Shown: positions 1 to 64,000 of the stretch, piece after piece | Layout: every line of letters starts with the position of its first letter | How positions within the stretch are numbered: position 1 is the stretch's first letter | NCBI GenBank assembly: GCA_947484175.1 | Contig: CANKOI010000003.1 | Coordinates: 1-64,000 of the forward strand | Direction of reading: 5' to 3' | Source of the DNA: Deltaproteobacteria bacterium | GTDB taxonomy: Bacteria > Myxococcota_A > UBA796 > SXON01 | DNA length: 64,000 bases | The notes under the pieces: generated by a model | Told to the model about the DNA's origin: nothing | Database searches by the model: none | Seen by the model: only the letters and a program-made list of their open reading frames with translations | Program-made: the position numbers and the translations under genes

Positions 1-756
1 GTATTGCAGCCCGAGGAGGTAGTAGAGCTGGTTGCGCGCCGAGCGGGGGTAGTCGTCCGGCGAGATCTTCTCGACGACCTTCTCTAGATCGGTCACGTCG
101 CCGGTGTATTTGTAGATCGCCACCAGCTTCGGCAAGGCGTACTTGAAGTAGGGGTTGCCTGTGCCCTTCTTCAGCACTTCGATGAAGTAGTACTGCGCCG
201 AATGGTACATCTTCAGATCGTAGAGCGACATCCCCATGTAGTAGAGGATCTTGCTCTCTTTATCGGGGTAGGTGTTGTCCTTGAGTAGGTCGTGAAAGGC
301 GAGGCTGGCCGACAAGGGCTTCTTCGCCTTGTACTGCCGGATCGCGTCGTCGAGCTTCTCTGGGTCCTTACTCGAATCCTCTTCGCTGTCCTTGTCCGTG
401 AGCTCGCGGCTCTTCGCCGTCTTGCCGACGGCCTCCTCCTTCTCGAAGGACTCGCGGGAGGCCTGCTTCTTCGACTTGGGGGCGGCCGTCTCTGCCGCGG
501 GCGCCTCATCGTCGCCGCCTGAGTCTTTGGGGGCGGAGTTGGCCGCGATCACCTTCTTCACAGCGGCAACGACGCCGTCAGGCGCCCCTTCGTTGGTGAG
601 GCACCGCACGAAGTCGGCGGTGAACGACTCTCCGGAGCCCTCGATCGTCTGCACGACGATGCTCTCCGGAACGTTCACGTTGACCATGTTCATCACTTCG
701 TCGCAGGTGAGCGCGTGGGCGGGCGCCGCGAGAGTGAGCAGCAAGAGCGGAGACAT
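1..756 (-). CDS. TPR-type exported protein, GltC-like by context (3' end cut by left edge)
   Basis: I translated this gene by hand because the ORF track omits it. It starts at an ATG directly behind the TAG stop of the upstream barrel gene and stays open for 252 codons to the window edge. The N-terminus is a short signal peptide (MSPLLLLTLAAPAHA). A small repeat of the kind 'C-DEV--MV---V-E-IV' follows, then a charged Lys/Glu/Asp linker from about residue 75 to 130. After that come helical repeats with spacing like tetratricopeptide repeats (YYMGMSLYDLKMYHSAQYYF). A periplasmic scaffold acting with the two barrels is likely. In Myxococcus the gliding proteins GltB, GltA (barrels) and GltC (TPR) have this order, so a GltC-like role is possible, but it is inferred from order only. 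Confidence 0.8.
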   Translation of the reverse strand, partial: MSPLLLLTLAAPAHALTCDEVMNMVNVNVPESIVVQTIEGSGESFTADFVRCLTNEGAPDGVVAAVKKVIAANSAPKDSGGDDEAPAAETAAPKSKKQASRESFEKEEAVGKTAKSRELTDKDSEEDSSKDPEKLDDAIRQYKAKKPLSASLAFHDLLKDNTYPDKESKILYYMGMSLYDLKMYHSAQYYFIEVLKKGTGNPYFKYALPKLVAIYKYTGDVTDLEKVVEKISPDDYPRSARNQLYYLLGLQY

Positions 757-1623
757 CTACTTCATTCCCGGAAAGAAGAAGGAAACGTTGGTCTGGACGA
801 TGAGGTTGTTCTTCATTTCCAGGGTCGTTGATTTGACGGTTTCGATGTAGGTCATCGACTTCACCTCGGCGCGAAGCGCCACCGACTCACTGAAGGCAAT
901 ACGCGCCCCGCCCCCCATCACGGTGGTGGGGTGTACCTGACTGGCGGTGCGATGGGCTGGGCCGTCGGGGGGTTCGTCTTCGGCCTGGAGGGCGACGATG
1001 TCGTCTTCGGTGGCCGTGACGCCGATGCCGATGGTGCCGAAGATGTCGAAGGCGATGATGTTGTTGCCGGCGGCGACCTTGCCGTAGATGGGTGCGAACT
1101 GCAGGCCGATGGCGCCGTGGGCGGTGAGCCGCGAGATGTCGGGCGACACGCTGTTCTTTTCCAGCAGTTGGCAGGAGAGGGGCTTCCAGTCTGGGTCTTC
1201 GCAGCCGCCCACACCCAAGACGGGGCTGTACGCTACGGTGGACTCGATCGCGAAGATCTCGGTCACGTGGTAGTCGAACACCGCGCCCATGATGTAGCGG
1301 TTCAGGAAGGGATCGTTAGCCACGAAGCCCAGAGATGGGCCGATCTCATAGCGGTGGAGCTTCATGAAGGTCTTCGGCTGAATGGTCTTGATGACCTTCT
1401 TGCGACGCTTCGGTTCCTGAGTCTTCCTGGCCGACTCGACTTTGCCGGACTTCACGGCTTCCTGCTCGGACTTCACCGAGTCTTCGTCTTCTTCCTCTTC
1501 GTCGCCTTGGGCAACGGCGGGGAGGGGCGAGGAGACCTCGGCGGGCTCGCTCACCACCACGGGGGTTGGCTCGGCCGCATGGGCCAGAGGAGCTAGGGCG
1601 AGGGAAAGGGCAATGCTCAGCAT
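757..1623 (-). CDS. Outer-membrane beta-barrel protein, myxobacterial OMP family (second paralogue)
   Basis: The 288-residue product has a signal peptide ([16 protein letters not shown]), an acidic/basic low-complexity linker to about residue 75, and then a predicted barrel that ends in a strand finishing FFFPGMK. The barrel opens with HRYEIGPSLGFVANDPFLNRY, closely matching NRFEIAPSLGYVPNNSFAEVY in the neighbouring gene, so the two are paralogues. The pattern fits the myxobacterial outer-membrane beta-barrel family that includes GltA/GltB-like proteins. The gene is 16 nt behind its paralogue and abuts the TPR gene with no gap, which indicates one operon. The ligand or partner cannot be read from the sequence. 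Confidence 0.85.
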   Translation of the reverse strand: MLSIALSLALAPLAHAAEPTPVVVSEPAEVSSPLPAVAQGDEEEEDEDSVKSEQEAVKSGKVESARKTQEPKRRKKVIKTIQPKTFMKLHRYEIGPSLGFVANDPFLNRYIMGAVFDYHVTEIFAIESTVAYSPVLGVGGCEDPDWKPLSCQLLEKNSVSPDISRLTAHGAIGLQFAPIYGKVAAGNNIIAFDIFGTIGIGVTATEDDIVALQAEDEPPDGPAHRTASQVHPTTVMGGGARIAFSESVALRAEVKSMTYIETVKSTTLEMKNNLIVQTNVSFFFPGMK

Positions 1624-1639
1624 CGGGTGTCCTGGCCGC

Positions 1640-2527
1640 TCAGAAGTTGAAGATGCGGGGCTTCATCTTCGGAATGAAGATGCTGATGCCCCCGGTGGTG
1701 ATGAACGCGGTCTGGATTTCATTTTCGAGCACCTGCGGCTGACCGGTGGTGGGGTCGACGTCGCCCACGATGTAGTCGGCCTCCTCGCCCACGAACACCA
1801 ACGTGCGTGCGTCGATTTTCAGCGCGATGCTCGGAGAGAGGAACACGTTGATTCCGGCGCCGAGGTTGACAGCGGGGTTGAAGGCGGTCTGCGGCTGGGG
1901 TTCCACGTACACCGGGTCGTCGGAGTTGCCGCTTCGGTAGTCTTCGGAGATGGTGGCGACGTCTTTGCTGACGGCCAGCAGGCCGACGCCGGCGGTACCG
2001 TAGACATCGAAGTTGACGACCCCCTCGCCCATCAGGTTGATCTTCCCGTACACCGGAGCCCATCGCGCGCTGAACGCGGCCGCCATTTGGAGGCGGTCGA
2101 TCGGCTGCTGGAACTTGGTCTTAGGATCGCCCTGGTACGCGATATCGAGCAGGGTGCGGGTGAGCCCCTTCACTCCTGACGCGCCGCTGTTTGGCGAGTA
2201 GATGAAGGCCGCCTCGACCGAGAACTGCTCGGTGAAGTGGTAGGCCAGAAAGGCGCCGCCCACGTAAACTTCGGCGAAGGAGTTGTTCGGCACGTAGCCG
2301 AGCGATGGCGCGATCTCGAACCGGTTCGTCTTCAGGAAGAAGCGGTTCCGAATCGGGTCGGGAACCGGCTTCTTACCGTTGAACTCGGCGAGCGCTGCCT
2401 CGGCGGAATTCTTCTCACGGGCGAGCGCCGTCTCGGGAGCGAGCAGCGCCGTCGCCGCGAAGGCGAGGGTGACCGCACCGCTCAGAAGGCGCGACAATGG
2501 TCCAAAAAGGCGACCTGCAAGCGTCAT
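1640..2527 (-). CDS. Outer-membrane beta-barrel protein, myxobacterial OMP family (first paralogue)
   Basis: The ORF track extends this frame to 2854, but the first 109 residues have no signal-like or conserved character. I therefore start at the ATG giving MTLAGRLFGPLSRLLSGAV, a classical signal peptide ending near TALLAPETALA. The 295-residue product has a short linker, then the NRFEIAPSLGYVPNNSF block and a series of amphipathic strands, ending in SIFIPKMKPRIFNF with a C-terminal Phe as in many outer-membrane barrels. It is first in a three-gene run with a paralogous barrel and a TPR protein. The divergent small secreted gene begins 110 nt away, so promoters for both should lie in 2528-2636. 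Confidence 0.87.
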   Translation of the reverse strand: MTLAGRLFGPLSRLLSGAVTLAFAATALLAPETALAREKNSAEAALAEFNGKKPVPDPIRNRFFLKTNRFEIAPSLGYVPNNSFAEVYVGGAFLAYHFTEQFSVEAAFIYSPNSGASGVKGLTRTLLDIAYQGDPKTKFQQPIDRLQMAAAFSARWAPVYGKINLMGEGVVNFDVYGTAGVGLLAVSKDVATISEDYRSGNSDDPVYVEPQPQTAFNPAVNLGAGINVFLSPSIALKIDARTLVFVGEEADYIVGDVDPTTGQPQVLENEIQTAFITTGGISIFIPKMKPRIFNF

Positions 2528-2636
2528 TCCAGCACTCCGCTGTACAAATGCTGTCCACGTTGCCCTAGGTGGGATCCGAGGGCGCCGCACCATATCACGG
2601 AACCGGTGGTTAGGTGGACCGCGCAGGGAGGGCCCG

Positions 2637-3044
2637 ATGATGTTGGTGGTTGCGGCGGCGGCGGCGATGGCGAGCGAGGCGGTGCTCAAGGCGCCGGACA
2701 CGGCGGTGGCTCCCGGTGATCCGGTCAGCTTTTCCTTTGGGTTGGAGGGTACATCCTGGCTCGATGGCTGCTCTCCAGTAGAGCTGGAGCGGCAGTCAGG
2801 GAGCGTGTGGGTGGCTGTGGCTCGTACGCCCTGCTCGGCGGGCCTCCCGGCCACGCAGGTGGATTCGGCCCTGGTCCTCTCGGTCGCTGCCCCGGCGGAG
2901 GGGACCTACCGCGGTGTCGTGGCGTTCGGTACCGGCTGCGTGCCCGCACGCTCGTTCGGGGTGGCCGCTTGCGCGAAGCTCGCCTTCGTGCGCTCGGAGC
3001 CGTTTACCGTCGCAGTGCCCGCTGCCGCTCCGCAACCTCCGTAA
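2637..3044 (+). CDS. Small secreted protein with one predicted beta-sandwich domain
   Basis: The frame starts at 2379 in the ORF track, but the convincing start is the ATG-ATG pair that gives MMLVVAAAAAMASEAV, a short signal peptide without basic residues. The mature part, about 115 residues, has four to five Cys (DGC, TPC, GTGC, AAC) and alternating hydrophobic strands (YRGVVAFGTGC, RSEPFTV). This resembles a single immunoglobulin-like domain stabilised by disulfides. I recognise no named family. It is divergent from the barrel operon, and its 3' end overlaps the 3' end of the lipoprotein gene on the other strand by 41 nt. Function is unknown. Confidence 0.65.
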   Translation: MMLVVAAAAAMASEAVLKAPDTAVAPGDPVSFSFGLEGTSWLDGCSPVELERQSGSVWVAVARTPCSAGLPATQVDSALVLSVAAPAEGTYRGVVAFGTGCVPARSFGVAACAKLAFVRSEPFTVAVPAAAPQPP

Positions 3045-3900
3045 CGTCGAAGCTAAGATTCAGCGTTCCCCAGCCCATTCCGCCGCGGCGATCCCGAATG
3101 ACCACCCACAGCGCCTGCGACTTCAGGGTGGGCTGGTCTGGCGCAAAGTAGACGACCTCGTCGAAGGGGTACAGCGTGTTCGTCTGGTCGAAACTTCCCT
3201 CTTGCAGGTACCACGAGAGGTAGGGTTCCTCCGTTCGTTCCTCATCCTTCCCAGCTTCGGTGCGAAAGGTGTAGGTTTCTACCGCATCATCCGCGAGTCG
3301 TGCCTCGATGGTGTAGGCCTGCGCCGGGTCGAGCCGCACGGTGGCGCCGTCGGCAACGGGGAAGCCATCCACGGACCATCCTGCGAAACCGGGGTTGCGG
3401 TTCGGCGTCTGCGCCAGCGACACGGGCACTCGTTTGTAGGCGATTTCGACATCTTCTTCGGCCACTTCGGCGCCTTCCTCCACCTCGGGGAAAGCCGTGA
3501 TGTACGTCATCGCGAAGGTGCCTTCCAGCCGGTCGGCCTCTGGGAGCGCGTCGAGGAAGTCGGGTGGGACGAGCCACACGGGCGGCAGGTCGGGGAGGTA
3601 GCCAATCAAGCCGGCGGCTTGGAGCGCCGCGAAGTCGATCTCATCGGCCGACGCTCCCGAGAGCGAGGAGGTGTCGATCTCGCAGCCAAACTCGGAGCTG
3701 GCGCTGGCGCTGCACACAAACCACGCGCTTCCGCCCACTGGCACGGCGGGGGAGAGGATGAGCGCGTCGAAGGTGACGAGGTCGCCCGGGCGCGGCTCGG
3801 CCGGCGTGGCCGCCACTGCGAGCACCCGCAGGCGGTCCACCTGCCAAGACTGAGCCATCGACTCCGTGTCACACGCGGTGATAATGTAGATAATCATCAT
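3004..3900 (-). CDS. Putative lipoprotein ending the TonB operon
   Basis: The 298-residue product begins MMIIYIITACDTES. ITAC fits a lipobox, which would give a nine-residue signal peptide before the lipidated Cys. The mature region starts with WQVDRLRVLAV and a strand-rich domain (PRPGDLVTFDALI), followed by an acidic segment (EVEEGAEVAEEDVE) and a C-terminal domain with several Trp/Tyr. Its start codon overlaps the receptor stop by one base (TAATG), so it is translationally coupled to the TonB-dependent receptor. It probably works with that receptor at the outer membrane, for example as a surface lipoprotein that captures substrate. This role is inferred from position only. Confidence 0.75.
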   Translation of the reverse strand: MMIIYIITACDTESMAQSWQVDRLRVLAVAATPAEPRPGDLVTFDALILSPAVPVGGSAWFVCSASASSEFGCEIDTSSLSGASADEIDFAALQAAGLIGYLPDLPPVWLVPPDFLDALPEADRLEGTFAMTYITAFPEVEEGAEVAEEDVEIAYKRVPVSLAQTPNRNPGFAGWSVDGFPVADGATVRLDPAQAYTIEARLADDAVETYTFRTEAGKDEERTEEPYLSWYLQEGSFDQTNTLYPFDEVVYFAPDQPTLKSQALWVVIRDRRGGMGWGTLNLSFDVTEVAERQRALRR

Positions 3901-6530
3901 TAGAACTCCACCTTTGCTTCCACGCCGGGGCTGGGGATGAAGGGCAGGCCCTTGAAGTAGGTCTTCTCGGTGTAGTCGTAATTGTACTGCTCAAACTCAG
4001 GATTATCACCGTGGAAGGCGTTGATGAGGTCGACGTACAACAGTAGTTGCCACGACTTAAAGGTGAAGAGCTTGTCAATTCGGACCGACACCGCCCAGAA
4101 GGGGGGGAGCCGCTCGCTGTTGTAGGCGCCCGAGGGGAACGCGGAGTAGGTGTCCTGGTCCACGTCATACACCCCCAAGGAGTACGGCGTGCTGGGGTTC
4201 CCCGTGGTGTACTGTACCTTTGCGCCCACGCTCAGATCGTACGGCAGTCGATAGCTCCCTACGGCCGTGAGGATGTGCGTTTGGTCGTAGTCGAAAAGGT
4301 ACCAGTCCTCCCCCGGACGGTCCTGACGTTCGGAGCGGCTGAGCGTGTAGCTGAGCCAGCCGAAGAAGTTCCCGACGGGCTCGTGGCGCACGATGGTTTC
4401 TATGCCGTACGCTCGCCCCACCCCGGTGTTGACGTAGTAGCTGTCGTCGAGCGTTCCGAAGCTGCTGTTGCTGACGATGAGGTCGGTCAGGTCCTTGTAG
4501 AAGCCCTCTAGCTCCACCCTGACGGCGGGACCGATCTCCTGCTCGATGCCGATGCTGCTCGCCCAGCTCTGCTCGGCGCCGACTTCCGCTGGCTTGTCGT
4601 CGGGTCGGTAGGACTGGAAGGGCTGCGGAGGCTGATGGTACAGGCCCGTGGAGCCCTTCAATGCCGTCGTTCCCGTCGCCTGCCATCGGAAGGAGAAGCG
4701 CGGATCAAACGCCAGCACCTCGTTCTCATCGGGGATGATGACGTACATCATGCGCAGCCCGCCGTTGAGCGCGAGCGCGTCGGGGTCCGCGAGCGGTTTC
4801 CAGGTCGCGCGCACCCAGGGGTCGGGCCCCCAGCCAGTGGCCGTTCCGGTCAGCGAATAGGGCTCGCGCTCAGCGAGGGGGTCGATCTCGGCGAACTGCG
4901 CCGGATTGAACGGGAGTTGCACCTCGAACGCCGCCCAGCCGAAGATGGCGTCGAGCCCGCCCACCACGGCCAAGTGCTCGTCGTGCTCGTACCGAACTTC
5001 CCCTCGAACCTCGCCTGTGTACCTCGTCTGGATCAAGCGGAAGGAGTTGCCGATGTCCAGCGCGGCCTCGTCCGATCCGAAACTTGGTGCCACGTGCGCA
5101 GACCACTGCTTTCCCCAAGCACGATCCCACGTGCCGCCGAAGCGGTAGGTGCTGTAGTCGGTGGCGATGTCGCCCTGCGTGTCGGCGTCGGTGCCTTGGG
5201 CGTAGCCGGTGGGCGTGGAGACGAGCAGCGTGTCCCTGAAGCCGAAGGCAAGCGCGGAGAACTTGTCGGGGCGGTCGCCTTGGTACTGGTACTTCGCCTG
5301 AAAGTCCCACCAGCGCGGGGCGACGGAGAACCCGTCTTCGTCGAGGAACGCGGGCAGGATCAGATCGATGTACGAGGCGCGTGCGGCCACGCCGAAGCCG
5401 TGCTGGTTGTTCTTGCCCACGCTTCCGAGCCAGAGGCCGCCGGAGTCGAGGGCGTCGGTAGACCAGCGCACCTCGTTCCTCTCCGGAAAGCGCCTGCGAG
5501 TCGTCGCGTCTACGGTGCCACCCGTGCTTCGTCCGTAGTGGGGGCCGTAGCCGCCGGGCAGGTAGTCCACGCTGTCGATGAGGTCGGGGTTGATGACCGA
5601 TTCAAAGCCGCCCAGGTGGTAGATGTACGGGATGTACATGCCGTCGACGTACACCCGGCTGTCTTCCGGGTTGGACCCCCGAATGATCAACAGTCCCGAC
5701 CCGAGCGGCGCCCGAGCCGCCCCGGGGAGATTTTGGACCACCCGAATGGGGTCGCCGAAGGTGCCGGGGATTCGCCGTGCTTCCTCCATGGAGATCGTGC
5801 GCCGCGTGACGTCGTCTGTCTCGCGGCGGTAGGTGCCGAGGATGCCGGGGTCGGCGTAGGACTGGTTGCGGACCCATAGGCGCGCGTTGGTCACCGAGCC
5901 GGCGACGACCTCCACGCGCTTCTCCAGCGTGTCGTAGCCGGGGTGGACGACGCGGAGAGTGTACGCCCCGGGAGCGACCCCCCGGAACGACCATCGACCC
6001 TCCGCGTCGGTCTGCGTTTCGAGGTTCAGGACGTCGATGCGGACGAGGTGATCGGGGAGCGGGCGGCGGGTGCCCATCTCCACGATGCTGCCTTCGAGGG
6101 TGACAGGTGCATCGGCCTCGACGGCGGCGGTGTCGGGTGCGGCTCCCTCCACCTTCGCGCGGTCGAGCACAAAGCCGTACGCGAACTCGATGGCCACTGG
6201 GACCGGACCTGTCGCATCTTGGGCGGGGGTGAAGCGGAAGGCCTTCGCCGCCTCCGTAGCGGCCTCGTCAAAACCGAATCCGGCCGGCTCCAGTACCTCT
6301 ACGCGCGTAACGACGCCGGCCTCGTCGATCTCGATGAGCAGCCGCACCGATCCTTCGCGCTGTTCGGCCTCTGCCTGCGTGGGGTAGGGCGCCTGCACAA
6401 AGTCGAGCAGAGCAGGCTCCACCAGCAGCGGGGGCAGATCCTGGGCTACTGCCTCCGGCGTCGGCGGGGAATCGGTCGGAGACTGAGCCTGTGCCGAGAA
6501 GAATGCCAACGGGAGAAACAGGCCGATCAC
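3900..6530 (-). CDS. TonB-dependent receptor with N-terminal TonB-C-like domain
   Basis: The track extends this ORF to 7313, across tonB. The true start is a GTG overlapping the tonB stop (GTGA), giving an 876-residue protein with signal peptide VIGLFLPLAFFSAQA. Residues about 40-118 look like a TonB C-terminal domain (YPTQAEAEQREGSVRLLIEI and KAFRFTPA). A carboxypeptidase-regulatory-like beta domain follows at about 145-215 (GAYTLRVVHPGYDTLEKRVE), then a plug (LIIRGSNPEDSRVYVDGMYI) and a 22-strand-type barrel to the end. It imports an unidentified substrate across the outer membrane, powered by ExbB-ExbD-TonB encoded immediately upstream. The extra TonB-C domain is unusual compared with classical enterobacterial receptors. 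The substrate cannot be told. Confidence 0.93.
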   Translation of the reverse strand: MIGLFLPLAFFSAQAQSPTDSPPTPEAVAQDLPPLLVEPALLDFVQAPYPTQAEAEQREGSVRLLIEIDEAGVVTRVEVLEPAGFGFDEAATEAAKAFRFTPAQDATGPVPVAIEFAYGFVLDRAKVEGAAPDTAAVEADAPVTLEGSIVEMGTRRPLPDHLVRIDVLNLETQTDAEGRWSFRGVAPGAYTLRVVHPGYDTLEKRVEVVAGSVTNARLWVRNQSYADPGILGTYRRETDDVTRRTISMEEARRIPGTFGDPIRVVQNLPGAARAPLGSGLLIIRGSNPEDSRVYVDGMYIPYIYHLGGFESVINPDLIDSVDYLPGGYGPHYGRSTGGTVDATTRRRFPERNEVRWSTDALDSGGLWLGSVGKNNQHGFGVAARASYIDLILPAFLDEDGFSVAPRWWDFQAKYQYQGDRPDKFSALAFGFRDTLLVSTPTGYAQGTDADTQGDIATDYSTYRFGGTWDRAWGKQWSAHVAPSFGSDEAALDIGNSFRLIQTRYTGEVRGEVRYEHDEHLAVVGGLDAIFGWAAFEVQLPFNPAQFAEIDPLAEREPYSLTGTATGWGPDPWVRATWKPLADPDALALNGGLRMMYVIIPDENEVLAFDPRFSFRWQATGTTALKGSTGLYHQPPQPFQSYRPDDKPAEVGAEQSWASSIGIEQEIGPAVRVELEGFYKDLTDLIVSNSSFGTLDDSYYVNTGVGRAYGIETIVRHEPVGNFFGWLSYTLSRSERQDRPGEDWYLFDYDQTHILTAVGSYRLPYDLSVGAKVQYTTGNPSTPYSLGVYDVDQDTYSAFPSGAYNSERLPPFWAVSVRIDKLFTFKSWQLLLYVDLINAFHGDNPEFEQYNYDYTEKTYFKGLPFIPSPGVEAKVEF

Positions 6531-7273
6531 TGCTCGATCCTCACGGTACAGACCTGTGGAACGCCGGTGACCGTGACCGGTGTTCCATCTTGATTTCCGG
6601 GCACAAACCTCGCCTGACGCCAGGCGGCCGCGCAGGCGTCGCCCGTGCCGTGGCCGAGGTCGCGCAGCACCCGCACGCCGGTGACGTTGCCCTGAGCGTC
6701 GATGTCCAGACTCACCTTCACTTCCCCCTCCACGCCGGCCTCCTGCGCCTCCTTGGGCACCTCCATCATCGGGCGCATCCGGCTCTTCGGCGGGGTGGTG
6801 ACGCTGGCGAAGCTGCGCGGCCCCGCTGCGTCTTCCGCGCTCATTCCGGGGCCGGTGGCTGCCACCCGGGTGGAGTTGCCCGCGCGCGCATCGAACCCCG
6901 TGCCGGCGCCCGGCGCGAAGGAGTTCGCGGAGAGACCCTGCGTGACGCGCCGGACCGGACGCGCTGCAGCCTCGGGCGGCGGCGCCACGTCGGGCTGGGG
7001 GGGCGGAATCTCCGTAAACTTCACGGTCTTCGGCTTCGGTGGCGGTGGGGGTGGCGGCGGGGGAGGCGGCGGGGGAGGCGGCGGCGGCGGGGTGACCACC
7101 ATGTCCACCCACTCGGCCGCCCGCGCCGTGGTTTCGGGCTGCTGCAGGATGGCTGCCGCCGCCGCCGTGTGGAACGCCAACGACGCCAGAATCCCCACCG
7201 GGAGAATCCACAGACGGTCGCTCCCCGCGTGGCCGAAGGGAGAGAGCGACCCTGTAGGGCCGGCGGGTTTCAT
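6527..7273 (-). CDS. tonB: TonB energy transducer with 18-proline run
   Basis: The protein has 248 residues. A short cytoplasmic N-terminus is followed by one membrane helix (LWILPVGILASLAFHTAAAAAI), then a periplasmic spacer with 18 consecutive prolines, each in CCN codons, and a PKPK tail. The C-terminal TonB domain (about residues 160-248) has the features GEVKVSLDIDAQGNVTGVRV and CAAAWRQARFVPG. It passes proton-motive energy from ExbB/ExbD to outer-membrane receptors. It overlaps exbD by ATGA and the receptor gene by GTGA, so four proteins of one machine are coupled in translation. The polyproline stretch should need EF-P for efficient translation. Confidence 0.94.
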   Translation of the reverse strand: MKPAGPTGSLSPFGHAGSDRLWILPVGILASLAFHTAAAAAILQQPETTARAAEWVDMVVTPPPPPPPPPPPPPPPPPPKPKTVKFTEIPPPQPDVAPPPEAAARPVRRVTQGLSANSFAPGAGTGFDARAGNSTRVAATGPGMSAEDAAGPRSFASVTTPPKSRMRPMMEVPKEAQEAGVEGEVKVSLDIDAQGNVTGVRVLRDLGHGTGDACAAAWRQARFVPGNQDGTPVTVTGVPQVCTVRIEQ

Positions 7274-7707
7274 GGCGCGGGCGTCGGGGTGGTGACGGGC
7301 GTGATGGGATCAATGTTGATCGCGAACTTGGCCACGCCCTCTTGCTTCACCAGATCGATCACCCGGGTCACGTCGCCGTGCCGGGCGTCGGTGTCGCCTG
7401 CAATCAGGCAGACCACCTCCTTGCCACTCGCTTTGGCCGCACGGACCGCCTCGCGCAGGCCGAGGTCGGTGACGGGCTTCCCGTCGAGTAGCAGTGTGCC
7501 GTCGGTGAGCACGGAGACCGCGAGCGACGAGGGCGCCGTTGCTTCGCCGGTAGCCGCGTCAGGCAAGTTCACCTTGATGGATGGCGACACGATGTACGAG
7601 GTCGTCACCATGAAGATGATCAGGACGACCAAGATGATGTCGACGAGGGGGAGGATGTTGATCTCCGTCATCCCTTCGTCGTCGCCACTGAGTCGCGCCC
7701 CGGCCAT
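7270..7707 (-). CDS. exbD: ExbD/TolR biopolymer transport protein
   Basis: The 145-residue product has a short cytosolic tail, then the diagnostic membrane segment (EINILPLVDIILVVLIIFMV) whose Asp is the proton-conducting residue of the family. A periplasmic domain follows with SIKVNLPDA and a C-terminal region ending in a Pro/Thr tail. Length is normal for ExbD. The gene lies 3 nt after exbB and overlaps tonB by ATGA. Together with ExbB it forms the inner-membrane motor that energises TonB. TolR cannot be excluded by sequence alone, but the adjacent tonB and receptor favour ExbD. Confidence 0.93.
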   Translation of the reverse strand: MAGARLSGDDEGMTEINILPLVDIILVVLIIFMVTTSYIVSPSIKVNLPDAATGEATAPSSLAVSVLTDGTLLLDGKPVTDLGLREAVRAAKASGKEVVCLIAGDTDARHGDVTRVIDLVKQEGVAKFAINIDPITPVTTPTPAP

Positions 7708-7710
7708 CGC

Positions 7711-8331
7711 TCATTCTCCTTCGGCGCGCATGCGGGCAACGACGAGGTCCGCGAGGCTCTCGATGCGCCCCACCTGCGAACGAACCATGCGGGTGAGCAC
7801 GTTGTACAGCACCACCGAAGGGATGGCGACCACGAGCGCCACGGCGGTGGCTACGAGGGCCTCGGAGATGCCCGCCATCACGGTTTTGGCTCCTTCTTCG
7901 GTCTCCAGAGACAGCGAGTGAAACGCTTGAATGATGCCGAGCACGGTGCCGAACAGGCCGATGAACGCTGCGGTGGATGCTACCGTGCCGACTGCGATGA
8001 GGCCGCGCTCAAGGCGCAGCTTCTCGAAGAGCAGCGTACCTTGCATTGCGTAGCGGGCAGCGGCGCTCACCCGGGCGTGTAGGCCAGCGAGGAGCACTCG
8101 CGCTTCGATTCCGCCGAGCGACGACAAGGACTGCTCCAAGTCGGAGCGCTCGCCTCCGCCGAGGTACTTGCCCACGGCCAACTCGAACTTCGCGGTCGGG
8201 GTGCGGTTCACCACGAAGTACACCACACGCTCCACGCCCACGGCCACACAGAGCAGGGAGAGCGCCACGAGTAGCCAGAGCACCCAGCCCGCTCCCAGCA
8301 GCGCGAAGTTCAGCATCGTCTTGGCCAGCAT
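7711..8331 (-). CDS. exbB: ExbB/TolQ/MotA-family proton channel
   Basis: The 206-residue product has three hydrophobic segments. One is near the N-terminus (ALLGAGWVLWLLVALSLLCVAVG), followed by a long cytosolic loop. The other two are in the second half (GTVASTAAFIGLFGTVLGII and ALVATAVALVVAIPSVVLYN). The GLFGTVLGII and E-LVATA-GL/VVAIP signatures are typical of the MotA/TolQ/ExbB channel. It is the stator-like inner-membrane motor subunit for TonB. It sits 32 nt after the preceding lipoprotein gene and directly before exbD. Confidence 0.93.
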   Translation of the reverse strand: MLAKTMLNFALLGAGWVLWLLVALSLLCVAVGVERVVYFVVNRTPTAKFELAVGKYLGGGERSDLEQSLSSLGGIEARVLLAGLHARVSAAARYAMQGTLLFEKLRLERGLIAVGTVASTAAFIGLFGTVLGIIQAFHSLSLETEEGAKTVMAGISEALVATAVALVVAIPSVVLYNVLTRMVRSQVGRIESLADLVVARMRAEGE

Positions 8332-8363
8332 CGTCCCTCCGACGGCTGGCGGGCCTATCTCGA

Positions 8364-8768
8364 TCAGGGGGCGCCGGCGCAGGCCCGAGTGAAGCGAGGT
8401 GAGTGCTCACCGATCGCTTCGGGCCGCACCACCACGGCGTTCGCGGCGTCAATGAGGTCGGAGGCGCTCTCTGGCTGAAAGGGCGGCCCGAACGCGCAGC
8501 CGGTCGCCGTGAGGAACTGCACGGTACCGGTCGCCTGAGCGGCGTCATGCGTGTGGAACAGCGGGTGGAAGCGGTCGTTGAGAAACGTGGTCACATCGGA
8601 ATTGCCCGCCAGCGTGTCTACGGCGCCGCCGGGCGTGTCGACAAAGACGGCAACGGGACGATCCACCGGGTCGCCGTCGCCCCGCCATTCCACCCAGCGC
8701 GCCGTGGAGGTGGATCGGGTAGCCGGTGCGGGGTCGGGCGGATCGCCGCATGCCACCAGCACAAGCAA
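8364..8768 (-). CDS. Putative lipoprotein; start uncertain next to tRNA-Cys
   Basis: The frame is open from inside the upstream tRNA-Cys gene. Its first clear feature is a lipobox, LVLVAC, followed by GDPPDPAPATRSTST, as in a lipoprotein with a flexible linker. The mature part (about 125 residues) has a domain containing VDTPGGAVDTLAG and TGTVQFLTATGCAFGPPF, possibly a small thioredoxin-like or beta fold; I do not recognise it. The only start outside the tRNA gives MLVLVAC (TTG), with just six residues before the Cys. The ATG at 8825 gives an ideal signal peptide but lies in the tRNA anticodon arm. It heads the exbB-exbD-tonB run and may belong to that operon. Confidence 0.55.
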   Translation of the reverse strand: MLVLVACGDPPDPAPATRSTSTARWVEWRGDGDPVDRPVAVFVDTPGGAVDTLAGNSDVTTFLNDRFHPLFHTHDAAQATGTVQFLTATGCAFGPPFQPESASDLIDAANAVVVRPEAIGEHSPRFTRACAGAP

Positions 8769-8775
8769 GGGGAGT

Positions 8776-8852
8776 TGGAGGCGACGGGCGGAGTTGAACC
8801 GCCGAATGATGGTTTTGCAAACCATTGCCTTAGGCCACTTGGCTACGTCGCC
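8776..8852 (-). tRNA. tRNA-Cys (anticodon GCA)
   Basis: On the minus strand the sequence folds as a complete cloverleaf. The acceptor stem is GGCGACG/CGTCGCC, the anticodon stem ATGGT/ACCAT around the loop TTGCAAA (anticodon GCA), and the T arm GGCGG/CCGCC with the loop TTCAACT. The discriminator is U, as expected for tRNA-Cys, and the CCA end is encoded. It lies between the DUF2817 gene and a lipoprotein gene on the same strand and is probably processed from a longer transcript. Confidence 0.95.
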
Positions 8853-8895
8853 GGCGGGGGCGGGTCTAAGGCAGGGCGCCGCCGCCGGCAAGGGT

Positions 8896-9933
8896 TCACG
8901 CGTGCAACAGCTGTCGGCAGGCCGCGTGGAGTTCTCGCGCGTGCTGGAGAACGCGGCGCTGCCACTCCGGGTCGAGAGGAGCGAAGGCTTCGCGCATCCC
9001 CATCTTGGCGGGGTGGTCGAGGCGGGGTTCTCCCCAGTGGTGGAGGCGGTTCTCGGCGCGGAGGCGAGCCAGCACCGCGAGGTTGGAGAGCGTGCCGAAC
9101 TCGCAGGTGAATCCGTCGTAGCGCACGCCCGGAAGCCGCTCGAGGAGCGCTCCGGTAAGTCCGCCGCGGATGAGGTAGCCTTGGGGGTCGGAGGGGTCCC
9201 AACAGCGAACAGCCTCGCCCATCGCCGCTCTCACTCTCGCGAGTTCGTCGGGCGCCACCTTCCCTTCGAGCAGGAGTGTGCGGTTGCCGTAGCCTCCCAA
9301 CGCGCTGTGCCAGTCGACATGGACGACGCGCTCCCGGGACCGCAGCCTGTCTACCAGAAACGGAAAGACGAGCCCTGGCCCGGTCTGCAGCTCGCTGCCC
9401 CCGTAGAACAGCCCCTTTTCGAACGTGTACTGTCCGCTCACCACGGCGTTTTTCAGCGCGCCGTAGCCATTGCGGAGAACGGCGAGGGCGACCTCCAGCC
9501 AGAAGAGCTCAAACCCGCCCGAGGGGGTCGTCGGGTTGAGCAGGGGGTCCAGCGCCCGGTAGCTCGGGTCGACTCCCTCCCATCCAGCCGGCGGGTAGAA
9601 GTTGCGGTTGAGATCGACGTTCTGCTCGTTGACCCTTCGCAGGTTCGCCCATCCCCACGGGTTGAGGGCGTGTACGTAGAGCACGGCCTCCTCGCCTCTC
9701 TCGAGCGTGAGGGTCTCGAGCTGCGCGGCCCCGCCGCCGAAGCCCTCCACGCCGTGCAGGCCGCTGGTGTAGAGCAATACGCGCGGTGCATCCACCGGCC
9801 CGACCCAGGCCCAGTCGATGCTGTGCTCGGCGTCCACGTCGAAGTGTCCATGCTCCACCTCGCGGGTGGCGGCGCGGAAGCGCTCCCTCGCCTCGGCGTA
9901 GTCGCGGCTGAATCTCGTGTCCGTAGCATCCAT
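8896..9933 (-). CDS. DUF2817-type M14-like metallopeptidase
   Basis: I trimmed the track's 419-residue ORF to the ATG that gives MDATDTRFSRDYAEARERF (345 residues); the longer N-terminus looks like read-back into the divergent gene. The family signature is seen in SGLHGVEGFGGGAAQLE (HxxE-type zinc ligands), NVDLNRNFYPP and a third putative ligand in VVHVDWHSALGGYG. A late acidic residue in TCEFGT is the expected catalytic Glu region. This matches the DUF2817 branch of zinc carboxypeptidase-like enzymes, which lack a signal peptide. The substrate is unknown. It is divergent from the glycosyltransferase gene with 57 nt between the starts. Confidence 0.85.
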   Translation of the reverse strand: MDATDTRFSRDYAEARERFRAATREVEHGHFDVDAEHSIDWAWVGPVDAPRVLLYTSGLHGVEGFGGGAAQLETLTLERGEEAVLYVHALNPWGWANLRRVNEQNVDLNRNFYPPAGWEGVDPSYRALDPLLNPTTPSGGFELFWLEVALAVLRNGYGALKNAVVSGQYTFEKGLFYGGSELQTGPGLVFPFLVDRLRSRERVVHVDWHSALGGYGNRTLLLEGKVAPDELARVRAAMGEAVRCWDPSDPQGYLIRGGLTGALLERLPGVRYDGFTCEFGTLSNLAVLARLRAENRLHHWGEPRLDHPAKMGMREAFAPLDPEWQRRVLQHARELHAACRQLLHA

Positions 9934-9990
9934 GCCACCGAACGTAGCGCACAGCCGTGACCCGGGGCCAATCCGGATTACGCGCGGCGG

Positions 9991-11004
9991 GTGAAGTTCG
10001 CGCTTGTCCACCGCCGGTTCACCACCAACGGGGGCACCGAGCGGTACCTCGTGGGGCTGGCCCGATTCCTCGTGGCCGCGGGCCATGAGGTGCACGTCCT
10101 GTGCAACGAGGTTCGTGCCGACCTCCGCGGCGAAGCCGGCGTGCGCTTCGTGCACCTGCCCATGTGGCGCCCGGCGAAGGCTCTGAGCCTTGCTTGGTCG
10201 GCGCGCTCGGCGGTCGCCGCAGGTGGGTTCGATGCCGTGATGGGCCTAGGCCGCCATGTGGGGCACAGCGTTTACCGCGCGGGTGGGGGCTCGCACGTGG
10301 ACTATCTGCGCCGCGCGCACCCCTACCGCCGGTGGTTCTCTCCGGGGGACTGGCTCGACACGCTCCTCGATCGCGCCGCTGTCCGCTCGGCGAGCATCTG
10401 CATCGCCAACAGTCGGCTCGGCGCAGCGGGCCTCCGCAACGACTACGGAGCGGCCCGCGTGGAGGTGGTCTACAACGGTGTTGACCTCGAACGTTTCCGT
10501 CCCGCCCCCGCCATGCGCGAGGCCGTTCGGCGGGAACTGGGCGCGAGCGGGCCCGTAGCCATCTTCGTGGGCAACGGTTTTGCCCGAAAGGGGTTGGATG
10601 TGGCGATCGAGGCGCTTCCCGCGGGATGGTCGTTGTGGGTCGTGGGGGGCGATCGCCCCGTTCCTGCCTCACCCGCCGTGCGTTTCCTCGGCACCCAGAG
10701 GGAGCCGGAGCGGTTCTTGCAAGCAGCCGACGTGATGATCCTGCCGACTCGCTACGACCCCTTCGCGAATGTGTGCCTCGAGGCCCTCGCCTGTGGAATC
10801 CCGGCGCTCACAACGAGCCACAACGGGGCGAGCGAGGTGCTGCCGGAGCCGTGGATGACGTGCGACGATGTGGCCTCGTTCCACGCCGCCCTGCTGCGGG
10901 TCACCCCGGAGCTCGGTGGCGCCTGCCGAGCCGTCGCGGAGGCTTTTCCCCCGGAGCGCAGCTTTCAGCGTGCGCTCGACCTGCTCGTGGAGACGTGCGC
11001 GTGA
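9991..11004 (+). CDS. Glycosyltransferase, GT4/WaaG-like
   Basis: The GTG-started 337-residue protein has a GT-B fold pattern. The N-terminal half starts MKFALVHRRFTTNGGTERY, with the glycine-rich GGTERY acceptor loop. The C-terminal nucleotide-sugar domain begins around residue 180 (VAIFVGNGFARKGLDVAIEAL) and ends with PTRYDPFANVCLEALACGIP, the E(x7)E retaining-transferase motif. This is most like WaaG/RfaG, the lipopolysaccharide core alpha-glucosyltransferase. Its stop overlaps the penicillin-binding-protein start (GTGA), so it is co-expressed with a peptidoglycan synthase. The exact acceptor is unknown. Confidence 0.88.
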   Translation: MKFALVHRRFTTNGGTERYLVGLARFLVAAGHEVHVLCNEVRADLRGEAGVRFVHLPMWRPAKALSLAWSARSAVAAGGFDAVMGLGRHVGHSVYRAGGGSHVDYLRRAHPYRRWFSPGDWLDTLLDRAAVRSASICIANSRLGAAGLRNDYGAARVEVVYNGVDLERFRPAPAMREAVRRELGASGPVAIFVGNGFARKGLDVAIEALPAGWSLWVVGGDRPVPASPAVRFLGTQREPERFLQAADVMILPTRYDPFANVCLEALACGIPALTTSHNGASEVLPEPWMTCDDVASFHAALLRVTPELGGACRAVAEAFPPERSFQRALDLLVETCA

Positions 11005-14000
11005 AACCCATTCTGAAACGATTGCTCCAATTCTCCATGGTGCTCACGGTAGCCAGCGGCGCGGCCGGCGTGTGGGGCTACCGAAAGTACGTGGTGCAGG
11101 AGCCGGGGCCCGAGTTCGAACGGGCGAACGTGCTCGCGATCATCGCCCAAGAGTCGCCCGTCTACTACCGCGACGGCGTCACGCCGATGGGCGTCTTCTT
11201 CGATCAGGAGCACCGCAGCTACGTGCCCTACGCGGAGCTTCCCGCGGACTGGGTCAGCGCCATCGTGGCTGCGGAGGACGGGAGTTTCTGGACGCATCCG
11301 GGGGTGGATGCCAAACACGTCCTGCGGGCGATGGGCCAGAATGTTCAGGCCGGCGCCGTGGTGGCGGGCGGATCTACGCTCACCCAGCAGACCGCCAAGA
11401 ACCTCTTCTACCGCCCGGATCGGTCGTTCCGCGCCAAGCTGGTCGAGCTGGTCGACGCCCTGCGCTTGGAAGCGCACTTCTCCAAGGAGGACATCCTCGA
11501 GTTCTACGCCAATCAGTTCCACGTGAGCGCCAACGGCCGCGGCATCGGGATCGCTTCCCGTTACTTCTTCGACAAGACGGCGGGCCAGCTCTCGACAAAA
11601 GAATGTGCATTCATCGCCGGGATGGTGAAGGCGCCGAGTCGGTACAACCCCTTCATTGGTCAGTCGGAGGAGCGGCGCGCCGCGGCCCGTGCTGCGGCGG
11701 AGGAGCGCACCGCCTACGTGCTTCGCCGCATGGTCGCCACCGGCGCTCTGCAGGAAGGCCGGCGCGCGTCGATCGCGGGGCCGCCGCTGGAGTTTCGGAG
11801 AGGCAGCTTCCGGTACGACCGCAGCGTGGTTCTCGACGAGGTGCAGCGGCGGCTCGAGCAGCCGGAATTCGTCGAACTCTTCGAGCGGACCGGGATCAGC
11901 AACCCCTCGACCGCTGGGCTCCGCATCATCACTACGGTGGACGAAAACGCCGAGCGGGCAGCGGTGTACGGCCTCTGGCACCACCTCACCGAATTGGGCG
12001 GCGAGCTGGAGCGTCCCGGTGCCGCCGCGCTGCTCTTGCCCGACCTCACCCAGGTCGAGGCTTCCCCGAGCAGCGAGTTGAGCCCGCTGAGTTTTCACGC
12101 GGGGCGAGTGGCCACGGCGGGTGCTACCGAAGTGACGGTCGACCTCGGAGGGCGGCCGTGTGCGGTCGACGCTGCCGGCGTGACACGCATCGCGAAGGCC
12201 GTGGGAGCCACGCCGGCCGAGGTGGCGAGCGCCCTCAGCCCCGGCCGGTTCGTGCTGGTGAGTGTGCGCCGCGAGGGTGCGGGCTGCGACATCGAGCTGC
12301 GGCCTCGCCTTCAGGGGGCCGTACTCGTGCTGGAGAACGGCGAAATCCGGGCGATGGTGGGCGGGAACGACAACCGAAACCTCAATCGGGTAACGGGCGC
12401 GGCGCGACAGTTCGGGAGTACGTGGAAGCCGCTGCTGTTTCTCGCCTCTGCGGAGCTGGGCTGGCTGCCCACCGACGTACTCGACAACCGCCGCAACGTT
12501 TTCCCCTTCCGCGACGTCTGGTACTACCCGCGCGCCGACCACACCGCCGACCCGTTCCTGTCGATGGCCGCCACCGGCGCGCGCTCCGAAAACCTCGCCA
12601 CCGTCTGGCTTCTCTACCACTTGGTGGACCGTGTGGACGACGACACGCTGCGCGGGCTGGCGCGGGACGCAGATCTGTGGCCGCGGGAGGGCGAAGCGCC
12701 CGTCGCCTTCGGGGAGCGGATGCGCGACGAGGCCTCGCTTCGCTCGAGCGCGGAGCGTTTTCCGGAGGTGGCGTTCACTCGGGCGAGGGCCGACGTCGTG
12801 GCCGCTCTGGCGCGCTCTCGGCACCCGGAAGATGCCCTCGCCGTGAGGTCGCTCTTGCACGGCTACGGCGCGAGCGCGGAGCGGGCGAGGGTGGCCAAGA
12901 CCCAGGCGTCGGCGGAGCGCGAAGCCCGCCTCGTGGCGCTGGAGAACAGCTTCCTTTCGCTCGAGGAGCGAGCCGCGGCCTGCCGCGCCGCGCCGCTCTC
13001 CAGCTTGCAGTGGGACCCGCTGACCCAAGCGCTCGCCTGCGGCCGCGCCCCCGCCGGATTCGAGCCGCTGCCTCCGGAAGCCCTCGCGCTCGCCACCGCA
13101 GACGCGGTGGCTGCCTCGCTCTCCGAGGAGGGCATGGACGACCTCCTCCTCGACGGTCGCCTGCACTACGGCACGCTCCGCCGCCTCCGTGCCGCCCTCG
13201 ACGTGCGCCTCGCTCAGTTCGAGGGTCTCGACCCCTGGGACCCCGAGGTGCTCCTCTACCATCCGGACTGGCGCACTCTGGTGGGGGTCCGCACGTTCTC
13301 GGCGGCCGTGCGTGCAGCCGGCGTGAGCGCCGTACTGCCGGAGAACCTCACGCTCCCTCTGGGGGCAGCCGACGTTTCGCTGGCCGAGATGGCCGGTGCC
13401 TACCAGTCGATGCTGGGCCGCGGTTCGCCGCGGTTTCTGTCCGAGGGCTTCGGCGCCGGTTCGGTAACGGGCCTGCGCACGGCGTTCGTGCTTCCTGAGA
13501 ATCAAGAGCCCACGGCGCTCATCTCCGAGATCCGCGACGCCGGCGGCAACGTGATCTTCCGGATGCGCCCAGCGCCGAACCCTGAGGTCGACCCCCGGCC
13601 GGGCGCGATGGTCGGTGACATTCTGCGCTCCGCCGTTTTGCACGGAACGGGCCGACGCGCAGCGGCTCCCGAGGGCCTCGGGGGTCGTCCGCTGTCCGGC
13701 AAGACGGGCACGACGAACGACTACCGGAATGCCGCTTTCATCGGCTTCGCCCCCATTCAGCGCGGCGCTGCCGCCACGTGGGGAAACGCCCACACCGTTG
13801 CCGCCTACGTCGGCTACGACGACAACGCCTCGATGCGCCGCGGTCGCATGCGTGTGCAGGGCGCGAGCGGCGCGCTCCCCGTGTGGCTGGGGACGGTCAG
13901 GGGCCTCGCGGACGCGGGGCTCATGGGTCAGGCGGGAGTCGCGGAGTTCGGGGTTCCCGAGGGCCTCGTGCGGGTGCCCGCACCCGATGGGGCGGGGTTT

Positions 14001-14255
14001 GACGGGGCCGCGCTGACGGCGCTTCGTCCGCCGGGAGAGCCCCCCGCTCGCGTGATCCGGGGTCGTGCGCCCACCGCGGGAGTTGTTCCCGCTCCCGACG
14101 AGGCCCCCCCATCGGGCGCGCTCGTTCTCCCCGCGGACGCTGAGTTCGGACCGCCTCTTCCCGACGAAGGGGTCGACCCCACGGTGGCGTCGCCGATCGA
14201 CGAAGAGCCCACCCTCGACGACATGGCCGATCAGGACCTGCTCCTTCCGGAGTAG
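11001..14255 (+). CDS. Class A penicillin-binding protein (GT51 plus transpeptidase) with long insertion
   Basis: The GTG start overlaps the glycosyltransferase stop and gives 1084 residues; the track's earlier start at 10626 lies inside that gene. One N-terminal membrane helix is followed by a GT51 glycosyltransferase (AIVAAEDGSFWTHPGVD with Glu92, GGSTLTQQTAKNLF). The transpeptidase has SxxK at Ser473-Lys476 (GSTWK), SxN at 529-531 (SEN) and KTG at 901-903. It polymerises and crosslinks peptidoglycan. About 370 residues separate SxN and KTG, roughly twice the usual distance in PBP1a. The extra part is helical, Ala/Arg/Glu-rich and has no motif I know. A Pro-rich acidic tail ends the protein. 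Confidence 0.93.
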   Translation: MKPILKRLLQFSMVLTVASGAAGVWGYRKYVVQEPGPEFERANVLAIIAQESPVYYRDGVTPMGVFFDQEHRSYVPYAELPADWVSAIVAAEDGSFWTHPGVDAKHVLRAMGQNVQAGAVVAGGSTLTQQTAKNLFYRPDRSFRAKLVELVDALRLEAHFSKEDILEFYANQFHVSANGRGIGIASRYFFDKTAGQLSTKECAFIAGMVKAPSRYNPFIGQSEERRAAARAAAEERTAYVLRRMVATGALQEGRRASIAGPPLEFRRGSFRYDRSVVLDEVQRRLEQPEFVELFERTGISNPSTAGLRIITTVDENAERAAVYGLWHHLTELGGELERPGAAALLLPDLTQVEASPSSELSPLSFHAGRVATAGATEVTVDLGGRPCAVDAAGVTRIAKAVGATPAEVASALSPGRFVLVSVRREGAGCDIELRPRLQGAVLVLENGEIRAMVGGNDNRNLNRVTGAARQFGSTWKPLLFLASAELGWLPTDVLDNRRNVFPFRDVWYYPRADHTADPFLSMAATGARSENLATVWLLYHLVDRVDDDTLRGLARDADLWPREGEAPVAFGERMRDEASLRSSAERFPEVAFTRARADVVAALARSRHPEDALAVRSLLHGYGASAERARVAKTQASAEREARLVALENSFLSLEERAAACRAAPLSSLQWDPLTQALACGRAPAGFEPLPPEALALATADAVAASLSEEGMDDLLLDGRLHYGTLRRLRAALDVRLAQFEGLDPWDPEVLLYHPDWRTLVGVRTFSAAVRAAGVSAVLPENLTLPLGAADVSLAEMAGAYQSMLGRGSPRFLSEGFGAGSVTGLRTAFVLPENQEPTALISEIRDAGGNVIFRMRPAPNPEVDPRPGAMVGDILRSAVLHGTGRRAAAPEGLGGRPLSGKTGTTNDYRNAAFIGFAPIQRGAAATWGNAHTVAAYVGYDDNASMRRGRMRVQGASGALPVWLGTVRGLADAGLMGQAGVAEFGVPEGLVRVPAPDGAGFDGAALTALRPPGEPPARVIRGRAPTAGVVPAPDEAPPSGALVLPADAEFGPPLPDEGVDPTVASPIDEEPTLDDMADQDLLLPE

Positions 14256-14272
14256 CCGGTTATCCCCCGCGC

Positions 14273-14638
14273 GTGCTTCCCTTGCTGTTCGCCGCGTGCT
14301 CCGTGCTGCCGTATCACCGGCCTCCGGACACCACTCTGCCCCCGCCCCCGCCCCTTCCCGCCGCCAGCGCCGCTGTTGACGTGTCCGGGCTCCTCTCTCG
14401 GCTCGACTCCTTGCTCGCAGTGGCCGACACTGTTGACTCGCGCGACCGGCTCGTGGAGCTTCGCGAGCTCATCCTCGGCGCCGCCAGCGGAGATCCGGGG
14501 CTTCGCGCGGCGGTGATGCGGTACGGCGACCGGGTCTTGAGCATCGAAGAACGCAGCAGAGTGCAGGTGATTGAGCAGCCGGGCCTCGACCGTCCTGTCG
14601 CGCCCGCTCCGGTGGTGGAGGAGGAGGTGGTGCCGTGA
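14273..14638 (+). CDS. Small lipoprotein with ultra-short signal peptide
   Basis: The GTG-started 121-residue product begins MLPLLFAACSVL, a lipobox (LFAAC) only eight residues from the start and with no basic residue. A Pro-rich tether (TTLPPPPPLP) and a helical Leu/Asp/Arg-rich domain (about 35-100) follow. It lies 17 nt after the penicillin-binding-protein gene and overlaps ispA by GTGA, so it is a genuine operon member. The position between a class A PBP and cell-wall lipid genes would fit an accessory activator of the PBP, like LpoA/LpoB in Escherichia, but no homology supports this. Function unknown. Confidence 0.65.
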   Translation: MLPLLFAACSVLPYHRPPDTTLPPPPPLPAASAAVDVSGLLSRLDSLLAVADTVDSRDRLVELRELILGAASGDPGLRAAVMRYGDRVLSIEERSRVQVIEQPGLDRPVAPAPVVEEEVVP

Positions 14639-15450
14639 GCCCCGCACTTTCCGGGTGGGCGGCGGGAGTGCTGCCCGCACTTGAGACGGCGCTGTCCGCC
14701 CAGTTCGACGACGTCGATCCGGAGTTTCGCGGGGCGCTGCTCTACCCCTTGCAGACGGGCGGAAAGAGAATCCGCCCGCTGCTCGCTTTTGCCGCTGCCG
14801 AGGCCGTGGGGGCGGAGCCTGCTCGGGCCGGGCCGGCTGCCCTCGCTGTCGAGCTCGTCCACACCTACTCGCTGGTACACGACGACCTCCCCGCCATGGA
14901 CGACGACGACGTTCGCCGCGGCCGCCCCACCGTGCACAAGGTCTACGGCGAAGCCCTCGCGATCCTCGTGGGCGATGCGCTCCTCACCCACGCTTTCTTG
15001 GTGGTGGCCGACTCGCCGGGCCTCGTGGCGGAGTTGGCTCGTGCGGCGGGCGCCACGGGCATGGTGGGCGGTCAGGTCTTGGACATCGGGGGCTGCGCGA
15101 ACGATCTTCCGGCGCTCACGCGGCTCCATGCGAGGAAGACCGGCGCGCTCATCCGGGCGGCGGTTCGCATGGGCGGGATCGCGGCCGGTGCCTCGTCCGA
15201 CGAACTCGAAGCCCTCGCCCGCTACGGCGAGGCCGTGGGGCTCGCGTTCCAGGTGGCGGATGACGTTCTCGATGCAGAGCAGGACGCCGCACCCGAAGGA
15301 CCGCCCTCCTTCGTGCGGCTCCTCGGCGTTCACGGCGCCGCGGCCGAGGCCCAGCGCCTCGCCGACCTCGCGTGTTCCGCGGCGGAGGCGCTCCCGTTTC
15401 CGACACGACTGCAGGAACTGGCGCGGTTCGCCGTGGAGCGCAGGGTCTGA
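14635..15450 (+). CDS. ispA: Short-chain polyprenyl diphosphate synthase (farnesyl/geranylgeranyl type)
   Basis: The 271-residue all-helical trans-prenyltransferase has the first Asp-rich motif (HDDLPAMDDDD) and the second (QVADDVLDAEQD), plus the substrate-binding block GGKRIRPLL. It condenses isopentenyl diphosphate with allylic diphosphates to make the C15 or C20 precursor used by UppS for the cell-wall lipid carrier. It follows a lipoprotein (GTGA overlap) and is 1 nt before tlyA, an ispA-tlyA neighbourhood common in bacteria, although dxs and xseB are absent here. It is slightly shorter than IspA of Escherichia (299). Confidence 0.92.
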   Translation: MSPALSGWAAGVLPALETALSAQFDDVDPEFRGALLYPLQTGGKRIRPLLAFAAAEAVGAEPARAGPAALAVELVHTYSLVHDDLPAMDDDDVRRGRPTVHKVYGEALAILVGDALLTHAFLVVADSPGLVAELARAAGATGMVGGQVLDIGGCANDLPALTRLHARKTGALIRAAVRMGGIAAGASSDELEALARYGEAVGLAFQVADDVLDAEQDAAPEGPPSFVRLLGVHGAAAEAQRLADLACSAAEALPFPTRLQELARFAVERRV

Positions 15451-15451
15451 C

Positions 15452-16186
15452 GTGGCGGAGCGGCTCGACGCAACGCTGGTGGCTCGCGGAATCGTGCCCA
15501 CTCTGGAGCGCGCCGAGCAGGAGGTCCGAGCCGGAAACGTGCTGATGGACGAGCGGGTGGCCGACAAGCCCGGTGCGGTCGTTCCGGAGGGAGCGGTGCT
15601 GCGCCTGCGGGTGGGGCCGCGCCGGTTCGTTTCGCGCGGCGGGTTGAAGCTCGAGGCCGCGCTCGATCACTTCGGAGTGTCTCCCGCGGGGCACACCTGT
15701 GCCGACTTCGGTGCGTCGACGGGCGGGTTCACGGACTGCCTGCTGCAGCGTGGGGCAGCCCGGGTGTACGCCGTCGACGTAGGCTACGGGCAACTGGCGT
15801 GGTCTCTACGAACGGACCCCCGGGTGGTCGTGATGGAGCGCACGAATGTACGGCACCTCTCGGGCCTGCCCGAGCCCATCGATCTGCTGGTGGGCGATCT
15901 CTCGTTCATCTCGCTGGCATCGGTGCTGCCGGGGATGTGGACGGTGATGGCATCGGGGGCGGAGGCGGTGGTCCTCGTGAAGCCGCAGTTCGAGGTGGGT
16001 CCGTCGGGCCTCGAGGCGGGTGGCCGCGTTCGCGACGATGGCCTGCGGCTGGCGGCGCTCGCGGAGGTGGCGAAGGCTGCGGTGGCGATTGGTTTTGTGG
16101 TCGTGGCAGAGATGGAGTGCCCGGTTGCAGGCGCTCGAGCGGGGAACCGCGAGTGGTTGGTGCACCTGCGCAAACCGCCGTGCTAA
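15452..16186 (+). CDS. tlyA: TlyA-family rRNA 2'-O-methyltransferase (S4 plus FtsJ domain)
   Basis: I start at the GTG right after ispA (VAERLDATLVARGIV), giving 244 residues; the track merges it with an ispA shadow frame. Residues 1-60 form an S4-type RNA-binding domain. FVSRGGLKLEAAL is the family signature, and the FtsJ-like methyltransferase follows with the SAM loop DFGASTGGFTDCLLQRGA and VDVGYGQLAW. TlyA proteins methylate rRNA and are needed for capreomycin sensitivity in mycobacteria; the old name is hemolysin A. The length is typical. Confidence 0.92.
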   Translation: MAERLDATLVARGIVPTLERAEQEVRAGNVLMDERVADKPGAVVPEGAVLRLRVGPRRFVSRGGLKLEAALDHFGVSPAGHTCADFGASTGGFTDCLLQRGAARVYAVDVGYGQLAWSLRTDPRVVVMERTNVRHLSGLPEPIDLLVGDLSFISLASVLPGMWTVMASGAEAVVLVKPQFEVGPSGLEAGGRVRDDGLRLAALAEVAKAAVAIGFVVVAEMECPVAGARAGNREWLVHLRKPPC

Positions 16187-16204
16187 GGTGGCGGGGGAGC
16201 GCCC

Positions 16205-18169
16205 ATGCGTCGATCTCTGGCCGTCGGGGCCCTTCTCTCTCTCGCTGCAGGCTGTACGTGGATCGACGACGCGCAACGTGAGGCGCGCCGTGGGCAGGTA
16301 GACGACGACGGCGACGGAGTGATCGCCTCTAAGGACTGCGACGACGGGAACCCGAGCATCTCCACCGCCGAGCCCGAGGTGTGGTACGACGGGGTGGATA
16401 GCGATTGCGCCGGCGACGACGACTACGATCAGGACGCGGATGGCTACGTTCCCAAGGAGTTCGTCGGCCTCACCACGCTGAAGGTGAAGAACTCGGGCAC
16501 CCTCCCGGGCGGCGACTGCGACGACCGGGAGGCCACCGTCTCGCCGAAGGAGAAGGACATCGCCTACGACGGCGTAGACCGCTCCTGCGACGGCGGCGAT
16601 GACTACGATCAGGACGGCGATGGCTACGTACCCGACGAGTATGTCGGGCTGGCCACGAAGTATGTGGGCACCAGCGGGCTCCTGCCGGGGGGTGACTGCG
16701 ACGATGGAAATAGCGCGGTGAACCCCGCCGGAGTTGACACCCCGTACAACGGGCTGGACTCGGACTGCGGCGGCAACAACGACTACGACGACGATGGCGA
16801 CGGCTACGTGCCCGACGATTACGTCGGGGTGGCCGGCGGTCTTCCGGGCGACGATTGTGATGACGCCGACCCGGGCGTGCACCCCGGCGCCGCCGAGATC
16901 TACTACAACGGGGTCGATGACGCCTGCGATGGGGGCGACGACTTCGATCAGGACACGGACGGCTACGTGCGTTCGGGAGACGTGGGTCGGGGTACGGAGG
17001 GCGTGGCCGACTCCGGTGCGCTCCCGGGGGGCGACTGCGACGACACCAACGAGGTGGCGCGCCCCTATGCCAACGAGCAGTACGGCGACGCCTTGGATGG
17101 CGACTGCGATGGCGGGCGCGACAGCCTGCAGCTCAACGCGGTTGAGGGCTTCGTGTTCACGGATGCCCACACGCCCGTTTTCGTAGAGGCTCGCGACCGC
17201 GTGTACCTGTCGGTGGCCGCTGCCGACGTCGTCACGCCGACGAACCACTGGTACGCGAGCGGCTTCGCCATGACGTGGGATGCCGGATTCGTGGAGAACG
17301 ATCCCGACGCGGTGGGGGAGTTCCCGTGGGCCAGCTCCTCGAACCCGACCGACTTCGAGGTGGGCTACGCCCACAACTTCCGGCACGTGGACGACACGCT
17401 CTACGGCGTGATCGGCCGCCAGGGCACCCGCTTCCGGGCCCTTGCCTTCGAGTCCTACCCCTTGGGTTCGGGCACCGCCGGCCAGGCCACGGCACAGTCC
17501 AACAACACGGCCTCCGACAACTTCGATGATGCCGATCTCTTCGTGGACGACAGTGGGCGGGTTCACGGCGTTGGTTGCGATGCGGGGAGCAACGGGGTTT
17601 TCACCTACGCACGCGTCGATAGCATCGCGACGAGCACCAGCGCCGACGTGCAAGTGAACGAAGAGGCGGGTGTGGCCAGCGCCGCCGCGTGCTCCTTCAC
17701 GAACGACCAGGCGCTCCAGGTGCTGGCCGCCCGTACCGACGACTTGTACACCTACAGCTTCGACTCCGACTCGGTCTCGCCCACCTTCACGGGCGCGGCA
17801 AGCGGGTCGGGCTGGGTGGCGGCCGACATCGACACCTCCATCGACGGAACCTCGCCGCTCGAAGTGCTGGCGCTCCCCACGCAGGTGTACGTGAGCGGCA
17901 CCGGCATCTCCGCGCTGGTGGGCCAGATGGGCGACGTTCCGCTGGCCGCCGACGCCGTTCTGCTCACCGATGGCAGCTACCTGATCGCCTGGGTCAACGA
18001 CGACGGAACGGCGCGGGCCGCCATCGGCAACGATGCCGTCGGCTTCGCGTACGTGGCGTTGAGCTTCGACGACGTTGCCACGGGAATCGCGGTGTGGGCC
18101 GACGACACCAACGGGATGGTGGCCGTGACCAGCGACACGCAGGTTGCGATCGGCATCTACGACTGGTAG
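16205..18169 (+). CDS. MopE-repeat metal-binding lipoprotein
   Basis: The 654-residue protein has a classical lipoprotein signal (MRRSLAVGALLSLAAGCTW) preceded by a GGGGGAG ribosome site. Residues about 30-300 hold five to six repeats of the MopE-type putative metal-binding motif, each with a D-x-D-x-D-G loop followed by GDCDD, about ten residues and DG-D-DCDG (for example DQDGDGYVPDEYVGLATKY). These bind calcium or copper in characterised relatives. The C-terminal 340 residues are strand-rich and look like an irregular beta-propeller. It is probably outer-surface exposed. It lies 18 nt after tlyA and converges on the S41 protease. The function is unknown beyond metal binding. Confidence 0.85.
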   Translation: MRRSLAVGALLSLAAGCTWIDDAQREARRGQVDDDGDGVIASKDCDDGNPSISTAEPEVWYDGVDSDCAGDDDYDQDADGYVPKEFVGLTTLKVKNSGTLPGGDCDDREATVSPKEKDIAYDGVDRSCDGGDDYDQDGDGYVPDEYVGLATKYVGTSGLLPGGDCDDGNSAVNPAGVDTPYNGLDSDCGGNNDYDDDGDGYVPDDYVGVAGGLPGDDCDDADPGVHPGAAEIYYNGVDDACDGGDDFDQDTDGYVRSGDVGRGTEGVADSGALPGGDCDDTNEVARPYANEQYGDALDGDCDGGRDSLQLNAVEGFVFTDAHTPVFVEARDRVYLSVAAADVVTPTNHWYASGFAMTWDAGFVENDPDAVGEFPWASSSNPTDFEVGYAHNFRHVDDTLYGVIGRQGTRFRALAFESYPLGSGTAGQATAQSNNTASDNFDDADLFVDDSGRVHGVGCDAGSNGVFTYARVDSIATSTSADVQVNEEAGVASAAACSFTNDQALQVLAARTDDLYTYSFDSDSVSPTFTGAASGSGWVAADIDTSIDGTSPLEVLALPTQVYVSGTGISALVGQMGDVPLAADAVLLTDGSYLIAWVNDDGTARAAIGNDAVGFAYVALSFDDVATGIAVWADDTNGMVAVTSDTQVAIGIYDW

Positions 18170-18186
18170 TCGCCCTCAGGGGGCGA
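18170..18186. terminator. Possible bidirectional hairpin between convergent genes
   Basis: The sequence TCGCCC-TCAGG-GGGCGA forms a perfect six-pair GC-rich stem with a five-base loop. It starts directly after the stop of the MopE lipoprotein and includes the stop codon of the convergent S41 gene in its loop. There is no T tract, so intrinsic termination is only a possibility. Confidence 0.4.
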
Positions 18187-20698
18187 AGGCCACGCCATCG
18201 TCGCCCGGCGCTGAGCCTTCGCCGAAGATGTACAGCTCCTGGCGCGTGCGCAGCCCCTTCTGGTCCTCGGCGATGATCACCACACGGTTGGTTCCGACCA
18301 ACACGGGCACCGCGACTGAGAACCGCAGGCGTTTTGCAGAGGTGGCGCGGTACAGCAGTTTGTTGTCCGTCCAGTCCACGCTCGCCTCCCAGCGGCGGCG
18401 ATCCACCCGGCCGGTGCCGGCCCAGATCACGACGTGATCGAGTCCGTCGGGGTCGTTCAGCTGGACGGTGACAGTGGCGGTGCCGGGTCGTTGCTGGAGC
18501 TGGGGAGCCGTGGCGGTCACGACGGGTGCGTCGAGGCGCACGGGGGACCCGGACGTGGGGACCTGCAGCGGCCATTCTGCGAACCGACCAAAGCCGCGAG
18601 CGCGCACCTCCAGGGAGAGCGCAAGCGTTCCCGGATGGCCGATCCCGAGGGTCAGCGGCTGCTTCAGTTCGAGCGTGGATCCCGCCGCCAGCACCGCGGG
18701 TCGCTCGGCTACGGGCGCGAACTCCACCCCGGTAAGCTCTGCGAACGGGAGGCGCGCCTGGACGTCGGTCAGCGTGAGGTGGCCCCGGTTCCGAAGCGTC
18801 ACGATCACCACCCCATCCTCGAAACGGGCCACGGCGTCTAGGTCCGGCTGTTCGCCCCCCTCTACGGCGATCATCTTGTCGAGCGCGGGGGCAGACTCGC
18901 AACCATCACATTCCAACACGACCACGATGCGGTCTGCCCGATGCGCCGAGGTGGCCGCGGGGGTGTAGGCGAGGGTGGCGACGCGGCGCTCGCCGGCCGC
19001 CAGCTTGCCGAGGGGAGCGACCCGGTCGTCGAGGTCGGGATTCACGGAGCGGAGTCGGAGGGCGGCCCGGTAAAGGTCGCCGCCACGGTTCACCACCGTG
19101 AAGCTCAGCTCGGCGCGCTCGCCCGCGCGTGCTGTCGGTTGGGGGCCCATTTCGACCCCCACGTCGGGCACAGCGGGCGTGCCCGACGCGGCGCGCCAGT
19201 CCACCGACTGTGAGCGCAGACCCTCGCTGAGGCGGGCGGCCTGAAGCGCGGTGAGCGTGGGCATCAACGCCGCTGCGCTCGAGAGGGCGGTGGCCCGGTC
19301 CACACTGCTGCCTGCCGACAACAGGGAAGCGGCGAAGCTGAGGACGTCGTCGACGGCGGGATCGTCGCTCCCTCGTTCCGGGTAGAACAGCAGCGGCGTT
19401 TCAGCGGCAAGACGCTCTCGGATGCGGCTGGCGTCGGGGTACCAGAAGGGGAGCTCGCCGAGATTCACGGGGTAGAGGGCCACATCGGGTATGACCCCGA
19501 CCTCGTTGACCTGGACATCGTTAGCGAGCACGTACTCTGCCGCTGTGAGCTTGAGCTTCAGGCGGTCGGCTTCGAGCGCATGCAGCGTTTGGACGGTGCC
19601 CTTCCCGAAGCTGGTCTCTCCGACCACCAGCGCCCTTCCCAGCTGCATCAGGGCGCCTGCGAGGATTTCGGCACCCGAGGCGGTGTCGTGGTCGACCAGC
19701 ACCACCACCGGGGGCAGGGGTTCGCCGGCGTGGGGCTGGGCGTCGATGAGCTTGACGAGGCCGGGAACCTCGCCGCCCGAACGAACCTCGGTGGTCACGA
19801 TCCGGCCTCGCTGAACGAAGGTGTCCGCCGCGCGCGCGGACTGCCGGAGCGAGCCGCCCGAGTTGCCGCGCAGGTCGAGCACCAGCCCACGGTCGAGCAG
19901 TCCGTTTCCTCGAAGGTCGGCCAGCACCCGCTCGAGGTTGGTGACCGTTCGTTCGGAGAAGTGATCGATGTGCACCACGCCGATGCCGTGCGGGCCCGCT
20001 CTCCCGGTCACGTTGGGGATGTTCACCTCGGCGCGCTCCACCTCGAACACCAACACGTCGTTGATGCGCAGCACCTCGATCGTCACCTTTGAGCCCTCCG
20101 GGCCCCGGATGTGCGCCGTGGCGTCCTTGGGCACCATTCCGGCTGTCGAAATCCCGTCTACCCGGACGATGATGTCGCCGACCCGGAGTCCGGCGCGTTC
20201 TGCCGGCGTGTCGGGGTACACCTCGGTGAGCACGAGCGCGCCTTCCGCCCGCCGCAGCGTGACCCCGATGCCCGTGAGCGTTCCACTCAGCCGCTCGTCG
20301 AAGCGTTCGAGCGCCCCCCCCACGAGCACGGTGGTGTACCGATCCAGCGTTGAGAAGGCGCCGTTGAGCAGCTCCGCACGGAGGTCCACCCCTTCGTCGA
20401 GCGTGCCGGCGCCTGCGCGGGCGGCGTCCTCAAGCGCGGCGAGGGCGGCGGGAAGGTCCCCCTCGAACGAAACCGTCGTTTCACCCTCGAGGCCGCGGAT
20501 CGTCACCACCGTGCCCAGGGTGTCGATCAGGAGCGGCTCCACCCGCTCTTCGAGCCTCAACGCGGCGGCTTGGAACATCTGCGCGTGGTCGATGCGCTCA
20601 GGCCAGCGGTACTGCGCCTCGATCAGCCGCAGCGCCTCCTGGTACAGTCCCGCATCGCCCGCGAGGGCACAATGAAGCCACCACCACATCGCCGGCAA
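18176..20698 (-). CDS. S41 C-terminal processing protease with PDZ domain and long beta-rich tail
   Basis: The 840-residue product has a short signal (MPAMWWWLHCALAG). Residues about 130-215 form a PDZ domain (TPAERAGLRVGDIIVRVDG), and about 225-415 the S41 peptidase. The catalytic pair is Ser341 (DTASGAEILAG) and Lys366 (GETSFGKGTVQ), 25 residues apart as in CtpA. The usual family member ends here, but this one continues for about 425 residues in repeated beta-sandwich-like units (for example AELSFTVVNRGGDLYRAAL). It is probably a periplasmic or outer-membrane-facing protease; the tail may hold substrates or anchor it. The start lies only 26 nt from the divergent larB. Confidence 0.9.
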   Translation of the reverse strand: MPAMWWWLHCALAGDAGLYQEALRLIEAQYRWPERIDHAQMFQAAALRLEERVEPLLIDTLGTVVTIRGLEGETTVSFEGDLPAALAALEDAARAGAGTLDEGVDLRAELLNGAFSTLDRYTTVLVGGALERFDERLSGTLTGIGVTLRRAEGALVLTEVYPDTPAERAGLRVGDIIVRVDGISTAGMVPKDATAHIRGPEGSKVTIEVLRINDVLVFEVERAEVNIPNVTGRAGPHGIGVVHIDHFSERTVTNLERVLADLRGNGLLDRGLVLDLRGNSGGSLRQSARAADTFVQRGRIVTTEVRSGGEVPGLVKLIDAQPHAGEPLPPVVVLVDHDTASGAEILAGALMQLGRALVVGETSFGKGTVQTLHALEADRLKLKLTAAEYVLANDVQVNEVGVIPDVALYPVNLGELPFWYPDASRIRERLAAETPLLFYPERGSDDPAVDDVLSFAASLLSAGSSVDRATALSSAAALMPTLTALQAARLSEGLRSQSVDWRAASGTPAVPDVGVEMGPQPTARAGERAELSFTVVNRGGDLYRAALRLRSVNPDLDDRVAPLGKLAAGERRVATLAYTPAATSAHRADRIVVVLECDGCESAPALDKMIAVEGGEQPDLDAVARFEDGVVIVTLRNRGHLTLTDVQARLPFAELTGVEFAPVAERPAVLAAGSTLELKQPLTLGIGHPGTLALSLEVRARGFGRFAEWPLQVPTSGSPVRLDAPVVTATAPQLQQRPGTATVTVQLNDPDGLDHVVIWAGTGRVDRRRWEASVDWTDNKLLYRATSAKRLRFSVAVPVLVGTNRVVIIAEDQKGLRTRQELYIFGEGSAPGDDGVAFAP

Positions 20699-20724
20699 GG
20701 TATCGCGCGATTATCGCGCTCGGC

Positions 20725-21402
20725 ATGGATCGTGAGCACCGCCTTCCGCACAGCACACTCGATCTCGAGCGGGCGGGCCGCATCGGGCAGCCCGAGGTGG
20801 TGTTCGGCGAAGGGAAGTCGGCGGCCCAGGTTGCCGATGCGCTCGACGTTCTCGCGGGTGCGGCGGGTTTTGCCTTCGCCACTCGTGTAGGCTCGGAGAA
20901 GGCCGGTCTCGTGCAGGAGAGGCTCGGGGGGAGGGGCGAGTACGACGGGGTCGCCCGCGTTCTCTGGCTCGGTACGCCGCCTCCGCTGGAGGGTAGAGTC
21001 GCCGTGGTCAGCGCCGGAACGAGCGACGAGGGCGTGGCGGCAGAGGCCGAGCGAGCTCTGGAGCTCCTCGGGAACGGGGTGCTGAGGGTGCGCGACGTGG
21101 GCGTGGCCGGGCTGCATCGCGTGCTGGCCCGCGTGGAAGAGCTGCGCTCCTGCAGCGCAATTGTGGTGGTGGCGGGCATGGATGGAGCGCTGCCCTCGGT
21201 GGTGGGCGGCCTCGTGAGCTGTCCGGTCATCGCCGTTCCCACGAGCGTCGGCTACGGTGCGTCGTTCGGCGGCTTGGCCGCGCTGCTCGCGATGCTCAAC
21301 AGTTGCGCACCCGGAGTGACCGTCGTGAACATCGACAACGGCTTCGGTGGGGCCTACGCCGCCTCACGAGTGAACCGCGCGCGGGCGGCGGCCACGCCGT
21401 GA
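20725..21402 (+). CDS. larB: LarB, pyridinium-3,5-biscarboxylic acid mononucleotide synthase
   Basis: The 225-residue product has the AIR-carboxylase-like fold of LarB. The N-terminal part contains PEVVFGEGKS, and the second half has the nucleotide-binding sequences VAVVSAGTSDEGVAAEAE and VVVAGMDGALPSVVGGLV, ending with VNIDNGFGGAYAA. LarB carboxylates and hydrolyses nicotinic acid adenine dinucleotide in the first step of nickel-pincer nucleotide synthesis. It overlaps larC by GTGA. The length is a little short of typical LarB (about 245), but all motifs are present. Confidence 0.92.
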   Translation: MDREHRLPHSTLDLERAGRIGQPEVVFGEGKSAAQVADALDVLAGAAGFAFATRVGSEKAGLVQERLGGRGEYDGVARVLWLGTPPPLEGRVAVVSAGTSDEGVAAEAERALELLGNGVLRVRDVGVAGLHRVLARVEELRSCSAIVVVAGMDGALPSVVGGLVSCPVIAVPTSVGYGASFGGLAALLAMLNSCAPGVTVVNIDNGFGGAYAASRVNRARAAATP

Positions 21403-22655
21403 GGACCGCCTGGATCGACCCCGTTGGTGGTATCGCCGGCGACATGCTCGTCGGCGCGCTGATCGACGCGGGGGCCGACGTTGACCAGATGCTCGCCGAG
21501 GTGCAGAAGCTGGGGGTTCCCGGGTGGAGCGCGCGCGTGGAGCGTGTCTGGCGCGGTCCCTTCCATGCCGTTCGCTTCGTCGTGGAGCTGGAGGAAGGGG
21601 CCCCGGCTCACGATCACGACCACGCGCATGGCGGGCACGATCACGGCCACGAGCACGTTGCGGCCGGTCCGCCTGCCGAACGCTGGCGCGCGACCAGCCG
21701 CCGCTGGGTCGATATCCGGGAGCTCCTCGAAAGCTCAGGCCTCTCGCCGCGGGTCAAAGAGCGTGCGGTGGCGACGTTTGCCGCGCTGGCGATGGCGGAG
21801 GGGCGGGTTCACGGGATGGCGCCCGAGGAGGTGACCTTCCACGAGGTGGGCGCTGTCGACTCGATCGTCGATGTGGTGGCTGCGTGCGTGGCGCTGGAGC
21901 TCCTCGGAGTGGACGAGGTGGTGGTGGGCGTGCTGCCGCTCGGGGGGGGGCACACTCTCGGCGCCCACGGGTGGATTCCCCTCCCGGCTCCGGCCACGAT
22001 CGCGCTGCTCCGGGGTCTCGACGTGGAGGGCCGTGATGTGCGGGGAGAGACCGTCACCCCGACCGGGGCGGCGCTCGTCGGCGCGTTGGCGCGGTCCGGG
22101 CCGCTCCCGGCCATGCGCATCGAATGTTCCGGCGTGGGCGCCGGAACATGGGACCCTTCGGGCCACCCCAACGTGGTGCGCGTGGTGATCGGCTCCGGCT
22201 CCGCGGGCTCCCTCACGCAGGTAGCGGAGCTTCAGGCGCAGGTGGACAGCCTTCATCCGGAGCTGGTTCCGCCGCTCCTCGAAGCCCTCCTTCAGGCCGG
22301 CGCCATCGACGTTTTCGTGGCTCAGGGCGTGATGAAGAAGGGCCGTCCGGGCTGGTCGCTGAGCGTGCTCGCGCCGCCTGAGCTGCGCCTCGCGGTCGGC
22401 GATGTGCTGCTGCGCCACGGCCGCACACTGGGCTACCGCTGGCACCTCGCCGAGCGGGAAGTCTTGGCCCGAAGCTGCGAGGCGGTGGCCACGCCTTGGG
22501 GCGCCGTGAACGTGAAGCTCGGCTCCCGTGGCGGCGAGGTTTTGCACTGTGCGCCAGAATACGAGGACTGCGCAGCGATCTCGCTTAAGGCTGGTGTGCC
22601 CGTGGGCGAGGTGGTGGCTGCCGCGCTGGCCGGCTGGTTTCGGGGCCGAGGTTGA
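21399..22655 (+). CDS. larC: LarC, nickel insertase for the nickel-pincer cofactor
   Basis: I start at the GTG overlapping the larB stop (VRTAWIDPVGGIAGDMLVGA), giving 418 residues; the track's start at 21303 is in a shadow frame. The IDPVGGIAGDM opening, the His-rich Ni-binding loop (HDHDHAHGGHDHGHEH) at about 70-85 and the TPTGAALV and KKGRPGWSLSVLA blocks identify LarC (DUF111). It inserts Ni into the LarE product. In Lactobacillus it needs a programmed frameshift; here it is one continuous ORF. LarE and any Ni-pincer racemase are not in the window. Confidence 0.93.
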   Translation: MRTAWIDPVGGIAGDMLVGALIDAGADVDQMLAEVQKLGVPGWSARVERVWRGPFHAVRFVVELEEGAPAHDHDHAHGGHDHGHEHVAAGPPAERWRATSRRWVDIRELLESSGLSPRVKERAVATFAALAMAEGRVHGMAPEEVTFHEVGAVDSIVDVVAACVALELLGVDEVVVGVLPLGGGHTLGAHGWIPLPAPATIALLRGLDVEGRDVRGETVTPTGAALVGALARSGPLPAMRIECSGVGAGTWDPSGHPNVVRVVIGSGSAGSLTQVAELQAQVDSLHPELVPPLLEALLQAGAIDVFVAQGVMKKGRPGWSLSVLAPPELRLAVGDVLLRHGRTLGYRWHLAEREVLARSCEAVATPWGAVNVKLGSRGGEVLHCAPEYEDCAAISLKAGVPVGEVVAAALAGWFRGRG

Positions 22656-22669
22656 TCCATACTGCGCCG

Positions 22670-23296
22670 ATGTCCGGTCCGAGCCATGAACTGCTGAAGC
22701 TGCTTCTCGACATGGAGGTGCACGGCGTACTCACGGCCGACCCTCAGGGGAGGGTCACGTACGGGAACGCAGCCGCGCGTGCGTTGTTGGGCTACAACAA
22801 CGTGGAGTTTCCACCAGACATGCACGTCACCGACGTGTACTACCGCGCCGACGACGCGCGCCGGGTGATGCGCGCGGCGAGGGCGGAAGGCGGCTCCGCC
22901 GTGGACGCGCTGCTGCGCACGCGCTCTGGCGATCTGGTCCCCTCGCGAGTGCACGTGCGCATGCACACCTCCGCCGAAGGTACGTTCCTCGGCACGATCG
23001 GCCTGCTCATCGATCAACGGGAGCTGTTGGACCTCGACCGGCGGCTCGAGGAGGCCGCCAGCCAAGTGATAGCTGCCGAGAGAAGGGCGGCCGCGATGGA
23101 AGGTGGGGCCGAGGCGGCGAACGACCTCCGCCAGCCGATGATGGCCGCGATGGGGAACATCGAGCTCGCGATGATGGAACCCCATCTGGACGCGCGGGTG
23201 GCTAGCCGACTCGCACGCGCCTACGAACAATTGGAGCGCCTTCGAGTGCTCACGGCGCACTTCGCCACCCTCGGCGCGGGGCCCTCGATCTCCTGA
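22670..23296 (+). CDS. PAS-domain protein with degenerate histidine-kinase dimerisation stub
   Basis: The ATG at 22670 gives 208 residues; a TTG overlapping the larC stop is the alternative. Residues about 8-120 form a PAS fold (HGVLTADPQGRVTYGNAAA, then FLGTIGLLIDQRELLDLDR). A coiled linker leads to a two-helix segment resembling a DHp domain, AANDLRQPMMAAMGNIELA. There the usual phospho-accepting His of H-E-L-R-x-P is Asn. No ATPase domain follows, so it is not an active kinase as encoded. It may be a sensor or regulator that dimerises with a true kinase. It probably belongs to the larB-larC transcript. Confidence 0.75.
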   Translation: MSGPSHELLKLLLDMEVHGVLTADPQGRVTYGNAAARALLGYNNVEFPPDMHVTDVYYRADDARRVMRAARAEGGSAVDALLRTRSGDLVPSRVHVRMHTSAEGTFLGTIGLLIDQRELLDLDRRLEEAASQVIAAERRAAAMEGGAEAANDLRQPMMAAMGNIELAMMEPHLDARVASRLARAYEQLERLRVLTAHFATLGAGPSIS

Positions 23297-23393
23297 CCGG
23301 CCTTGCGCACTGCGTCGCGGTCGGCTAACCGCGGCCCGCTCTCGGCTGTCGCCGGGGGACGTCCACGCTGGACAAACGTTTCGCCCCGTGGTG

Positions 23394-23411
23394 CCCCTCA
23401 ATCCAGAGGGG
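23394..23411 (+). other. Hairpin in the rpsB leader region
   Basis: CCCCTC-AATCCA-GAGGGG can form a perfect six-pair stem 51 nt upstream of the rpsB start. The 165-nt gap before rpsB contains no ORF I believe and is the place for the operon promoter. A ribosomal-protein S2 leader is possible, but I cannot match it to a known motif. Confidence 0.35.
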
Positions 23412-23461
23412 TCGGGTGCAGACGCCGGCGGTCGCCCAACCACGAACCCCAAGGCTGCACC

Positions 23462-24244
23462 ATGTCCGTTTCTCTTCGTGATCTCCTCGACGCCGGCGTT
23501 CACTTCGGCCACCAAACCCGCCGCTGGCACCCCCGCATGAAGCCGTACATCTACGGTCAGAAGAACGGGGTCCACATCATCGACATCCAGCAGACGGCCA
23601 CCAAACTGCTCGACGCGAGCCGGTTCGTGCAGTCGCTCGCCGCCCGCGGCCAGACGATCCTCTTCGTGGGCACCAAGCGCGCCGCGCGCGACATCATCGC
23701 CGACGAGTCGAAGCGCGCGAACATGTACTACGTGAACGAGCGCTGGCTCGGCGGCACCCTGACCAACTGGGAGACCGTCAAGAAGAGCATCGACCGCCTC
23801 AACTTCCTCATCAAGTCGCGTACGGAAGGCCGGTTCGACACGCTCACCAAGAAGGAGGCGCTCACCCTGAGCCGCCAGATCGAGAAGATGGAGAAGTCGC
23901 TCGGCGGGATCAAGGACCTGAAGGGCCTTCCAGGCGCGATCTTCGTGATCGACCCGAAGAAGGAGCACATCGCCGTGGAAGAGGCCAACAAGCTGAAGAT
24001 CCCGGTGGTCGCCCTCTGCGACACCAACTGCGATCCCGACGGCATCGCGTACGTGATCCCCGGCAACGACGACGCGATCAAGTCGATCCGCCTCTTCACC
24101 TGCGCCATCGCTGACGCCGCCGCTGCCGGCGTCTCTGCAGGCCGCAGCGAAGCCGCCACCCACGCGCGCTACACCGACGACTCCGGCGATGCAGGTGGCG
24201 TCGAGATCGTCCGCCGTGGTTCCGCCCCCGAAGCCGAAGCCTAA
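23462..24244 (+). CDS. rpsB: 30S ribosomal protein S2
   Basis: The track starts this ORF at 23303, but the conserved S2 N-terminus is [20 protein letters not shown], which I take as the start (260 residues). Further hallmarks are [30 protein letters not shown] and the late [17 protein letters not shown] non-conserved acidic tail of about 30 residues follows. S2 is an essential small-subunit protein. The gene heads the conserved rpsB-tsf-pyrH-frr order. Confidence 0.98.
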
Positions 24245-24273
24245 GCCTTCCGAAGCCGCATCAGGAGTCCCCC

Positions 24274-24924
24274 ATGGTAACGATGGAACAGATCAAAGAG
24301 CTGCGTGAGCGCACCGGCGCCGGCATTCTCGACTGCAAGAAGGCGCTTGCCGAAAACGGCGACGACGTGCAGAAGGCGATCGACTGGCTTCGGGCGAAGG
24401 GCATGGCATCGGCCGCCAAGAAGGCCGGTCGGGCCGCGGCCGAAGGCCTCGTCGAGGCATACATTCACGCGGGCGGCAAGGTCGGCGTGATGGTGGAGAT
24501 CAACTGCGAAACCGACTTCGTGGCGCTGAACGATAATTTCAAGCAGCTCGCCCGCGACCTCGCCATGCACATCGTGGCGGCTCAGCCCGAGTTCGTCCGG
24601 CGGGAGGAGGTTCCGGCCCACGCGTACGAGCGCGAGAAGCAGGTTCAGGTCGAGAAAACGATGGCCGAGGGAAAGCCTCAGGCTATCGCCGAGAAGATTG
24701 TCGTCGGCCGCATGAGCAAGTGGTACGAGGATGTCTGTCTGCTCGACCAGAAGTGGTTCAAGGACGACTCCAAGACCGTGGACCAGGTGGTCAAGGAAGT
24801 CACCGCGGTGATTGGCGAGAACGTGCAGGTGCGGCGCTTCTCCCGCTTCGTGATGGGCGAAGGCCTCGTTCGCCGGTCTGACGACTTTGCGGCGGAAGTG
24901 GCGAAGCAGGCGGGCATCGCGTAG
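24274..24924 (+). CDS. tsf: Elongation factor Ts (short form)
   Basis: The 216-residue product has the N-terminal UBA-like region (KELRERTGAGILDCKKAL), the core with EAYIHAGGKVGVMVEINCETDFVA split over two strands, and a late FSRFVMGEGL. It recycles EF-Tu from GDP to GTP form. It is shorter than the Escherichia protein (283), with the reduced coiled-coil region seen in Thermus-type EF-Ts. An AGGAG ribosome site lies upstream of the ATG. Confidence 0.97.
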   Translation: MVTMEQIKELRERTGAGILDCKKALAENGDDVQKAIDWLRAKGMASAAKKAGRAAAEGLVEAYIHAGGKVGVMVEINCETDFVALNDNFKQLARDLAMHIVAAQPEFVRREEVPAHAYEREKQVQVEKTMAEGKPQAIAEKIVVGRMSKWYEDVCLLDQKWFKDDSKTVDQVVKEVTAVIGENVQVRRFSRFVMGEGLVRRSDDFAAEVAKQAGIA

Positions 24925-24951
24925 CAGCGCGCGGCACGATAAGCCGGCGCG

Positions 24952-25695
24952 GTGTCGAACAAGCCCATCTACGCTCGTGTACTCCTCAAGATTTCCGGCG
25001 AGATGCTCGCCGGCGACATGGACTTTGGGATTGACTCCACCGTCCTCCGCCGGCTTGCGGGTGAGCTGAAGGAAGTCGCCGAGATGGGGGTCCAGATGGG
25101 ACTCGTCATCGGCGGCGGCAACATCTTCCGCGGCATCTCGGGCAGTGAAAAGGGCATGGACCGCGCGCATGCCGACTACATGGGCATGCTCGCCACCGTG
25201 ATCAACGCCCTCGCGATGCAGGACGCCTTGGAGTCTGTCGGGTGCAAAACCCGCGTGGTGAGCGCGCTGCGGATGGAGCAGGTCTGCGAGCCGTACATCC
25301 GGCGCCGGGCTGTGGCCCACCTCGCCAAGGGCCGGGTCGTGATCTTCGCGGCGGGAACAGGCAATCCGTACTTTTCCACCGACTCCGCCGCTGCCCTGCG
25401 CGCCGCGGAGATTGGCGCGGACGTGATCCTCAAGGCCACCAAGGTGGATGGGGTGTACGACAAGGACCCGAAGAAGTTCGCCGATGCGGTGCGCTTTGAG
25501 ACCATCGCGCCCATGGAGGCGTTCAAGCTGGGCCTGAAGGTGGCCGACGCCACGGCGATCGCGTTGGCGATGGAAAACAACACTCCGATGATCGTCTTCG
25601 ATCTAGGCGTCCCCGGAAACATCAAGCGGGTGGTGCTCGGCGAGCCCGTCGGCACCATCGTCATTACGCCCCGAGCGGCGGGAGGAACCCCATGA
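24952..25695 (+). CDS. pyrH: UMP kinase
   Basis: The GTG-started 247-residue amino-acid-kinase-fold protein has [12 protein letters not shown], the glycine-rich GGGNIFRG, and [15 protein letters not shown]. It phosphorylates UMP to UDP for nucleic-acid and cell-wall precursor synthesis. Size and motifs match bacterial PyrH. The last codons overlap frr by ATGA, and the gene sits 27 nt after tsf in the standard order. Confidence 0.97.
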
Positions 25696-26255
25696 GCGAC
25701 GACTATCTGAAAGGTGCTTCGGCCGACATGGCGAAGGGCATGGAACAACTCAAGCGTGACCTCGTGAGTGTGCGCACGGGGCGGGCCACCCCCGCCCTGA
25801 TCGAACACCTCCAGGTCGAGGTGGCGAGCTACGGCAGCAGCATGCAGATGAAGGAGCTCGGTGGCATCACGGCCCCCGACCCGCGCCTGCTCATAGTGAA
25901 CCCGTGGGACAAGGGCACCATCAAGGACATCGAGCGCGCCATCGCCGTGAGCGGGCTCGGGTTCAACCCTCAGAGCGACGGGCAGATCGTCCGCATCCCC
26001 ATCCCGGCGCTCACCGGCGAGCGGCGGCAGCAGCTCGTGAAGGTCGTCAAGCAGCACGCGGAAGAGGCGAAGGTGCGCGTGCGGGGGGTACGGCGCGAGT
26101 ACAAGGAGCTCCTCGAGGCCGCCGAGAAGGACGGGGAGCTCACCGAGGATCAGCTCAAGCGGGCTCTCGAGAAGCTCCAGACGGAGACCGACACTTTCGT
26201 GAAGCTGGTCGACGAGGTGTGTGGCCGCAAGGAGAAGGAGATTCTCGACGTGTAG
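25692..26255 (+). CDS. frr: Ribosome recycling factor
   Basis: The 187-residue product carries the family blocks [36 protein letters not shown] and [20 protein letters not shown], and ends in a helical KEKEILDV. It splits post-termination ribosomes with EF-G. The ATG overlaps the pyrH stop. Confidence 0.98.
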
Positions 26256-26267
26256 TCGGGGAGCCTC

Positions 26268-26990
26268 ATGCCCGCACCAGCCCACGTCGCGATCATCATG
26301 GACGGCAACGGTCGTTGGGCCGAGTCGCGCGGTTGGTCGCGGGTGCGGGGGCACGAAGAGGGCGCAGAGAGCGTGCGCGTTGTCACCCGCGCCTGTCGGG
26401 AGCTGGGCTGCAAGGCCCTGACGCTCTACAGCTTCTCTACGGAGAACTGGAAGCGGCCGGCAGACGAGGTGGGGGCGCTCATGGGACTCTTGGCGCGCTA
26501 CCTCGTGCAGGAGCGGCGCGAAATCCTCGACAACGGAATCCGGCTCAACGCCATCGGCCAGACCGAACGGCTGCCGCTGGCCGTGCGGGCCGCGCTGAAG
26601 GAGCTGATCCTCGCCAGCCGGAACAACACGGGAATGGTGCTCACGCTCGCGCTCTCCTACGGCTCCCGGCAGGAGATCGTCGACGCCGCGCGGGCCCTCG
26701 CCAAGAAGGCCGCTTCGGGCCGGCTGCGTCCCGAACAGATCGATGAACGTCTTTTCGCCAACGAGCTGCAAACGGCCGGCCTCCCCGACCCCGACCTGCT
26801 GATCCGCACCAGCGGCGAACTGCGGATCAGCAACTTCATGCTCTGGCAACTCGCATACGCGGAGCTCTACGTCACCGACGTGCTCTGGCCTGACTTTCGG
26901 CGCCCGGAGTTGGAGGCCGCGTTCGAGGCTTTCGGTAAGCGGGAGCGGCGGTTCGGGGTCACGGGCGCGCAGCTGCGTTCGGGCTCCTGA
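26268..26990 (+). CDS. uppS: Undecaprenyl diphosphate synthase (cis-prenyltransferase)
   Basis: The 240-residue product has HVAIIMDGNGRWAESRGW with the catalytic Asp, LTLYSFSTENWKRP, and the C-terminal DPDLLIRTSGELRISNFMLW. It elongates farnesyl diphosphate to the C55 lipid carrier for peptidoglycan and glycans. A GGGGAG ribosome site precedes the ATG. The gene is 12 nt after frr and 2 nt before cdsA. Confidence 0.97.
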   Translation: MPAPAHVAIIMDGNGRWAESRGWSRVRGHEEGAESVRVVTRACRELGCKALTLYSFSTENWKRPADEVGALMGLLARYLVQERREILDNGIRLNAIGQTERLPLAVRAALKELILASRNNTGMVLTLALSYGSRQEIVDAARALAKKAASGRLRPEQIDERLFANELQTAGLPDPDLLIRTSGELRISNFMLWQLAYAELYVTDVLWPDFRRPELEAAFEAFGKRERRFGVTGAQLRSGS

Positions 26991-26992
26991 GC

Positions 26993-27808
26993 ATGCGGAA
27001 CCGTTTTCTTGCCGCTGTTGTCGGGCTCGCCCTCGTCCTCCCCATCCTTCACCGTGGGGGGCTGTGGGTGGTGGGGTTGCTGGCGTTCCTCGTGGCGGTG
27101 GGCCTCGACGAGTGGGCGGGAATGGTGGCGGGGGAGGGAGACGGCGCCGCTGCGCGCCGCCTCCGCGCGCGTCTGGTGCTCATTCCTCTCGGCACCGCTG
27201 CGTTCTTGTGGGTGACCGTCGCGGCGGGGCAGACGACCGTACCCGATGAGGCGCTGCTCCTCGCCCTCGTGGGCGTCGGGTTCCTTGTCCCCATGTTCGC
27301 CGAGCGCGATGTGAAGCGGGCCGGCGACGAAGCGGTGAAGTACGTCGCGGGGCTGGTTTACATTCCGCTGCTGTTGGCCCCGCTCTTCTTCATCCGTGAG
27401 CGCGAAGACGGTCTGTGGATGACGGCGTTCCTCCTCGCCGCCACCTGGCTGGGCGACACCGGCGCCTACTTCGCGGGTCGCTTCTTTGGCCGGCACAAAC
27501 TGTTCCCTCGTGTCTCGCCGAACAAGACGGTCGAAGGGGCGCTCGGAGGGCTGTTGTTGTCCTCGCTCGGTTCGGCGGCCCTGGCCCGCGCAACCGACCT
27601 GCCCTTCAGTCTTTGGGAGGCTCTGCTGCTGGCCGCCGTGCTCGACGTTGCGGGCATCGTGGGCGATCTCGCGGAGAGCATGCTGAAACGGGCGTGGGGC
27701 GTGAAGGACTCCGGGTGGATCATGCCCGGTCACGGCGGAATCCTCGATCGCATCGACTCGCTGTTGTTCACCGCGCCGCTCCTGTGGGCGTGGCTCGCCC
27801 TGCGCTGA
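26993..27808 (+). CDS. cdsA: Phosphatidate cytidylyltransferase (CDP-diglyceride synthase)
   Basis: The 271-residue multi-helix membrane protein carries the CdsA signature late in the sequence: SPNKTVEGALGG, GDLAESMLKR and VKDSGWIMPGHGGILDRIDS. It makes CDP-diacylglycerol for phospholipid synthesis. It is tightly coupled to uppS (2-nt gap), as usual for the frr-uppS-cdsA block. dxr, which often follows, is missing here. Confidence 0.97.
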   Translation: MRNRFLAAVVGLALVLPILHRGGLWVVGLLAFLVAVGLDEWAGMVAGEGDGAAARRLRARLVLIPLGTAAFLWVTVAAGQTTVPDEALLLALVGVGFLVPMFAERDVKRAGDEAVKYVAGLVYIPLLLAPLFFIREREDGLWMTAFLLAATWLGDTGAYFAGRFFGRHKLFPRVSPNKTVEGALGGLLLSSLGSAALARATDLPFSLWEALLLAAVLDVAGIVGDLAESMLKRAWGVKDSGWIMPGHGGILDRIDSLLFTAPLLWAWLALR

Positions 27809-27826
27809 ACGAAATTTGACTGCGCG

Positions 27827-27848
27827 CCCCGGCCCTTCAAGGGCGGGG
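27827..27848 (+). other. GC-rich hairpin between cdsA and rseP
   Basis: CCCCG-(G)-CCC-TTCAA-GGG-CGGGG forms an eight-pair stem with one bulged G. It lies in the 57-nt gap between cdsA and rseP, 17 nt before the preferred rseP start. With no T run it may act as a processing or attenuation element rather than a terminator. Confidence 0.35.
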
Positions 27849-27865
27849 TGCACAAGGAAGGACCC

Positions 27866-29602
27866 GTGGACGTCGTTTCCCTCTTGAAACCGCTCTTCGC
27901 GATGCTCGCGATGGTGGGTTCGCTGATCCTCGTCCACGAGGCTGGGCACTACGTGGTCGCGCGCCTCTTCGGGGTGTCGGTGAAGGTGTTCAGCCTCGGG
28001 GTGGGGCAGCGCCTGTTCGGGTTCCGGTGGGGCAAGACCGACTTCCGCGTGTCGGCGCTCCCCATTGGCGGGTACGTCCGGTGGGTCGGGGCCGACCCGT
28101 TCTCCGATGGCGGTGGGGAAGACGAGGACTGGATCGACGCGGCCGGCTCCTTCATCCACAAGCCGGCATGGCAGCGTCTGCTGATTGTGGCGGCGGGCCC
28201 GATCACCAACCTCGTGCTGCCGGTCTTCGTATTCACCGCGCTGTTCATGGTCGGGGAGCCGCAGTGGCAGGCGGTGGTGGGGGGCATCGTGCCGGGAAGC
28301 ATCGCCGAGGAGGCGGGTGCGCAGGCGGGCGACCAGATCGTGGCGGTGGGCGAGGCGCCTGCGACCACCTGGGTGGACGTGGCCGAGGCGTTCGAGGCGC
28401 TCGAGGGCGACAGCGTGGTGCTGCGTGTGCTGCGGAACGGCGCCGAGCAGAGCCTCACGCTCCCCACCGCGGCGGCCACCGACCCCCACCGCTTCGGCGA
28501 CTTCGGGCTCGATCCGCGCGCGCTCGACACGGTGGTCGTCGTGGACGATCCCGCGAGTCCGGCGGGCCGCGGCGGGCTGCAGAGCGGCGACCGGATCGTG
28601 GCGGTGGGGGGCGCGTCGGTGCCCCACTGGCACTCGATGGCGGCGGCGCTCGCGCGGGCGGAGAGCGTGAAGCTGAAGGTGGCGCGCCCGGGCGAGCCCG
28701 AGGAGCGCGAGCTCACGATGGTCGCGGACCCGCTGTGGGCGCCTGAGCGCTACCCCGCCGACGACGACACCTGGGCGCGATGGGGCCTCGCCCACGGCAC
28801 GCTCGCCATCGGAACGGTGGCCCGCCTCCCGGATGGCCGCACGTCCGCGGCCCAGTGTGCAGGCTTGCAGGTCGGTGACCGGCTCCTCCGGCTCGGCGAG
28901 CGCGACATTCGCCGGTGGGCCGACGTGACCAGTGCGGTGGCCGCCACCGTCGCGGAGCACGCCCCAGCCGCGACCCCTGCGCAGTCGGTGCGCTTCGTCG
29001 TACGCCGCTCGGGCAAGCTCTTGACCCTCGAAATCACTCCCGATGTGGTGCAGGTCGTGGACGACGATCGCCGCTACCGCGTGCGCCCGCTCATCGGATT
29101 CAGCCCGCTCGGCAGCTTCGTGTACCCCGAGAACGTCACTCGCTCCTACGGCGCTGCGTCGGCCGCGGTGCGCGGACTCGAGGCGACGCTCGACAACGCC
29201 CGTCGCATGGTGGAGCAGCTTGGCCTGATGGCGTCGGGCGGCGCCCCGGTGAGCCAGAACTTGGGTGGACCCATCGCGATTTTCTCCACCGCCAAGGCCG
29301 CCGCGGAGGCGGGTTTGTTCGCGGCCGCTGGCACAATCGCGCTCCTGAGCATCAGCCTTGGCGTGATCAACCTGCTGCCCGTGCCCGTACTCGACGGAGG
29401 CCAGATCGTGATGTACGCCGCCGAGTGGGTGCGCGGACGGCCGCTCCCCTACCGGCTGCGCGAACGGCTTCAGCAGATCGGCGTGCTCGTGCTGGTGACC
29501 CTGTTCCTCGTGGTGAGTGTCTGGGACGTTCAGAGCTGCGCGCGGGGGGGGCGCGACACGCCGGTGCTTCCGGCCGCGAGTGGGCCGGTGAAGTGCGGCT
29601 GA
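27866..29602 (+). CDS. rseP: RseP-type site-2 metalloprotease with three PDZ-like domains
   Basis: I prefer the GTG at 27866 because AAGGAAGG is five bases upstream; the track starts 18 nt earlier. The 578-residue protein has the zinc motif HEAGH at residues 24-28 in the first helix and the second active-site motif NLLPVPVLDGGQI near the C-terminus. Between them lie three PDZ-like units, with cores AGAQAGDQIVAVGE, GGLQSGDRIVAVGG and AGLQVGDRLLRLGE. RseP of Escherichia has two and is about 450 residues. It cleaves membrane-embedded anti-sigma factors and signal-peptide remnants. Its end overlaps tsaB by 10 nt. Confidence 0.95.
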   Translation: MDVVSLLKPLFAMLAMVGSLILVHEAGHYVVARLFGVSVKVFSLGVGQRLFGFRWGKTDFRVSALPIGGYVRWVGADPFSDGGGEDEDWIDAAGSFIHKPAWQRLLIVAAGPITNLVLPVFVFTALFMVGEPQWQAVVGGIVPGSIAEEAGAQAGDQIVAVGEAPATTWVDVAEAFEALEGDSVVLRVLRNGAEQSLTLPTAAATDPHRFGDFGLDPRALDTVVVVDDPASPAGRGGLQSGDRIVAVGGASVPHWHSMAAALARAESVKLKVARPGEPEERELTMVADPLWAPERYPADDDTWARWGLAHGTLAIGTVARLPDGRTSAAQCAGLQVGDRLLRLGERDIRRWADVTSAVAATVAEHAPAATPAQSVRFVVRRSGKLLTLEITPDVVQVVDDDRRYRVRPLIGFSPLGSFVYPENVTRSYGAASAAVRGLEATLDNARRMVEQLGLMASGGAPVSQNLGGPIAIFSTAKAAAEAGLFAAAGTIALLSISLGVINLLPVPVLDGGQIVMYAAEWVRGRPLPYRLRERLQQIGVLVLVTLFLVVSVWDVQSCARGGRDTPVLPAASGPVKCG

Positions 29603-30228
29603 TTTTAGTGGACACGTGCGGCCCCGCGGTGGCGGTGGCCGGCTTCGTGGGCGAGGACTGTGTGTGTGCCCGGGCGGCCGCCATCGTGGCGGGGGCGGAT
29701 GGTTGGCTCACCCCGGCGATCGCGGAGTGTCTCGAACTGCTTGGCGGGCTCGATGTCGTAGCGGTGTCGGTGGGCCCCGGGGCGTTCACCGGGCTTCGCG
29801 TGGGCGTGGCGCAGGCGATGGGGCTCGCGTTCGCGCGCGGGGTGCCGATGCGCGCAGTGCCGAGCCTCGCGCTCCGTGCCGCATCGGGGGGCGACAGCAC
29901 GGGCACCCTCGCGGTGATCGACGCCCGGAAGGGGCGCGTCTACGCCCAGCGATTCCGGGTCGAGAGGGGCGTGCCCACGGCGCTGGGCCTCGCGGCCGAC
30001 CTCGCGCCCGAGGCGGCGGCCTCGCTCCTGCAGCCCGGCGACCTTCTCGTGGGGGAGGGGGCTCCGCTCGTTGCTGCCGCCTGCGCAACCCCTGTGGGGG
30101 TCGTCGAGAGCAGCGCCGAGGCGTATGTCCGTGCGGGGTTTCCCCTGTGCGCATGGCTTCCGGAGGTGGCCGCCAGCGGGCTCGCTCCGTTCTACTTGCG
30201 TGAGCCCGACGCGCGCCCCTTTGGCTGA
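29593..30228 (+). CDS. tsaB: TsaB, tRNA t6A threonylcarbamoyl-transfer partner
   Basis: I start at the GTG inside the rseP end (VRLILVDTCGPAVAVAGFV), giving 211 residues. The ASKHA-fold hallmarks are the N-terminal ILVDTCG, SVGPGAFTGLRVGVAQAMGL and VIDARKGRVYAQ. TsaB forms the TsaB-TsaD-TsaE complex that makes t6A37 in ANN-decoding tRNAs. The length is close to Escherichia TsaB (231). The ORF-track entry from 28915 fuses it to an rseP shadow. Confidence 0.93.
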   Translation: MRLILVDTCGPAVAVAGFVGEDCVCARAAAIVAGADGWLTPAIAECLELLGGLDVVAVSVGPGAFTGLRVGVAQAMGLAFARGVPMRAVPSLALRAASGGDSTGTLAVIDARKGRVYAQRFRVERGVPTALGLAADLAPEAAASLLQPGDLLVGEGAPLVAAACATPVGVVESSAEAYVRAGFPLCAWLPEVAASGLAPFYLREPDARPFG

Positions 30229-30272
30229 TTCGCCGGATCGTGATTGGCGCTCAGCAGGCGCTCGGCTTCTGC

Positions 30273-30287
30273 TACACTACGCGTAGT
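30273..30287 (+). promoter_or_regulatory. Extended -10 element overlapping a 12-bp palindrome
   Basis: Upstream of the ydcH-like gene the sequence TGC-TACACT fits an extended -10 box. It overlaps ACTACGCGTAGT, a perfect 12-bp palindrome (30276-30287) placed at the expected transcription start. AGGAG follows, then the ATG. No good -35 box is visible. A repressor operator is a reasonable guess. Confidence 0.45.
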
Positions 30288-30298
30288 CAGGAGTTCTC

Positions 30299-30523
30299 AT
30301 GGAGTCGCACGAGCTCACCGTGCTTGAGGCGTTGGCCCCTCAAAACGACGAACTTCGGCATCTTTGGGGCCGGCATCAGGGCTACGAACGTGACCTGAAT
30401 CGTCTGGACGGCCTTCGGTACCCTTCCGAGGCCGAGCGGCGCGAGATCGGGCGGCTGAAGCGCGTCAAGCTGCGGGGCAAGGAGCGTATTCAAGCGATTC
30501 TCGACGCTCATCGCAACGTCTGA
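30299..30523 (+). CDS. YdcH-like small protein (DUF465 family)
   Basis: The 74-residue product is one long charged hairpin of helices: HELTVLEALAPQNDELRHLW, then a turn with PSEAERREIGRLK and RVKLRGKERIQAIL. This matches the DUF465/YdcH pattern of small acidic/basic helical proteins of unknown role. AGGAG precedes the ATG by six to seven bases, and a promoter with a palindrome lies upstream. It is an independent transcription unit after tsaB. Confidence 0.8.
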   Translation: MESHELTVLEALAPQNDELRHLWGRHQGYERDLNRLDGLRYPSEAERREIGRLKRVKLRGKERIQAILDAHRNV

Positions 30524-30540
30524 CTCAGACGGACGTTGAT

Positions 30541-30810
30541 GCGGCTCGCCGCGCAGGACGCGGCGCCGTTGGGGCGGAGGTCCCTGGCCAGCCGGCAGTC
30601 TCGGAAGGAGCAGCGTGAGGAAAATCCGGTGTTGGCGCGGGGTCCTGCCGCTATTGGCCGCCCCTGCGCTCGCCCCGCAGCGGGGCTCGGTCGGGACGGC
30701 CAACAGCGTCACCCAGCCCGTCACCTCCCCGTCCAACCGCAGTGCCCAGCGAGGAGGTGCCGGGCTGCCCAAGGACTCCGCGAGGCTTGCTGCAGCGGCT
30801 CCGCACGGAG
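30541..30810 (+). repeat. 270-nt dispersed structured element, copy A
   Basis: This element fills most of the gap between the ydcH-like gene and the semialdehyde-dehydrogenase-like gene. It aligns base for base, without a gap, to 42611-42880; by hand I count about 210 of 270 matches. It begins with the hairpin CGCCGCG-CAGGA-CGCGGCG (30547-30565) and contains a long central hairpin, 30650-30664 paired with 30693-30707 (13 of 15 pairs). Shared blocks include GGTCCTGCCGC, CGCTCGCCCCGCAGCGG and GTCACCCAGCCCGTCAC. Similarity stops at both ends. Frames through it are open on the minus strand but protein identity is lower than nucleotide identity, so I read it as non-coding. No known family fits. 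Confidence 0.85.
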
Positions 30811-30834
30811 CGTGGGGGGGATAGGGGGGCCCGC

Positions 30835-31842
30835 ATGACGGGTCCGACGATCGCGGTGCTGGGTGCCACGGGCAACGTAGGGGAGGCGCTGCTTGCGCGC
30901 CTCGCGGCCAGCCCGCTTGGGCAGGGCGAGGTGGCCGCGTACGCGAGCCGCGCCACTCGGCGCGAAACCGTGGACTTCGGCGGGCGCACCCTGCATGTTC
31001 GCACGTTGGCGGAGGCCGCCGACTCCGGCGCCAGCTTGGTGTTCTGCGCGCTCCCCCCGGGCCTCGCCCAGCGAACGGTGCCCAGCTTCACGGCTCGGGG
31101 CGCGCTGGTGATCGATGTGGGCAACTCCTGCGCGGGCCTCTTCGCGGGGCCGCTCTGCCTTGGCGATGTGCGCCCCATCGACGAAGCGGCCGTCGCTCGG
31201 GCCGGGGGTCTGCGTACTCCCGGCGCCCTCGGCTGGATGCTCACGACGGTGCTGGCGCCGCTGCTTCCGCTCGGCGCCTGGGGGGTCACGGGCCTCGCGA
31301 ACCTGCCGGTCACCGCGCACGGCCGCCTCGCCACGGAGGAGTTTTCCGAGCAGGTGGTGGCGTCGTTCAACAGCAAGGACCCTCCTCGCCGCCGCTTTCC
31401 CGAGGGCATCGCGTTCGACACGCTCCCCGAGGATGTGGATGCCGGCGAATGGAGCGACCGGGAGAGGAGCGCTGCGGCCGAGGTCTCGGAGCTCCTAGGC
31501 GTGAACCCCGGCCGCATCGGCGTGCAGGTGTGCACCCAGCCCGTTTTCTCCGGGATGACGGCAGCGTTGCACATCCGCGGCGTCGACGACGCGGAGGCTG
31601 CCGAGACGGCCCTGCGAGAGGCGCCCGGCCTCGCTACGGCCGCGCGGATGCGGTCGCTGCGGCCGCGCAAGGTGATGACGAAGGCGCCGGTCTACTTCGG
31701 AGGTGTCCGTGCCGACCCCGCGGGCGATGGCATTCACCTCTGGCTGGCGGCGGACAACCTGGCCGGCGCCGGTGCGGCGGTGCCCATCCTGTTGGCTGAA
31801 CGGTTGCTCAACGCCGGCGTTACCACGGAAGTCGACGCATGA
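30835..31842 (+). CDS. Aspartate-semialdehyde dehydrogenase-like protein lacking catalytic residues
   Basis: I start at the ATG giving MTGPTIAVLGATGNVGEALL, a Rossmann NADP-binding motif (335 residues). The middle has ALPPGLAQRTVPSFTARGAL and VIDVGNSCAG as in ASADH. At the place of the catalytic PNCS block the protein has TPGALGWMLTTVLAPL (Cys replaced by Ala). The catalytic GHS near the end reads GMT in QPVFSGMTAALHI. It should therefore not act as a dehydrogenase. It resembles Usg-like paralogues of unknown function. It overlaps the next gene by ATGA. Confidence 0.8.
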   Translation: MTGPTIAVLGATGNVGEALLARLAASPLGQGEVAAYASRATRRETVDFGGRTLHVRTLAEAADSGASLVFCALPPGLAQRTVPSFTARGALVIDVGNSCAGLFAGPLCLGDVRPIDEAAVARAGGLRTPGALGWMLTTVLAPLLPLGAWGVTGLANLPVTAHGRLATEEFSEQVVASFNSKDPPRRRFPEGIAFDTLPEDVDAGEWSDRERSAAAEVSELLGVNPGRIGVQVCTQPVFSGMTAALHIRGVDDAEAAETALREAPGLATAARMRSLRPRKVMTKAPVYFGGVRADPAGDGIHLWLAADNLAGAGAAVPILLAERLLNAGVTTEVDA

Positions 31843-34274
31843 TCGGACTCCTGCTTGCCGCCTCCGCGGCCTCTGCCCTCCCCACGGAAGAAGCCGCCTG
31901 GGTGGAAACTAGCACCGAGGTGAACGACCTCGCGGTGAGCTGGGACGAAGCGTGGGTCGCCTTCACGACCTCGGGCGGCGAGCTCCTCCTCATCGACACC
32001 GCCACCTGGGATGTCTGGAACGTTCCGCTCAGCTCTGCGGCCGGGGGCGGGGTGACCATCGGCGGAGCAAGCGGCGCGAGCACGCTGTTCGCAGGCCTCG
32101 CCGACGGCAAGGTGGAGGCCTTTCTGCTCATGGCGGGCTCGTCCCCGAGCCTGCTGGGCTCCTTTCCGGTGGGCGGCGCTCCGTTGGCGCTGGAGGCCGA
32201 CAGCCAGACGCTGTACGCCCTCGTGGAGGCTACCGAGACGGGCCCCACGCTCGAGTCCTACTCGGTGGCCGAACGCACCCCCACGGGTACGGAAGCGGCC
32301 GACCTCGGCGCGAACAGCTTCTCCGACATGGGCGCTCGCATCACGGCAGACAGCGAAACCGCGTCCGCGACGATCAGCTACCTCTACGTCACCCACGGCG
32401 GCTCGCAGGTGTCACGCATCGCCGTGTCGCCTACGTCGATGACGCCGGGATTGAACGAGAGCGGCGGTTCGGGGAACTACGACGACCTGTGGACGGTGGA
32501 CGGCGTGGCCACCACCTGGTTCACCAACAGCGGCGGCTCGAGCAGCGTGAGCTCGATCACCAACGACTCCGGCACCTTTGAGATCACCAACACCACCAAC
32601 CCCGTTCTCGGCGACCCGACCGCGGTGGGCGGCTCGTACCGCGATGGTTGGCTGGGCATCTCGAACAACGACGGCCTGCACGTTTTCACCTACGCGAACG
32701 AGGGGTTGGCCAACGAAGCCGACCTCGTCATTCCCGAGGCAGCGATGGCCACGGAGATCGTGGCGCTCAACGGCTACGGCGTGGTGGGGCTCCCGGGGGG
32801 CGCATCGATTGTGTCGGCGCTCCCCTGGGTGGAGATCACGGGTCTCTCGGCCACAACCGTGCTGCCGGAGGAGGAGTTCACCCTCACGTTCACGAGCAGC
32901 AAGACCGGCAGTTGGCAGGCGTATCGCCAGGTGCAGGGCTCCGGGGGCGGGCCGGAGAAGTTCACGGACGCGTCGGGGGATGTGGCGGCCGGAGAGGAAG
33001 TGACGGCCACGCTCAGTCTCCCGCCTTCCGACACCGATGCCGACGAACGTTTCCTGGTGGAGATTCGGGTGACCGAGGACGGCAGCACCTCCGAAGGGCG
33101 CGACGGCACCTTCGTGGCCTCCGACCCGCGCCCCACGGTGCCCGATCTCAGCGGTGGCGGCGTCGCCGTCGGCGATCGCGCCGTCTACCTCAAGTTCGAC
33201 GCCCTCGACCCCGAGGCGGCCCAAACCTACCAGGTGTGGATCACCACCGTGCCGTGGGCGGCCGAGGACTACGCCACGGGCGGTCCCGTGTACGAAGGTC
33301 CCGACGACTACGATGCCGAGTCCACCTTCATCGGCGAGGCCGGTGACCTCGGCGTTGTCGAGATCACGATCGGGGCGCTCACGAACGGCACCACCTACTA
33401 CGTGGGCGTGCGAGCGATCGATGCAGCCGACACCGACGACGAACAGGAGAGCGAGATGTCTACGGTCTATGAGGTGATGCCGGAGGAGACCTACTCCCTG
33501 AGCCAGCGGCTCGGCATCGAGAGCTGGTGCGGCCTGCCGCTCTCGAGCGCGGGTTGGTTCGGGGTGTTCGCGGGCGTCGTGGCGCTTTCACGGCGCAAGC
33601 GCACAGCCAAGGCCCTCGGGGCCGGTGCCGCCTTGCTCGTAGGGCTGGCGTTGCCGGGGGTTGCGGAGGCGCGCCCGCACGAAGACGACAGCACGTCGCG
33701 CCACTGGAACGTCGCGCTCCGGTACGGTCCGTTCCTCTCGCAGGGCAACTCCGAGCTGAAGGATGCCTTCGGGAGCAGCAACAACCGGCTCTTCCGGGCC
33801 GATCTCGGGTGGACCTCGAACCTGCTGGACCTCGACCTTGGTTTGGGGCTGTACACCGACGAAGGTGGCCAAACCACCGCTTCCGGTGAGCGGAGCGCCG
33901 ACGACACCAAGCTCACGGCCTTCCCGCTGGGTGTGGATGCGACGGTGCGCTTCGACTTCTTGCGCGAGCAGCCGGTAGTGCCCTTCGTTCGGGCGGGCGG
34001 CGACCTCTGGTTGTGGAACGAAACGTGGGACAGCCAGTACGACAGCGACGGCGGCGGGGCGACCACGGCGGGCACCTTTGGCTGGCACTGGGCCGGCGGC
34101 CTGATGATCCTTCTGGACACGCTCGACCCGGGCGCCGCCAGCAAGCTGGAGAACGCCGCCAGCGTCAACGACACTTTTCTGGTCGCCGAGTACCGGCAGT
34201 CCTACACCTTCGGCTCCGACGCTCTCGACTTCACCAGCTCGGAGATCACGTTCGGGCTCAAGTTCGACTACTGA
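31839..34274 (+). CDS. Surface protein fused in frame to an outer-membrane barrel, with internal sorting-like segment
   Basis: The 811-residue ORF starts MIGLLLAASAASALPTEEA, a short signal peptide. Residues about 15-340 are strand-rich and propeller-like (SWDEAWVAFTTSGGELLLID). About 340-545 are two fibronectin-III-like units ending ETYSLSQRLG. At about 560-590 comes ESWCGLPLSSAGWFGVFAGV followed by VALSRRKR, which looks like a C-terminal sorting tail. It continues without a stop into a signal-like segment (GAGAALLVGLALPGVAEA) and a barrel of about 200 residues ending EITFGLKFDY. This may be a true fusion, or a second protein may start internally at a GTG (VALSRRKR). It is coupled to the upstream gene by ATGA. 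Confidence 0.75.
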   Translation: MIGLLLAASAASALPTEEAAWVETSTEVNDLAVSWDEAWVAFTTSGGELLLIDTATWDVWNVPLSSAAGGGVTIGGASGASTLFAGLADGKVEAFLLMAGSSPSLLGSFPVGGAPLALEADSQTLYALVEATETGPTLESYSVAERTPTGTEAADLGANSFSDMGARITADSETASATISYLYVTHGGSQVSRIAVSPTSMTPGLNESGGSGNYDDLWTVDGVATTWFTNSGGSSSVSSITNDSGTFEITNTTNPVLGDPTAVGGSYRDGWLGISNNDGLHVFTYANEGLANEADLVIPEAAMATEIVALNGYGVVGLPGGASIVSALPWVEITGLSATTVLPEEEFTLTFTSSKTGSWQAYRQVQGSGGGPEKFTDASGDVAAGEEVTATLSLPPSDTDADERFLVEIRVTEDGSTSEGRDGTFVASDPRPTVPDLSGGGVAVGDRAVYLKFDALDPEAAQTYQVWITTVPWAAEDYATGGPVYEGPDDYDAESTFIGEAGDLGVVEITIGALTNGTTYYVGVRAIDAADTDDEQESEMSTVYEVMPEETYSLSQRLGIESWCGLPLSSAGWFGVFAGVVALSRRKRTAKALGAGAALLVGLALPGVAEARPHEDDSTSRHWNVALRYGPFLSQGNSELKDAFGSSNNRLFRADLGWTSNLLDLDLGLGLYTDEGGQTTASGERSADDTKLTAFPLGVDATVRFDFLREQPVVPFVRAGGDLWLWNETWDSQYDSDGGGATTAGTFGWHWAGGLMILLDTLDPGAASKLENAASVNDTFLVAEYRQSYTFGSDALDFTSSEITFGLKFDY

Positions 34275-34278
34275 GCCG

Positions 34279-35037
34279 GTGCCCAACTACCGCCTGATCC
34301 TTGAGTACGATGGCCGCGACTACGCCGGCTTCCAGTCGCAGAGCAACCACCCCAGCGTACAGGCCACCCTCGAAGAGGCGCTCTCTCGCCACTTCGAAAC
34401 GGGCCGCGTGATCGTGCACGGCAGTGGGCGCACTGACTCCGGAGTGCACGCGCTCGGGCAGGTAGTGAACTTCCGGGTCGACATCGAACGCGACCCCAAC
34501 CGGGTGCGCCTCGGCCTGAACACCCTCCTTCCCCGCAGCATCTCCGTGGTGGCGGCCAGCGTGGCGCCCGCTTCGTTCCACTCCCGCTTCTCCGCCACGG
34601 GCAAGACCTACCGGTACCGCATCCTCCAGCGGCGCGACCGCAGCCCCTTCACATCCGGTTTCGCGTTGCATGTGCGCCGCCCACTCGACTGGGCGGCCGT
34701 AGAAGAGGCGCTGCCCGTGCTCGTGGGCACCCACGACTTCTCTGCCTTTCGTGGCGCGGGGTGCACCGCTCGTTCGCCCGTTCGCACCGTCGATCGTGCC
34801 GAGCATGTGGATGCCGGGGGCGGCGAGCACCACCTGTTCTTCCACGGCAACGGTTTTTTACGCTACCAGGTGCGGCGCATGGTGGGCACGCTGCTCGACA
34901 TCGGGCTCGGCCGGCGCTCCGCGAGCTCGATCGGCGAGCTGCTGGCCGGGCGCGATCCCTCGAAGGCGGGCAAGACGGCGCTCGCCGAGGGCCTCTGCTT
35001 GATGGAAGTGGACTACCCCCCGGAGGCGCTGGGGTGA
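34279..35037 (+). CDS. truA: tRNA pseudouridine synthase A
   Basis: The GTG-started 252-residue protein has the TruA signature GSGRTDSGVHALGQVV with the catalytic Asp, the N-terminal YRLILEYDGRDYAGFQ and the late FLRYQVRRMVGTLLDIG. It modifies uridines 38-40 in tRNA anticodon arms. It follows the barrel gene by 4 nt and converges on a kinase gene 19 nt away. Confidence 0.97.
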   Translation: MPNYRLILEYDGRDYAGFQSQSNHPSVQATLEEALSRHFETGRVIVHGSGRTDSGVHALGQVVNFRVDIERDPNRVRLGLNTLLPRSISVVAASVAPASFHSRFSATGKTYRYRILQRRDRSPFTSGFALHVRRPLDWAAVEEALPVLVGTHDFSAFRGAGCTARSPVRTVDRAEHVDAGGGEHHLFFHGNGFLRYQVRRMVGTLLDIGLGRRSASSIGELLAGRDPSKAGKTALAEGLCLMEVDYPPEALG

Positions 35038-35056
35038 CGGCGCCTGGGCGCTTGCC

Positions 35057-37291
35057 TCACCGGCCGAGGAGCGCCGGTCCCTCGCCGACCAGCACATAGG
35101 TCCACGGCATCGTGTCGAGCGTGGACCACACCACGAGGTCCTCGTTGATTTCGAGGTGCCCGTTCCGGCGACCCCCGCTCACCGCTTGGACGACGCCGGG
35201 CCACGCGAAGGGCTCGGGCTGGTACTCCTGCCCCGACGTGGCCTGCTCCTTCAGCCCGGAGCGCACGACGACGCGCCCGTCTGAGTCCACGAGGTACGCT
35301 TCCACCGGCATTCCGGCTGGCTGGAGCAGCGTCTCCACGAGGCATCCGACCGTCACATCCAGCGCCGCCACTCCGACGAAGGCGCCCTCGGGGCTGAACA
35401 GGCCCGTCCCGCAGCCCAGCAGCAGGCCCATGCCGCTCTCGTCGAGGTACACCGACCCCCAGTGCGGTGCGCGTTTTCCGTGGGCATTGAGGTACCAGGG
35501 GCGTTGCCGCGGGTCGTAGCCGTCCGGGTACGGGGTCGGCGTCCCGGGAAGCCCCCCGATGACCCCTTCCTCCAGCGCCACGTAGGCCCAAGTGACCGGC
35601 ACGCCATCCTCCCCGATCAGGCGCCGCTGCTCCGCCGCCGACAACGTGATCGCGTTGTCTGCCGAGCTTTGGAGGAGCACCCTCAGGAAGGCGGGCTGGA
35701 GCGCGGCGAGCTGGTGGAGCCGCCGCTGGAGTGGCTGTGCCTCCACGCCCTCTGCGAAGCCAACATCGATGTGATCGAGGCTCATCTGCTCGAAGATCGT
35801 GGAGGGACCGAGGTCGGGCGGACCGAGCCCCGGGGTCGCGTAGTCCGCGTTCAGGTACACCTTGGCGGGTAGCGGCTCGGCGGCCAGCACCGCCTCGGCG
35901 GCGAAGGCTAGGCCGTTGAGCAGCCCCTCGTAGTGTTGCAGCGCCGTGTCGAGCCCGCGCGCGTGGGAGGACGCCACGGCAAGGACACCCGTCAGCCGCT
36001 CTTCGCGCTCGGCGGCGGCGAGCCGGGCGGCCTCTCGCGCCGCCACTCCCCCCGACACTCCCACTGCCACCACGACGAACACCAGCAGGAGCAGCCCGAG
36101 CAGGATCGCGGCGGACAGCTCCCGACGGCGCGCAACCCACCGAGAGAAGGTCTGCATGCGGGTGTCGGGCCGTGCGAGCACGGCATCGCCACGGAGGTAG
36201 CGCCGCACGTCGTCTGCGAGCGCCTCCACCCGCTCGTAGCGCTCGCCGGGAAGCTTCGCCGTGGCCTTCCGCACGATCGCGGCCAGCTCGCGCGGGACCG
36301 CCTCGTTCGGCGAGATGTGCTCGATGGCTCCCACTCTCCCGTCGCGCGCCAACTGCAGCATCTGGTCCGCATTGGAAGCGACCCTTGCCCGCCGTAGGGT
36401 GACGATCTCGAAAAGGATCAGGCCGAGCGCGAACTGGTCGCTCCGGGCGTCTACGTCCTCGTTCCTGCCGAATGCCTGCTCCGGCGACATGTAGGACAAG
36501 GTGCCGATGATCGCGCCGAACCGCGTGCTCTTCACGCGACCCGCGCCCTCCACGCCGGGGGTGCAGGCGGTCTCTCCCTCGCCCAGCACCCGCGCGATCC
36601 CCCAGTCCATCACGATCACGTCCCGGAAGGGGCCGACCATGATGTTGTCGGGCTTCAGGTCGCGGTGGAGGACTCCGCGCGCGTGGGCGAAGTCGACGGC
36701 ACCGCACACCTGTAGGAACAGATCGAGGCGGGCGGGCAGGGCGGCGTCTGTGTCTGGCTTCTGCCCGGCCTCGTGGGTAGCGCGCGCGGCGCCCATGACC
36801 TCCTTGAGCGTGCGCCCCCGGATGAGCTTCATCGCGTAGGAGAGGGTGCCGTCCTCTCTTCGCTCTACCGCATACACCGGCATGATCGCGGGGTGGTCGA
36901 GTTGGGCGGTGATCTGGATTTCGTCGTGGAATCGCTGCGCGAGGGCGGGCTCGTGCACGAGGCGGGGGTCCATCATCTTTACGGCCACGGCCCGATGGAG
37001 CGCCTCGTCACGCGCGAGGTGCACTTCGCCCATCGCGCCGCGACCGAGGACACCGAGCAGCCGGTGGCGAGGCGCGTCGGGACGAGCCTTGTCGCCTGTG
37101 GGTGTGAGCGTCACCTCTAGTGATGCCACGGCGTCGCGACACTGTGCGGCGGTGATGAGCTCCTCGCGGTGACACCACGCGATGAAGTCGCTGTCGTCGC
37201 CGCTGCCGTCGGCGTCGAACCGGAGCCGCAGCGCATCGAAGTCTGCCCCGAGGAGCGGGGAGAGGGCTTCGAGTAGGGCGCGAACCTTCAC
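35057..37291 (-). CDS. Membrane Ser/Thr protein kinase with extracytoplasmic Cache-type sensor
   Basis: The 744-residue protein has an N-terminal helical region (1-75), then a Hanks-type kinase. Visible motifs are the glycine loop GVLGRGAMGEVHLARD (about 80-95), Lys105 in AVAVKMMDP, Asp211 in HRDLKPDN and DWG at 229-231 in place of DFG. GTLSYMSPEQAFGR marks the activation-loop end. One membrane helix near 395-415 (ILLGLLLLVFVVVAVGV) leads to an extracytoplasmic double-Cache-like sensor (RQRPWYLNAHGKRAPHWG, FVGVAALDVTV). It should transmit an outside signal into Ser/Thr phosphorylation. The order, kinase inside and sensor outside, resembles PknB-like kinases with a different sensor. Confidence 0.92.
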   Translation of the reverse strand: MKVRALLEALSPLLGADFDALRLRFDADGSGDDSDFIAWCHREELITAAQCRDAVASLEVTLTPTGDKARPDAPRHRLLGVLGRGAMGEVHLARDEALHRAVAVKMMDPRLVHEPALAQRFHDEIQITAQLDHPAIMPVYAVERREDGTLSYAMKLIRGRTLKEVMGAARATHEAGQKPDTDAALPARLDLFLQVCGAVDFAHARGVLHRDLKPDNIMVGPFRDVIVMDWGIARVLGEGETACTPGVEGAGRVKSTRFGAIIGTLSYMSPEQAFGRNEDVDARSDQFALGLILFEIVTLRRARVASNADQMLQLARDGRVGAIEHISPNEAVPRELAAIVRKATAKLPGERYERVEALADDVRRYLRGDAVLARPDTRMQTFSRWVARRRELSAAILLGLLLLVFVVVAVGVSGGVAAREAARLAAAEREERLTGVLAVASSHARGLDTALQHYEGLLNGLAFAAEAVLAAEPLPAKVYLNADYATPGLGPPDLGPSTIFEQMSLDHIDVGFAEGVEAQPLQRRLHQLAALQPAFLRVLLQSSADNAITLSAAEQRRLIGEDGVPVTWAYVALEEGVIGGLPGTPTPYPDGYDPRQRPWYLNAHGKRAPHWGSVYLDESGMGLLLGCGTGLFSPEGAFVGVAALDVTVGCLVETLLQPAGMPVEAYLVDSDGRVVVRSGLKEQATSGQEYQPEPFAWPGVVQAVSGGRRNGHLEINEDLVVWSTLDTMPWTYVLVGEGPALLGR

Positions 37292-37353
37292 CTTTCCCGA
37301 CTATCCGGCGCGGCGGGGGTGTGGCACCCTTGCCATTGCCCATCGCCGGCCGG

Positions 37354-37731
37354 TCAGGGAACCCGCAACACCGCGACGTCGTACTGGGTGATCCTGTCGT
37401 CGTGCGTCATCAACGTGAGACCCTCGCACAGCGCCTGCGCTACGAGCATCCGGTCGAAGGGATCGTGATGGTGCGGCGGCAGCGCGGCGGCTGCCCGCGT
37501 GTGTCGGAAGTGGACGGGAAGCTCTGTGAACCCGGCAGCTACGACGCCGTCCTCCACGGTTTCGGGCAGGCGCAGCTTTCCGAGACTGACCTTGAGGCCC
37601 AACTCCCACGCCGTGGCGGCGCTAACGTAGACCGCCTCCGCGTCGGCGATCGCGCGCACCATCGCCGGCGAGAGGCGCGGGTCCGCAGCCTTCCACCACA
37701 AGAAGACGTGGCTGTCGAGCAGGAGCCTCAT
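37354..37731 (-). CDS. vapC: VapC-type PIN-domain ribonuclease toxin
   Basis: I start at the ATG giving MRLLLDSHVFLWWKAADPRL (125 residues); the track extends into the antitoxin frame. The acidic PIN residues are visible as LLLDSH, AATAWELGLKVSLGKL and HHDPFDRMLVAQA. It is an Mg-dependent RNase toxin. ATGA overlap with the Phd-type antitoxin upstream confirms the pair. Confidence 0.92.
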   Translation of the reverse strand: MRLLLDSHVFLWWKAADPRLSPAMVRAIADAEAVYVSAATAWELGLKVSLGKLRLPETVEDGVVAAGFTELPVHFRHTRAAAALPPHHHDPFDRMLVAQALCEGLTLMTHDDRITQYDVAVLRVP

Positions 37732-37970
37732 TCGGGGGTGTCGCCGCCGAGCATGGCCGCAGCGACCTGGGCGTCGGCTTCGTCGAAGTCCGGCGCCACC
37801 CACACCCGGCCCTCCCAGCCGCCGGGTACACGCGCCGGCGGCGCCGCCAACGCAACCAGTCGTGCTGCTGGCTTCCCATTGCGTGCGATCACGATCTCCT
37901 CGCCCGCCGCTGCACGCTGCACCAGCTCAGAGAGGTGGGTCTTGGCGTCGTAGATGTTGACGGGGTTCAT
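37728..37970 (-). CDS. Phd/YefM-type antitoxin
   Basis: The 80-residue product starts MNPVNIYDAKTHLSELVQ, the classic Phd N-terminal DNA-binding domain (NIYDAKTHLSELV, GEEIVIARNGKPAARLV). An acidic C-terminal tail should wrap the VapC toxin. A consensus-like promoter with a palindrome lies just upstream, so autorepression is likely. The ATG sits where the transcript is predicted to start, so the mRNA may be leaderless. Confidence 0.92.
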   Translation of the reverse strand: MNPVNIYDAKTHLSELVQRAAAGEEIVIARNGKPAARLVALAAPPARVPGGWEGRVWVAPDFDEADAQVAAAMLGGDTPE

Positions 37971-37976
37971 GTCCAG

Positions 37977-38005
37977 ACGATAGCGCCGCTGACCAAGTTG
38001 GTCAA
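37977..38005 (-). promoter_or_regulatory. Toxin-antitoxin promoter with operator palindrome
   Basis: On the minus strand TTGACC is followed after 17 nt by TATCGT, a good sigma-70-type pair (five of six and four of six consensus bases). The perfect palindrome TGACCAA-G-TTGGTCA (37990-38004) overlaps the -35 box and spacer, as expected for an antitoxin operator. Only six bases separate the -10 box from the antitoxin ATG. Confidence 0.75.
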
Positions 38006-38022
38006 GTGGCCCCTCGCCACCC

Positions 38023-38739
38023 TCAGCCGATCGCCCCATCCTCCAGCCGAGGCGGCACCCCGGTGGCGGCGGTGATGGCGCGCTCGAGCCCCCGGAAGAA
38101 GCCGATGCCGTCGAGCGGCGCGTTCATCCAACCCGTGGTGATGCAGTAGTGGCCGACGTGCGGGGCGCGATGGTGTACGGCGTGATGCTCCGGCCGCAGC
38201 GCCAGCCCGCTTCGCTGAACCAAGCGGATCCACGCGGGTGGTTCGGTGAGGTGCGCCCAGCTGTGGAACTGGTTGGTGGCGAAAATGCCGAGGCAGAGAA
38301 CGACGATGAACACGACGGCGCCTTCTGCGAGGCCGCCGCTAGCGGGATCGAGGGCGAGGGCCATGAGCAGCAACGGCAGGCTGCCTAAGCAGTTGCTGCC
38401 GTTGGTCTCGACGAAGTCGTGCCGGGTGATGGCGAGCTCGTCGACGTGGTGCTCGCGGAAGGGCCGCACGAACATCGAGCCGAGGATGGGGGTCGTTGCG
38501 CTCAGCCAGGTATCGAAGAACCAGTGGACAAGGCCCGAGAACACGTCGGCGGCGAGGTAGCCTGCGAGGAGAGCCGCCAGCGTGACGAAATCGAGGGCGT
38601 CGGGGCCCAAGCTGGCCAGCCTCCACAGGTGGAACCCGCAGGCGCCGAAGAAACCGAGGACACCCGCCGTGTCGATCAGGCGCGCCGTCGTGGTGTACTC
38701 GGCTAACGACGCTCGAGTGGGTGAGGAGTCGGGTGACAT
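38023..38739 (-). CDS. carF: CarF-like plasmanylethanolamine desaturase
   Basis: I start at MSPDSSPTRASLAEYTTTAR (238 residues). The membrane protein has several helices and the His-rich signatures of the CarF/TMEM189 (PEDS1) lipid desaturase family: VHWFFDTW, REHHVDELAITRHDFVETNG, NQFHSWAHL and PEHHAVHHRAPHVGHYC. In Myxococcus xanthus CarF makes the vinyl-ether bond of plasmalogens and transmits the singlet-oxygen signal for carotenoid synthesis. Carotenoid genes are not in the window. It is divergent from a kinase gene with 40 nt between starts. Confidence 0.9.
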   Translation of the reverse strand: MSPDSSPTRASLAEYTTTARLIDTAGVLGFFGACGFHLWRLASLGPDALDFVTLAALLAGYLAADVFSGLVHWFFDTWLSATTPILGSMFVRPFREHHVDELAITRHDFVETNGSNCLGSLPLLLMALALDPASGGLAEGAVVFIVVLCLGIFATNQFHSWAHLTEPPAWIRLVQRSGLALRPEHHAVHHRAPHVGHYCITTGWMNAPLDGIGFFRGLERAITAATGVPPRLEDGAIG

Positions 38740-38779
38740 GGGTGGGGCGGAGCATACCACTGGGCGATAGGCGGCCGGG

Positions 38780-40648
38780 GTGAACAGCAATCGCTCCACC
38801 CTCGCGCCGTCGCCCAACGAGACCATCCGGGGCCCGCTCGATGCACCCACGGAGGTTCTTCGCCCGCGAGGCCAACTCCACGGCGCCTACACCACGCTCG
38901 ACACGCTCGGCCAGGGCGGCACGGCGCTGGTTCGCCGCGTCAGGCAGATCGTGCTCGACCGCGACGTCGCGATCAAGACGCCCCTGCGGGAGCACCTCGG
39001 CCCCGAGGCGGTGAGCCGGGTGTTGCAGGAGGCGTGGGTCACTGGCGCGTTGGAGCATCCGGGCGTGGTGCCCGTGCACGACGTGGTGGTGGACGCCGAA
39101 GGCTGCCCCCACATCGTGATGCGGCGCATCGAGGGCCACACGTGGACCCAGCTGCTCAACGAGCCCGAGGTGGTGGAGGCTCGGTTCGGCGTTCGCGACG
39201 TGCTCTCCTGGCACCTGCGCGTGCTGATGGCGGTGGCGGCCACCCTGCACCACGCGCATGAGCGAGGCGTGCTGCACCGCGACCTGAAGCCCGACAACGT
39301 GATGATCGGCGCGGGGGGCGAGGTGTACTTGCTCGACTGGGGGCTCGCGGTGGCGCTGGACGAGCGGGCCGCCCGGCACCTGCCGCTCGCCCGCTCTCAG
39401 GCCAGCCTCGCGGGCACCCCGCACTACATGGCCCCCGAGATGGCTCGCGCCGAGGGCGCGGCCTTCGGGGTGCCCACCGACGTGTACCTGCTCGGCGGCT
39501 TGCTCTACGCCGTGCTCACCGGCGAGCCTCCTCACCCCGGCGACGACGTTCAGGAAGTGGTGGACCGCGCCGCGCGGGAGCTGCCGTCGGTTCCCACCGA
39601 CGGTCCGCCGCGCTTGCAGAAGTTGTGCGTGCAGGCGCTCGCCACGGAGCCCTCGGAGCGCCCCGCCACCGCCGAGGTCTTTCGGAGGGCGGTGCAGGCG
39701 TGGCTCGAAGAGCGCGACGCCGACGCCCTCGCGGACGCCGGCCGCGCCGCGGTTCCCGCGCTCGAGGCCGCCTGCTCGGCGGGCGACCCCGCTCTTGTGC
39801 CGACCTTCTTTGCCGCCGTTCGGGTGCCCTGCGAGCAGGCGCTGGCGCGCGCCCCCGACCATCCTTCCGCCCGCGCCACCCTCGACGAGGGGGTGCTGCG
39901 GATGGTGCACTTCGAGCTGGAGCGGGGCACCGCCCGCGCCGCTGCGGCCTGGCTCGCCGAGGTGAAGTCGCCTCCGCCCGGGCTTCGGCAGCGGGTCGTT
40001 GCCGCGGTCGAGGCGGCGGCCGCCCGCGAGGCCGCCGCGGCCTCGCTGCTCGCCGACTACGACCTCCGGGCCGGCGTGCGCACGCGCGCCTTCGTCGCGT
40101 TCCTGCTGGGCCTCGTGTTCACCCTCGCTCCGCTGGCCGCGGGGCGCTTCGCCCGCGACATCACGTTGGGCCAGCTCGCCGGCGCCACCGTGGCGGTCCT
40201 TTTGGGGGTACTGGGCCTGTGGTACTGGGCGCGAGACTCGCTCAGCCGCAGTGCGCTGAACCGTGCGTTCATCCGTACGAGCGCCGTCGTCCCGTGCCTC
40301 CACCTCGTGCTCATCCTCGCCGCGGGTCCCTTAGGCCTCGACGTCGTTACCGTGGTGGTCTTGCAGCCGCTCTTGGCCGCTACCACCTGCTTGGTCATGG
40401 CGGCCACGATCGAGCCGTTCATGCTCCTGCCGGGGCTCTTGTACGGGGCCACCTTCCTCGGCGCCGCCACCTTTCCGACGCTGCGGTGGGAGTGGCATGT
40501 GCTGGGCAACGCTACCCTCACCGGAGTGGCGCTGTGGCGGTGGGGGCCCACCGGCCTGAAGAGCTGGATTTCTTTTCGACGGGAACTGCGCCGGGCAAAG
40601 CGGAACGAGATCGAGGGTGCGGGAGTACCCTGCGGGGATGTTCGGTAG
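38780..40648 (+). CDS. Ser/Thr protein kinase with polytopic C-terminal membrane domain
   Basis: The GTG-started 622-residue protein has a kinase domain at about 35-305 with DTLGQGGTALVRRV, Lys66 in DVAIKTPLR, Asp168 in HRDLKPDN and DWG at 186-188. The activation loop reads AGTPHYMAPEMARAEG. A helical region (310-440) follows, then about five to six membrane helices (for example FVAFLLGLVFTLAPLAAG) and a basic cytosolic tail. No extracytoplasmic sensor is visible. It converges on the HTTM-like gene 19 nt away. Confidence 0.9.
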   Translation: MNSNRSTLAPSPNETIRGPLDAPTEVLRPRGQLHGAYTTLDTLGQGGTALVRRVRQIVLDRDVAIKTPLREHLGPEAVSRVLQEAWVTGALEHPGVVPVHDVVVDAEGCPHIVMRRIEGHTWTQLLNEPEVVEARFGVRDVLSWHLRVLMAVAATLHHAHERGVLHRDLKPDNVMIGAGGEVYLLDWGLAVALDERAARHLPLARSQASLAGTPHYMAPEMARAEGAAFGVPTDVYLLGGLLYAVLTGEPPHPGDDVQEVVDRAARELPSVPTDGPPRLQKLCVQALATEPSERPATAEVFRRAVQAWLEERDADALADAGRAAVPALEAACSAGDPALVPTFFAAVRVPCEQALARAPDHPSARATLDEGVLRMVHFELERGTARAAAAWLAEVKSPPPGLRQRVVAAVEAAAAREAAAASLLADYDLRAGVRTRAFVAFLLGLVFTLAPLAAGRFARDITLGQLAGATVAVLLGVLGLWYWARDSLSRSALNRAFIRTSAVVPCLHLVLILAAGPLGLDVVTVVVLQPLLAATTCLVMAATIEPFMLLPGLLYGATFLGAATFPTLRWEWHVLGNATLTGVALWRWGPTGLKSWISFRRELRRAKRNEIEGAGVPCGDVR

Positions 40649-40667
40649 AGCGAACCCTGCTTTCCCA

Positions 40668-41438
40668 TCACCCCGCTCCCAGCCAAGCCGCCGCTCCGAT
40701 CGCCAGGATGGTGAGCGACCACTCGGGCTCCGAATAGCCGAACAGCACCCAGGTGAATCCTTTGAACACGAGGATCGCTGCGGCAAGATGCGGTCGCGTG
40801 GCGGGCCAGGCGAGCAGGGGGCCGGCCCATTCCATCCCCATGCCCACCCAGCCCACGACCGCACACGCTGCGCGGCTCTGGGCGAGGCGGAGTCGCAGGG
40901 CGCCGAAACGCCCGAAACCCCGCTCCGCGAGCATCAGCGACATGTGTTCGGCCCGCCCCCAGCCCCATCCGGAGAGCTGCACCTTGGCCACCGCGGCGAG
41001 CACGTAGGCACCGCCGAACACGCCGGCAGCGGCGTCCCAGCCGAAGGCCTCCTGCTCGCTCGCGCTCGCTCCAAGGGTGCCGGCCGCGGTGTGGGCGACC
41101 ACGAAGCCGAGGAGCGCGGCGCTGGCGGGCGCGTACTTTCCGAGCCTCACGACGGTGTCGCCGGGCCACGTTGCGACCTCCCACCGCCGCAGCTGCCACA
41201 CACACCCCAGCGTGAGCACGGCCCAGAGGGCGGGAACGGTGCTGGAAACGAACGCGAGTGCGCTCCCGAACGCCGTGAGCGCCACCGCCCATTGGGCAAG
41301 GCGCACCCGCTCCACGCTCACCTTGCCCGGCAGCGCACCGGGCTCGAGGTAGAGCGGTGCCCGGTGAAAGAGGAGGTGAAACATCGTGTTGAGCAGGCCG
41401 GCCGTGATGGCGGCAGAGAGCAGCGCTCGCGCGATCAT
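40668..41438 (-). CDS. HTTM-like polytopic membrane protein (second paralogue)
   Basis: I start at MIARALLSAAITAGLLNTMF (256 residues). It has six to seven predicted helices. The segment FGWDAAAGVFGGAYVLAAVAKVQLSGWGW followed by HMSLMLAERGFG closely matches the neighbouring 42594 gene, so the two are paralogues. The pattern GxxYxLAxxxKxxxxGW resembles the HTTM/DoxX-like membrane families (HTTM is the vitamin-K-dependent carboxylase-like domain). No catalytic residue can be assigned. It overlaps the small gene upstream by ATGA. Confidence 0.7.
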   Translation of the reverse strand: MIARALLSAAITAGLLNTMFHLLFHRAPLYLEPGALPGKVSVERVRLAQWAVALTAFGSALAFVSSTVPALWAVLTLGCVWQLRRWEVATWPGDTVVRLGKYAPASAALLGFVVAHTAAGTLGASASEQEAFGWDAAAGVFGGAYVLAAVAKVQLSGWGWGRAEHMSLMLAERGFGRFGALRLRLAQSRAACAVVGWVGMGMEWAGPLLAWPATRPHLAAAILVFKGFTWVLFGYSEPEWSLTILAIGAAAWLGAG

Positions 41439-41854
41439 CGGCGCACCCGCCGCGCGGTGCCGGCCGCGAGGGGCACCCACCGCTCCGCGAGTACGAAGCG
41501 CTCCATGGTTACGATTCGGAAGCCGAACTCTACCGCTACAGCATCGGCGGAATCGGCCTCCCCTGGGTGATCCTCCACCCAGCGGCGCGTTTCGTGGACG
41601 ACCCACTCCTGCGAACACGGAAACCCATCGGGCCGGATCTGGGCCGGGTCGATCCCTACGAACGCCTCCAACGAGGTGGGGGCCACCTCTTGGCCTGCGA
41701 CCCGCACGCTGAGCACGGCGCCCTCGGTACGCCCGCGAAGTTTTGCGTACATCACGTAGCGGGAGAAGGGGAACCGATCCCCGACGCGCCACGACACGGC
41801 GAAGTACACGGCCAATGCCAGGAGCGCGACGGCGGTATGGGTCAACGCCGACAC
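41435..41854 (-). CDS. Small single-helix membrane protein associated with the HTTM-like gene (second paralogue)
   Basis: I start at the GTG giving VSALTHTAVALLALAVYFAV (139 residues). One N-terminal helix is followed by an extracytoplasmic domain with FPFSRYVMYAKLRGR, VVHETRRWVEDHPG and AVAVEFGFRIVTMERF. The blocks V-ETRRW-DDH and VAV-FG-R match the 42913-43323 product, so this is a paralogue. It overlaps both neighbours (13 nt upstream, ATGA downstream). It probably forms a complex with the HTTM-like proteins. Function unknown. Confidence 0.7.
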   Translation of the reverse strand: MSALTHTAVALLALAVYFAVSWRVGDRFPFSRYVMYAKLRGRTEGAVLSVRVAGQEVAPTSLEAFVGIDPAQIRPDGFPCSQEWVVHETRRWVEDHPGEADSADAVAVEFGFRIVTMERFVLAERWVPLAAGTARRVRR

Positions 41855-42594
41855 GAGCGGCTCCCCACGGCCACGGCGAGCACCGTGAACAGCCAGTCGT
41901 AGTGGTGGAGCCCCATCAGGAGCGAGATGCCGACGTGTAGGAACAGGGCGCCGATGGCCCAGACGGCCCGCAGGCCGGGCCACAGGAACGCGACCGCGCC
42001 GAGCTCGATTACGAGCGTGCCTACGCCGAGGGCGCGGCACACGACCGGGGAGCCCGCCACCCACGTTCTTAGCGGCTCCAGCTCACCGAGTCCGCCGTAG
42101 CCCTGCGCGAGGATGTGAACGCCGAGGTTCGCCTGAGAGGTCCACGCCCAGCCCGACCCGCCGAGCTTCGCCACCCCCGCCAGCAGGTAGCAGGCGGCCA
42201 CGAGGCCGGCGGCGGCGTCGATGCCGGCGCGGTCGCGGCGCTCAGGCGGCACCATCCCCCGGGCCACCGCCATCGCCACCAGGGCCGCACCGGGCAGCAT
42301 GACCGCCCCGTTCGCGCCTTCGTCGCCGGGCCACTGCCACCCCTGCACCGCCGCCCCCGCCGCCAGCAGCGCCGCAAGCGCCACCATCGTCGCTTGCCCA
42401 CCCCGAACCACGAACCACCCCAGTAGAAGGGCGAACACGACCGTGACGGCGGCAGCGGCCACCGGGTGAGTGAGCGGCCCCAGCCACTGGAGCGCCGCCG
42501 GAGCGTGCGGCACCCCCTCCACGCGCTGCACCCGTGCGAGGCTGGCCCAAGCGAAGAGCAGGCCCACGGCTTGGAGCGCGCGGGACGCTCTCAT
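41842..42594 (-). CDS. HTTM-like polytopic membrane protein (first paralogue)
   Basis: The 250-residue protein has about seven helices. AGIDAAAGLVAACYLLAGVAKLGG then SGWAWTSQANLGVHILAQGYGG is shared with the 40668-41438 product. The late VIELGAVAFLWPGLRAVWAI and HVGISLLMGLHHYDW fit HTTM-like sequences, with His pairs that could matter for chemistry. It starts 16 nt from the edge of repeat copy B, which therefore occupies its upstream region. Confidence 0.72.
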   Translation of the reverse strand: MRASRALQAVGLLFAWASLARVQRVEGVPHAPAALQWLGPLTHPVAAAAVTVVFALLLGWFVVRGGQATMVALAALLAAGAAVQGWQWPGDEGANGAVMLPGAALVAMAVARGMVPPERRDRAGIDAAAGLVAACYLLAGVAKLGGSGWAWTSQANLGVHILAQGYGGLGELEPLRTWVAGSPVVCRALGVGTLVIELGAVAFLWPGLRAVWAIGALFLHVGISLLMGLHHYDWLFTVLAVAVGSRSCRR

Positions 42595-42610
42595 GCGGCC
42601 GGTCCTCGGT

Positions 42611-42880
42611 CGGGCTCGCCGCGCAGGACGCGGCGCCGTGGGGGCGAAGGTCTCTTGCCACCCGACAGCGGTTGTCGGAGGCGCGTTTGGAAAAGCCAGG
42701 GTTGGCGCAGGGTCCTGCCGCAGGTGGCCGCGCCTCCGCTCGCCCCGCAGCGGGCCTCGGTCGGCGCGGCCACCTGCGTCACCCAGCCCGTCACCGTTCC
42801 GTCCAACGGCGGCAGCCGACCAGAAGTCGCTTGGCTGTCAAGAGACTCCGCTGGGCTTGCTGCTGCGGCTCGCCACAGGG
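42611..42880 (+). repeat. 270-nt dispersed structured element, copy B
   Basis: This copy aligns without gaps to 30541-30810 at about 78% identity. Its central hairpin is perfect: 42720-42734 pairs with 42763-42777 (15 of 15, GCAGGTGGCCGCGCC with its complement). Three of these pairs differ from copy A on both sides and keep pairing. The 5' hairpin CGCCGCG-CAGGA-CGCGGCG is identical. A second small stem (CCGACA/TGTCGG, near 42662) is not kept in copy A. The element is in the same plus orientation as copy A but its neighbours are minus-strand genes, so it is not a shared leader of one gene family. Confidence 0.85.
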
Positions 42881-42912
42881 CGCGTTCCTGCGCGAATCGC
42901 AAGCTGAGCTTC

Positions 42913-43323
42913 TCACCGCCCCCGCCGCGCGCTTCCCGTAGCGTCGATCCGGTCGGTGGTGACGATGTCTCCGCCCTCCGAGAAGTGGAACACCCGCAGG
43001 CCCACCGCAACGGTCACCGGGCCACCCGCACCCTGATGGTCGTCCAGCCACCGGCGCGTTTCGACGAACCGATGGGCCACAGGTGAGGTGTAGCCGGGAT
43101 GGTCAACGTCGACCTGGGCGCCGGGGAGGGCTGCGAAGTCGACGAAGTCCGTGGGCTCGGAGAGAATGCCATCGGCCACGAAGATCGGCACGGCGGCCGG
43201 CGGCTGAACGAGCGGAAAGCTGAAGGCGGGAAAGCGCACGAAGGGCACGCCCCCGCCGACTCCCAGCGCGAGGAGAACGTACGCAGCGAACGGGAGCGCG
43301 GCGGTCGTCGGTGGCGCCACCAT
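42913..43323 (-). CDS. Small single-helix membrane protein (first paralogue)
   Basis: The 136-residue protein has an N-terminal helix (TAALPFAAYVLLALGVGGGV), a strand-rich domain with HRFVETRRWLDDHQG and VTVAVGLRVFHFSEGGDIV, and a basic tail. It is a paralogue of the 41435-41854 product. It starts 14 nt after the clpA stop, so it may be transcribed with clpS-clpA, and repeat copy B follows its 3' end. No family name is recognised. Confidence 0.68.
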   Translation of the reverse strand: MVAPPTTAALPFAAYVLLALGVGGGVPFVRFPAFSFPLVQPPAAVPIFVADGILSEPTDFVDFAALPGAQVDVDHPGYTSPVAHRFVETRRWLDDHQGAGGPVTVAVGLRVFHFSEGGDIVTTDRIDATGSARRGR

Positions 43324-43336
43324 GCCGGAACCGCGC

Positions 43337-45610
43337 TCAGTCGGCAGCGGTGGCGAAGTCGAACGTCACCTTGCCGTCGGCGAGGCCCGCCTCCACGCTG
43401 CCGCCCTTGGCCAGGCGACCGAAAAGTAGCTCGTCGGCGAGCGGTTTCTTGAGGTGCTCTTGAATGACGCGGCTCATCTCGCGCGCACCGAACTCCGGCT
43501 TGTAGCCTTCGTTGCCGAGCCACTCGCGCAGCTCGGGCGTGATCCGCAAAGTGACGTCGCGCGACTGGAGCTGCGCGCTCAGCTCGCGCACGAACTTGTC
43601 GACGACCTGGAGGATCACGGGGCGGCTGAGCGCGGCGAACACCACGCTGCCGTCGAGCCGATTGCGGAACTCCGGGGGAAAAACACGCGTGATCGCTTCG
43701 GAGACCTTCCCCTCCACCCCCGGAGCCGAGAAGCCCACGGAGCCCTTCGCGGCTTCTCGCGCCCCGGCGTTCGTCGTAAGAATGAGCACCACGTTGCGGA
43801 AGTCGGCCTTCTTGCCGTTGTTGTCGGTCAACGAGGCGTTGTCCATCACCTGAAGCAGGATGTTGAAGATCTGCGGATGCGCCTTCTCCAGCTCATCCAG
43901 CACGAGCACGACGTGGGGGTTGCGCGCCACGGCCCCGGTGAGCAGCCCTTCCTGGTCGAACCCGACGTAGCCGGGGGGGGCCCCGATCAGGCGCGAGACG
44001 GTGTGGGACTCGCTGTACTCCGACATGTCGAAGCGCAGGAAGGTGACGCCCAGCACCTCGGCGAGCTGCTTGGCCAGCTCGGTCTTGCCTACACCGGTGG
44101 GGCCAGAGAACAGGAAGCAGCCGACCGGCTTGTTGGGGGAGCCGAGCCCAGCGCGGTTCAGCTTGATGACCGAGCTGATCGCGTCGATCGCCTCGTCTTG
44201 CCCGAAGATGCGCTCCTTGAGCTCCCGCCCCAGCGTCTGCAAGTTCTGGGTTTCTTCGGCGCTGACACTCTTGGGCGGAATGCGCGCCATGCGCGCCACG
44301 ACGGTCTCCACCTCGGGGAGCCCTACCACTCCGCCCGGGTCGGCTAGCCGGCTGGCCGCGCCGGCTTCATCCACCACGTCGATCGCCTTGTCGGGCAGGA
44401 AACGTTCGTTGATGTAGCGGGCCGAGAGGCGCGCGGCGGCGTCGAGCGCTTCGGCCGTGTACGTGATGCCGTGGTGCGTTTCGTACTGCGAACGCAGCCC
44501 CTCGAGGATGAGCACGGTCTCCTCGACCGAGGGCTCGCCCACCTCGATCGTTTGGAAGCGCCTGGCGAACGCACGGTCCTTGCCGAACGCCTGCCGATAT
44601 TCCTGGTGCGTGGTGCTGCCGATGCAGCGGAGCTCGCCGTTCGCGAGCGCGGGCTTGAGGATGTTCGACGCATCCATCGCGCCTCCGCTCACCGCACCGG
44701 CGCCGATCACCGTGTGGATCTCGTCGATGAACAGGATCGACTCGGGGCTCTCTCGCAGCACGTCGATCACGCCTTTGAGCCGCTCCTCGAAGTCGCCGCG
44801 GTAGCGTGTGCCCGCCACGAGCGCGCCCATGTCGAGCGCGTGGATGATGCAGGGTTTGAGGAGGTCGGGCACCTGGCCTTCGACGATCGCACGCGCCAGG
44901 CCCTCCACGATGGCGGTTTTCCCCACGCCCGCGTCGCCCAGGTACAGGGGATTGTTCTTGCGGCGGCGCGCCAACACCTGAATCGTTCGCTGAAGCTCGG
45001 CGGTTCGGCCGATCAGCGGGTCGATCTTTCCGGCCTTCGCTCGCTCGTTGAGGTTGATGCAGAACTGCTTGAGCGGGTTCGACGCGGGCTTCGTTTCGCC
45101 GGTCTCGCCACCCGCCCCCTCGAGCTCGCGGCGCTCCGGCACCTTGCGCCGGCCGTGGGCGATGAACGAGGTCACGTCGAGCTTCTCGATGCCCTGCTCG
45201 GCGAGCATGTGCACCGCGTGGGAGTCCTCTTCGGAAAAGAGCGCGACCAGCACGTTGGGGCCGCGGATTTCCGTCTTCCCGCTGGACTGCACGTGCAGCG
45301 CGGCGCGGTTCAGCACGCGCCGGAACGCCTCGGTGTGGACCGGCTCTTCCGGGAGCTTGGCCTTCGCCTTGGCCTTCGGCTTCGCCACCGGCTCCGCCAC
45401 CGGGACGGTTTCGAGGGTTTCGAAGAACGCATCGAGCGCCAACTCAATCTGTTTGAGGTCGGCGCCACACGCTTCGAGGCACTCCGACGACGTGGGGTCG
45501 GTGAGGAGCGCGTAGAGCACGTGCTCAAGGGTGATGAATTCGTGGCCGCGTTCCCGAGCCTCGTCGAGGGCCAGGGAAAGGGCAATGCTCAGCTCGCGGG
45601 AGAGGGTCAC
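43337..45610 (-). CDS. clpA: ClpA, AAA+ unfoldase subunit of ClpAP
   Basis: The 757-residue protein has the ClpA N-domain ([20 protein letters not shown]), then two AAA+ modules. The first has Walker [14 protein letters not shown] and Walker [15 protein letters not shown]; the second has [13 protein letters not shown] and [18 protein letters not shown] tripeptide after the second module ([10 protein letters not shown]) is the candidate ClpP-binding loop. It unfolds substrates and feeds them to ClpP, which is not in the window. It overlaps clpS by ATGA, a common order. Confidence 0.97.
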
Positions 45611-45915
45611 TCAGGCTCCGTCGTCACCAACAGGGGATAGGCACGCGATCGGGCGAGGTCCATCGCCTGGCCACTCTTGGCTTCGGCAATCTCCCGGGGG
45701 TAGATGCCGGCGATGCCCTTTCCTGATCGGTGCACCGACAGCATGATGCGGGTGGACTCCAGCCGACTCTTCCGGAAGACATTCATGAGCACCTCCGTGA
45801 CGAACTCCATGGTGGTGTAGTCGTCGTTGTGGAGCACGGCCTTGAACATCTTGGGGCGTTCCACCTTCGGTTTGGTGGCGGTTTGCCCGTCGTCCTGGGG
45901 GTTGTGGTGCGGCAT
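45607..45915 (-). CDS. clpS: ClpS, N-end-rule adaptor of ClpAP
   Basis: The 102-residue product has a flexible N-terminus, then MFKAVLHNDDYTTMEFVTEV, the ClpS signature with the substrate-pocket Asn-Asp pair, and VHRSGKGIAGIYPREIAEAK. It delivers proteins with N-terminal Leu, Phe, Tyr or Trp to ClpA. The clpS-clpA order and overlap confirm it. Confidence 0.96.
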   Translation of the reverse strand: MPHHNPQDDGQTATKPKVERPKMFKAVLHNDDYTTMEFVTEVLMNVFRKSRLESTRIMLSVHRSGKGIAGIYPREIAEAKSGQAMDLARSRAYPLLVTTEPE

Positions 45916-45950
45916 ACCCGGAAGCTAACCCCGCGCTCTCTCGCACAAAG

Positions 45951-46026
45951 TGGAGCGGGTGAAGGGAATCGAACCCTCGACAACTAGCTTGGGAAGCTAG
46001 CGCTCTACCAACTGAGCTACACCCGC
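45951..46026 (-). tRNA. tRNA-Gly (anticodon CCC)
   Basis: The minus strand folds as a full cloverleaf. The acceptor stem is GCGGGTG/CACCCGC, the D arm contains GCTCAGTTGGTAGAGC, the anticodon stem is CTAGC/GCTAG around TTCCCAA (anticodon CCC), and the T arm is GAGGG/CCCTT with TTCGATT. CCA is encoded and the discriminator is U. It reads GGG codons. It lies upstream of clpS on the same strand. Confidence 0.95.
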
Positions 46027-46068
46027 CTGCCGCGTGCATCTAATCGCGGCGTCCCATAGGGGCAAGAC

Positions 46069-49000
46069 GTGTCAGTGAAGCCTCCCGCCCGCCGCCGTCG
46101 TCGCCGCAGCCGCGCGTGGTGGATCGTTCCCACCTTCGTACTGGTGGCATTGGCGCTGGTGATTCGGACGGACCTCGTCACTCGGGTGGCCGGGAATGCG
46201 ATCCAGGTGCTGGCGGAACGGGCGCTGGGCGAAGAGGTGACGATTGGCGCTGTGACCGTTTCTTACTTCCCGCCCGAGGTGGGCCTCGAGGGGGTGGTGG
46301 TGAGCCATCGGGCCGATGGGGAGCGGATCGTGGGCGTGCGGAGTGTGCGAGCCCGGCTCGGCGTGCACGACTGGCGGCCGGGGATCGTGGAGCTGCGGGT
46401 GGAGCGACCCGACGTTCTGGTGCACGTCGACGCCGACGGACTCCGGGAGTTTCGTGACGGAGCCACCTCGAGCGGCCCCTTGCCGGATGCCTTCCCGTGG
46501 CTCGCGCTCACCGTGGTTGACGGACACGTGCGGGTGGAGGGCGTCGACTTTAAGGCGGAGGTCTCCGACATCGAGGTCTTCACCGAACTCGACGGCCGGC
46601 TCGATCTCGCCTGGGGTTCGGCGCATGTGCAGCGCGAGGGCATCCACGAACGTGCAGGGCCCACGCGGTTCAAACACGTGGCTCTCACCCCGCGCAGCAT
46701 CGAGGCGCCCGCTGTAGACATCACCTTCGACCACCTCGCGGTGGAGGGGCGCTTCTCCGCGAGCGTAGACGGCCCCCTCGGCGGCGACCTCGCGTTCACC
46801 GTGGGCCTGCCCGCCTTCACCACCGATGCTACCGATCCGCGGAGCTTCGTCGACGGCACCGTACACCTCGACGTTTCCCTGTCGGGCGACCTCGACGCCC
46901 CGGTGGTGGATGCCCGCCTGGCCACGGAAAACATCGTGGCGTGGAGGGTGGACTCTCTGGACGTTCCCCACGCGCTGAACCTCGGCGCCATCACGGGGCC
47001 GCTGCACTTCGAAGGCCACCTGCTCACCGCTGACCGCCTCGCTGTGCCGTGGGGGGATGGCCACGTGAGCGTGCAGGCCGAGGTCGACACCGAAGCCCGT
47101 ACCCTCACGGCCGCAGTCACCGCAGAGGGCATCCACCTTGGCCGCGTCCTGCGGCAAACGGGCGGCTTCACCGCACCCTGGATCGACTTTCCGGCCGACG
47201 TGGAAACCCACGTGAAGGGCACCCTCGACCCCCTCCACCTCGAGGGGCCCTTCGAGATCGTGTTCACCGACCTGATCGTGCGGAACGGTCCGTACGACAG
47301 CCGGGCCGAGTTGATGCTCGACGTGCCGCGAGGCCGGGTGTCGGGCGACCTCGATCTCGACGCGGAGCACATCGTGATCGACGCGACCGATGTTCGATTC
47401 GGTCCCGCCCACGGGAACGTGTGGGCGGACCTCGCCTTCGGAGAGCCCGTAGCAGTGAATCTCCGCACCGAGCTGCGCGACCTCGACCTCGGTTGGCTCC
47501 AGCCGCTCGCCGGCGCGGGCCTCGGCGGTCGAGCTCACCTACAAGGCTCGCTCGTCGGCTCGCCGGGCGACTTCGTCGCCCTCGCCGACCTCGAGGTGAT
47601 CGACGCGCAGGTGCTGCAGCTCGGGATCGCCGACCGGCTCACCGCGCACCTTGACAGTGACCTCGACACGCTCGAGTTCTCGGGCCTCCGCGGTGAGCTG
47701 GGCCAGACGCTCTACGCCGGCAACTACACGCTGGCTCTCGGCGGCGAGGAGCTGTGGATGGACACCCAGATCGCCATCCCGGAGGGCCGCCTGAGCGATC
47801 TGTCGGGCATCTTCGTCGAGCTGGGCGATCTGGATGGGTCGGTCGTGGCCAACGCGGTGCTCCGGGGTCCGCCCACGCGTCTCACGGGCGAGGTGCATGC
47901 CGAGTTGACGGGCGTGAACCTGTACGGGGAGCACGGCTTTGACGGCGCGGCCGTGGCCTGGATGGACGACGGCATCCTCACGATCGATGATCTGGCCTTG
48001 CGCCGTGGGGAGTCCTCGCTGCTGGCTCGAGGCACGGTGGGGCGCGGCTACGCCATGAACGTGGAGCTGCTCACGGATGGCGTGCGGCTCGAAGGGTTGG
48101 ACTACTTGCGACACTCGCCGGTGGACATCGCGGGCGGGGTGGTGGCCGACGTGCAACTGGAGGGCACCCTGTTTGACTGGGCCCCCCGCGGTCGGGTGCG
48201 GGCCTCGCCGGTATTCGTGAGTGGCCGGGCGGTGCAGCCGAGCGAGGTGCGGTTCCGAACGGACAACGAGGGGCGACTCGTGTGGGAAGGTGAACTCCTC
48301 GGTGGCACCGGCGTCGTGGGTGGCCGCCTCTCCCTGCGCGGAGAGCAGGCGTACGATGTGAACGCCACCTTCGACACCTTCCCGGTTGACGTGATCTACC
48401 CCTTCGGCGCCGATGGCACGCGCGTGGAAGCCACGGTGAGCGGCGAGTTGGAGCTGGCCGGTCGGCTGGGCGACGACCCCACCCCCGTGGACGTCGAAGC
48501 CCGCTTCGACCGGGTGCGCTTGGCGTGGAACGGGCACGAGCTCCGCAACGAGGAGGACTGGGTCGTGGCGGTCCATGGCCGCTCGGTCCAAGTGCCGGGT
48601 CTGTCGTTGGCCGATGGCCGCGGCACCCGACTCGGGCTGGAAGGGTGGACCACCGCCGACGGGCGGGTGAACTTTCGAGGGGGCGGGCCCTTCGACCTTG
48701 ATTTGGCCCGCATGGTGGCGCCGGGCGTTTCGCTGGCCGAGGGCGCAGCCACCCTCGATGTGGAGTTCAGCCCCTCAGCGGGGCCCCACGGATTCAAGGC
48801 CACGGTGAAGTCGAAAGACGCCACGATTCGCACGGAGTACTTCCCTGCCACCTTCACGGGCCTCGGCTTCGAGGTGGCGGCCGACGGCGACCGGTACGTG
48901 CTCCACCGCGTAGAAGCGGAGGTGGGCGGGGGGCGGCTGGCGGGGGGCGGCACCATCAGCGCAGAAGGCGGCTGGCCCACAGCGTTCAACCTTGAGGCCT

Positions 49001-49980
49001 CCCTCCGAGACGCACGGGTGCAGTACCTGGACTACTTGCCCGCCTTGGTGGGCGACGCCGACCTCACCTTCGACGGCCCCGTGGGCGACCTGCTCATGGG
49101 GGGACGCATCGACATCCAGGACATGGAGTTCCGCGAGCGGGTGGACTGGGAGGCGCGGATCGTGGCGCTGCAGTCGAGTCGCCTCACCGACTCGGCCCAC
49201 GCCGAACGTGAGGACTACTTCAGCATGGACCTCGCGGTGTCGGCGCCCGGAACGATCCGCCTCCGCAACAACCTCGCGGACGCTACGGCCAGCGCCGATC
49301 TCCGCATCGTCGGCGACACCGCTCGCCCCGGCATGACCGGCAACATCATCGTCGATCCCGGGGGTCGGATGTACCTTCAGGACCGGCAGTTCGAGCTCAC
49401 CCGCGGCGAGATGCGCTACCGCGACCCCTATTCGTTCGACCCGGAGATCGACTTTCTCCTCGAAACCGAAGTGAACGGGCGCGAGCAGGACTACCGCGTG
49501 GACTACCGCGTGTCCGGACCGTTCTCCAACTGGGCCACCTCCACGACGAGTGACCCCTACCTCTCTCAGGCCGACATCAACACGCTCCTGTTGTTCGGGA
49601 TGACGAGGGAGGAGTTCGAGCAGTACGGCGGCATGGCGGCGGCGGCGCTCGCGGCTCAGGCCACCGACCTCCTCGCCGCGCAGGTGGCGGCGAACCCGGC
49701 GCAGCTCGTGGACCGGTGGAACCTCGTGAGCGGCGTGAACGCTCGCGGCACCCCGACGCTCGACAGCAACTGGCGCGTAGTCGCGGCCAAGGAGTTTCTC
49801 GGCTTCACGGCCACGGGGGAGCTCGACCTCGCGGACTACGATCTGTACCTATCGCTGGAGCGGCGTGTCACCCGCAACTTCTTCGCCACGGCCTACGCCA
49901 CCACCCAGGAGGAGGGCCGCTCGCTCGACTTCGGATCGGCCCTGGGAACCGAGATCAAGTACCGCTGGGAGCTCGATTGA
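46069..49980 (+). CDS. tamB: TamB-like translocation and assembly module protein
   Basis: The GTG-started 1303-residue protein has a basic N-terminus and one membrane helix (WWIVPTFVLVALALVI). Long stretches of beta-taco-like repeats follow. The C-terminal DUF490 domain is recognisable from about residue 1050, with GNIIVDPGGRMYLQDRQFEL, YRDPYSFDPEIDFLLET and DPYLSQADINTLLLFGMT. TamB spans the periplasm and works with a BamA-family barrel in outer-membrane insertion or lipid transport. The barrel is encoded next (TTGA overlap), confirming the pair. Confidence 0.93.
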   Translation: MSVKPPARRRRRRSRAWWIVPTFVLVALALVIRTDLVTRVAGNAIQVLAERALGEEVTIGAVTVSYFPPEVGLEGVVVSHRADGERIVGVRSVRARLGVHDWRPGIVELRVERPDVLVHVDADGLREFRDGATSSGPLPDAFPWLALTVVDGHVRVEGVDFKAEVSDIEVFTELDGRLDLAWGSAHVQREGIHERAGPTRFKHVALTPRSIEAPAVDITFDHLAVEGRFSASVDGPLGGDLAFTVGLPAFTTDATDPRSFVDGTVHLDVSLSGDLDAPVVDARLATENIVAWRVDSLDVPHALNLGAITGPLHFEGHLLTADRLAVPWGDGHVSVQAEVDTEARTLTAAVTAEGIHLGRVLRQTGGFTAPWIDFPADVETHVKGTLDPLHLEGPFEIVFTDLIVRNGPYDSRAELMLDVPRGRVSGDLDLDAEHIVIDATDVRFGPAHGNVWADLAFGEPVAVNLRTELRDLDLGWLQPLAGAGLGGRAHLQGSLVGSPGDFVALADLEVIDAQVLQLGIADRLTAHLDSDLDTLEFSGLRGELGQTLYAGNYTLALGGEELWMDTQIAIPEGRLSDLSGIFVELGDLDGSVVANAVLRGPPTRLTGEVHAELTGVNLYGEHGFDGAAVAWMDDGILTIDDLALRRGESSLLARGTVGRGYAMNVELLTDGVRLEGLDYLRHSPVDIAGGVVADVQLEGTLFDWAPRGRVRASPVFVSGRAVQPSEVRFRTDNEGRLVWEGELLGGTGVVGGRLSLRGEQAYDVNATFDTFPVDVIYPFGADGTRVEATVSGELELAGRLGDDPTPVDVEARFDRVRLAWNGHELRNEEDWVVAVHGRSVQVPGLSLADGRGTRLGLEGWTTADGRVNFRGGGPFDLDLARMVAPGVSLAEGAATLDVEFSPSAGPHGFKATVKSKDATIRTEYFPATFTGLGFEVAADGDRYVLHRVEAEVGGGRLAGGGTISAEGGWPTAFNLEASLRDARVQYLDYLPALVGDADLTFDGPVGDLLMGGRIDIQDMEFRERVDWEARIVALQSSRLTDSAHAEREDYFSMDLAVSAPGTIRLRNNLADATASADLRIVGDTARPGMTGNIIVDPGGRMYLQDRQFELTRGEMRYRDPYSFDPEIDFLLETEVNGREQDYRVDYRVSGPFSNWATSTTSDPYLSQADINTLLLFGMTREEFEQYGGMAAAALAAQATDLLAAQVAANPAQLVDRWNLVSGVNARGTPTLDSNWRVVAAKEFLGFTATGELDLADYDLYLSLERRVTRNFFATAYATTQEEGRSLDFGSALGTEIKYRWELD

Positions 49981-52900
49981 GCCTGCTCCTCGTGGCCCTG
50001 TGGTCTGCGTTCGCCTCCGCTGCTGAGCCGGAGTCCCCCGCACCCGACGACCTCCTCGCCCACACCGGGCAGCTTGTGGCGTTTGTGACCATCACGGCGC
50101 CCCGCGGTGGCCTGGCCCAGGAACCGCTCGATCCCCTGCTGCGGGTGCGGCAGGACGGCATCTTCCGCCCCGGCGACATGCGCCAGGATGTGGCGACGCT
50201 CTTTCGCGCTGGCCAGTTCGCGCAGGTGGAGGCGTGGCTCTACCCCTGGCCGGTGCAGCTTCCCACGGGCGAAGAAGCCGAAGGGGTGCGGCTTGAGTAT
50301 CGGGTTTATCCCCAGCCACGCATCGCCAAGCTGGTCGTAAACGGCGCACGAACCTTTCCCGTCCCCGAATTGCTCGGGCGCCTCGGCCTCGCGAACGGCG
50401 ACGTGTGGGCGCACGACGACCCCGGCCGATGGGAAGCTGCCGTCGCCGAGGCGTACGTCGCTCGCGGGTGGCCTTCCGCCCGTGCCACTCTCGCGCGCAC
50501 CGTGGACGATGACGGAAATGTGGAGCTGTTGTTCACCGTGGAGGAGGGCGATCCCAGGCGGATCGTGGAGCTGCGGGTGCGCCCGACCGCGGCCCTGGGC
50601 GAAGCCGAGGCGCGAGCCATCCTCGAGCGGAACGGCCTCCGCGTGGGTCTCCCCTGGACCGACGCCGCTCTCCGCGACGCGCAGGACGCCGTGGTGCGTC
50701 GACTTCACGACTACCCGTCCCGATTCTTGTGGTGGCGGCGGGACTGGTGGCCCGAGGCCCGCGTGAACCTCAAGGTGATGCCGGAGGCCGGCGGCGACCG
50801 CATCTCGTTGCTCGTGGAGGAGCGCCGCCCGTGGACCATCGAGCTCTCCGACGAGGCCAACCGTCGGGATCTGCCCGACGAAGAAGCGCTTGTGGAAGGA
50901 ATGGCGCTGGATGGCGGAGCCCGGCTGCGCCGCGAGTTCGCGGCCGAAGCCACCGCCGAGCTGAACGACCGGGCCACCCGCGCCGGCTTCGTAGACGCCA
51001 AGGTGGACGTTCGGGTGGAGGAGACGGAGCAGCGCGTGCAGCTCACGATCGGCGGTACCGCCGGACCTCGCTACGCGCTCAAGCGAGTTCGGACCACCGG
51101 CGAGGTGATTGACCCCGACCTGCTGGGCGCCGCCAGTTCCGGCTTCCTGACCGGTTGCTCCGGGGGCGGCCGCTACGCCTTGGAATCGGGTGCCGTCGCG
51201 CGCGCCCACGCCCGCAGCGACCGCTTTCTCTGCCAGGCCACCGCAGAGTCGGCGCGTGAGGTCCTCCCCCCGCCGCTGTTGGGTCGACAGACGCTCACCC
51301 CCGAAGCGGCGGATCGGGCCGCTGCCGACATCGCGGAGTTCTATCGGTCGCAGGGCTACCCTTCGGTGGTGGTGGCGCGAACCCGGTTCGAGCGACTCGG
51401 CGAGGTGCGGGGGCGCCAGCAGCCGGTGGAACTGGGGTACGAAGTGACGGCCGGGCTGCGCGTGCGGGTCGTGGGTGTCGAGGTGACCGGCGGCGCGCCG
51501 GGGGTGCCGGGCAAGGAGTTCTTCGCCGACCTTCTCGGCAAGCCGCTGAACCCCAACGCGGTAGACGAACGGACGCGCCGGATCGTGGAGCGGCATCAGG
51601 AGCGGGGCTTCCTGCACGCGGACGCCCGTGTTTCCACCGAGCTGGACGAGGCGGGCACCGGTGCGCGCCTCAGGGTGGCGGTGGTGCCGGGGCCCATCGT
51701 GATGGTGCGCTCCGTGCTTGTGCGCGGGCATAGCCGCACGCGACGTGAAACGATCGAACGGCCGATCGAGCTCGCCGCCGGAGACCCGATCTCGCCCAGC
51801 GCGCTCTCCGATCTGCGCCGGGAGCTTTACGAACTGGGGGTGTTTTCTAAGGTGAGCGTGGAGGCCGAGGGCGACGAAGATCGGCTCAAGGACGTGGTGG
51901 TTTCGGTGGATGAACAGCGCAACCTCGCCTTCGAGGTGGGCGGTGGGCTGGCCACCGACAATGGCGCCGCTGTTTTCCTCCGCGCTCGCCACCGAAACCT
52001 CGGCGGCCTCGCGCACCGCCTTACACTCTACGGTCAGGCCGGCGTGGGGTGGCTCGGCGACAGTTGGACGCCGGACTGGGTCGCGCCGGAGTGGAAGGCG
52101 GCATTGCGCTACGAGGCTCCGAACCAGCCCACCCGCGGGGAGCGGGTGGCGGTCGATGTGTTGTTCAACGAAGAGCAGCAGGAACGCAGCTACCGGATCC
52201 AGCGCTCAGGCGGCGGCGTGGGCGTGCGACTGCGGCTGGGCCGCAGCGCAACGGCCGAGCTGGGCTACCGGGCCCAGTACCGGCGCCTGCTCGACATCGA
52301 TACCGGCGTGCTGGTGGCCGGCGATGTCTGGGCCGACGAGCTCGGGGTCACCGACCTTGCCGACCCGGTCCCGGTGCTGCCGAGCTTGGGGCGGTGGGCC
52401 AGCGGTATTGAGGCGAGCTTCGTGATTGACCTGCGCAATGACGTTGCGGCGGCCACACGCGGAGGCCTCGGCAGCGTTTCGATTCGGGTGAACGACGACC
52501 TCCTGAGCGATCTGGCGTTCGTGCGAGCCGAGGGCAGCTGGACCCAACTCGTTCCCGTGGGCGGCTTCGGCCTCGTCTTGCGTGCGCGGGGCGGGCTCGC
52601 GGCCTCACCCGAAGGCACGCTCACGCTCCCGATCGAGGACCGATTCAGCGCGGGAGGGGGCGGCTCGTTCCGCGGTTTCGACGTGGACCAGGTGGGCCCC
52701 GCCAACCACGTGAGCGCCGAGGCGATTGAGTACCCCGAGGCGATCGAGCCGATCGTGGACTGGTCGCAGCGGGATGCGGCGGGCCGATGGGTGTCGACCG
52801 GCGGCGACAGCATGGCGATCGCCACGGTGGAGCTCGACATCCCCTTCTCGCGTTTGGGTTTTTCGAACGGGTCGACGTGGCAGCTGGCGTTCTTTGGCGA

Positions 52901-53111
52901 CGTGGGCAACGTGTGGTGGCTTTCGCCGACGGTCACCACCGACTCCATGACGGAAGGCATCGACCCCTTTCTGCGCGTGGGCGCGGGCATCGGGCTGCGT
53001 CGCGCCACGCCCATCGGCCCTCTCCAACTCGACCTCGGCTTCAACCCGGCACCGCTGAGCTATCGTGAGGAGGTGATCGCCCGGCTGCACTTCGCCGTGG
53101 GAGCGTTGTGA
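49977..53111 (+). CDS. tamA: BamA/TamA-family outer-membrane assembly protein
   Basis: The start is a TTG overlapping the tamB stop (TTGA), giving signal peptide LSLLLVALWSAFASA; the track's 49716 start is inside tamB. The 1044-residue protein has several POTRA-like repeats (for example RIAKLVVNGARTFPVPELLG and MVRSVLVRGHSRTRRETIER), more residues than usual for TamA (577) or BamA (810). The C-terminal surface-antigen barrel contains GGGGSFRGFDVDQVGPANH and ends in RLHFAVGAL. It inserts barrels or works with TamB. TamA versus BamA cannot be settled, but the tamB neighbour favours TamA. Confidence 0.9.
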   Translation: MSLLLVALWSAFASAAEPESPAPDDLLAHTGQLVAFVTITAPRGGLAQEPLDPLLRVRQDGIFRPGDMRQDVATLFRAGQFAQVEAWLYPWPVQLPTGEEAEGVRLEYRVYPQPRIAKLVVNGARTFPVPELLGRLGLANGDVWAHDDPGRWEAAVAEAYVARGWPSARATLARTVDDDGNVELLFTVEEGDPRRIVELRVRPTAALGEAEARAILERNGLRVGLPWTDAALRDAQDAVVRRLHDYPSRFLWWRRDWWPEARVNLKVMPEAGGDRISLLVEERRPWTIELSDEANRRDLPDEEALVEGMALDGGARLRREFAAEATAELNDRATRAGFVDAKVDVRVEETEQRVQLTIGGTAGPRYALKRVRTTGEVIDPDLLGAASSGFLTGCSGGGRYALESGAVARAHARSDRFLCQATAESAREVLPPPLLGRQTLTPEAADRAAADIAEFYRSQGYPSVVVARTRFERLGEVRGRQQPVELGYEVTAGLRVRVVGVEVTGGAPGVPGKEFFADLLGKPLNPNAVDERTRRIVERHQERGFLHADARVSTELDEAGTGARLRVAVVPGPIVMVRSVLVRGHSRTRRETIERPIELAAGDPISPSALSDLRRELYELGVFSKVSVEAEGDEDRLKDVVVSVDEQRNLAFEVGGGLATDNGAAVFLRARHRNLGGLAHRLTLYGQAGVGWLGDSWTPDWVAPEWKAALRYEAPNQPTRGERVAVDVLFNEEQQERSYRIQRSGGGVGVRLRLGRSATAELGYRAQYRRLLDIDTGVLVAGDVWADELGVTDLADPVPVLPSLGRWASGIEASFVIDLRNDVAAATRGGLGSVSIRVNDDLLSDLAFVRAEGSWTQLVPVGGFGLVLRARGGLAASPEGTLTLPIEDRFSAGGGGSFRGFDVDQVGPANHVSAEAIEYPEAIEPIVDWSQRDAAGRWVSTGGDSMAIATVELDIPFSRLGFSNGSTWQLAFFGDVGNVWWLSPTVTTDSMTEGIDPFLRVGAGIGLRRATPIGPLQLDLGFNPAPLSYREEVIARLHFAVGAL

Positions 53112-54847
53112 AGGAACGGCGGGTGCTGCTTTCGGTCGGTGCGGCGTGCGTACTGCTCGTGCTGTGGCCCGTGGTGCTGCACCCCAGAGCGCAGGCGCTG
53201 GGGCTGCAGTTCGTGGACGGGTTCGGCACCCAGTGGTGGTTCTGGTACCTCGGCGAGGTGCTGGCCGGGCGGCAGGACCTCGTTCATACCGACCTGCTGT
53301 TCTTCCCCACCGGCAAGGACGTCTTCGCCCATACCGGCGGCAACCTTCTCGACGCCCTCTTTGCGTGGCCGCTCCGCGCCGTTCTCGGCCCGACTGCCGG
53401 CTACAACGTGTGGGTGGGCGTGGTGGTGGCCACCAACTACGCGGCGGGGTGCCGCCTCGGCTCGGCCTTCACGGGCAAGCCTGCTTGGCTGGCCGGCGCG
53501 GCCCTCGCGCTCAATCCTTGGGTACTGCAGGAGATCAGCAGCGGGCGCCCGACCCAGGCGTGGATTGCGCTGCCTGCGGTCGCGCTCGCTGGGGTGTGGG
53601 CGGCCAGAACGGCGGGGGGGGCGGTGTGGACGGGCCTCGCGGTGGCGGGGTCGGGGTGGCTGTACTGGTACGGCGGCCTCACCACCGGCGTCGTAGCGGT
53701 GGTGGCCGGATTGCTTCGCCTTCTGCTGCTTTCGGAGCGCGGCCGGAGTCTCCTCGTTCTTGGTGGCGCTGCGGTCGTGGCGGCCTCCGCGGTGGCGCCG
53801 GGGGTCTGGTTCATGCACGAGCAGATCGCAGCCGGGGCGGTGCCAGGGTTGCTTCTGCTCGAAGGCACCGGCCTCATCGCCCCGCTGTCCCTCGGCACGG
53901 CTGAAGGGGGCCGGGGCGGGCTCCAGGTGCTGGCGCCGCTCCTCGGCCGGAGCGGCGGGCTCGCGGAGGTCGATGGCGTGCTCCGGTTCTCGCCGGGGCA
54001 GCCGTCGTTGAGCTTCGCGAGCGGCATCGGAGCTGCGGTGGCCGCCTTCGTGGCGTGGAGGTCGGGACACAGGCGGGCACTTGCCGCCGCGGTGGCCGTG
54101 GTCTTCACAGGCCTGATGCTTGCTTGTGGTCCGGCGATCGTCGTCGGGGACGAGCTCGTGCTGAACCGCCCCTGGGTGTGGCTGGTGTCGCACGTCGACA
54201 TCCTCCGCCGTTGGTGGTGGCCGGCGCGCGCCGTAGTCGCGGTGTTTCTCGGCCTGGTGGCGCTGTTGCCGCTCCTCCCGCGGGCGTGGGGGTTCCGCTG
54301 GCTCTTTCTGGTAGCGATCGGCGTGGAGGGTTTTCGCACCCAGCAGCTGCCGATGCCTTCTTGGAGTGCGCGAGTGCCGGCGCCCCTCGAGTGCCTGCGC
54401 AACGCGCCTCCCGGTGCCGTGATCGACCTGCCTCTGCTCTCCAACCAGCGCAACCTGTGGTTCCAAACCGAGCATCACCACCCCCTGCTGTCGGGAATGC
54501 TGGTCCTCAGCCCGGAGTTTGGGAGCGCTCCGGTCAATGCCCTGCGGGCCGAGAACTCTTTGCTGGACCTCTTGCTCGACCTCGGCGAGCGCCATTACAC
54601 CCGCGAGCCCACCTTCGACGAGGCTGACCGCACCTCGCTCCTCGCGGCTGGCTACCGCTACGTGCTGGTCGACCAGAGCCGCTTCTGGACCCTCCGCCCC
54701 GGCGGCGAAACGGTGCAACGCAAGTCCACCTGGCCGCGCCTCCAACGGCTCCTGCGACCGCTCCTCGGCGAAGCGGTGATCGACGCAGACGGGGTTGCGC
54801 TGTACACCCTCGATGCGAGTCCGCTGGAGTGTGCCCCCTCACCCTGA
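53108..54847 (+). CDS. Polytopic membrane protein, GT-C glycosyltransferase-like
   Basis: The GTG overlaps the tamA stop (GTGA). The 579-residue protein has about ten helices in the first 420 residues and a soluble C-terminal domain. The early acidic loop FVDGFGTQWWFWYLGEVLAG and ALNPWVLQEISSGRPTQAWI resemble GT-C or YfhO-like membrane glycosyltransferases. A clear catalytic DxD is not visible, so this is tentative. Its role beside tamA/tamB is unknown. Confidence 0.7.
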   Translation: MKERRVLLSVGAACVLLVLWPVVLHPRAQALGLQFVDGFGTQWWFWYLGEVLAGRQDLVHTDLLFFPTGKDVFAHTGGNLLDALFAWPLRAVLGPTAGYNVWVGVVVATNYAAGCRLGSAFTGKPAWLAGAALALNPWVLQEISSGRPTQAWIALPAVALAGVWAARTAGGAVWTGLAVAGSGWLYWYGGLTTGVVAVVAGLLRLLLLSERGRSLLVLGGAAVVAASAVAPGVWFMHEQIAAGAVPGLLLLEGTGLIAPLSLGTAEGGRGGLQVLAPLLGRSGGLAEVDGVLRFSPGQPSLSFASGIGAAVAAFVAWRSGHRRALAAAVAVVFTGLMLACGPAIVVGDELVLNRPWVWLVSHVDILRRWWWPARAVVAVFLGLVALLPLLPRAWGFRWLFLVAIGVEGFRTQQLPMPSWSARVPAPLECLRNAPPGAVIDLPLLSNQRNLWFQTEHHHPLLSGMLVLSPEFGSAPVNALRAENSLLDLLLDLGERHYTREPTFDEADRTSLLAAGYRYVLVDQSRFWTLRPGGETVQRKSTWPRLQRLLRPLLGEAVIDADGVALYTLDASPLECAPSP

Positions 54848-54851
54848 CCGA

Positions 54852-55553
54852 TCACTTCGCCCTGATGTCCGCCCCGTTCGCCCGCCCCCGCGGCGACACC
54901 GTGCCCCCGTTGGCCTGCAAGAAGTTCCGCGCCTCTCGCAGCTCCTCGATGCGGCTCGCGCCGAAAAACACCTTGTGATGCTTGGGGTACACGATGCCTT
55001 CACGCGTTTCGAAGTGGCGCAGGGGGCACCAGGCTGACTCGATCTGCTCCAGCAGGAGCTCCAGCGCGAGGGCCGAATTCTTCCACAAGCGGAGCGTGAC
55101 CCGGGCTGGCGTGGGCAGGTGGGCCGCGTAGTTGCCTTCGTTGAGCAGCGTGGCCGCCTCGGCGTAGGAGAGCCGGTGCATGCCGAGGGCGCGGGAGATC
55201 ACGAGCCCGTACAGGCCGCGGATGGTGTACACGTCGAACAGGACCCACAGGGGCGCCGTGAGGATGGCCGCGATGCCCGCAACGGCCCAACGGACCGGGT
55301 GCTGGCTGGCCGGTGCAGCCGCGAAGTGGTCGAGCTGCGTGTTCAACATCGTGGACAGCCCGTTCGCGTAGCCACAGAACTGGCAGTTCAGTCGGTCCAG
55401 CCAGAACAGGTTGGCGATCCGGCCCCGGTCCATGAACACGTGGTCGGCCCACCGCACTTGGGGCAAGCCAAACAACGGCGATAGCACTCCCTGGAGCAAG
55501 ACGACCACCAGCGTGACATTCAGCACGATGAAGGCGGGGATGCTCAGGTACAT
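54852..55553 (-). CDS. Membrane protein with conserved CxxC and late Cys motif, unknown function
   Basis: The track runs to 55646 (GTG). I prefer the ATG giving MYLSIPAFIVLNVTLVVVLL (233 residues), because the extra 31 residues look unconserved. Two or three helices surround the segment WLDRLNCQFCGYANGLSTML, with a CxxC pair. Later comes LEQIESAWCPLRHF and a His-containing region (YPKHHKVFFGA). The Cys/His pattern suggests metal or haem binding, but I know no named family. It converges on the preceding gene, with 4 nt between. Confidence 0.7.
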   Translation of the reverse strand: MYLSIPAFIVLNVTLVVVLLQGVLSPLFGLPQVRWADHVFMDRGRIANLFWLDRLNCQFCGYANGLSTMLNTQLDHFAAAPASQHPVRWAVAGIAAILTAPLWVLFDVYTIRGLYGLVISRALGMHRLSYAEAATLLNEGNYAAHLPTPARVTLRLWKNSALALELLLEQIESAWCPLRHFETREGIVYPKHHKVFFGASRIEELREARNFLQANGGTVSPRGRANGADIRAK

Positions 55554-55702
55554 CGTTCCGCCGCCGATGAGGCAGCGGGCCCACCCGTGGGTGCGAATCT
55601 GCGCGATGCTGATGGAAACGAGGGTGGAGCGGGCGGAAGGTGGCACCGCCGTGCGATAGCCCGTCGCGCAGCGGCGCGCTCGGCGGCCCGGGAGGAGTCA
55701 CG

Positions 55703-58700
55703 ATGCTTACGTTTGGCGGCGGCCCGGCCCTTTCTCCCTTCCGGCTCGCGAGGCTCTTCGACCGCCTTCGCGAGGTTGCGCCCGCCCTCCAAGCCCTCTG
55801 GGCCGATCACGTTCACTTCGCCGAGGCCGAGGGGCTCTCCGAGGCCGACGCCGCCACGCTCGCAGCGCTGCTTCGTTACGGAGTGGAGCCCGAGTCGCCT
55901 CGCCGAGAGGGGGCCTCGCTGCTCGTCGTTCCTCGGCTGGGCACGCGGAGCCCGTGGTCATCGAAGGCCACCGACATCGTGCACAACTGCGGCCTGCAGG
56001 CGGTGGCGGTCGTGGAGCGCGGCGTGCGGTACACCTTTGCTGGGTCTGGCCTCGACCTCGCCACGCTTTCGCCGGTTCTGCACGACCGTATGACGGAGTC
56101 CGTGCTCTTCGATGAAGCCGGCGCCTCCGCGCTCTTCGAGCGCTCGGCTCCCGCCCCCCTCCAATCGGTCGACGTGCTGGCTGGCGGCGCGGCGGCGCTC
56201 CGCGCGGCCGACCGCTCGCTGGGGCTTGCGCTGGCCGCCGACGAGATCGACTACCTCGTGGAGGCCTTCACGCGCCTCGGCCGGAACCCCACCGATGCCG
56301 AACTGATGATGTTCGCGCAGGCCAACAGCGAACATTGCCGCCACAAGATTTTCAACGCTTCGTGGACGCTCGACGGCGAGCCGCAGGCCCACTCCCTCTT
56401 CGGCATGATCCGCAACACCACCGCGATGGCGCGCGTGGTCCTGCCGAGCGGCGTGGGCAGCGTGCGCTCGGCGTACCACGACAACGCCGCCGTTACCGTA
56501 GGCCCTTCGGCGCGCCGCTTCGTTCCCGACCCCGCCACCGGCGTGTGGGGCTACCGCGAGGCGGCGCCCCTTCACATGCTGATGAAGGTGGAGACCCACA
56601 ACCACCCCACTGCGATCAGCCCCTTTCCGGGTGCGGCGACCGGCGCGGGTGGTGAAATTCGAGATGAAGGTGCGGTTGGGCGGGGGGGAAAGCCCAAGGC
56701 GGGACTCTGTGGCTTCTCGGTGTCGAACCTCCGGGTGCCCGGGGAGCCCCCCGAGGAATGGGAGCTCGAGAATCCCGGCAAGCCCGATCGCATCGTCAAC
56801 GCCTGGCAGATCATGGTCGAGGGGCCGTTGGGCGCTGCGGCCTTCAACAACGAGTTCGGGCGCCCCAACCTCGGCGGATATTTCCGAACCCTCGAATTGC
56901 CGTTCGGCGGGGAATGGCGCGGCTACCACAAGCCCATCATGGTCGCCGGTGGGCTCGGCAACATCGCCGAGACGGATGTGGACAAACGGCCCATCCCGCC
57001 CGGTTCCGCGTTGGTGGTGCTCGGTGGCCCGGCGATGCGGATCGGGCTCGGGGGTGGGGCCGCCAGCTCGATGGCCTCGGGGCAGAGCCACGGCGACCTC
57101 GATTTTGCCAGCGTGCAGCGAGACAACGCCGAGGTGGAGCGCCGTTGCCAAGAGGTGCTCGACCGCTGTCAGGCCGCCGGCTTGGACAACCCGATTCTCA
57201 GCGTGCACGACGTGGGCGCCGGGGGGCTCTCCAATGCGTTTCCCGAGCTCGTGAACGACGGGGGTGTGGGGGGGCACTTCAACTTGCGGGCGATCCCGAA
57301 TGGGGAGCCCGGGATGAGCCCGCTCGAAGTGTGGAGCAACGAGGCCCAAGAGCGCTACGTTTTGGCGATCAGCGAGGCGAGCCTGCCCGGCTTCGCCGCC
57401 CTGTGTGAGCGGGAACGGGCGCCGTTTGCGGTGGTGGGCCGCGCCACGGCCGAGCGGGTGCTCCGGGTGGACGACCCCCTCCTCGGTGCGGCTCCGGTCA
57501 ACCTCCCACTCGAGGTCGTGCTCGGCAAGGCGCCCCGCATGCACCGAACGGCGGTGCATGTCGCGGCTCCCGTTGCTCCGCTGAACCTCGCCGGTGTGAC
57601 GCTGGCGGAGGCGGCCGTTCGGGTCTTGCGTTTCCCCGCCGTGGCCGACAAGACCTTCCTCGTGACCATCGGCGATCGGTCGGTCACCGGCCAGATCGTG
57701 CGGGACCCGATGGTCGGCCCCTGGCAGGTTCCCGTGGCCGACGTCGCCGTGACCACGCAGGCCTACGAAGGGGTGGCGGGCGAGGCGATGGCCATGGGGG
57801 AACGCACACCGCTGGCGCTCTTCGACGGTCCCGCTTCGGCCCGCATGGCAGTGGGCGAGGCGCTCACCAACCTCGCCGCCGCCCCCATCGAGCGGATCGA
57901 GCAGATCGTCCTCTCCGCGAATTGGATGGCGCCGGCCGGCCACCGGAACGAAGACGCGGTGCTCTTCGACATGGTGCGCGCCGTGGGGCTGGAGTTGTGT
58001 CCGGCGCTGGGGATTGCGATCCCCGTGGGGAAAGACTCCATGTCGATGCGGACGACGTGGAGCGGCGGGTCGGTGACGGCTCCCGTGAGCCTGATCGTAT
58101 CGGCCTTTGCGCCCGTCACCGATGTGCGGGGCGTCCTGACCCCCCTCTTGCAGGACGTTCCCGACACTGTGCTCGTTCTCCTCGATCTGGGAGCCGGAAA
58201 AAATCGTTTGGGTGGCAGCGTTTTGGCGCAGGTGTACAACCAACTCGGCGACTGCGCTCCCGATGTGGACGCCGCCGCCTCCCTCCGCACCTTCTTCTCA
58301 GGCGTGCAGGCCGCGCGCTCGGCGGGGCTGTTGCTGGCCTACCACGACCGCGCAGACGGGGGCCTGTTCGCCACGCTCTGCGAAATGGCGTTCGCTTCGC
58401 GATGCGGCCTTTCGGTGCGGGTGCCCGGCGCTCCGCTTCCGGGTTTGTTCACGGAGGAGTTGGGAGCGGTGGTGCAGGTGCGGCGCGCCGATCTGGGCGC
58501 GTTGGCGGGGTGTTTCCCGGGGGTGCCCCTCGCGGAGCTGGGAGCGCCGGTGTTCGGCCCTCTCGGCGGGTCGGCGCGGAACGAGCTGGCGTTCGCGTTC
58601 GACGACCGCTCCATCTGGCGCGCCACCCGTACCGAACTCCACCACCACTGGAGCCGGGTCACCCACGCCGTGCAGGTACGCCGGGACGATCCCGGCTGTG

Positions 58701-59569
58701 CCCGCGAAGAGCTGCGCCGAATCGAGCAGACCGACGACCCGGGACTCTCTCCGGAGCTGCGGTTTCGGCCCGAGGGGGCGCCGGCGCTCGCTCGTCGTCC
58801 GCGCGTGGCCATCCTCCGCGAGCAGGGCGTGAACGGGCAGGCCGAGATGGCCGCCGCCTTCGAACGAGCGGGCTTCGAGCCGCTCGACGTGCACATGACC
58901 GACCTTGCTTCCGGGCGGGTAAACCTCCAGGACGTAGTCGGGCTGGCGGCCTGTGGCGGCTTCTCCTATGGCGATGTCCTTGGCGCGGGCGGCGGCTGGG
59001 CCAACAGCATCCGGTTCAATCCACGGCTGCGGGAGCAGTTCGCCACGTTCTTTGAGCGTAGCGACAGCTTCTCGCTGGGGGTGTGCAACGGCTGCCAGAT
59101 GATGTCCACCTTGGCCGAGTTGGTGCCCGGCGCCGAAGGGTGGCCGCGCTTCGTAAAGAACCGCTCGGAGCAGTTTGAGGCGCGGCTGTGTACGCTCCGT
59201 GTGGAAGAGTCGCCCTCGATCTTCTTTGCGGGAATGGCTGGGTCCACGCTCCTGGTGCCGGTTGCGCACGGCGAGGGCCGTCCGGTGTGGGCCACGCCCG
59301 GCGCGGAGTCGCGGGCGGTGGTGGCCGCACGGTTCGTGGATGGGCACCGGGGGCCGACCGAGAGCTACCCCTGGAACCCCAACGGCGCGAAGGGCGGCGT
59401 GACCGCGCTCTGCTCCAGCGACGGCCGCTCCACCATCCTGATGCCCCACCCCGAGCGCGCCTTCCGGTGGACCACCCTGTCCTGGCAGCCGGAATCGTGG
59501 CGCAACCCGGACAGCGACGCGAGCCCCTGGCAGCACTTCTTTGCGAATGCGCGCCGGTGGGTGGGCTGA
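55703..59569 (+). CDS. purL: Phosphoribosylformylglycinamidine synthase, single-chain
   Basis: GGAGGAG five bases before the ATG fixes the start ([20 protein letters not shown]), giving 1288 residues, the large PurL type. Motifs are [34 protein letters not shown] and, in the second synthetase half, [12 protein letters not shown]. The C-terminal class-I glutaminase starts near residue 1035 ([20 protein letters not shown]) with the catalytic Cys in [10 protein letters not shown] and the His/Glu in [11 protein letters not shown]. It converts FGAR to FGAM in purine synthesis. It ends in a hairpin shared with the convergent gene. Confidence 0.98.
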
Positions 59570-59579
59570 CGCTCAGCCC
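59563..59579. terminator. Bidirectional hairpin containing both convergent stop codons
   Basis: GGGCTGA-CGC-TCAGCCC is a perfect seven-pair inverted repeat. The purL stop TGA is the end of the left arm and the stop of the convergent MYXO-CTERM gene is the start of the right arm. A transcript end or translation-coupled pause for both genes is plausible. No T tract follows. Confidence 0.5.
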
Positions 59580-62500
59580 CGGCGGCGGCGCGCGACCGCG
59601 AGCGCGGCGAGTGCCAACAGGCCGGCCGGTGCGGCCGCACCGGCCGGCGTCGCACAACCACAGCCGCCCTGCAACTCGCCGGGCGCAGTGATGTCGATCG
59701 CCTTGTCGTCGTCGGGCGCGTTGCCGCTGTCATCGCTCCCGTCGGTATCGGAGGTGGCGGTGTCCTCGCCCGTGTCTCCGGTGTCGGCGCCCTCGCCAGT
59801 GTGAACTTGGTCCGTGTCCTCGTGGATCGGCTCGTCCTCGCCGTCACAGTCTTGGTCGATGTCGTCCCCCGGCGTTTCCCGCGCCCCCGGGTACACGGTC
59901 GCGTCGGCATCGTTGCAGTCGTCCGTCGGGTCTTCTGCGGTCGCTTCGCCGGGGTCGTCGCAGTCGAGGTCGATGCTGGCCACCGTGCTCAAAGCGTCGC
60001 GACGGTACCCGTCGCCGTCGGCGTCCACCCCGCATAGCTCGCCGCCGTCACAGTCCTGGTCCACGCCGTCGGACAGTCCTTCCACCGCTCCTACGTGCAC
60101 GTTGGCATCGGCGTCGTTGCAGTCGTCGCCGCCGTAGGCCAGGTCGTCGTGCCCATCGCCGTCCGCGTCGAAGTCCGAGGCTCCGTCGCAGTCCGAGTCC
60201 ACTCCGTCATACCAAGCGTCCGGGGTGCCCGGGTACACGTCGGCGTCGTTGTCGTCGCAATCGCTCCCGCCAACCGCCGCCGCGTCGTACCCGTCCCCGT
60301 CCACGTCGGTGAGATCGGCGCCATCGCAGTCCTGATCGACGCCGTCGTAGGGCGTCTCCGTGCCCGCGGGCGAGGAGGACGCATCCGCGTCGTCACAGTC
60401 GTCCGCGTTGGAGACGTAGCCGGTGGGTTCGTCACACGCATCGGTGGTGACGGCGGGGTCGCCATAGCCGTCGCCATCGGCGTCCGCATACCAGGGAACG
60501 GCGTCCACGGCCGCCACGTCTACGCTGCCGTCGCAGTCGTCGTCCACGCCGTTGCAGGACTCCACGGCGCCCGGGTTGACCGCTGCGTCGTCGTCGTCAC
60601 AATCACTCCCCGCGATGTACCCGTCCCCGTCCGCATCCCACGCGGAAGCCCCGCCGCCTCCGTACGCGCCAATGTCCGACACCGTCCCGTCCGGATCGAG
60701 GTGGGCAGGGTGGCCGACATCGATGTTGGCGGAGCCGGCCGCGAGGGTAAGATCGTCGTTGTCACAGTCCCCGTCGGCGCTGTAGCTCACGAAGCCGGGC
60801 GCGCCGGTGTGGTTTCCGCCCGTCGTGGTGGAGAAGGTGAAGTAGCCGCTGCGGTCGTTGGTGGTGTTCACGTACCAGTCGTTGTAGGTGACATCCGAGC
60901 CCGATGCGGACGCCGAATCGGCCGCGTACACCCCATCGCCGTCGAAGGAATAGGCGACGATGTTGTTGGTTACCTCGGCGCTGGTGTAGAGCGCGTACCA
61001 GCCGCCGCCATAGCCCCCAGCCTCGTTTCCGACCAAGGTGTTGTTCAGGATGTCGAGAGAGGCGAGGCTGTAGCTGTACAGTGCCCCTCCCGACGCGGTC
61101 GCCTCGTTCTCCACGAATACGTTGTTCGCGATGTCCTGGGTGCTGGACACCACCGACGAGCCGTACACCGCTCCGCCATAGGCCGCGGTGTTGGCGCAGA
61201 ACTGGTTGGCGTCCACCTCGAGGTCCGTCGTGTAATAGGCGTAGATGGCGCCCCCGTAATAATAGCCGCCCGCGCTGTTACGCTGGAAGGAGCTGCGGCT
61301 CACGGACGTTCCGGCGGTGTAGGTCACGGCGAGTGCGCCCCCGTGGTAGCCTGCACTGTTGCCACTGAAATCAGTGGACTCGATGTCCAGATCGCTGGCG
61401 CCGTAGGTGGTTGCCGACTGGTAGAGCGCGCCGCCGCTCCCGTAGGTCGTGCCGTTGTCACGAAAGGAGGAGGCGGAAACGGACAGGTCGCTGCCGGTAC
61501 TGGAGTACAAGGCGCCGCCGTCGTAGTAGCTGCTGTTGCTGGAGAAGGTGCTGCCGCTGATCAGGGTGTCGGTGGTGACGAGCGACAGCGCGCCACCGTA
61601 CCCGTACGTGGAACGATTGTCGTCGAACACCGTTTCGTCCATCATCAGGTCGCCCGTCAGCGTGGACGTGTACAGGCCGCCACCACTGTAGTAGGCGACG
61701 TTGTCGGAGAATACACAACCGTCCACCTCCAGCCCGCCGGAGCTCACGAACGCTGCACCCCCATACCCGTAGGTTCCGGTGTTGCTGCCAAACAGGGTGC
61801 CGTCCAACACTACGTCGGTCACGCCCGAAAGGTACAACGCGCCGCCATAATAGTAGGCGATATTGCCGGTGAACTCCCCATCGGTGAGCACGAGGCTCGC
61901 GGCCGCGGTCGCGTAGATCGCGGCCCCGTGGTACCCGTAGTTGTCGGTAAACGAAGGCGAATCCAAGTCCACAGTGGCGGACGCGGCCACGTACACCGCC
62001 CCGGAGTAGCCGGACGTGTAATAATAGGAGTAGTTGTCGTCGAGTTGGTCGTGGCTTCCGGTCCACGCGGCGCCCGCTCCGACATACAGCGCGTTCCCAT
62101 GGGTGTAATACCCCCGATTGGAGGACCAAACGGTGTCTGCCGAGCTCAGGGACGTGCCACTGTCGAGGTACACCGCGCCCCCGTTGTAGTAGCCGGCGTT
62201 GCTGGTGAAGGTGACACCGTCCAGCGTGAGACTCGCCGCCCCCGAGGTGGCGGCGACGTAGATCGCACCCGCATAGTAGGCCCCGTTCGACGTGAAGGTC
62301 GTGTCGGTCACGGCCACCGTCGATGCGGCCTCGGCGTAGATCGCCCCTCCGGCGTACGCGGTGTTGCTGGTGAACGTCGAGCCAGTCACCTCCACGACGC
62401 CACCGCTGTCCACGTACACGCCGCCGCCGTTGAAGCTGGTGGCACCCGACGAGCTCACGGCTAACGTGTCCAAGGTGAGCGTGGACCCGGACACGTAGAT

Positions 62501-62803
62501 GCCGCGGTAGCCCGTGTTGGTGACGCCGAGGTCGCGCAATTCCACGGACTCTCCGGCGTCCACTGTGACGGCGTTGCTGCAACGGCCGCCCGGTGCGATC
62601 ACCGTGGCGGCCGAACCCGCGCCCACGAGGGTAAGGGACTTGCCGGCCGTGTCGACACACTCGGCCCAGGTGCCGGTGTCGATCTCAAGCGTGTCGCCCG
62701 AGGCCGCTGCCGTAACCGCGCTGGAGATGGTGGTGTACGGCCCCGCGGTGCTCACCACGAGGGTGGCGGCGAAGGAGCGTTCGAGGCTGAGGAGAAGCAA
62801 CAT
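59573..62803 (-). CDS. Secreted beta-helix protein with MopE repeats and MYXO-CTERM tail
   Basis: The 1076-residue product starts MLLLLSLERSFAATLVVSTA. Residues about 20-690 are a right-handed parallel beta-helix of many Ser/Gly/Tyr-rich turns (GGAIYAEAASTVAVTDTTFT). About 700-1000 hold six or more MopE-type metal motifs (DADGDGYIAGSDCDDDDAAV). The tail has a Thr/Asp-rich spacer, then GGCGCATPAG, a helix (LLALAALAVA) and RRRRG: a MYXO-CTERM-type sorting signal that is thought to direct surface anchoring. It is probably a cell-surface adhesin or metal-binding protein. Confidence 0.92.
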   Translation of the reverse strand: MLLLLSLERSFAATLVVSTAGPYTTISSAVTAAASGDTLEIDTGTWAECVDTAGKSLTLVGAGSAATVIAPGGRCSNAVTVDAGESVELRDLGVTNTGYRGIYVSGSTLTLDTLAVSSSGATSFNGGGVYVDSGGVVEVTGSTFTSNTAYAGGAIYAEAASTVAVTDTTFTSNGAYYAGAIYVAATSGAASLTLDGVTFTSNAGYYNGGAVYLDSGTSLSSADTVWSSNRGYYTHGNALYVGAGAAWTGSHDQLDDNYSYYYTSGYSGAVYVAASATVDLDSPSFTDNYGYHGAAIYATAAASLVLTDGEFTGNIAYYYGGALYLSGVTDVVLDGTLFGSNTGTYGYGGAAFVSSGGLEVDGCVFSDNVAYYSGGGLYTSTLTGDLMMDETVFDDNRSTYGYGGALSLVTTDTLISGSTFSSNSSYYDGGALYSSTGSDLSVSASSFRDNGTTYGSGGALYQSATTYGASDLDIESTDFSGNSAGYHGGALAVTYTAGTSVSRSSFQRNSAGGYYYGGAIYAYYTTDLEVDANQFCANTAAYGGAVYGSSVVSSTQDIANNVFVENEATASGGALYSYSLASLDILNNTLVGNEAGGYGGGWYALYTSAEVTNNIVAYSFDGDGVYAADSASASGSDVTYNDWYVNTTNDRSGYFTFSTTTGGNHTGAPGFVSYSADGDCDNDDLTLAAGSANIDVGHPAHLDPDGTVSDIGAYGGGGASAWDADGDGYIAGSDCDDDDAAVNPGAVESCNGVDDDCDGSVDVAAVDAVPWYADADGDGYGDPAVTTDACDEPTGYVSNADDCDDADASSSPAGTETPYDGVDQDCDGADLTDVDGDGYDAAAVGGSDCDDNDADVYPGTPDAWYDGVDSDCDGASDFDADGDGHDDLAYGGDDCNDADANVHVGAVEGLSDGVDQDCDGGELCGVDADGDGYRRDALSTVASIDLDCDDPGEATAEDPTDDCNDADATVYPGARETPGDDIDQDCDGEDEPIHEDTDQVHTGEGADTGDTGEDTATSDTDGSDDSGNAPDDDKAIDITAPGELQGGCGCATPAGAAAPAGLLALAALAVARRRRG

Positions 62804-62839
62804 GGAAACCCGCCGGGTGTCTGGGTCGCTGTATCGCGC

Positions 62840-63445
62840 TCAGTGCGCCTCTTCGAACCGGGCATCCTCGTCGTCGTACACGTAGAGCCCACCTTGCAGG
62901 TCGTACACCCACCCGTGCAGGGTGAGTTCTCCACTGGCGAGGTGCTTCTGCACGCACGGATAGGTCGTGAGGTTGGCGAGCTGGTCGAGCACGTTCTCCT
63001 CCACCGCCCGGCGCCATTGGGCGGTGCCGCCGCTCCCGTCACGGGCGGCGGTGTTCGCCACTGCGGCGTCGGCGATCCATCGGCCCAGCTCCGGCATCGC
63101 GGTGGTGTCGACCCCCTCGATCATGGCCTTCACTCCGCCACAGCCGTAGTGGCCGCACACCACGATATGCCCCACCTTGAGGGCCCCGAGGCCGTAGTCC
63201 AGCGCCGCTCCCACGCTGCCCGTGCCTCGGCCGGAGTGTGGGACGAGGTTGGCCACGTTGCGGATCACGAACAACTCGCCGGGCGCCGAATTGGTCAGCA
63301 GCTCCGGCACCACTCGGCTGTCCGCGCATCCGATGTAGAGTGCGTCGGGCGACTGGTGCTCCGAGGCGAGTTGGGCGAGAAACGAACGACTTTGGGCGAC
63401 GTACTCGCGTCGGAACGAAGCGTGACCACGGAGGAGTTTGTGCAT
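62840..63445 (-). CDS. can: Beta-class carbonic anhydrase
   Basis: I start at MHKLLRGHASFRREYVAQSR (201 residues); the track's earlier start lacks support. The zinc ligands are seen in IGCADSRVVPELL (Cys, Asp) and VCGHYGCGGVKAMIEG (His, Cys), the canonical CxDxR and HxxC pairs. It interconverts CO2 and bicarbonate. It may supply bicarbonate to carboxylases. It lies between the beta-helix gene and a truncated gene on the same strand. Confidence 0.95.
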   Translation of the reverse strand: MHKLLRGHASFRREYVAQSRSFLAQLASEHQSPDALYIGCADSRVVPELLTNSAPGELFVIRNVANLVPHSGRGTGSVGAALDYGLGALKVGHIVVCGHYGCGGVKAMIEGVDTTAMPELGRWIADAAVANTAARDGSGGTAQWRRAVEENVLDQLANLTTYPCVQKHLASGELTLHGWVYDLQGGLYVYDDEDARFEEAH

Positions 63446-63458
63446 GGTGGGTCGGGCG

Positions 63459-64000
63459 TTATCGCGTCGGGTCGGGGAAGGCCCACACGACACCGCCTAC
63501 CTCCCCGCCGAGGCTCTGGGAGCGCAGCTCCACCTCGCCCGCTTCCACGGGCACCGAAACCGCCACCGGCGCGTCGTAGGCGAGGACGGCCTCTTGGCTC
63601 CACAGCACGCTTCCGCCTTGGACGACGCTCACCCGGGCCCCCGGCGCGCTGTTCAGGTTCGCGTCGTGGATGCCCACGCGTAGCTCCAGATTCCCTTCCT
63701 CGACCGGCAGGCGCACGATCGCCGTGGGGGTGGCAAACAGTCCGTGGCAGGCGTGTTCGCCTCCGACCAGCAGGCCCGGCCCGAGAGGGGAGCTGTCTTC
63801 GAGGACCGTGCCTACGGTGGCGACGGCGCCGCTGGGATCGGCCTCCTCACAGGTGGCGACCTCGGTGCCCGCGAGCAGGCTGAGGCGGGTGTGCAGGAAG
63901 AACCGGAGGTCGATCACGCGGTGACGGAAGCTCGTGCAGCTGTGGTAGGTGTCCTCGCATGCCGCGTCCTCGATCGTGGCCGCCCACTCGGCCACCTGGG
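63459..64000 (-). CDS. Unknown secreted-type protein (5' end cut by right edge)
   Basis: The frame is open to the window edge, so the N-terminus is missing; the track's start at 63995 is a GTG and not necessarily the real one. The visible 180 residues include Cys pairs (DAACEDTYHSC, VATCEEADPSG, GEHACHGLF), a hydrophobic strand set (LELRVGIHDANL, VSVVQGGSVLWSQ) and a C-terminal FPDPTR. This looks like a disulfide-stabilised beta-sandwich. The function is not recognisable. It ends 13 nt before the carbonic anhydrase gene. Confidence 0.6.
   Translation of the reverse strand, partial: QVAEWAATIEDAACEDTYHSCTSFRHRVIDLRFFLHTRLSLLAGTEVATCEEADPSGAVATVGTVLEDSSPLGPGLLVGGEHACHGLFATPTAIVRLPVEEGNLELRVGIHDANLNSAPGARVSVVQGGSVLWSQEAVLAYDAPVAVSVPVEAGEVELRSQSLGGEVGGVVWAFPDPTR

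Follow-up and report, generated by a model that had tools for sequence, protein, structure and literature searches.

Compensatory changes in the central stem and the strand that folds

What keeps the two arms of a hairpin complementary in two diverged copies of a repeat, and what kind of sequence carries that hairpin, are the questions raised by positions 42720-42777 of the window, i.e., the whole stretch of 64,000 nt analysed here. In the copy to which this hairpin belongs (copy B), the central stem is formed by 42720-42734 and 42763-42777, and base-by-base reading bears out the 15 pairs out of 15 of the initial annotation. In the other copy (copy A; central stem at 30650-30707), 30650-30664 and 30693-30707 make 13 of 15 pairs on the plus strand, as had been claimed. 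The two non-pairs (A30653-C30704 and C30661-A30696), described as mismatches that are pairs in copy B, are such on the plus strand only: on the minus strand, both are G-U, and copy A there pairs at 15 of 15 positions. The three double changes reported between the copies (T30652-A30705/A42722-T42775, T30654-A30703/G42724-C42773 and C30662-G30695/G42732-C42765) are exact.

Selection for the stem, which had been suggested from these two copies, is supported by two larger alignments. In a set of 31 copies, drawn from the genome of the window and from others of the genus, a ten-pair stem, taken from a structure that we specified ourselves, was 96.1% paired and showed double changes at nine of its 10 pairs; slid-structure controls were only 35-50% paired, and none of 500 shuffles matched the observed values. 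The second alignment comprised 103 unique cores from five species (the window's own genome, G000, and G002, G003, G004 and G005), aligned by sequence only. Covariation was assessed against a null in which the inferred substitutions were redistributed among columns along the tree, using an approximate R-scape-like script of our own, not R-scape. When all 4851 column pairs were considered, three stem pairs remained significant (E ≤ 0.015); as a set, six of the 12 stem pairs had E < 0.05, with one more at 0.051. The check that had been suggested for the stem, a covariation test on many copies, was thus positive.

The minus strand is the folded strand. Over the 12 stem pairs of the 103 cores, we counted 1000 Watson-Crick, 159 G-U, six A-C and 63 other cells; when a state was counted a single time for a given species and pair, 36 were G-U and six A-C (p = 3e-6). 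The RNAalifold consensus fold reached −79 kcal/mol on the minus strand versus −49 kcal/mol on the plus strand, and the plus-strand fold was rejected as far poorer. Single copies folded on their own had minimum free energies (z about −1) that are uninformative in DNA so rich in G+C. In an alignment of 22 copies from the own genome, the stems vary and the loops between them hardly do, as in a structured nucleic acid.

The initial annotation had left it between RNA and single-stranded DNA. Since G-U is tolerated and A-C is not, on one strand, we favour RNA. That the fold is needed in single-stranded DNA instead, in the manner of IS200/605 or of attC sites, seems improbable to us, even though covariation alone cannot separate the two and a single-strand-only substrate is possible in such systems. 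The tolerance of G-U but not of A-C fits RNA better, and no Y1 transposase, as would go with IS200/605 or with RAYT-linked repeats (REP, PATE), was found in G000, G002 or G004. The ends of the repeat (TACCAAC... and ...GTTGGTA) are unlike the RYYYAAC/GTTRRRY boxes of integron attC, its copies are dispersed over contigs and form no cassette arrays, and IS200/605 would not be expected to give the target duplication present at copy B (see below).

The paired changes could also have come about in the absence of any selection, by quasi-palindrome correction, a mechanism known from imperfect palindromes, which copies mutations from arm to arm and needs no function to create compensatory changes. Such templated mutation would leave no strand bias, predicting equal G-U and A-C on either strand, against the 159 and six observed, which disfavours it. 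Moreover, the loops outside the arms are invariant, and strands about 250 nt apart (P1, below) also covary. We regard this explanation as highly improbable.

A predicted RNA of about 255 nt

The hairpin lies at the centre of a predicted multi-helix RNA of about 255 nt, itself inside an element of about 320 bp. In copy B, this RNA extends over 42616-42871 of the minus strand, with its 5′ end near 42871 (GAGCCGC-A-GCAG) and its 3′ end near 42616 (CTGCGCGGC); in copy A, it is placed at 30546-30801 (minus strand) by the fold and by the two strands of P1, one at 30789-30801 and the other near 30548. Read in RNA orientation, the copies have in common GCAGCAAGCC, close to the 5′ end, and, close to the 3′ end, GGCGCCGCGTCCTGC-NCGGC. 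The conserved core, at 42698-42795 (minus strand) in copy B, is matched by our covariance model R1 and consists of a stem-loop flanked by GGTGACGGGCYGGGTGACG and GGCAGGACCCNNCRCCRAC, in that order, both of which the copies also have in common.

The RNA is closed by stem P1, in which its two ends pair around one bulged base (GCCGN-n-GCAG / CUGC-NCGGC). Inside P1 follow a helix, P2, and then the core hairpin with its invariant internal loops (GGUGACGGGCYGGGUGAC ... GGCAGGACCCNNCRCC). The full fold comprises 61 pairs, and over the 22 own-genome copies 96.9% of it is paired. Most P1 pairs are invariant within that genome, so the evidence for P1 comes from comparison between species: P1 reads GCCGC/GCGGC in G000, GCCGU/ACGGC in G005 and GGCCGG/CCGGCC in G002 and G004, with further variants such as GCGTCGG/CCGACGC. 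With the partners shuffled, the share of cells in which its five outer pairs form drops from 88% to 73%, in a register that fits G003 less well. Both strand-specific selection on a fold and conservation between species of the genus are shown.

A long-range pairing of the conserved box GCAGGAC with GTCCTGC was considered and dropped as the main model: about 40% of own-genome copies change the A of the first box, while the partner box remains unchanged, and the CTGC of the latter closes P1 instead. No clear fit was obtained for a tandem-GA (k-turn) reading of the inner loop. Searches of the window and its relatives against Rfam, at gathering and permissive thresholds, matched the RNA to no family; the only matches seen were tRNA-related, plus two sub-threshold chance hits.

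A dispersed element with inverted ends and empty sites

A DNA search of the own genome, a draft of 4.37 Mb in 167 contigs (94.7% complete), returned 46 matching stretches at about 40 separate places, which are full or partial copies. Twenty-two full or near-full ones (copy B, copy A and 20 others) could be aligned, with indels across the alignment; as far as these indels tell, the element has no conserved coding capacity, and it is short and multi-copy, as MITEs are. The contigs C59, C151, C52, C8 and C89 of G000 end inside or beside copies: assembly was probably interrupted by the repeat, and the true copy number is probably higher.

With at most 44 candidates scored per genome, the core covariance model gave lower bounds of at least 29 copies in G000, 33 in G002, 36 in G003, 22 in G004 and 39 in G005, and of at least three, two and one in the same-genus genomes G006, G007 and G009. 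Three more genomes of the genus yielded no core match, one of which (G001) did have a DNA match. None of 83 genomes outside the genus was matched by this model, which may miss distant relatives. When GTDB genomes were scanned for an exact pattern, a single match turned up, limited to 23 hairpin bases, which we take as chance. Searching the published literature for this repeat, we found nothing. The sequences of the arms differ species by species, a sign that amplification was separate. In related species, copies or half-copies also occur in tandem, with a period of about 240-290 bp (L051, L072 and L059/L093/L102, in G003, G004 and G006).

Copy B is a whole element of 319 bp at 42594-42912, its limits supported by the 22-copy alignment and by the intact junction in three relatives, and its orientation (minus strand) given by the RNA. 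In G002, G003 and G005, the two flanking genes overlap at a bare RTGA (GTGA or ATGA); the orthologous empty sites read CGGTGAGGG (G002), CCGTGACG (G005) and CGATGAAG (G003). By comparison with these, the window carries a 3-bp target duplication, TCA on the plus and TGA on the minus strand, at 42591-42593 and again at 42913-42915. Along the coding strand, the junction is CGG-TGA-(319 bp ending in A)-TGA-GAG. The right duplication is the stop codon of the gene at 42913-43365, and the TG of the left one now belongs to the ATG with which the gene at 41842-42594 starts. Insertion has kept the stop of the upstream gene and turned the downstream GTG start into ATG, the A of which is supplied by the element's own end.

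Copy A (30524-30813, minus strand; right boundary approximate) is, by sequence and alignment, truncated at its right end on the plus strand, where the host spacer GGGGATAG...ATG persists. It is situated between a small DUF465-like gene (30299-30523) and the aspartate-semialdehyde-dehydrogenase-like gene that directly follows it (30835-31842), neighbours that stay together in nine further genomes of the genus; in nine relatives the orthologous site lacks the element and has short spacers of the same kind. Since copy B is sense to its neighbours and copy A antisense, a riboswitch or leader function is disfavoured.

The element has terminal inverted repeats, 10-16 bp long in young copies of G000 (TACCRAYTGA), G005 (TACCGACTGAGCCTGT) and G003 (TACGGTYTGACCCTGA) and eroded in many others, including copy B. 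TNA, mostly TGA or TCA, flanks it on both sides. The flanks are equal at five further copies (TGA/TGA at L011, L019 and L170; TCA/TCA at L020 and L151) and unequal at L012 (TAA/TCA) and L024 (TAA/TGA), bearing in mind that a stop codon of an adjacent gene may look like a TNA flank. A target site duplication is thus seen as TGA at copy B against its empty sites and in the five equal-flank copies. The empty sites and the one clear 3-bp duplication show that the element is mobile.

There are also internally deleted copies that keep both ends. In four of these in the own genome (L222, L226, L232 and L233; contigs C8, C20, C58 and C71), the central hairpin is absent; the join in L226 and L232 falls on short repeats (CTGC..), which is what slippage over a palindrome would leave, and L233 is only about 75 bp long. 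The terminal repeat TACCRAYTGANC is the complement of the tRNA D-arm (GCTCAGTTGGTA), as found at 46006-46017 of the window and in other tRNA genes; the likeness is probably a coincidence, and it yields false hits.

Conservation of the whole fold, with invariant loops, across several species would suit a family of host small RNA genes, trans-acting regulators multiplied and kept for the benefit of the cell and not of the element. The tens of copies with varied neighbours and orientations, their presence or absence at orthologous sites, the internally deleted copies and the lack of a core match in the 83 genomes from outside the genus make this an improbable reading. We rather conclude, with a probability of roughly three in four, that the hairpin belongs to a MITE-like, non-autonomous mobile element that carries a conserved structured RNA on the minus strand. 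A transposase acting in trans would recognise the inverted repeats, and the element has, on this reading, multiplied independently in several species of a single genus, reaching tens of copies; by duplicating TGA, it could land on stop codons and enter overlapping stop/start junctions, leaving both genes unbroken.

Mobility machinery and related repeats

The own genome contains three DDE_Tnp_1 fragments, near which matching inverted repeats were not found; this counts against a MITE-like element, as do the unequal flanks of some copies and the eroded repeats of many. An autonomous element with the same ends was not found in this draft, in which DDE_Tnp_1 was the one family of DDE transposases searched, and a pattern search with the terminal repeats returned only copies of the element, tRNA D-arms and chance matches. 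For a HEARO or another guide RNA of IscB or TnpB, the own genome showed no IscB above the cut-off and no TnpB, and Rfam gave no match. The machinery may have been lost, may be missing from the draft or may be of another family. Some groups of the IS5 family duplicate TNA, which offers a lead.

Another origin would be retron-like, with the inverted repeats as a1/a2, the RNA as msr-msd and spread by reverse transcription. The closed, strand-specific RNA with inverted ends would suit it, and proteins of the window match myxobacterial models (MYXO-CTERM and MXAN_2562), which suggests a Myxococcota-like host. At 59576-62803 (minus strand), the window encodes a large surface protein that carries POMP repeats together with a MYXO-CTERM sorting signal. 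There is reportedly a precedent in the msDNA-like repeats of the myxobacterium Nannocystis exedens (Lampson and Rice, 1997), repeated and structured like ours and from a probably related host group; those repeats are said to be tied to a retron reverse transcriptase (RT). That study is cited in PMC6868368. However, no RT domain was found in the own genome (RVT_1, at 94.7% completeness), G003 or G006. The sister species G004 and G005 do have four RT genes (L078-L081), none adjoining a listed copy: those of G004 and two of the three of G005 lie on contigs without listed copies, and the third, on contig C2 of G005, lies some 22 kb away from a listed core. The precise 3-bp duplication at copy B and the terminal repeats, which in our reading of one consensus lack the clear G-U bias of the RNA stems, also speak against a retron, which we consider distinctly improbable.

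As to what the RNA does for a mobile element of this sort, we propose as the most likely role, though at less than even odds, a module, transcribed with or from the element, that might bind a protein or shield the transcripts of neighbouring genes, aiding spread or tolerance. It is less likely, and on the whole unlikely, that the RNA is part of the mobility machinery, whether by recruiting a transposase of the host or of a phage, by acting as a ribozyme or by serving as a template for reverse transcription; the spread of a DNA element would then depend on the folded RNA that it carries. Beyond the initial annotation, the analysis adds which strand folds, how large the RNA is, that its carrier is mobile, how far this has spread within the genus and that TGA is duplicated.

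The closest parallels are found in the Bacillus cereus group, where bcr1-bcr18 are group-restricted intergenic repeats of 100-400 bp; bcr1 averages 39 copies per genome, bcr1-bcr3 have been described as MITE-like, and bcr10 and bcr18 have a conserved RNA secondary structure, with about half of the copies transcribed (PMC3446304, PMC6542083). Our element resembles them in being group-restricted, intergenic and MITE-like with a conserved RNA fold, but bcr mobility is tied to TTTAT (PMC3446304, PMC6542083), whereas here the ends are TACC..GGTA, the flanks TNA and the host group a different one, and strand-specific covariation is shown across species. The BOX repeats of streptococci are likewise dispersed, with stable RNA folds and inverted ends that suggest an IS transposase in trans; unlike our element, they are composites of the modules boxA, boxB and boxC with boxB in tandem, and in the BOX study searched we found no covariation or strand-bias evidence of the kind given here (PMC3049150). 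Correia/NEMIS, RUP, ERIC and other bacterial MITEs resemble our element in being intergenic and in their terminal inverted repeats, TA termini, short target duplication and folded transcripts (here a predicted RNA); they are below 200 bp, mostly A+T-rich and form long end-to-end stems (PMC2229807), in contrast to the G+C-rich element of about 320 bp described here, whose multi-helix internal RNA is distinct from its inverted repeats. Small bacterial repeats have often been credited with an RNA function because they fold, but any inverted repeat folds; here, the RNA claim was tested, by joint changes of paired bases between species and by a tolerance, on one of the strands, of G-U but not of A-C. 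The element, thus, provides a clean case in which selection on an RNA within a mobile repeat can be separated from its inverted ends.
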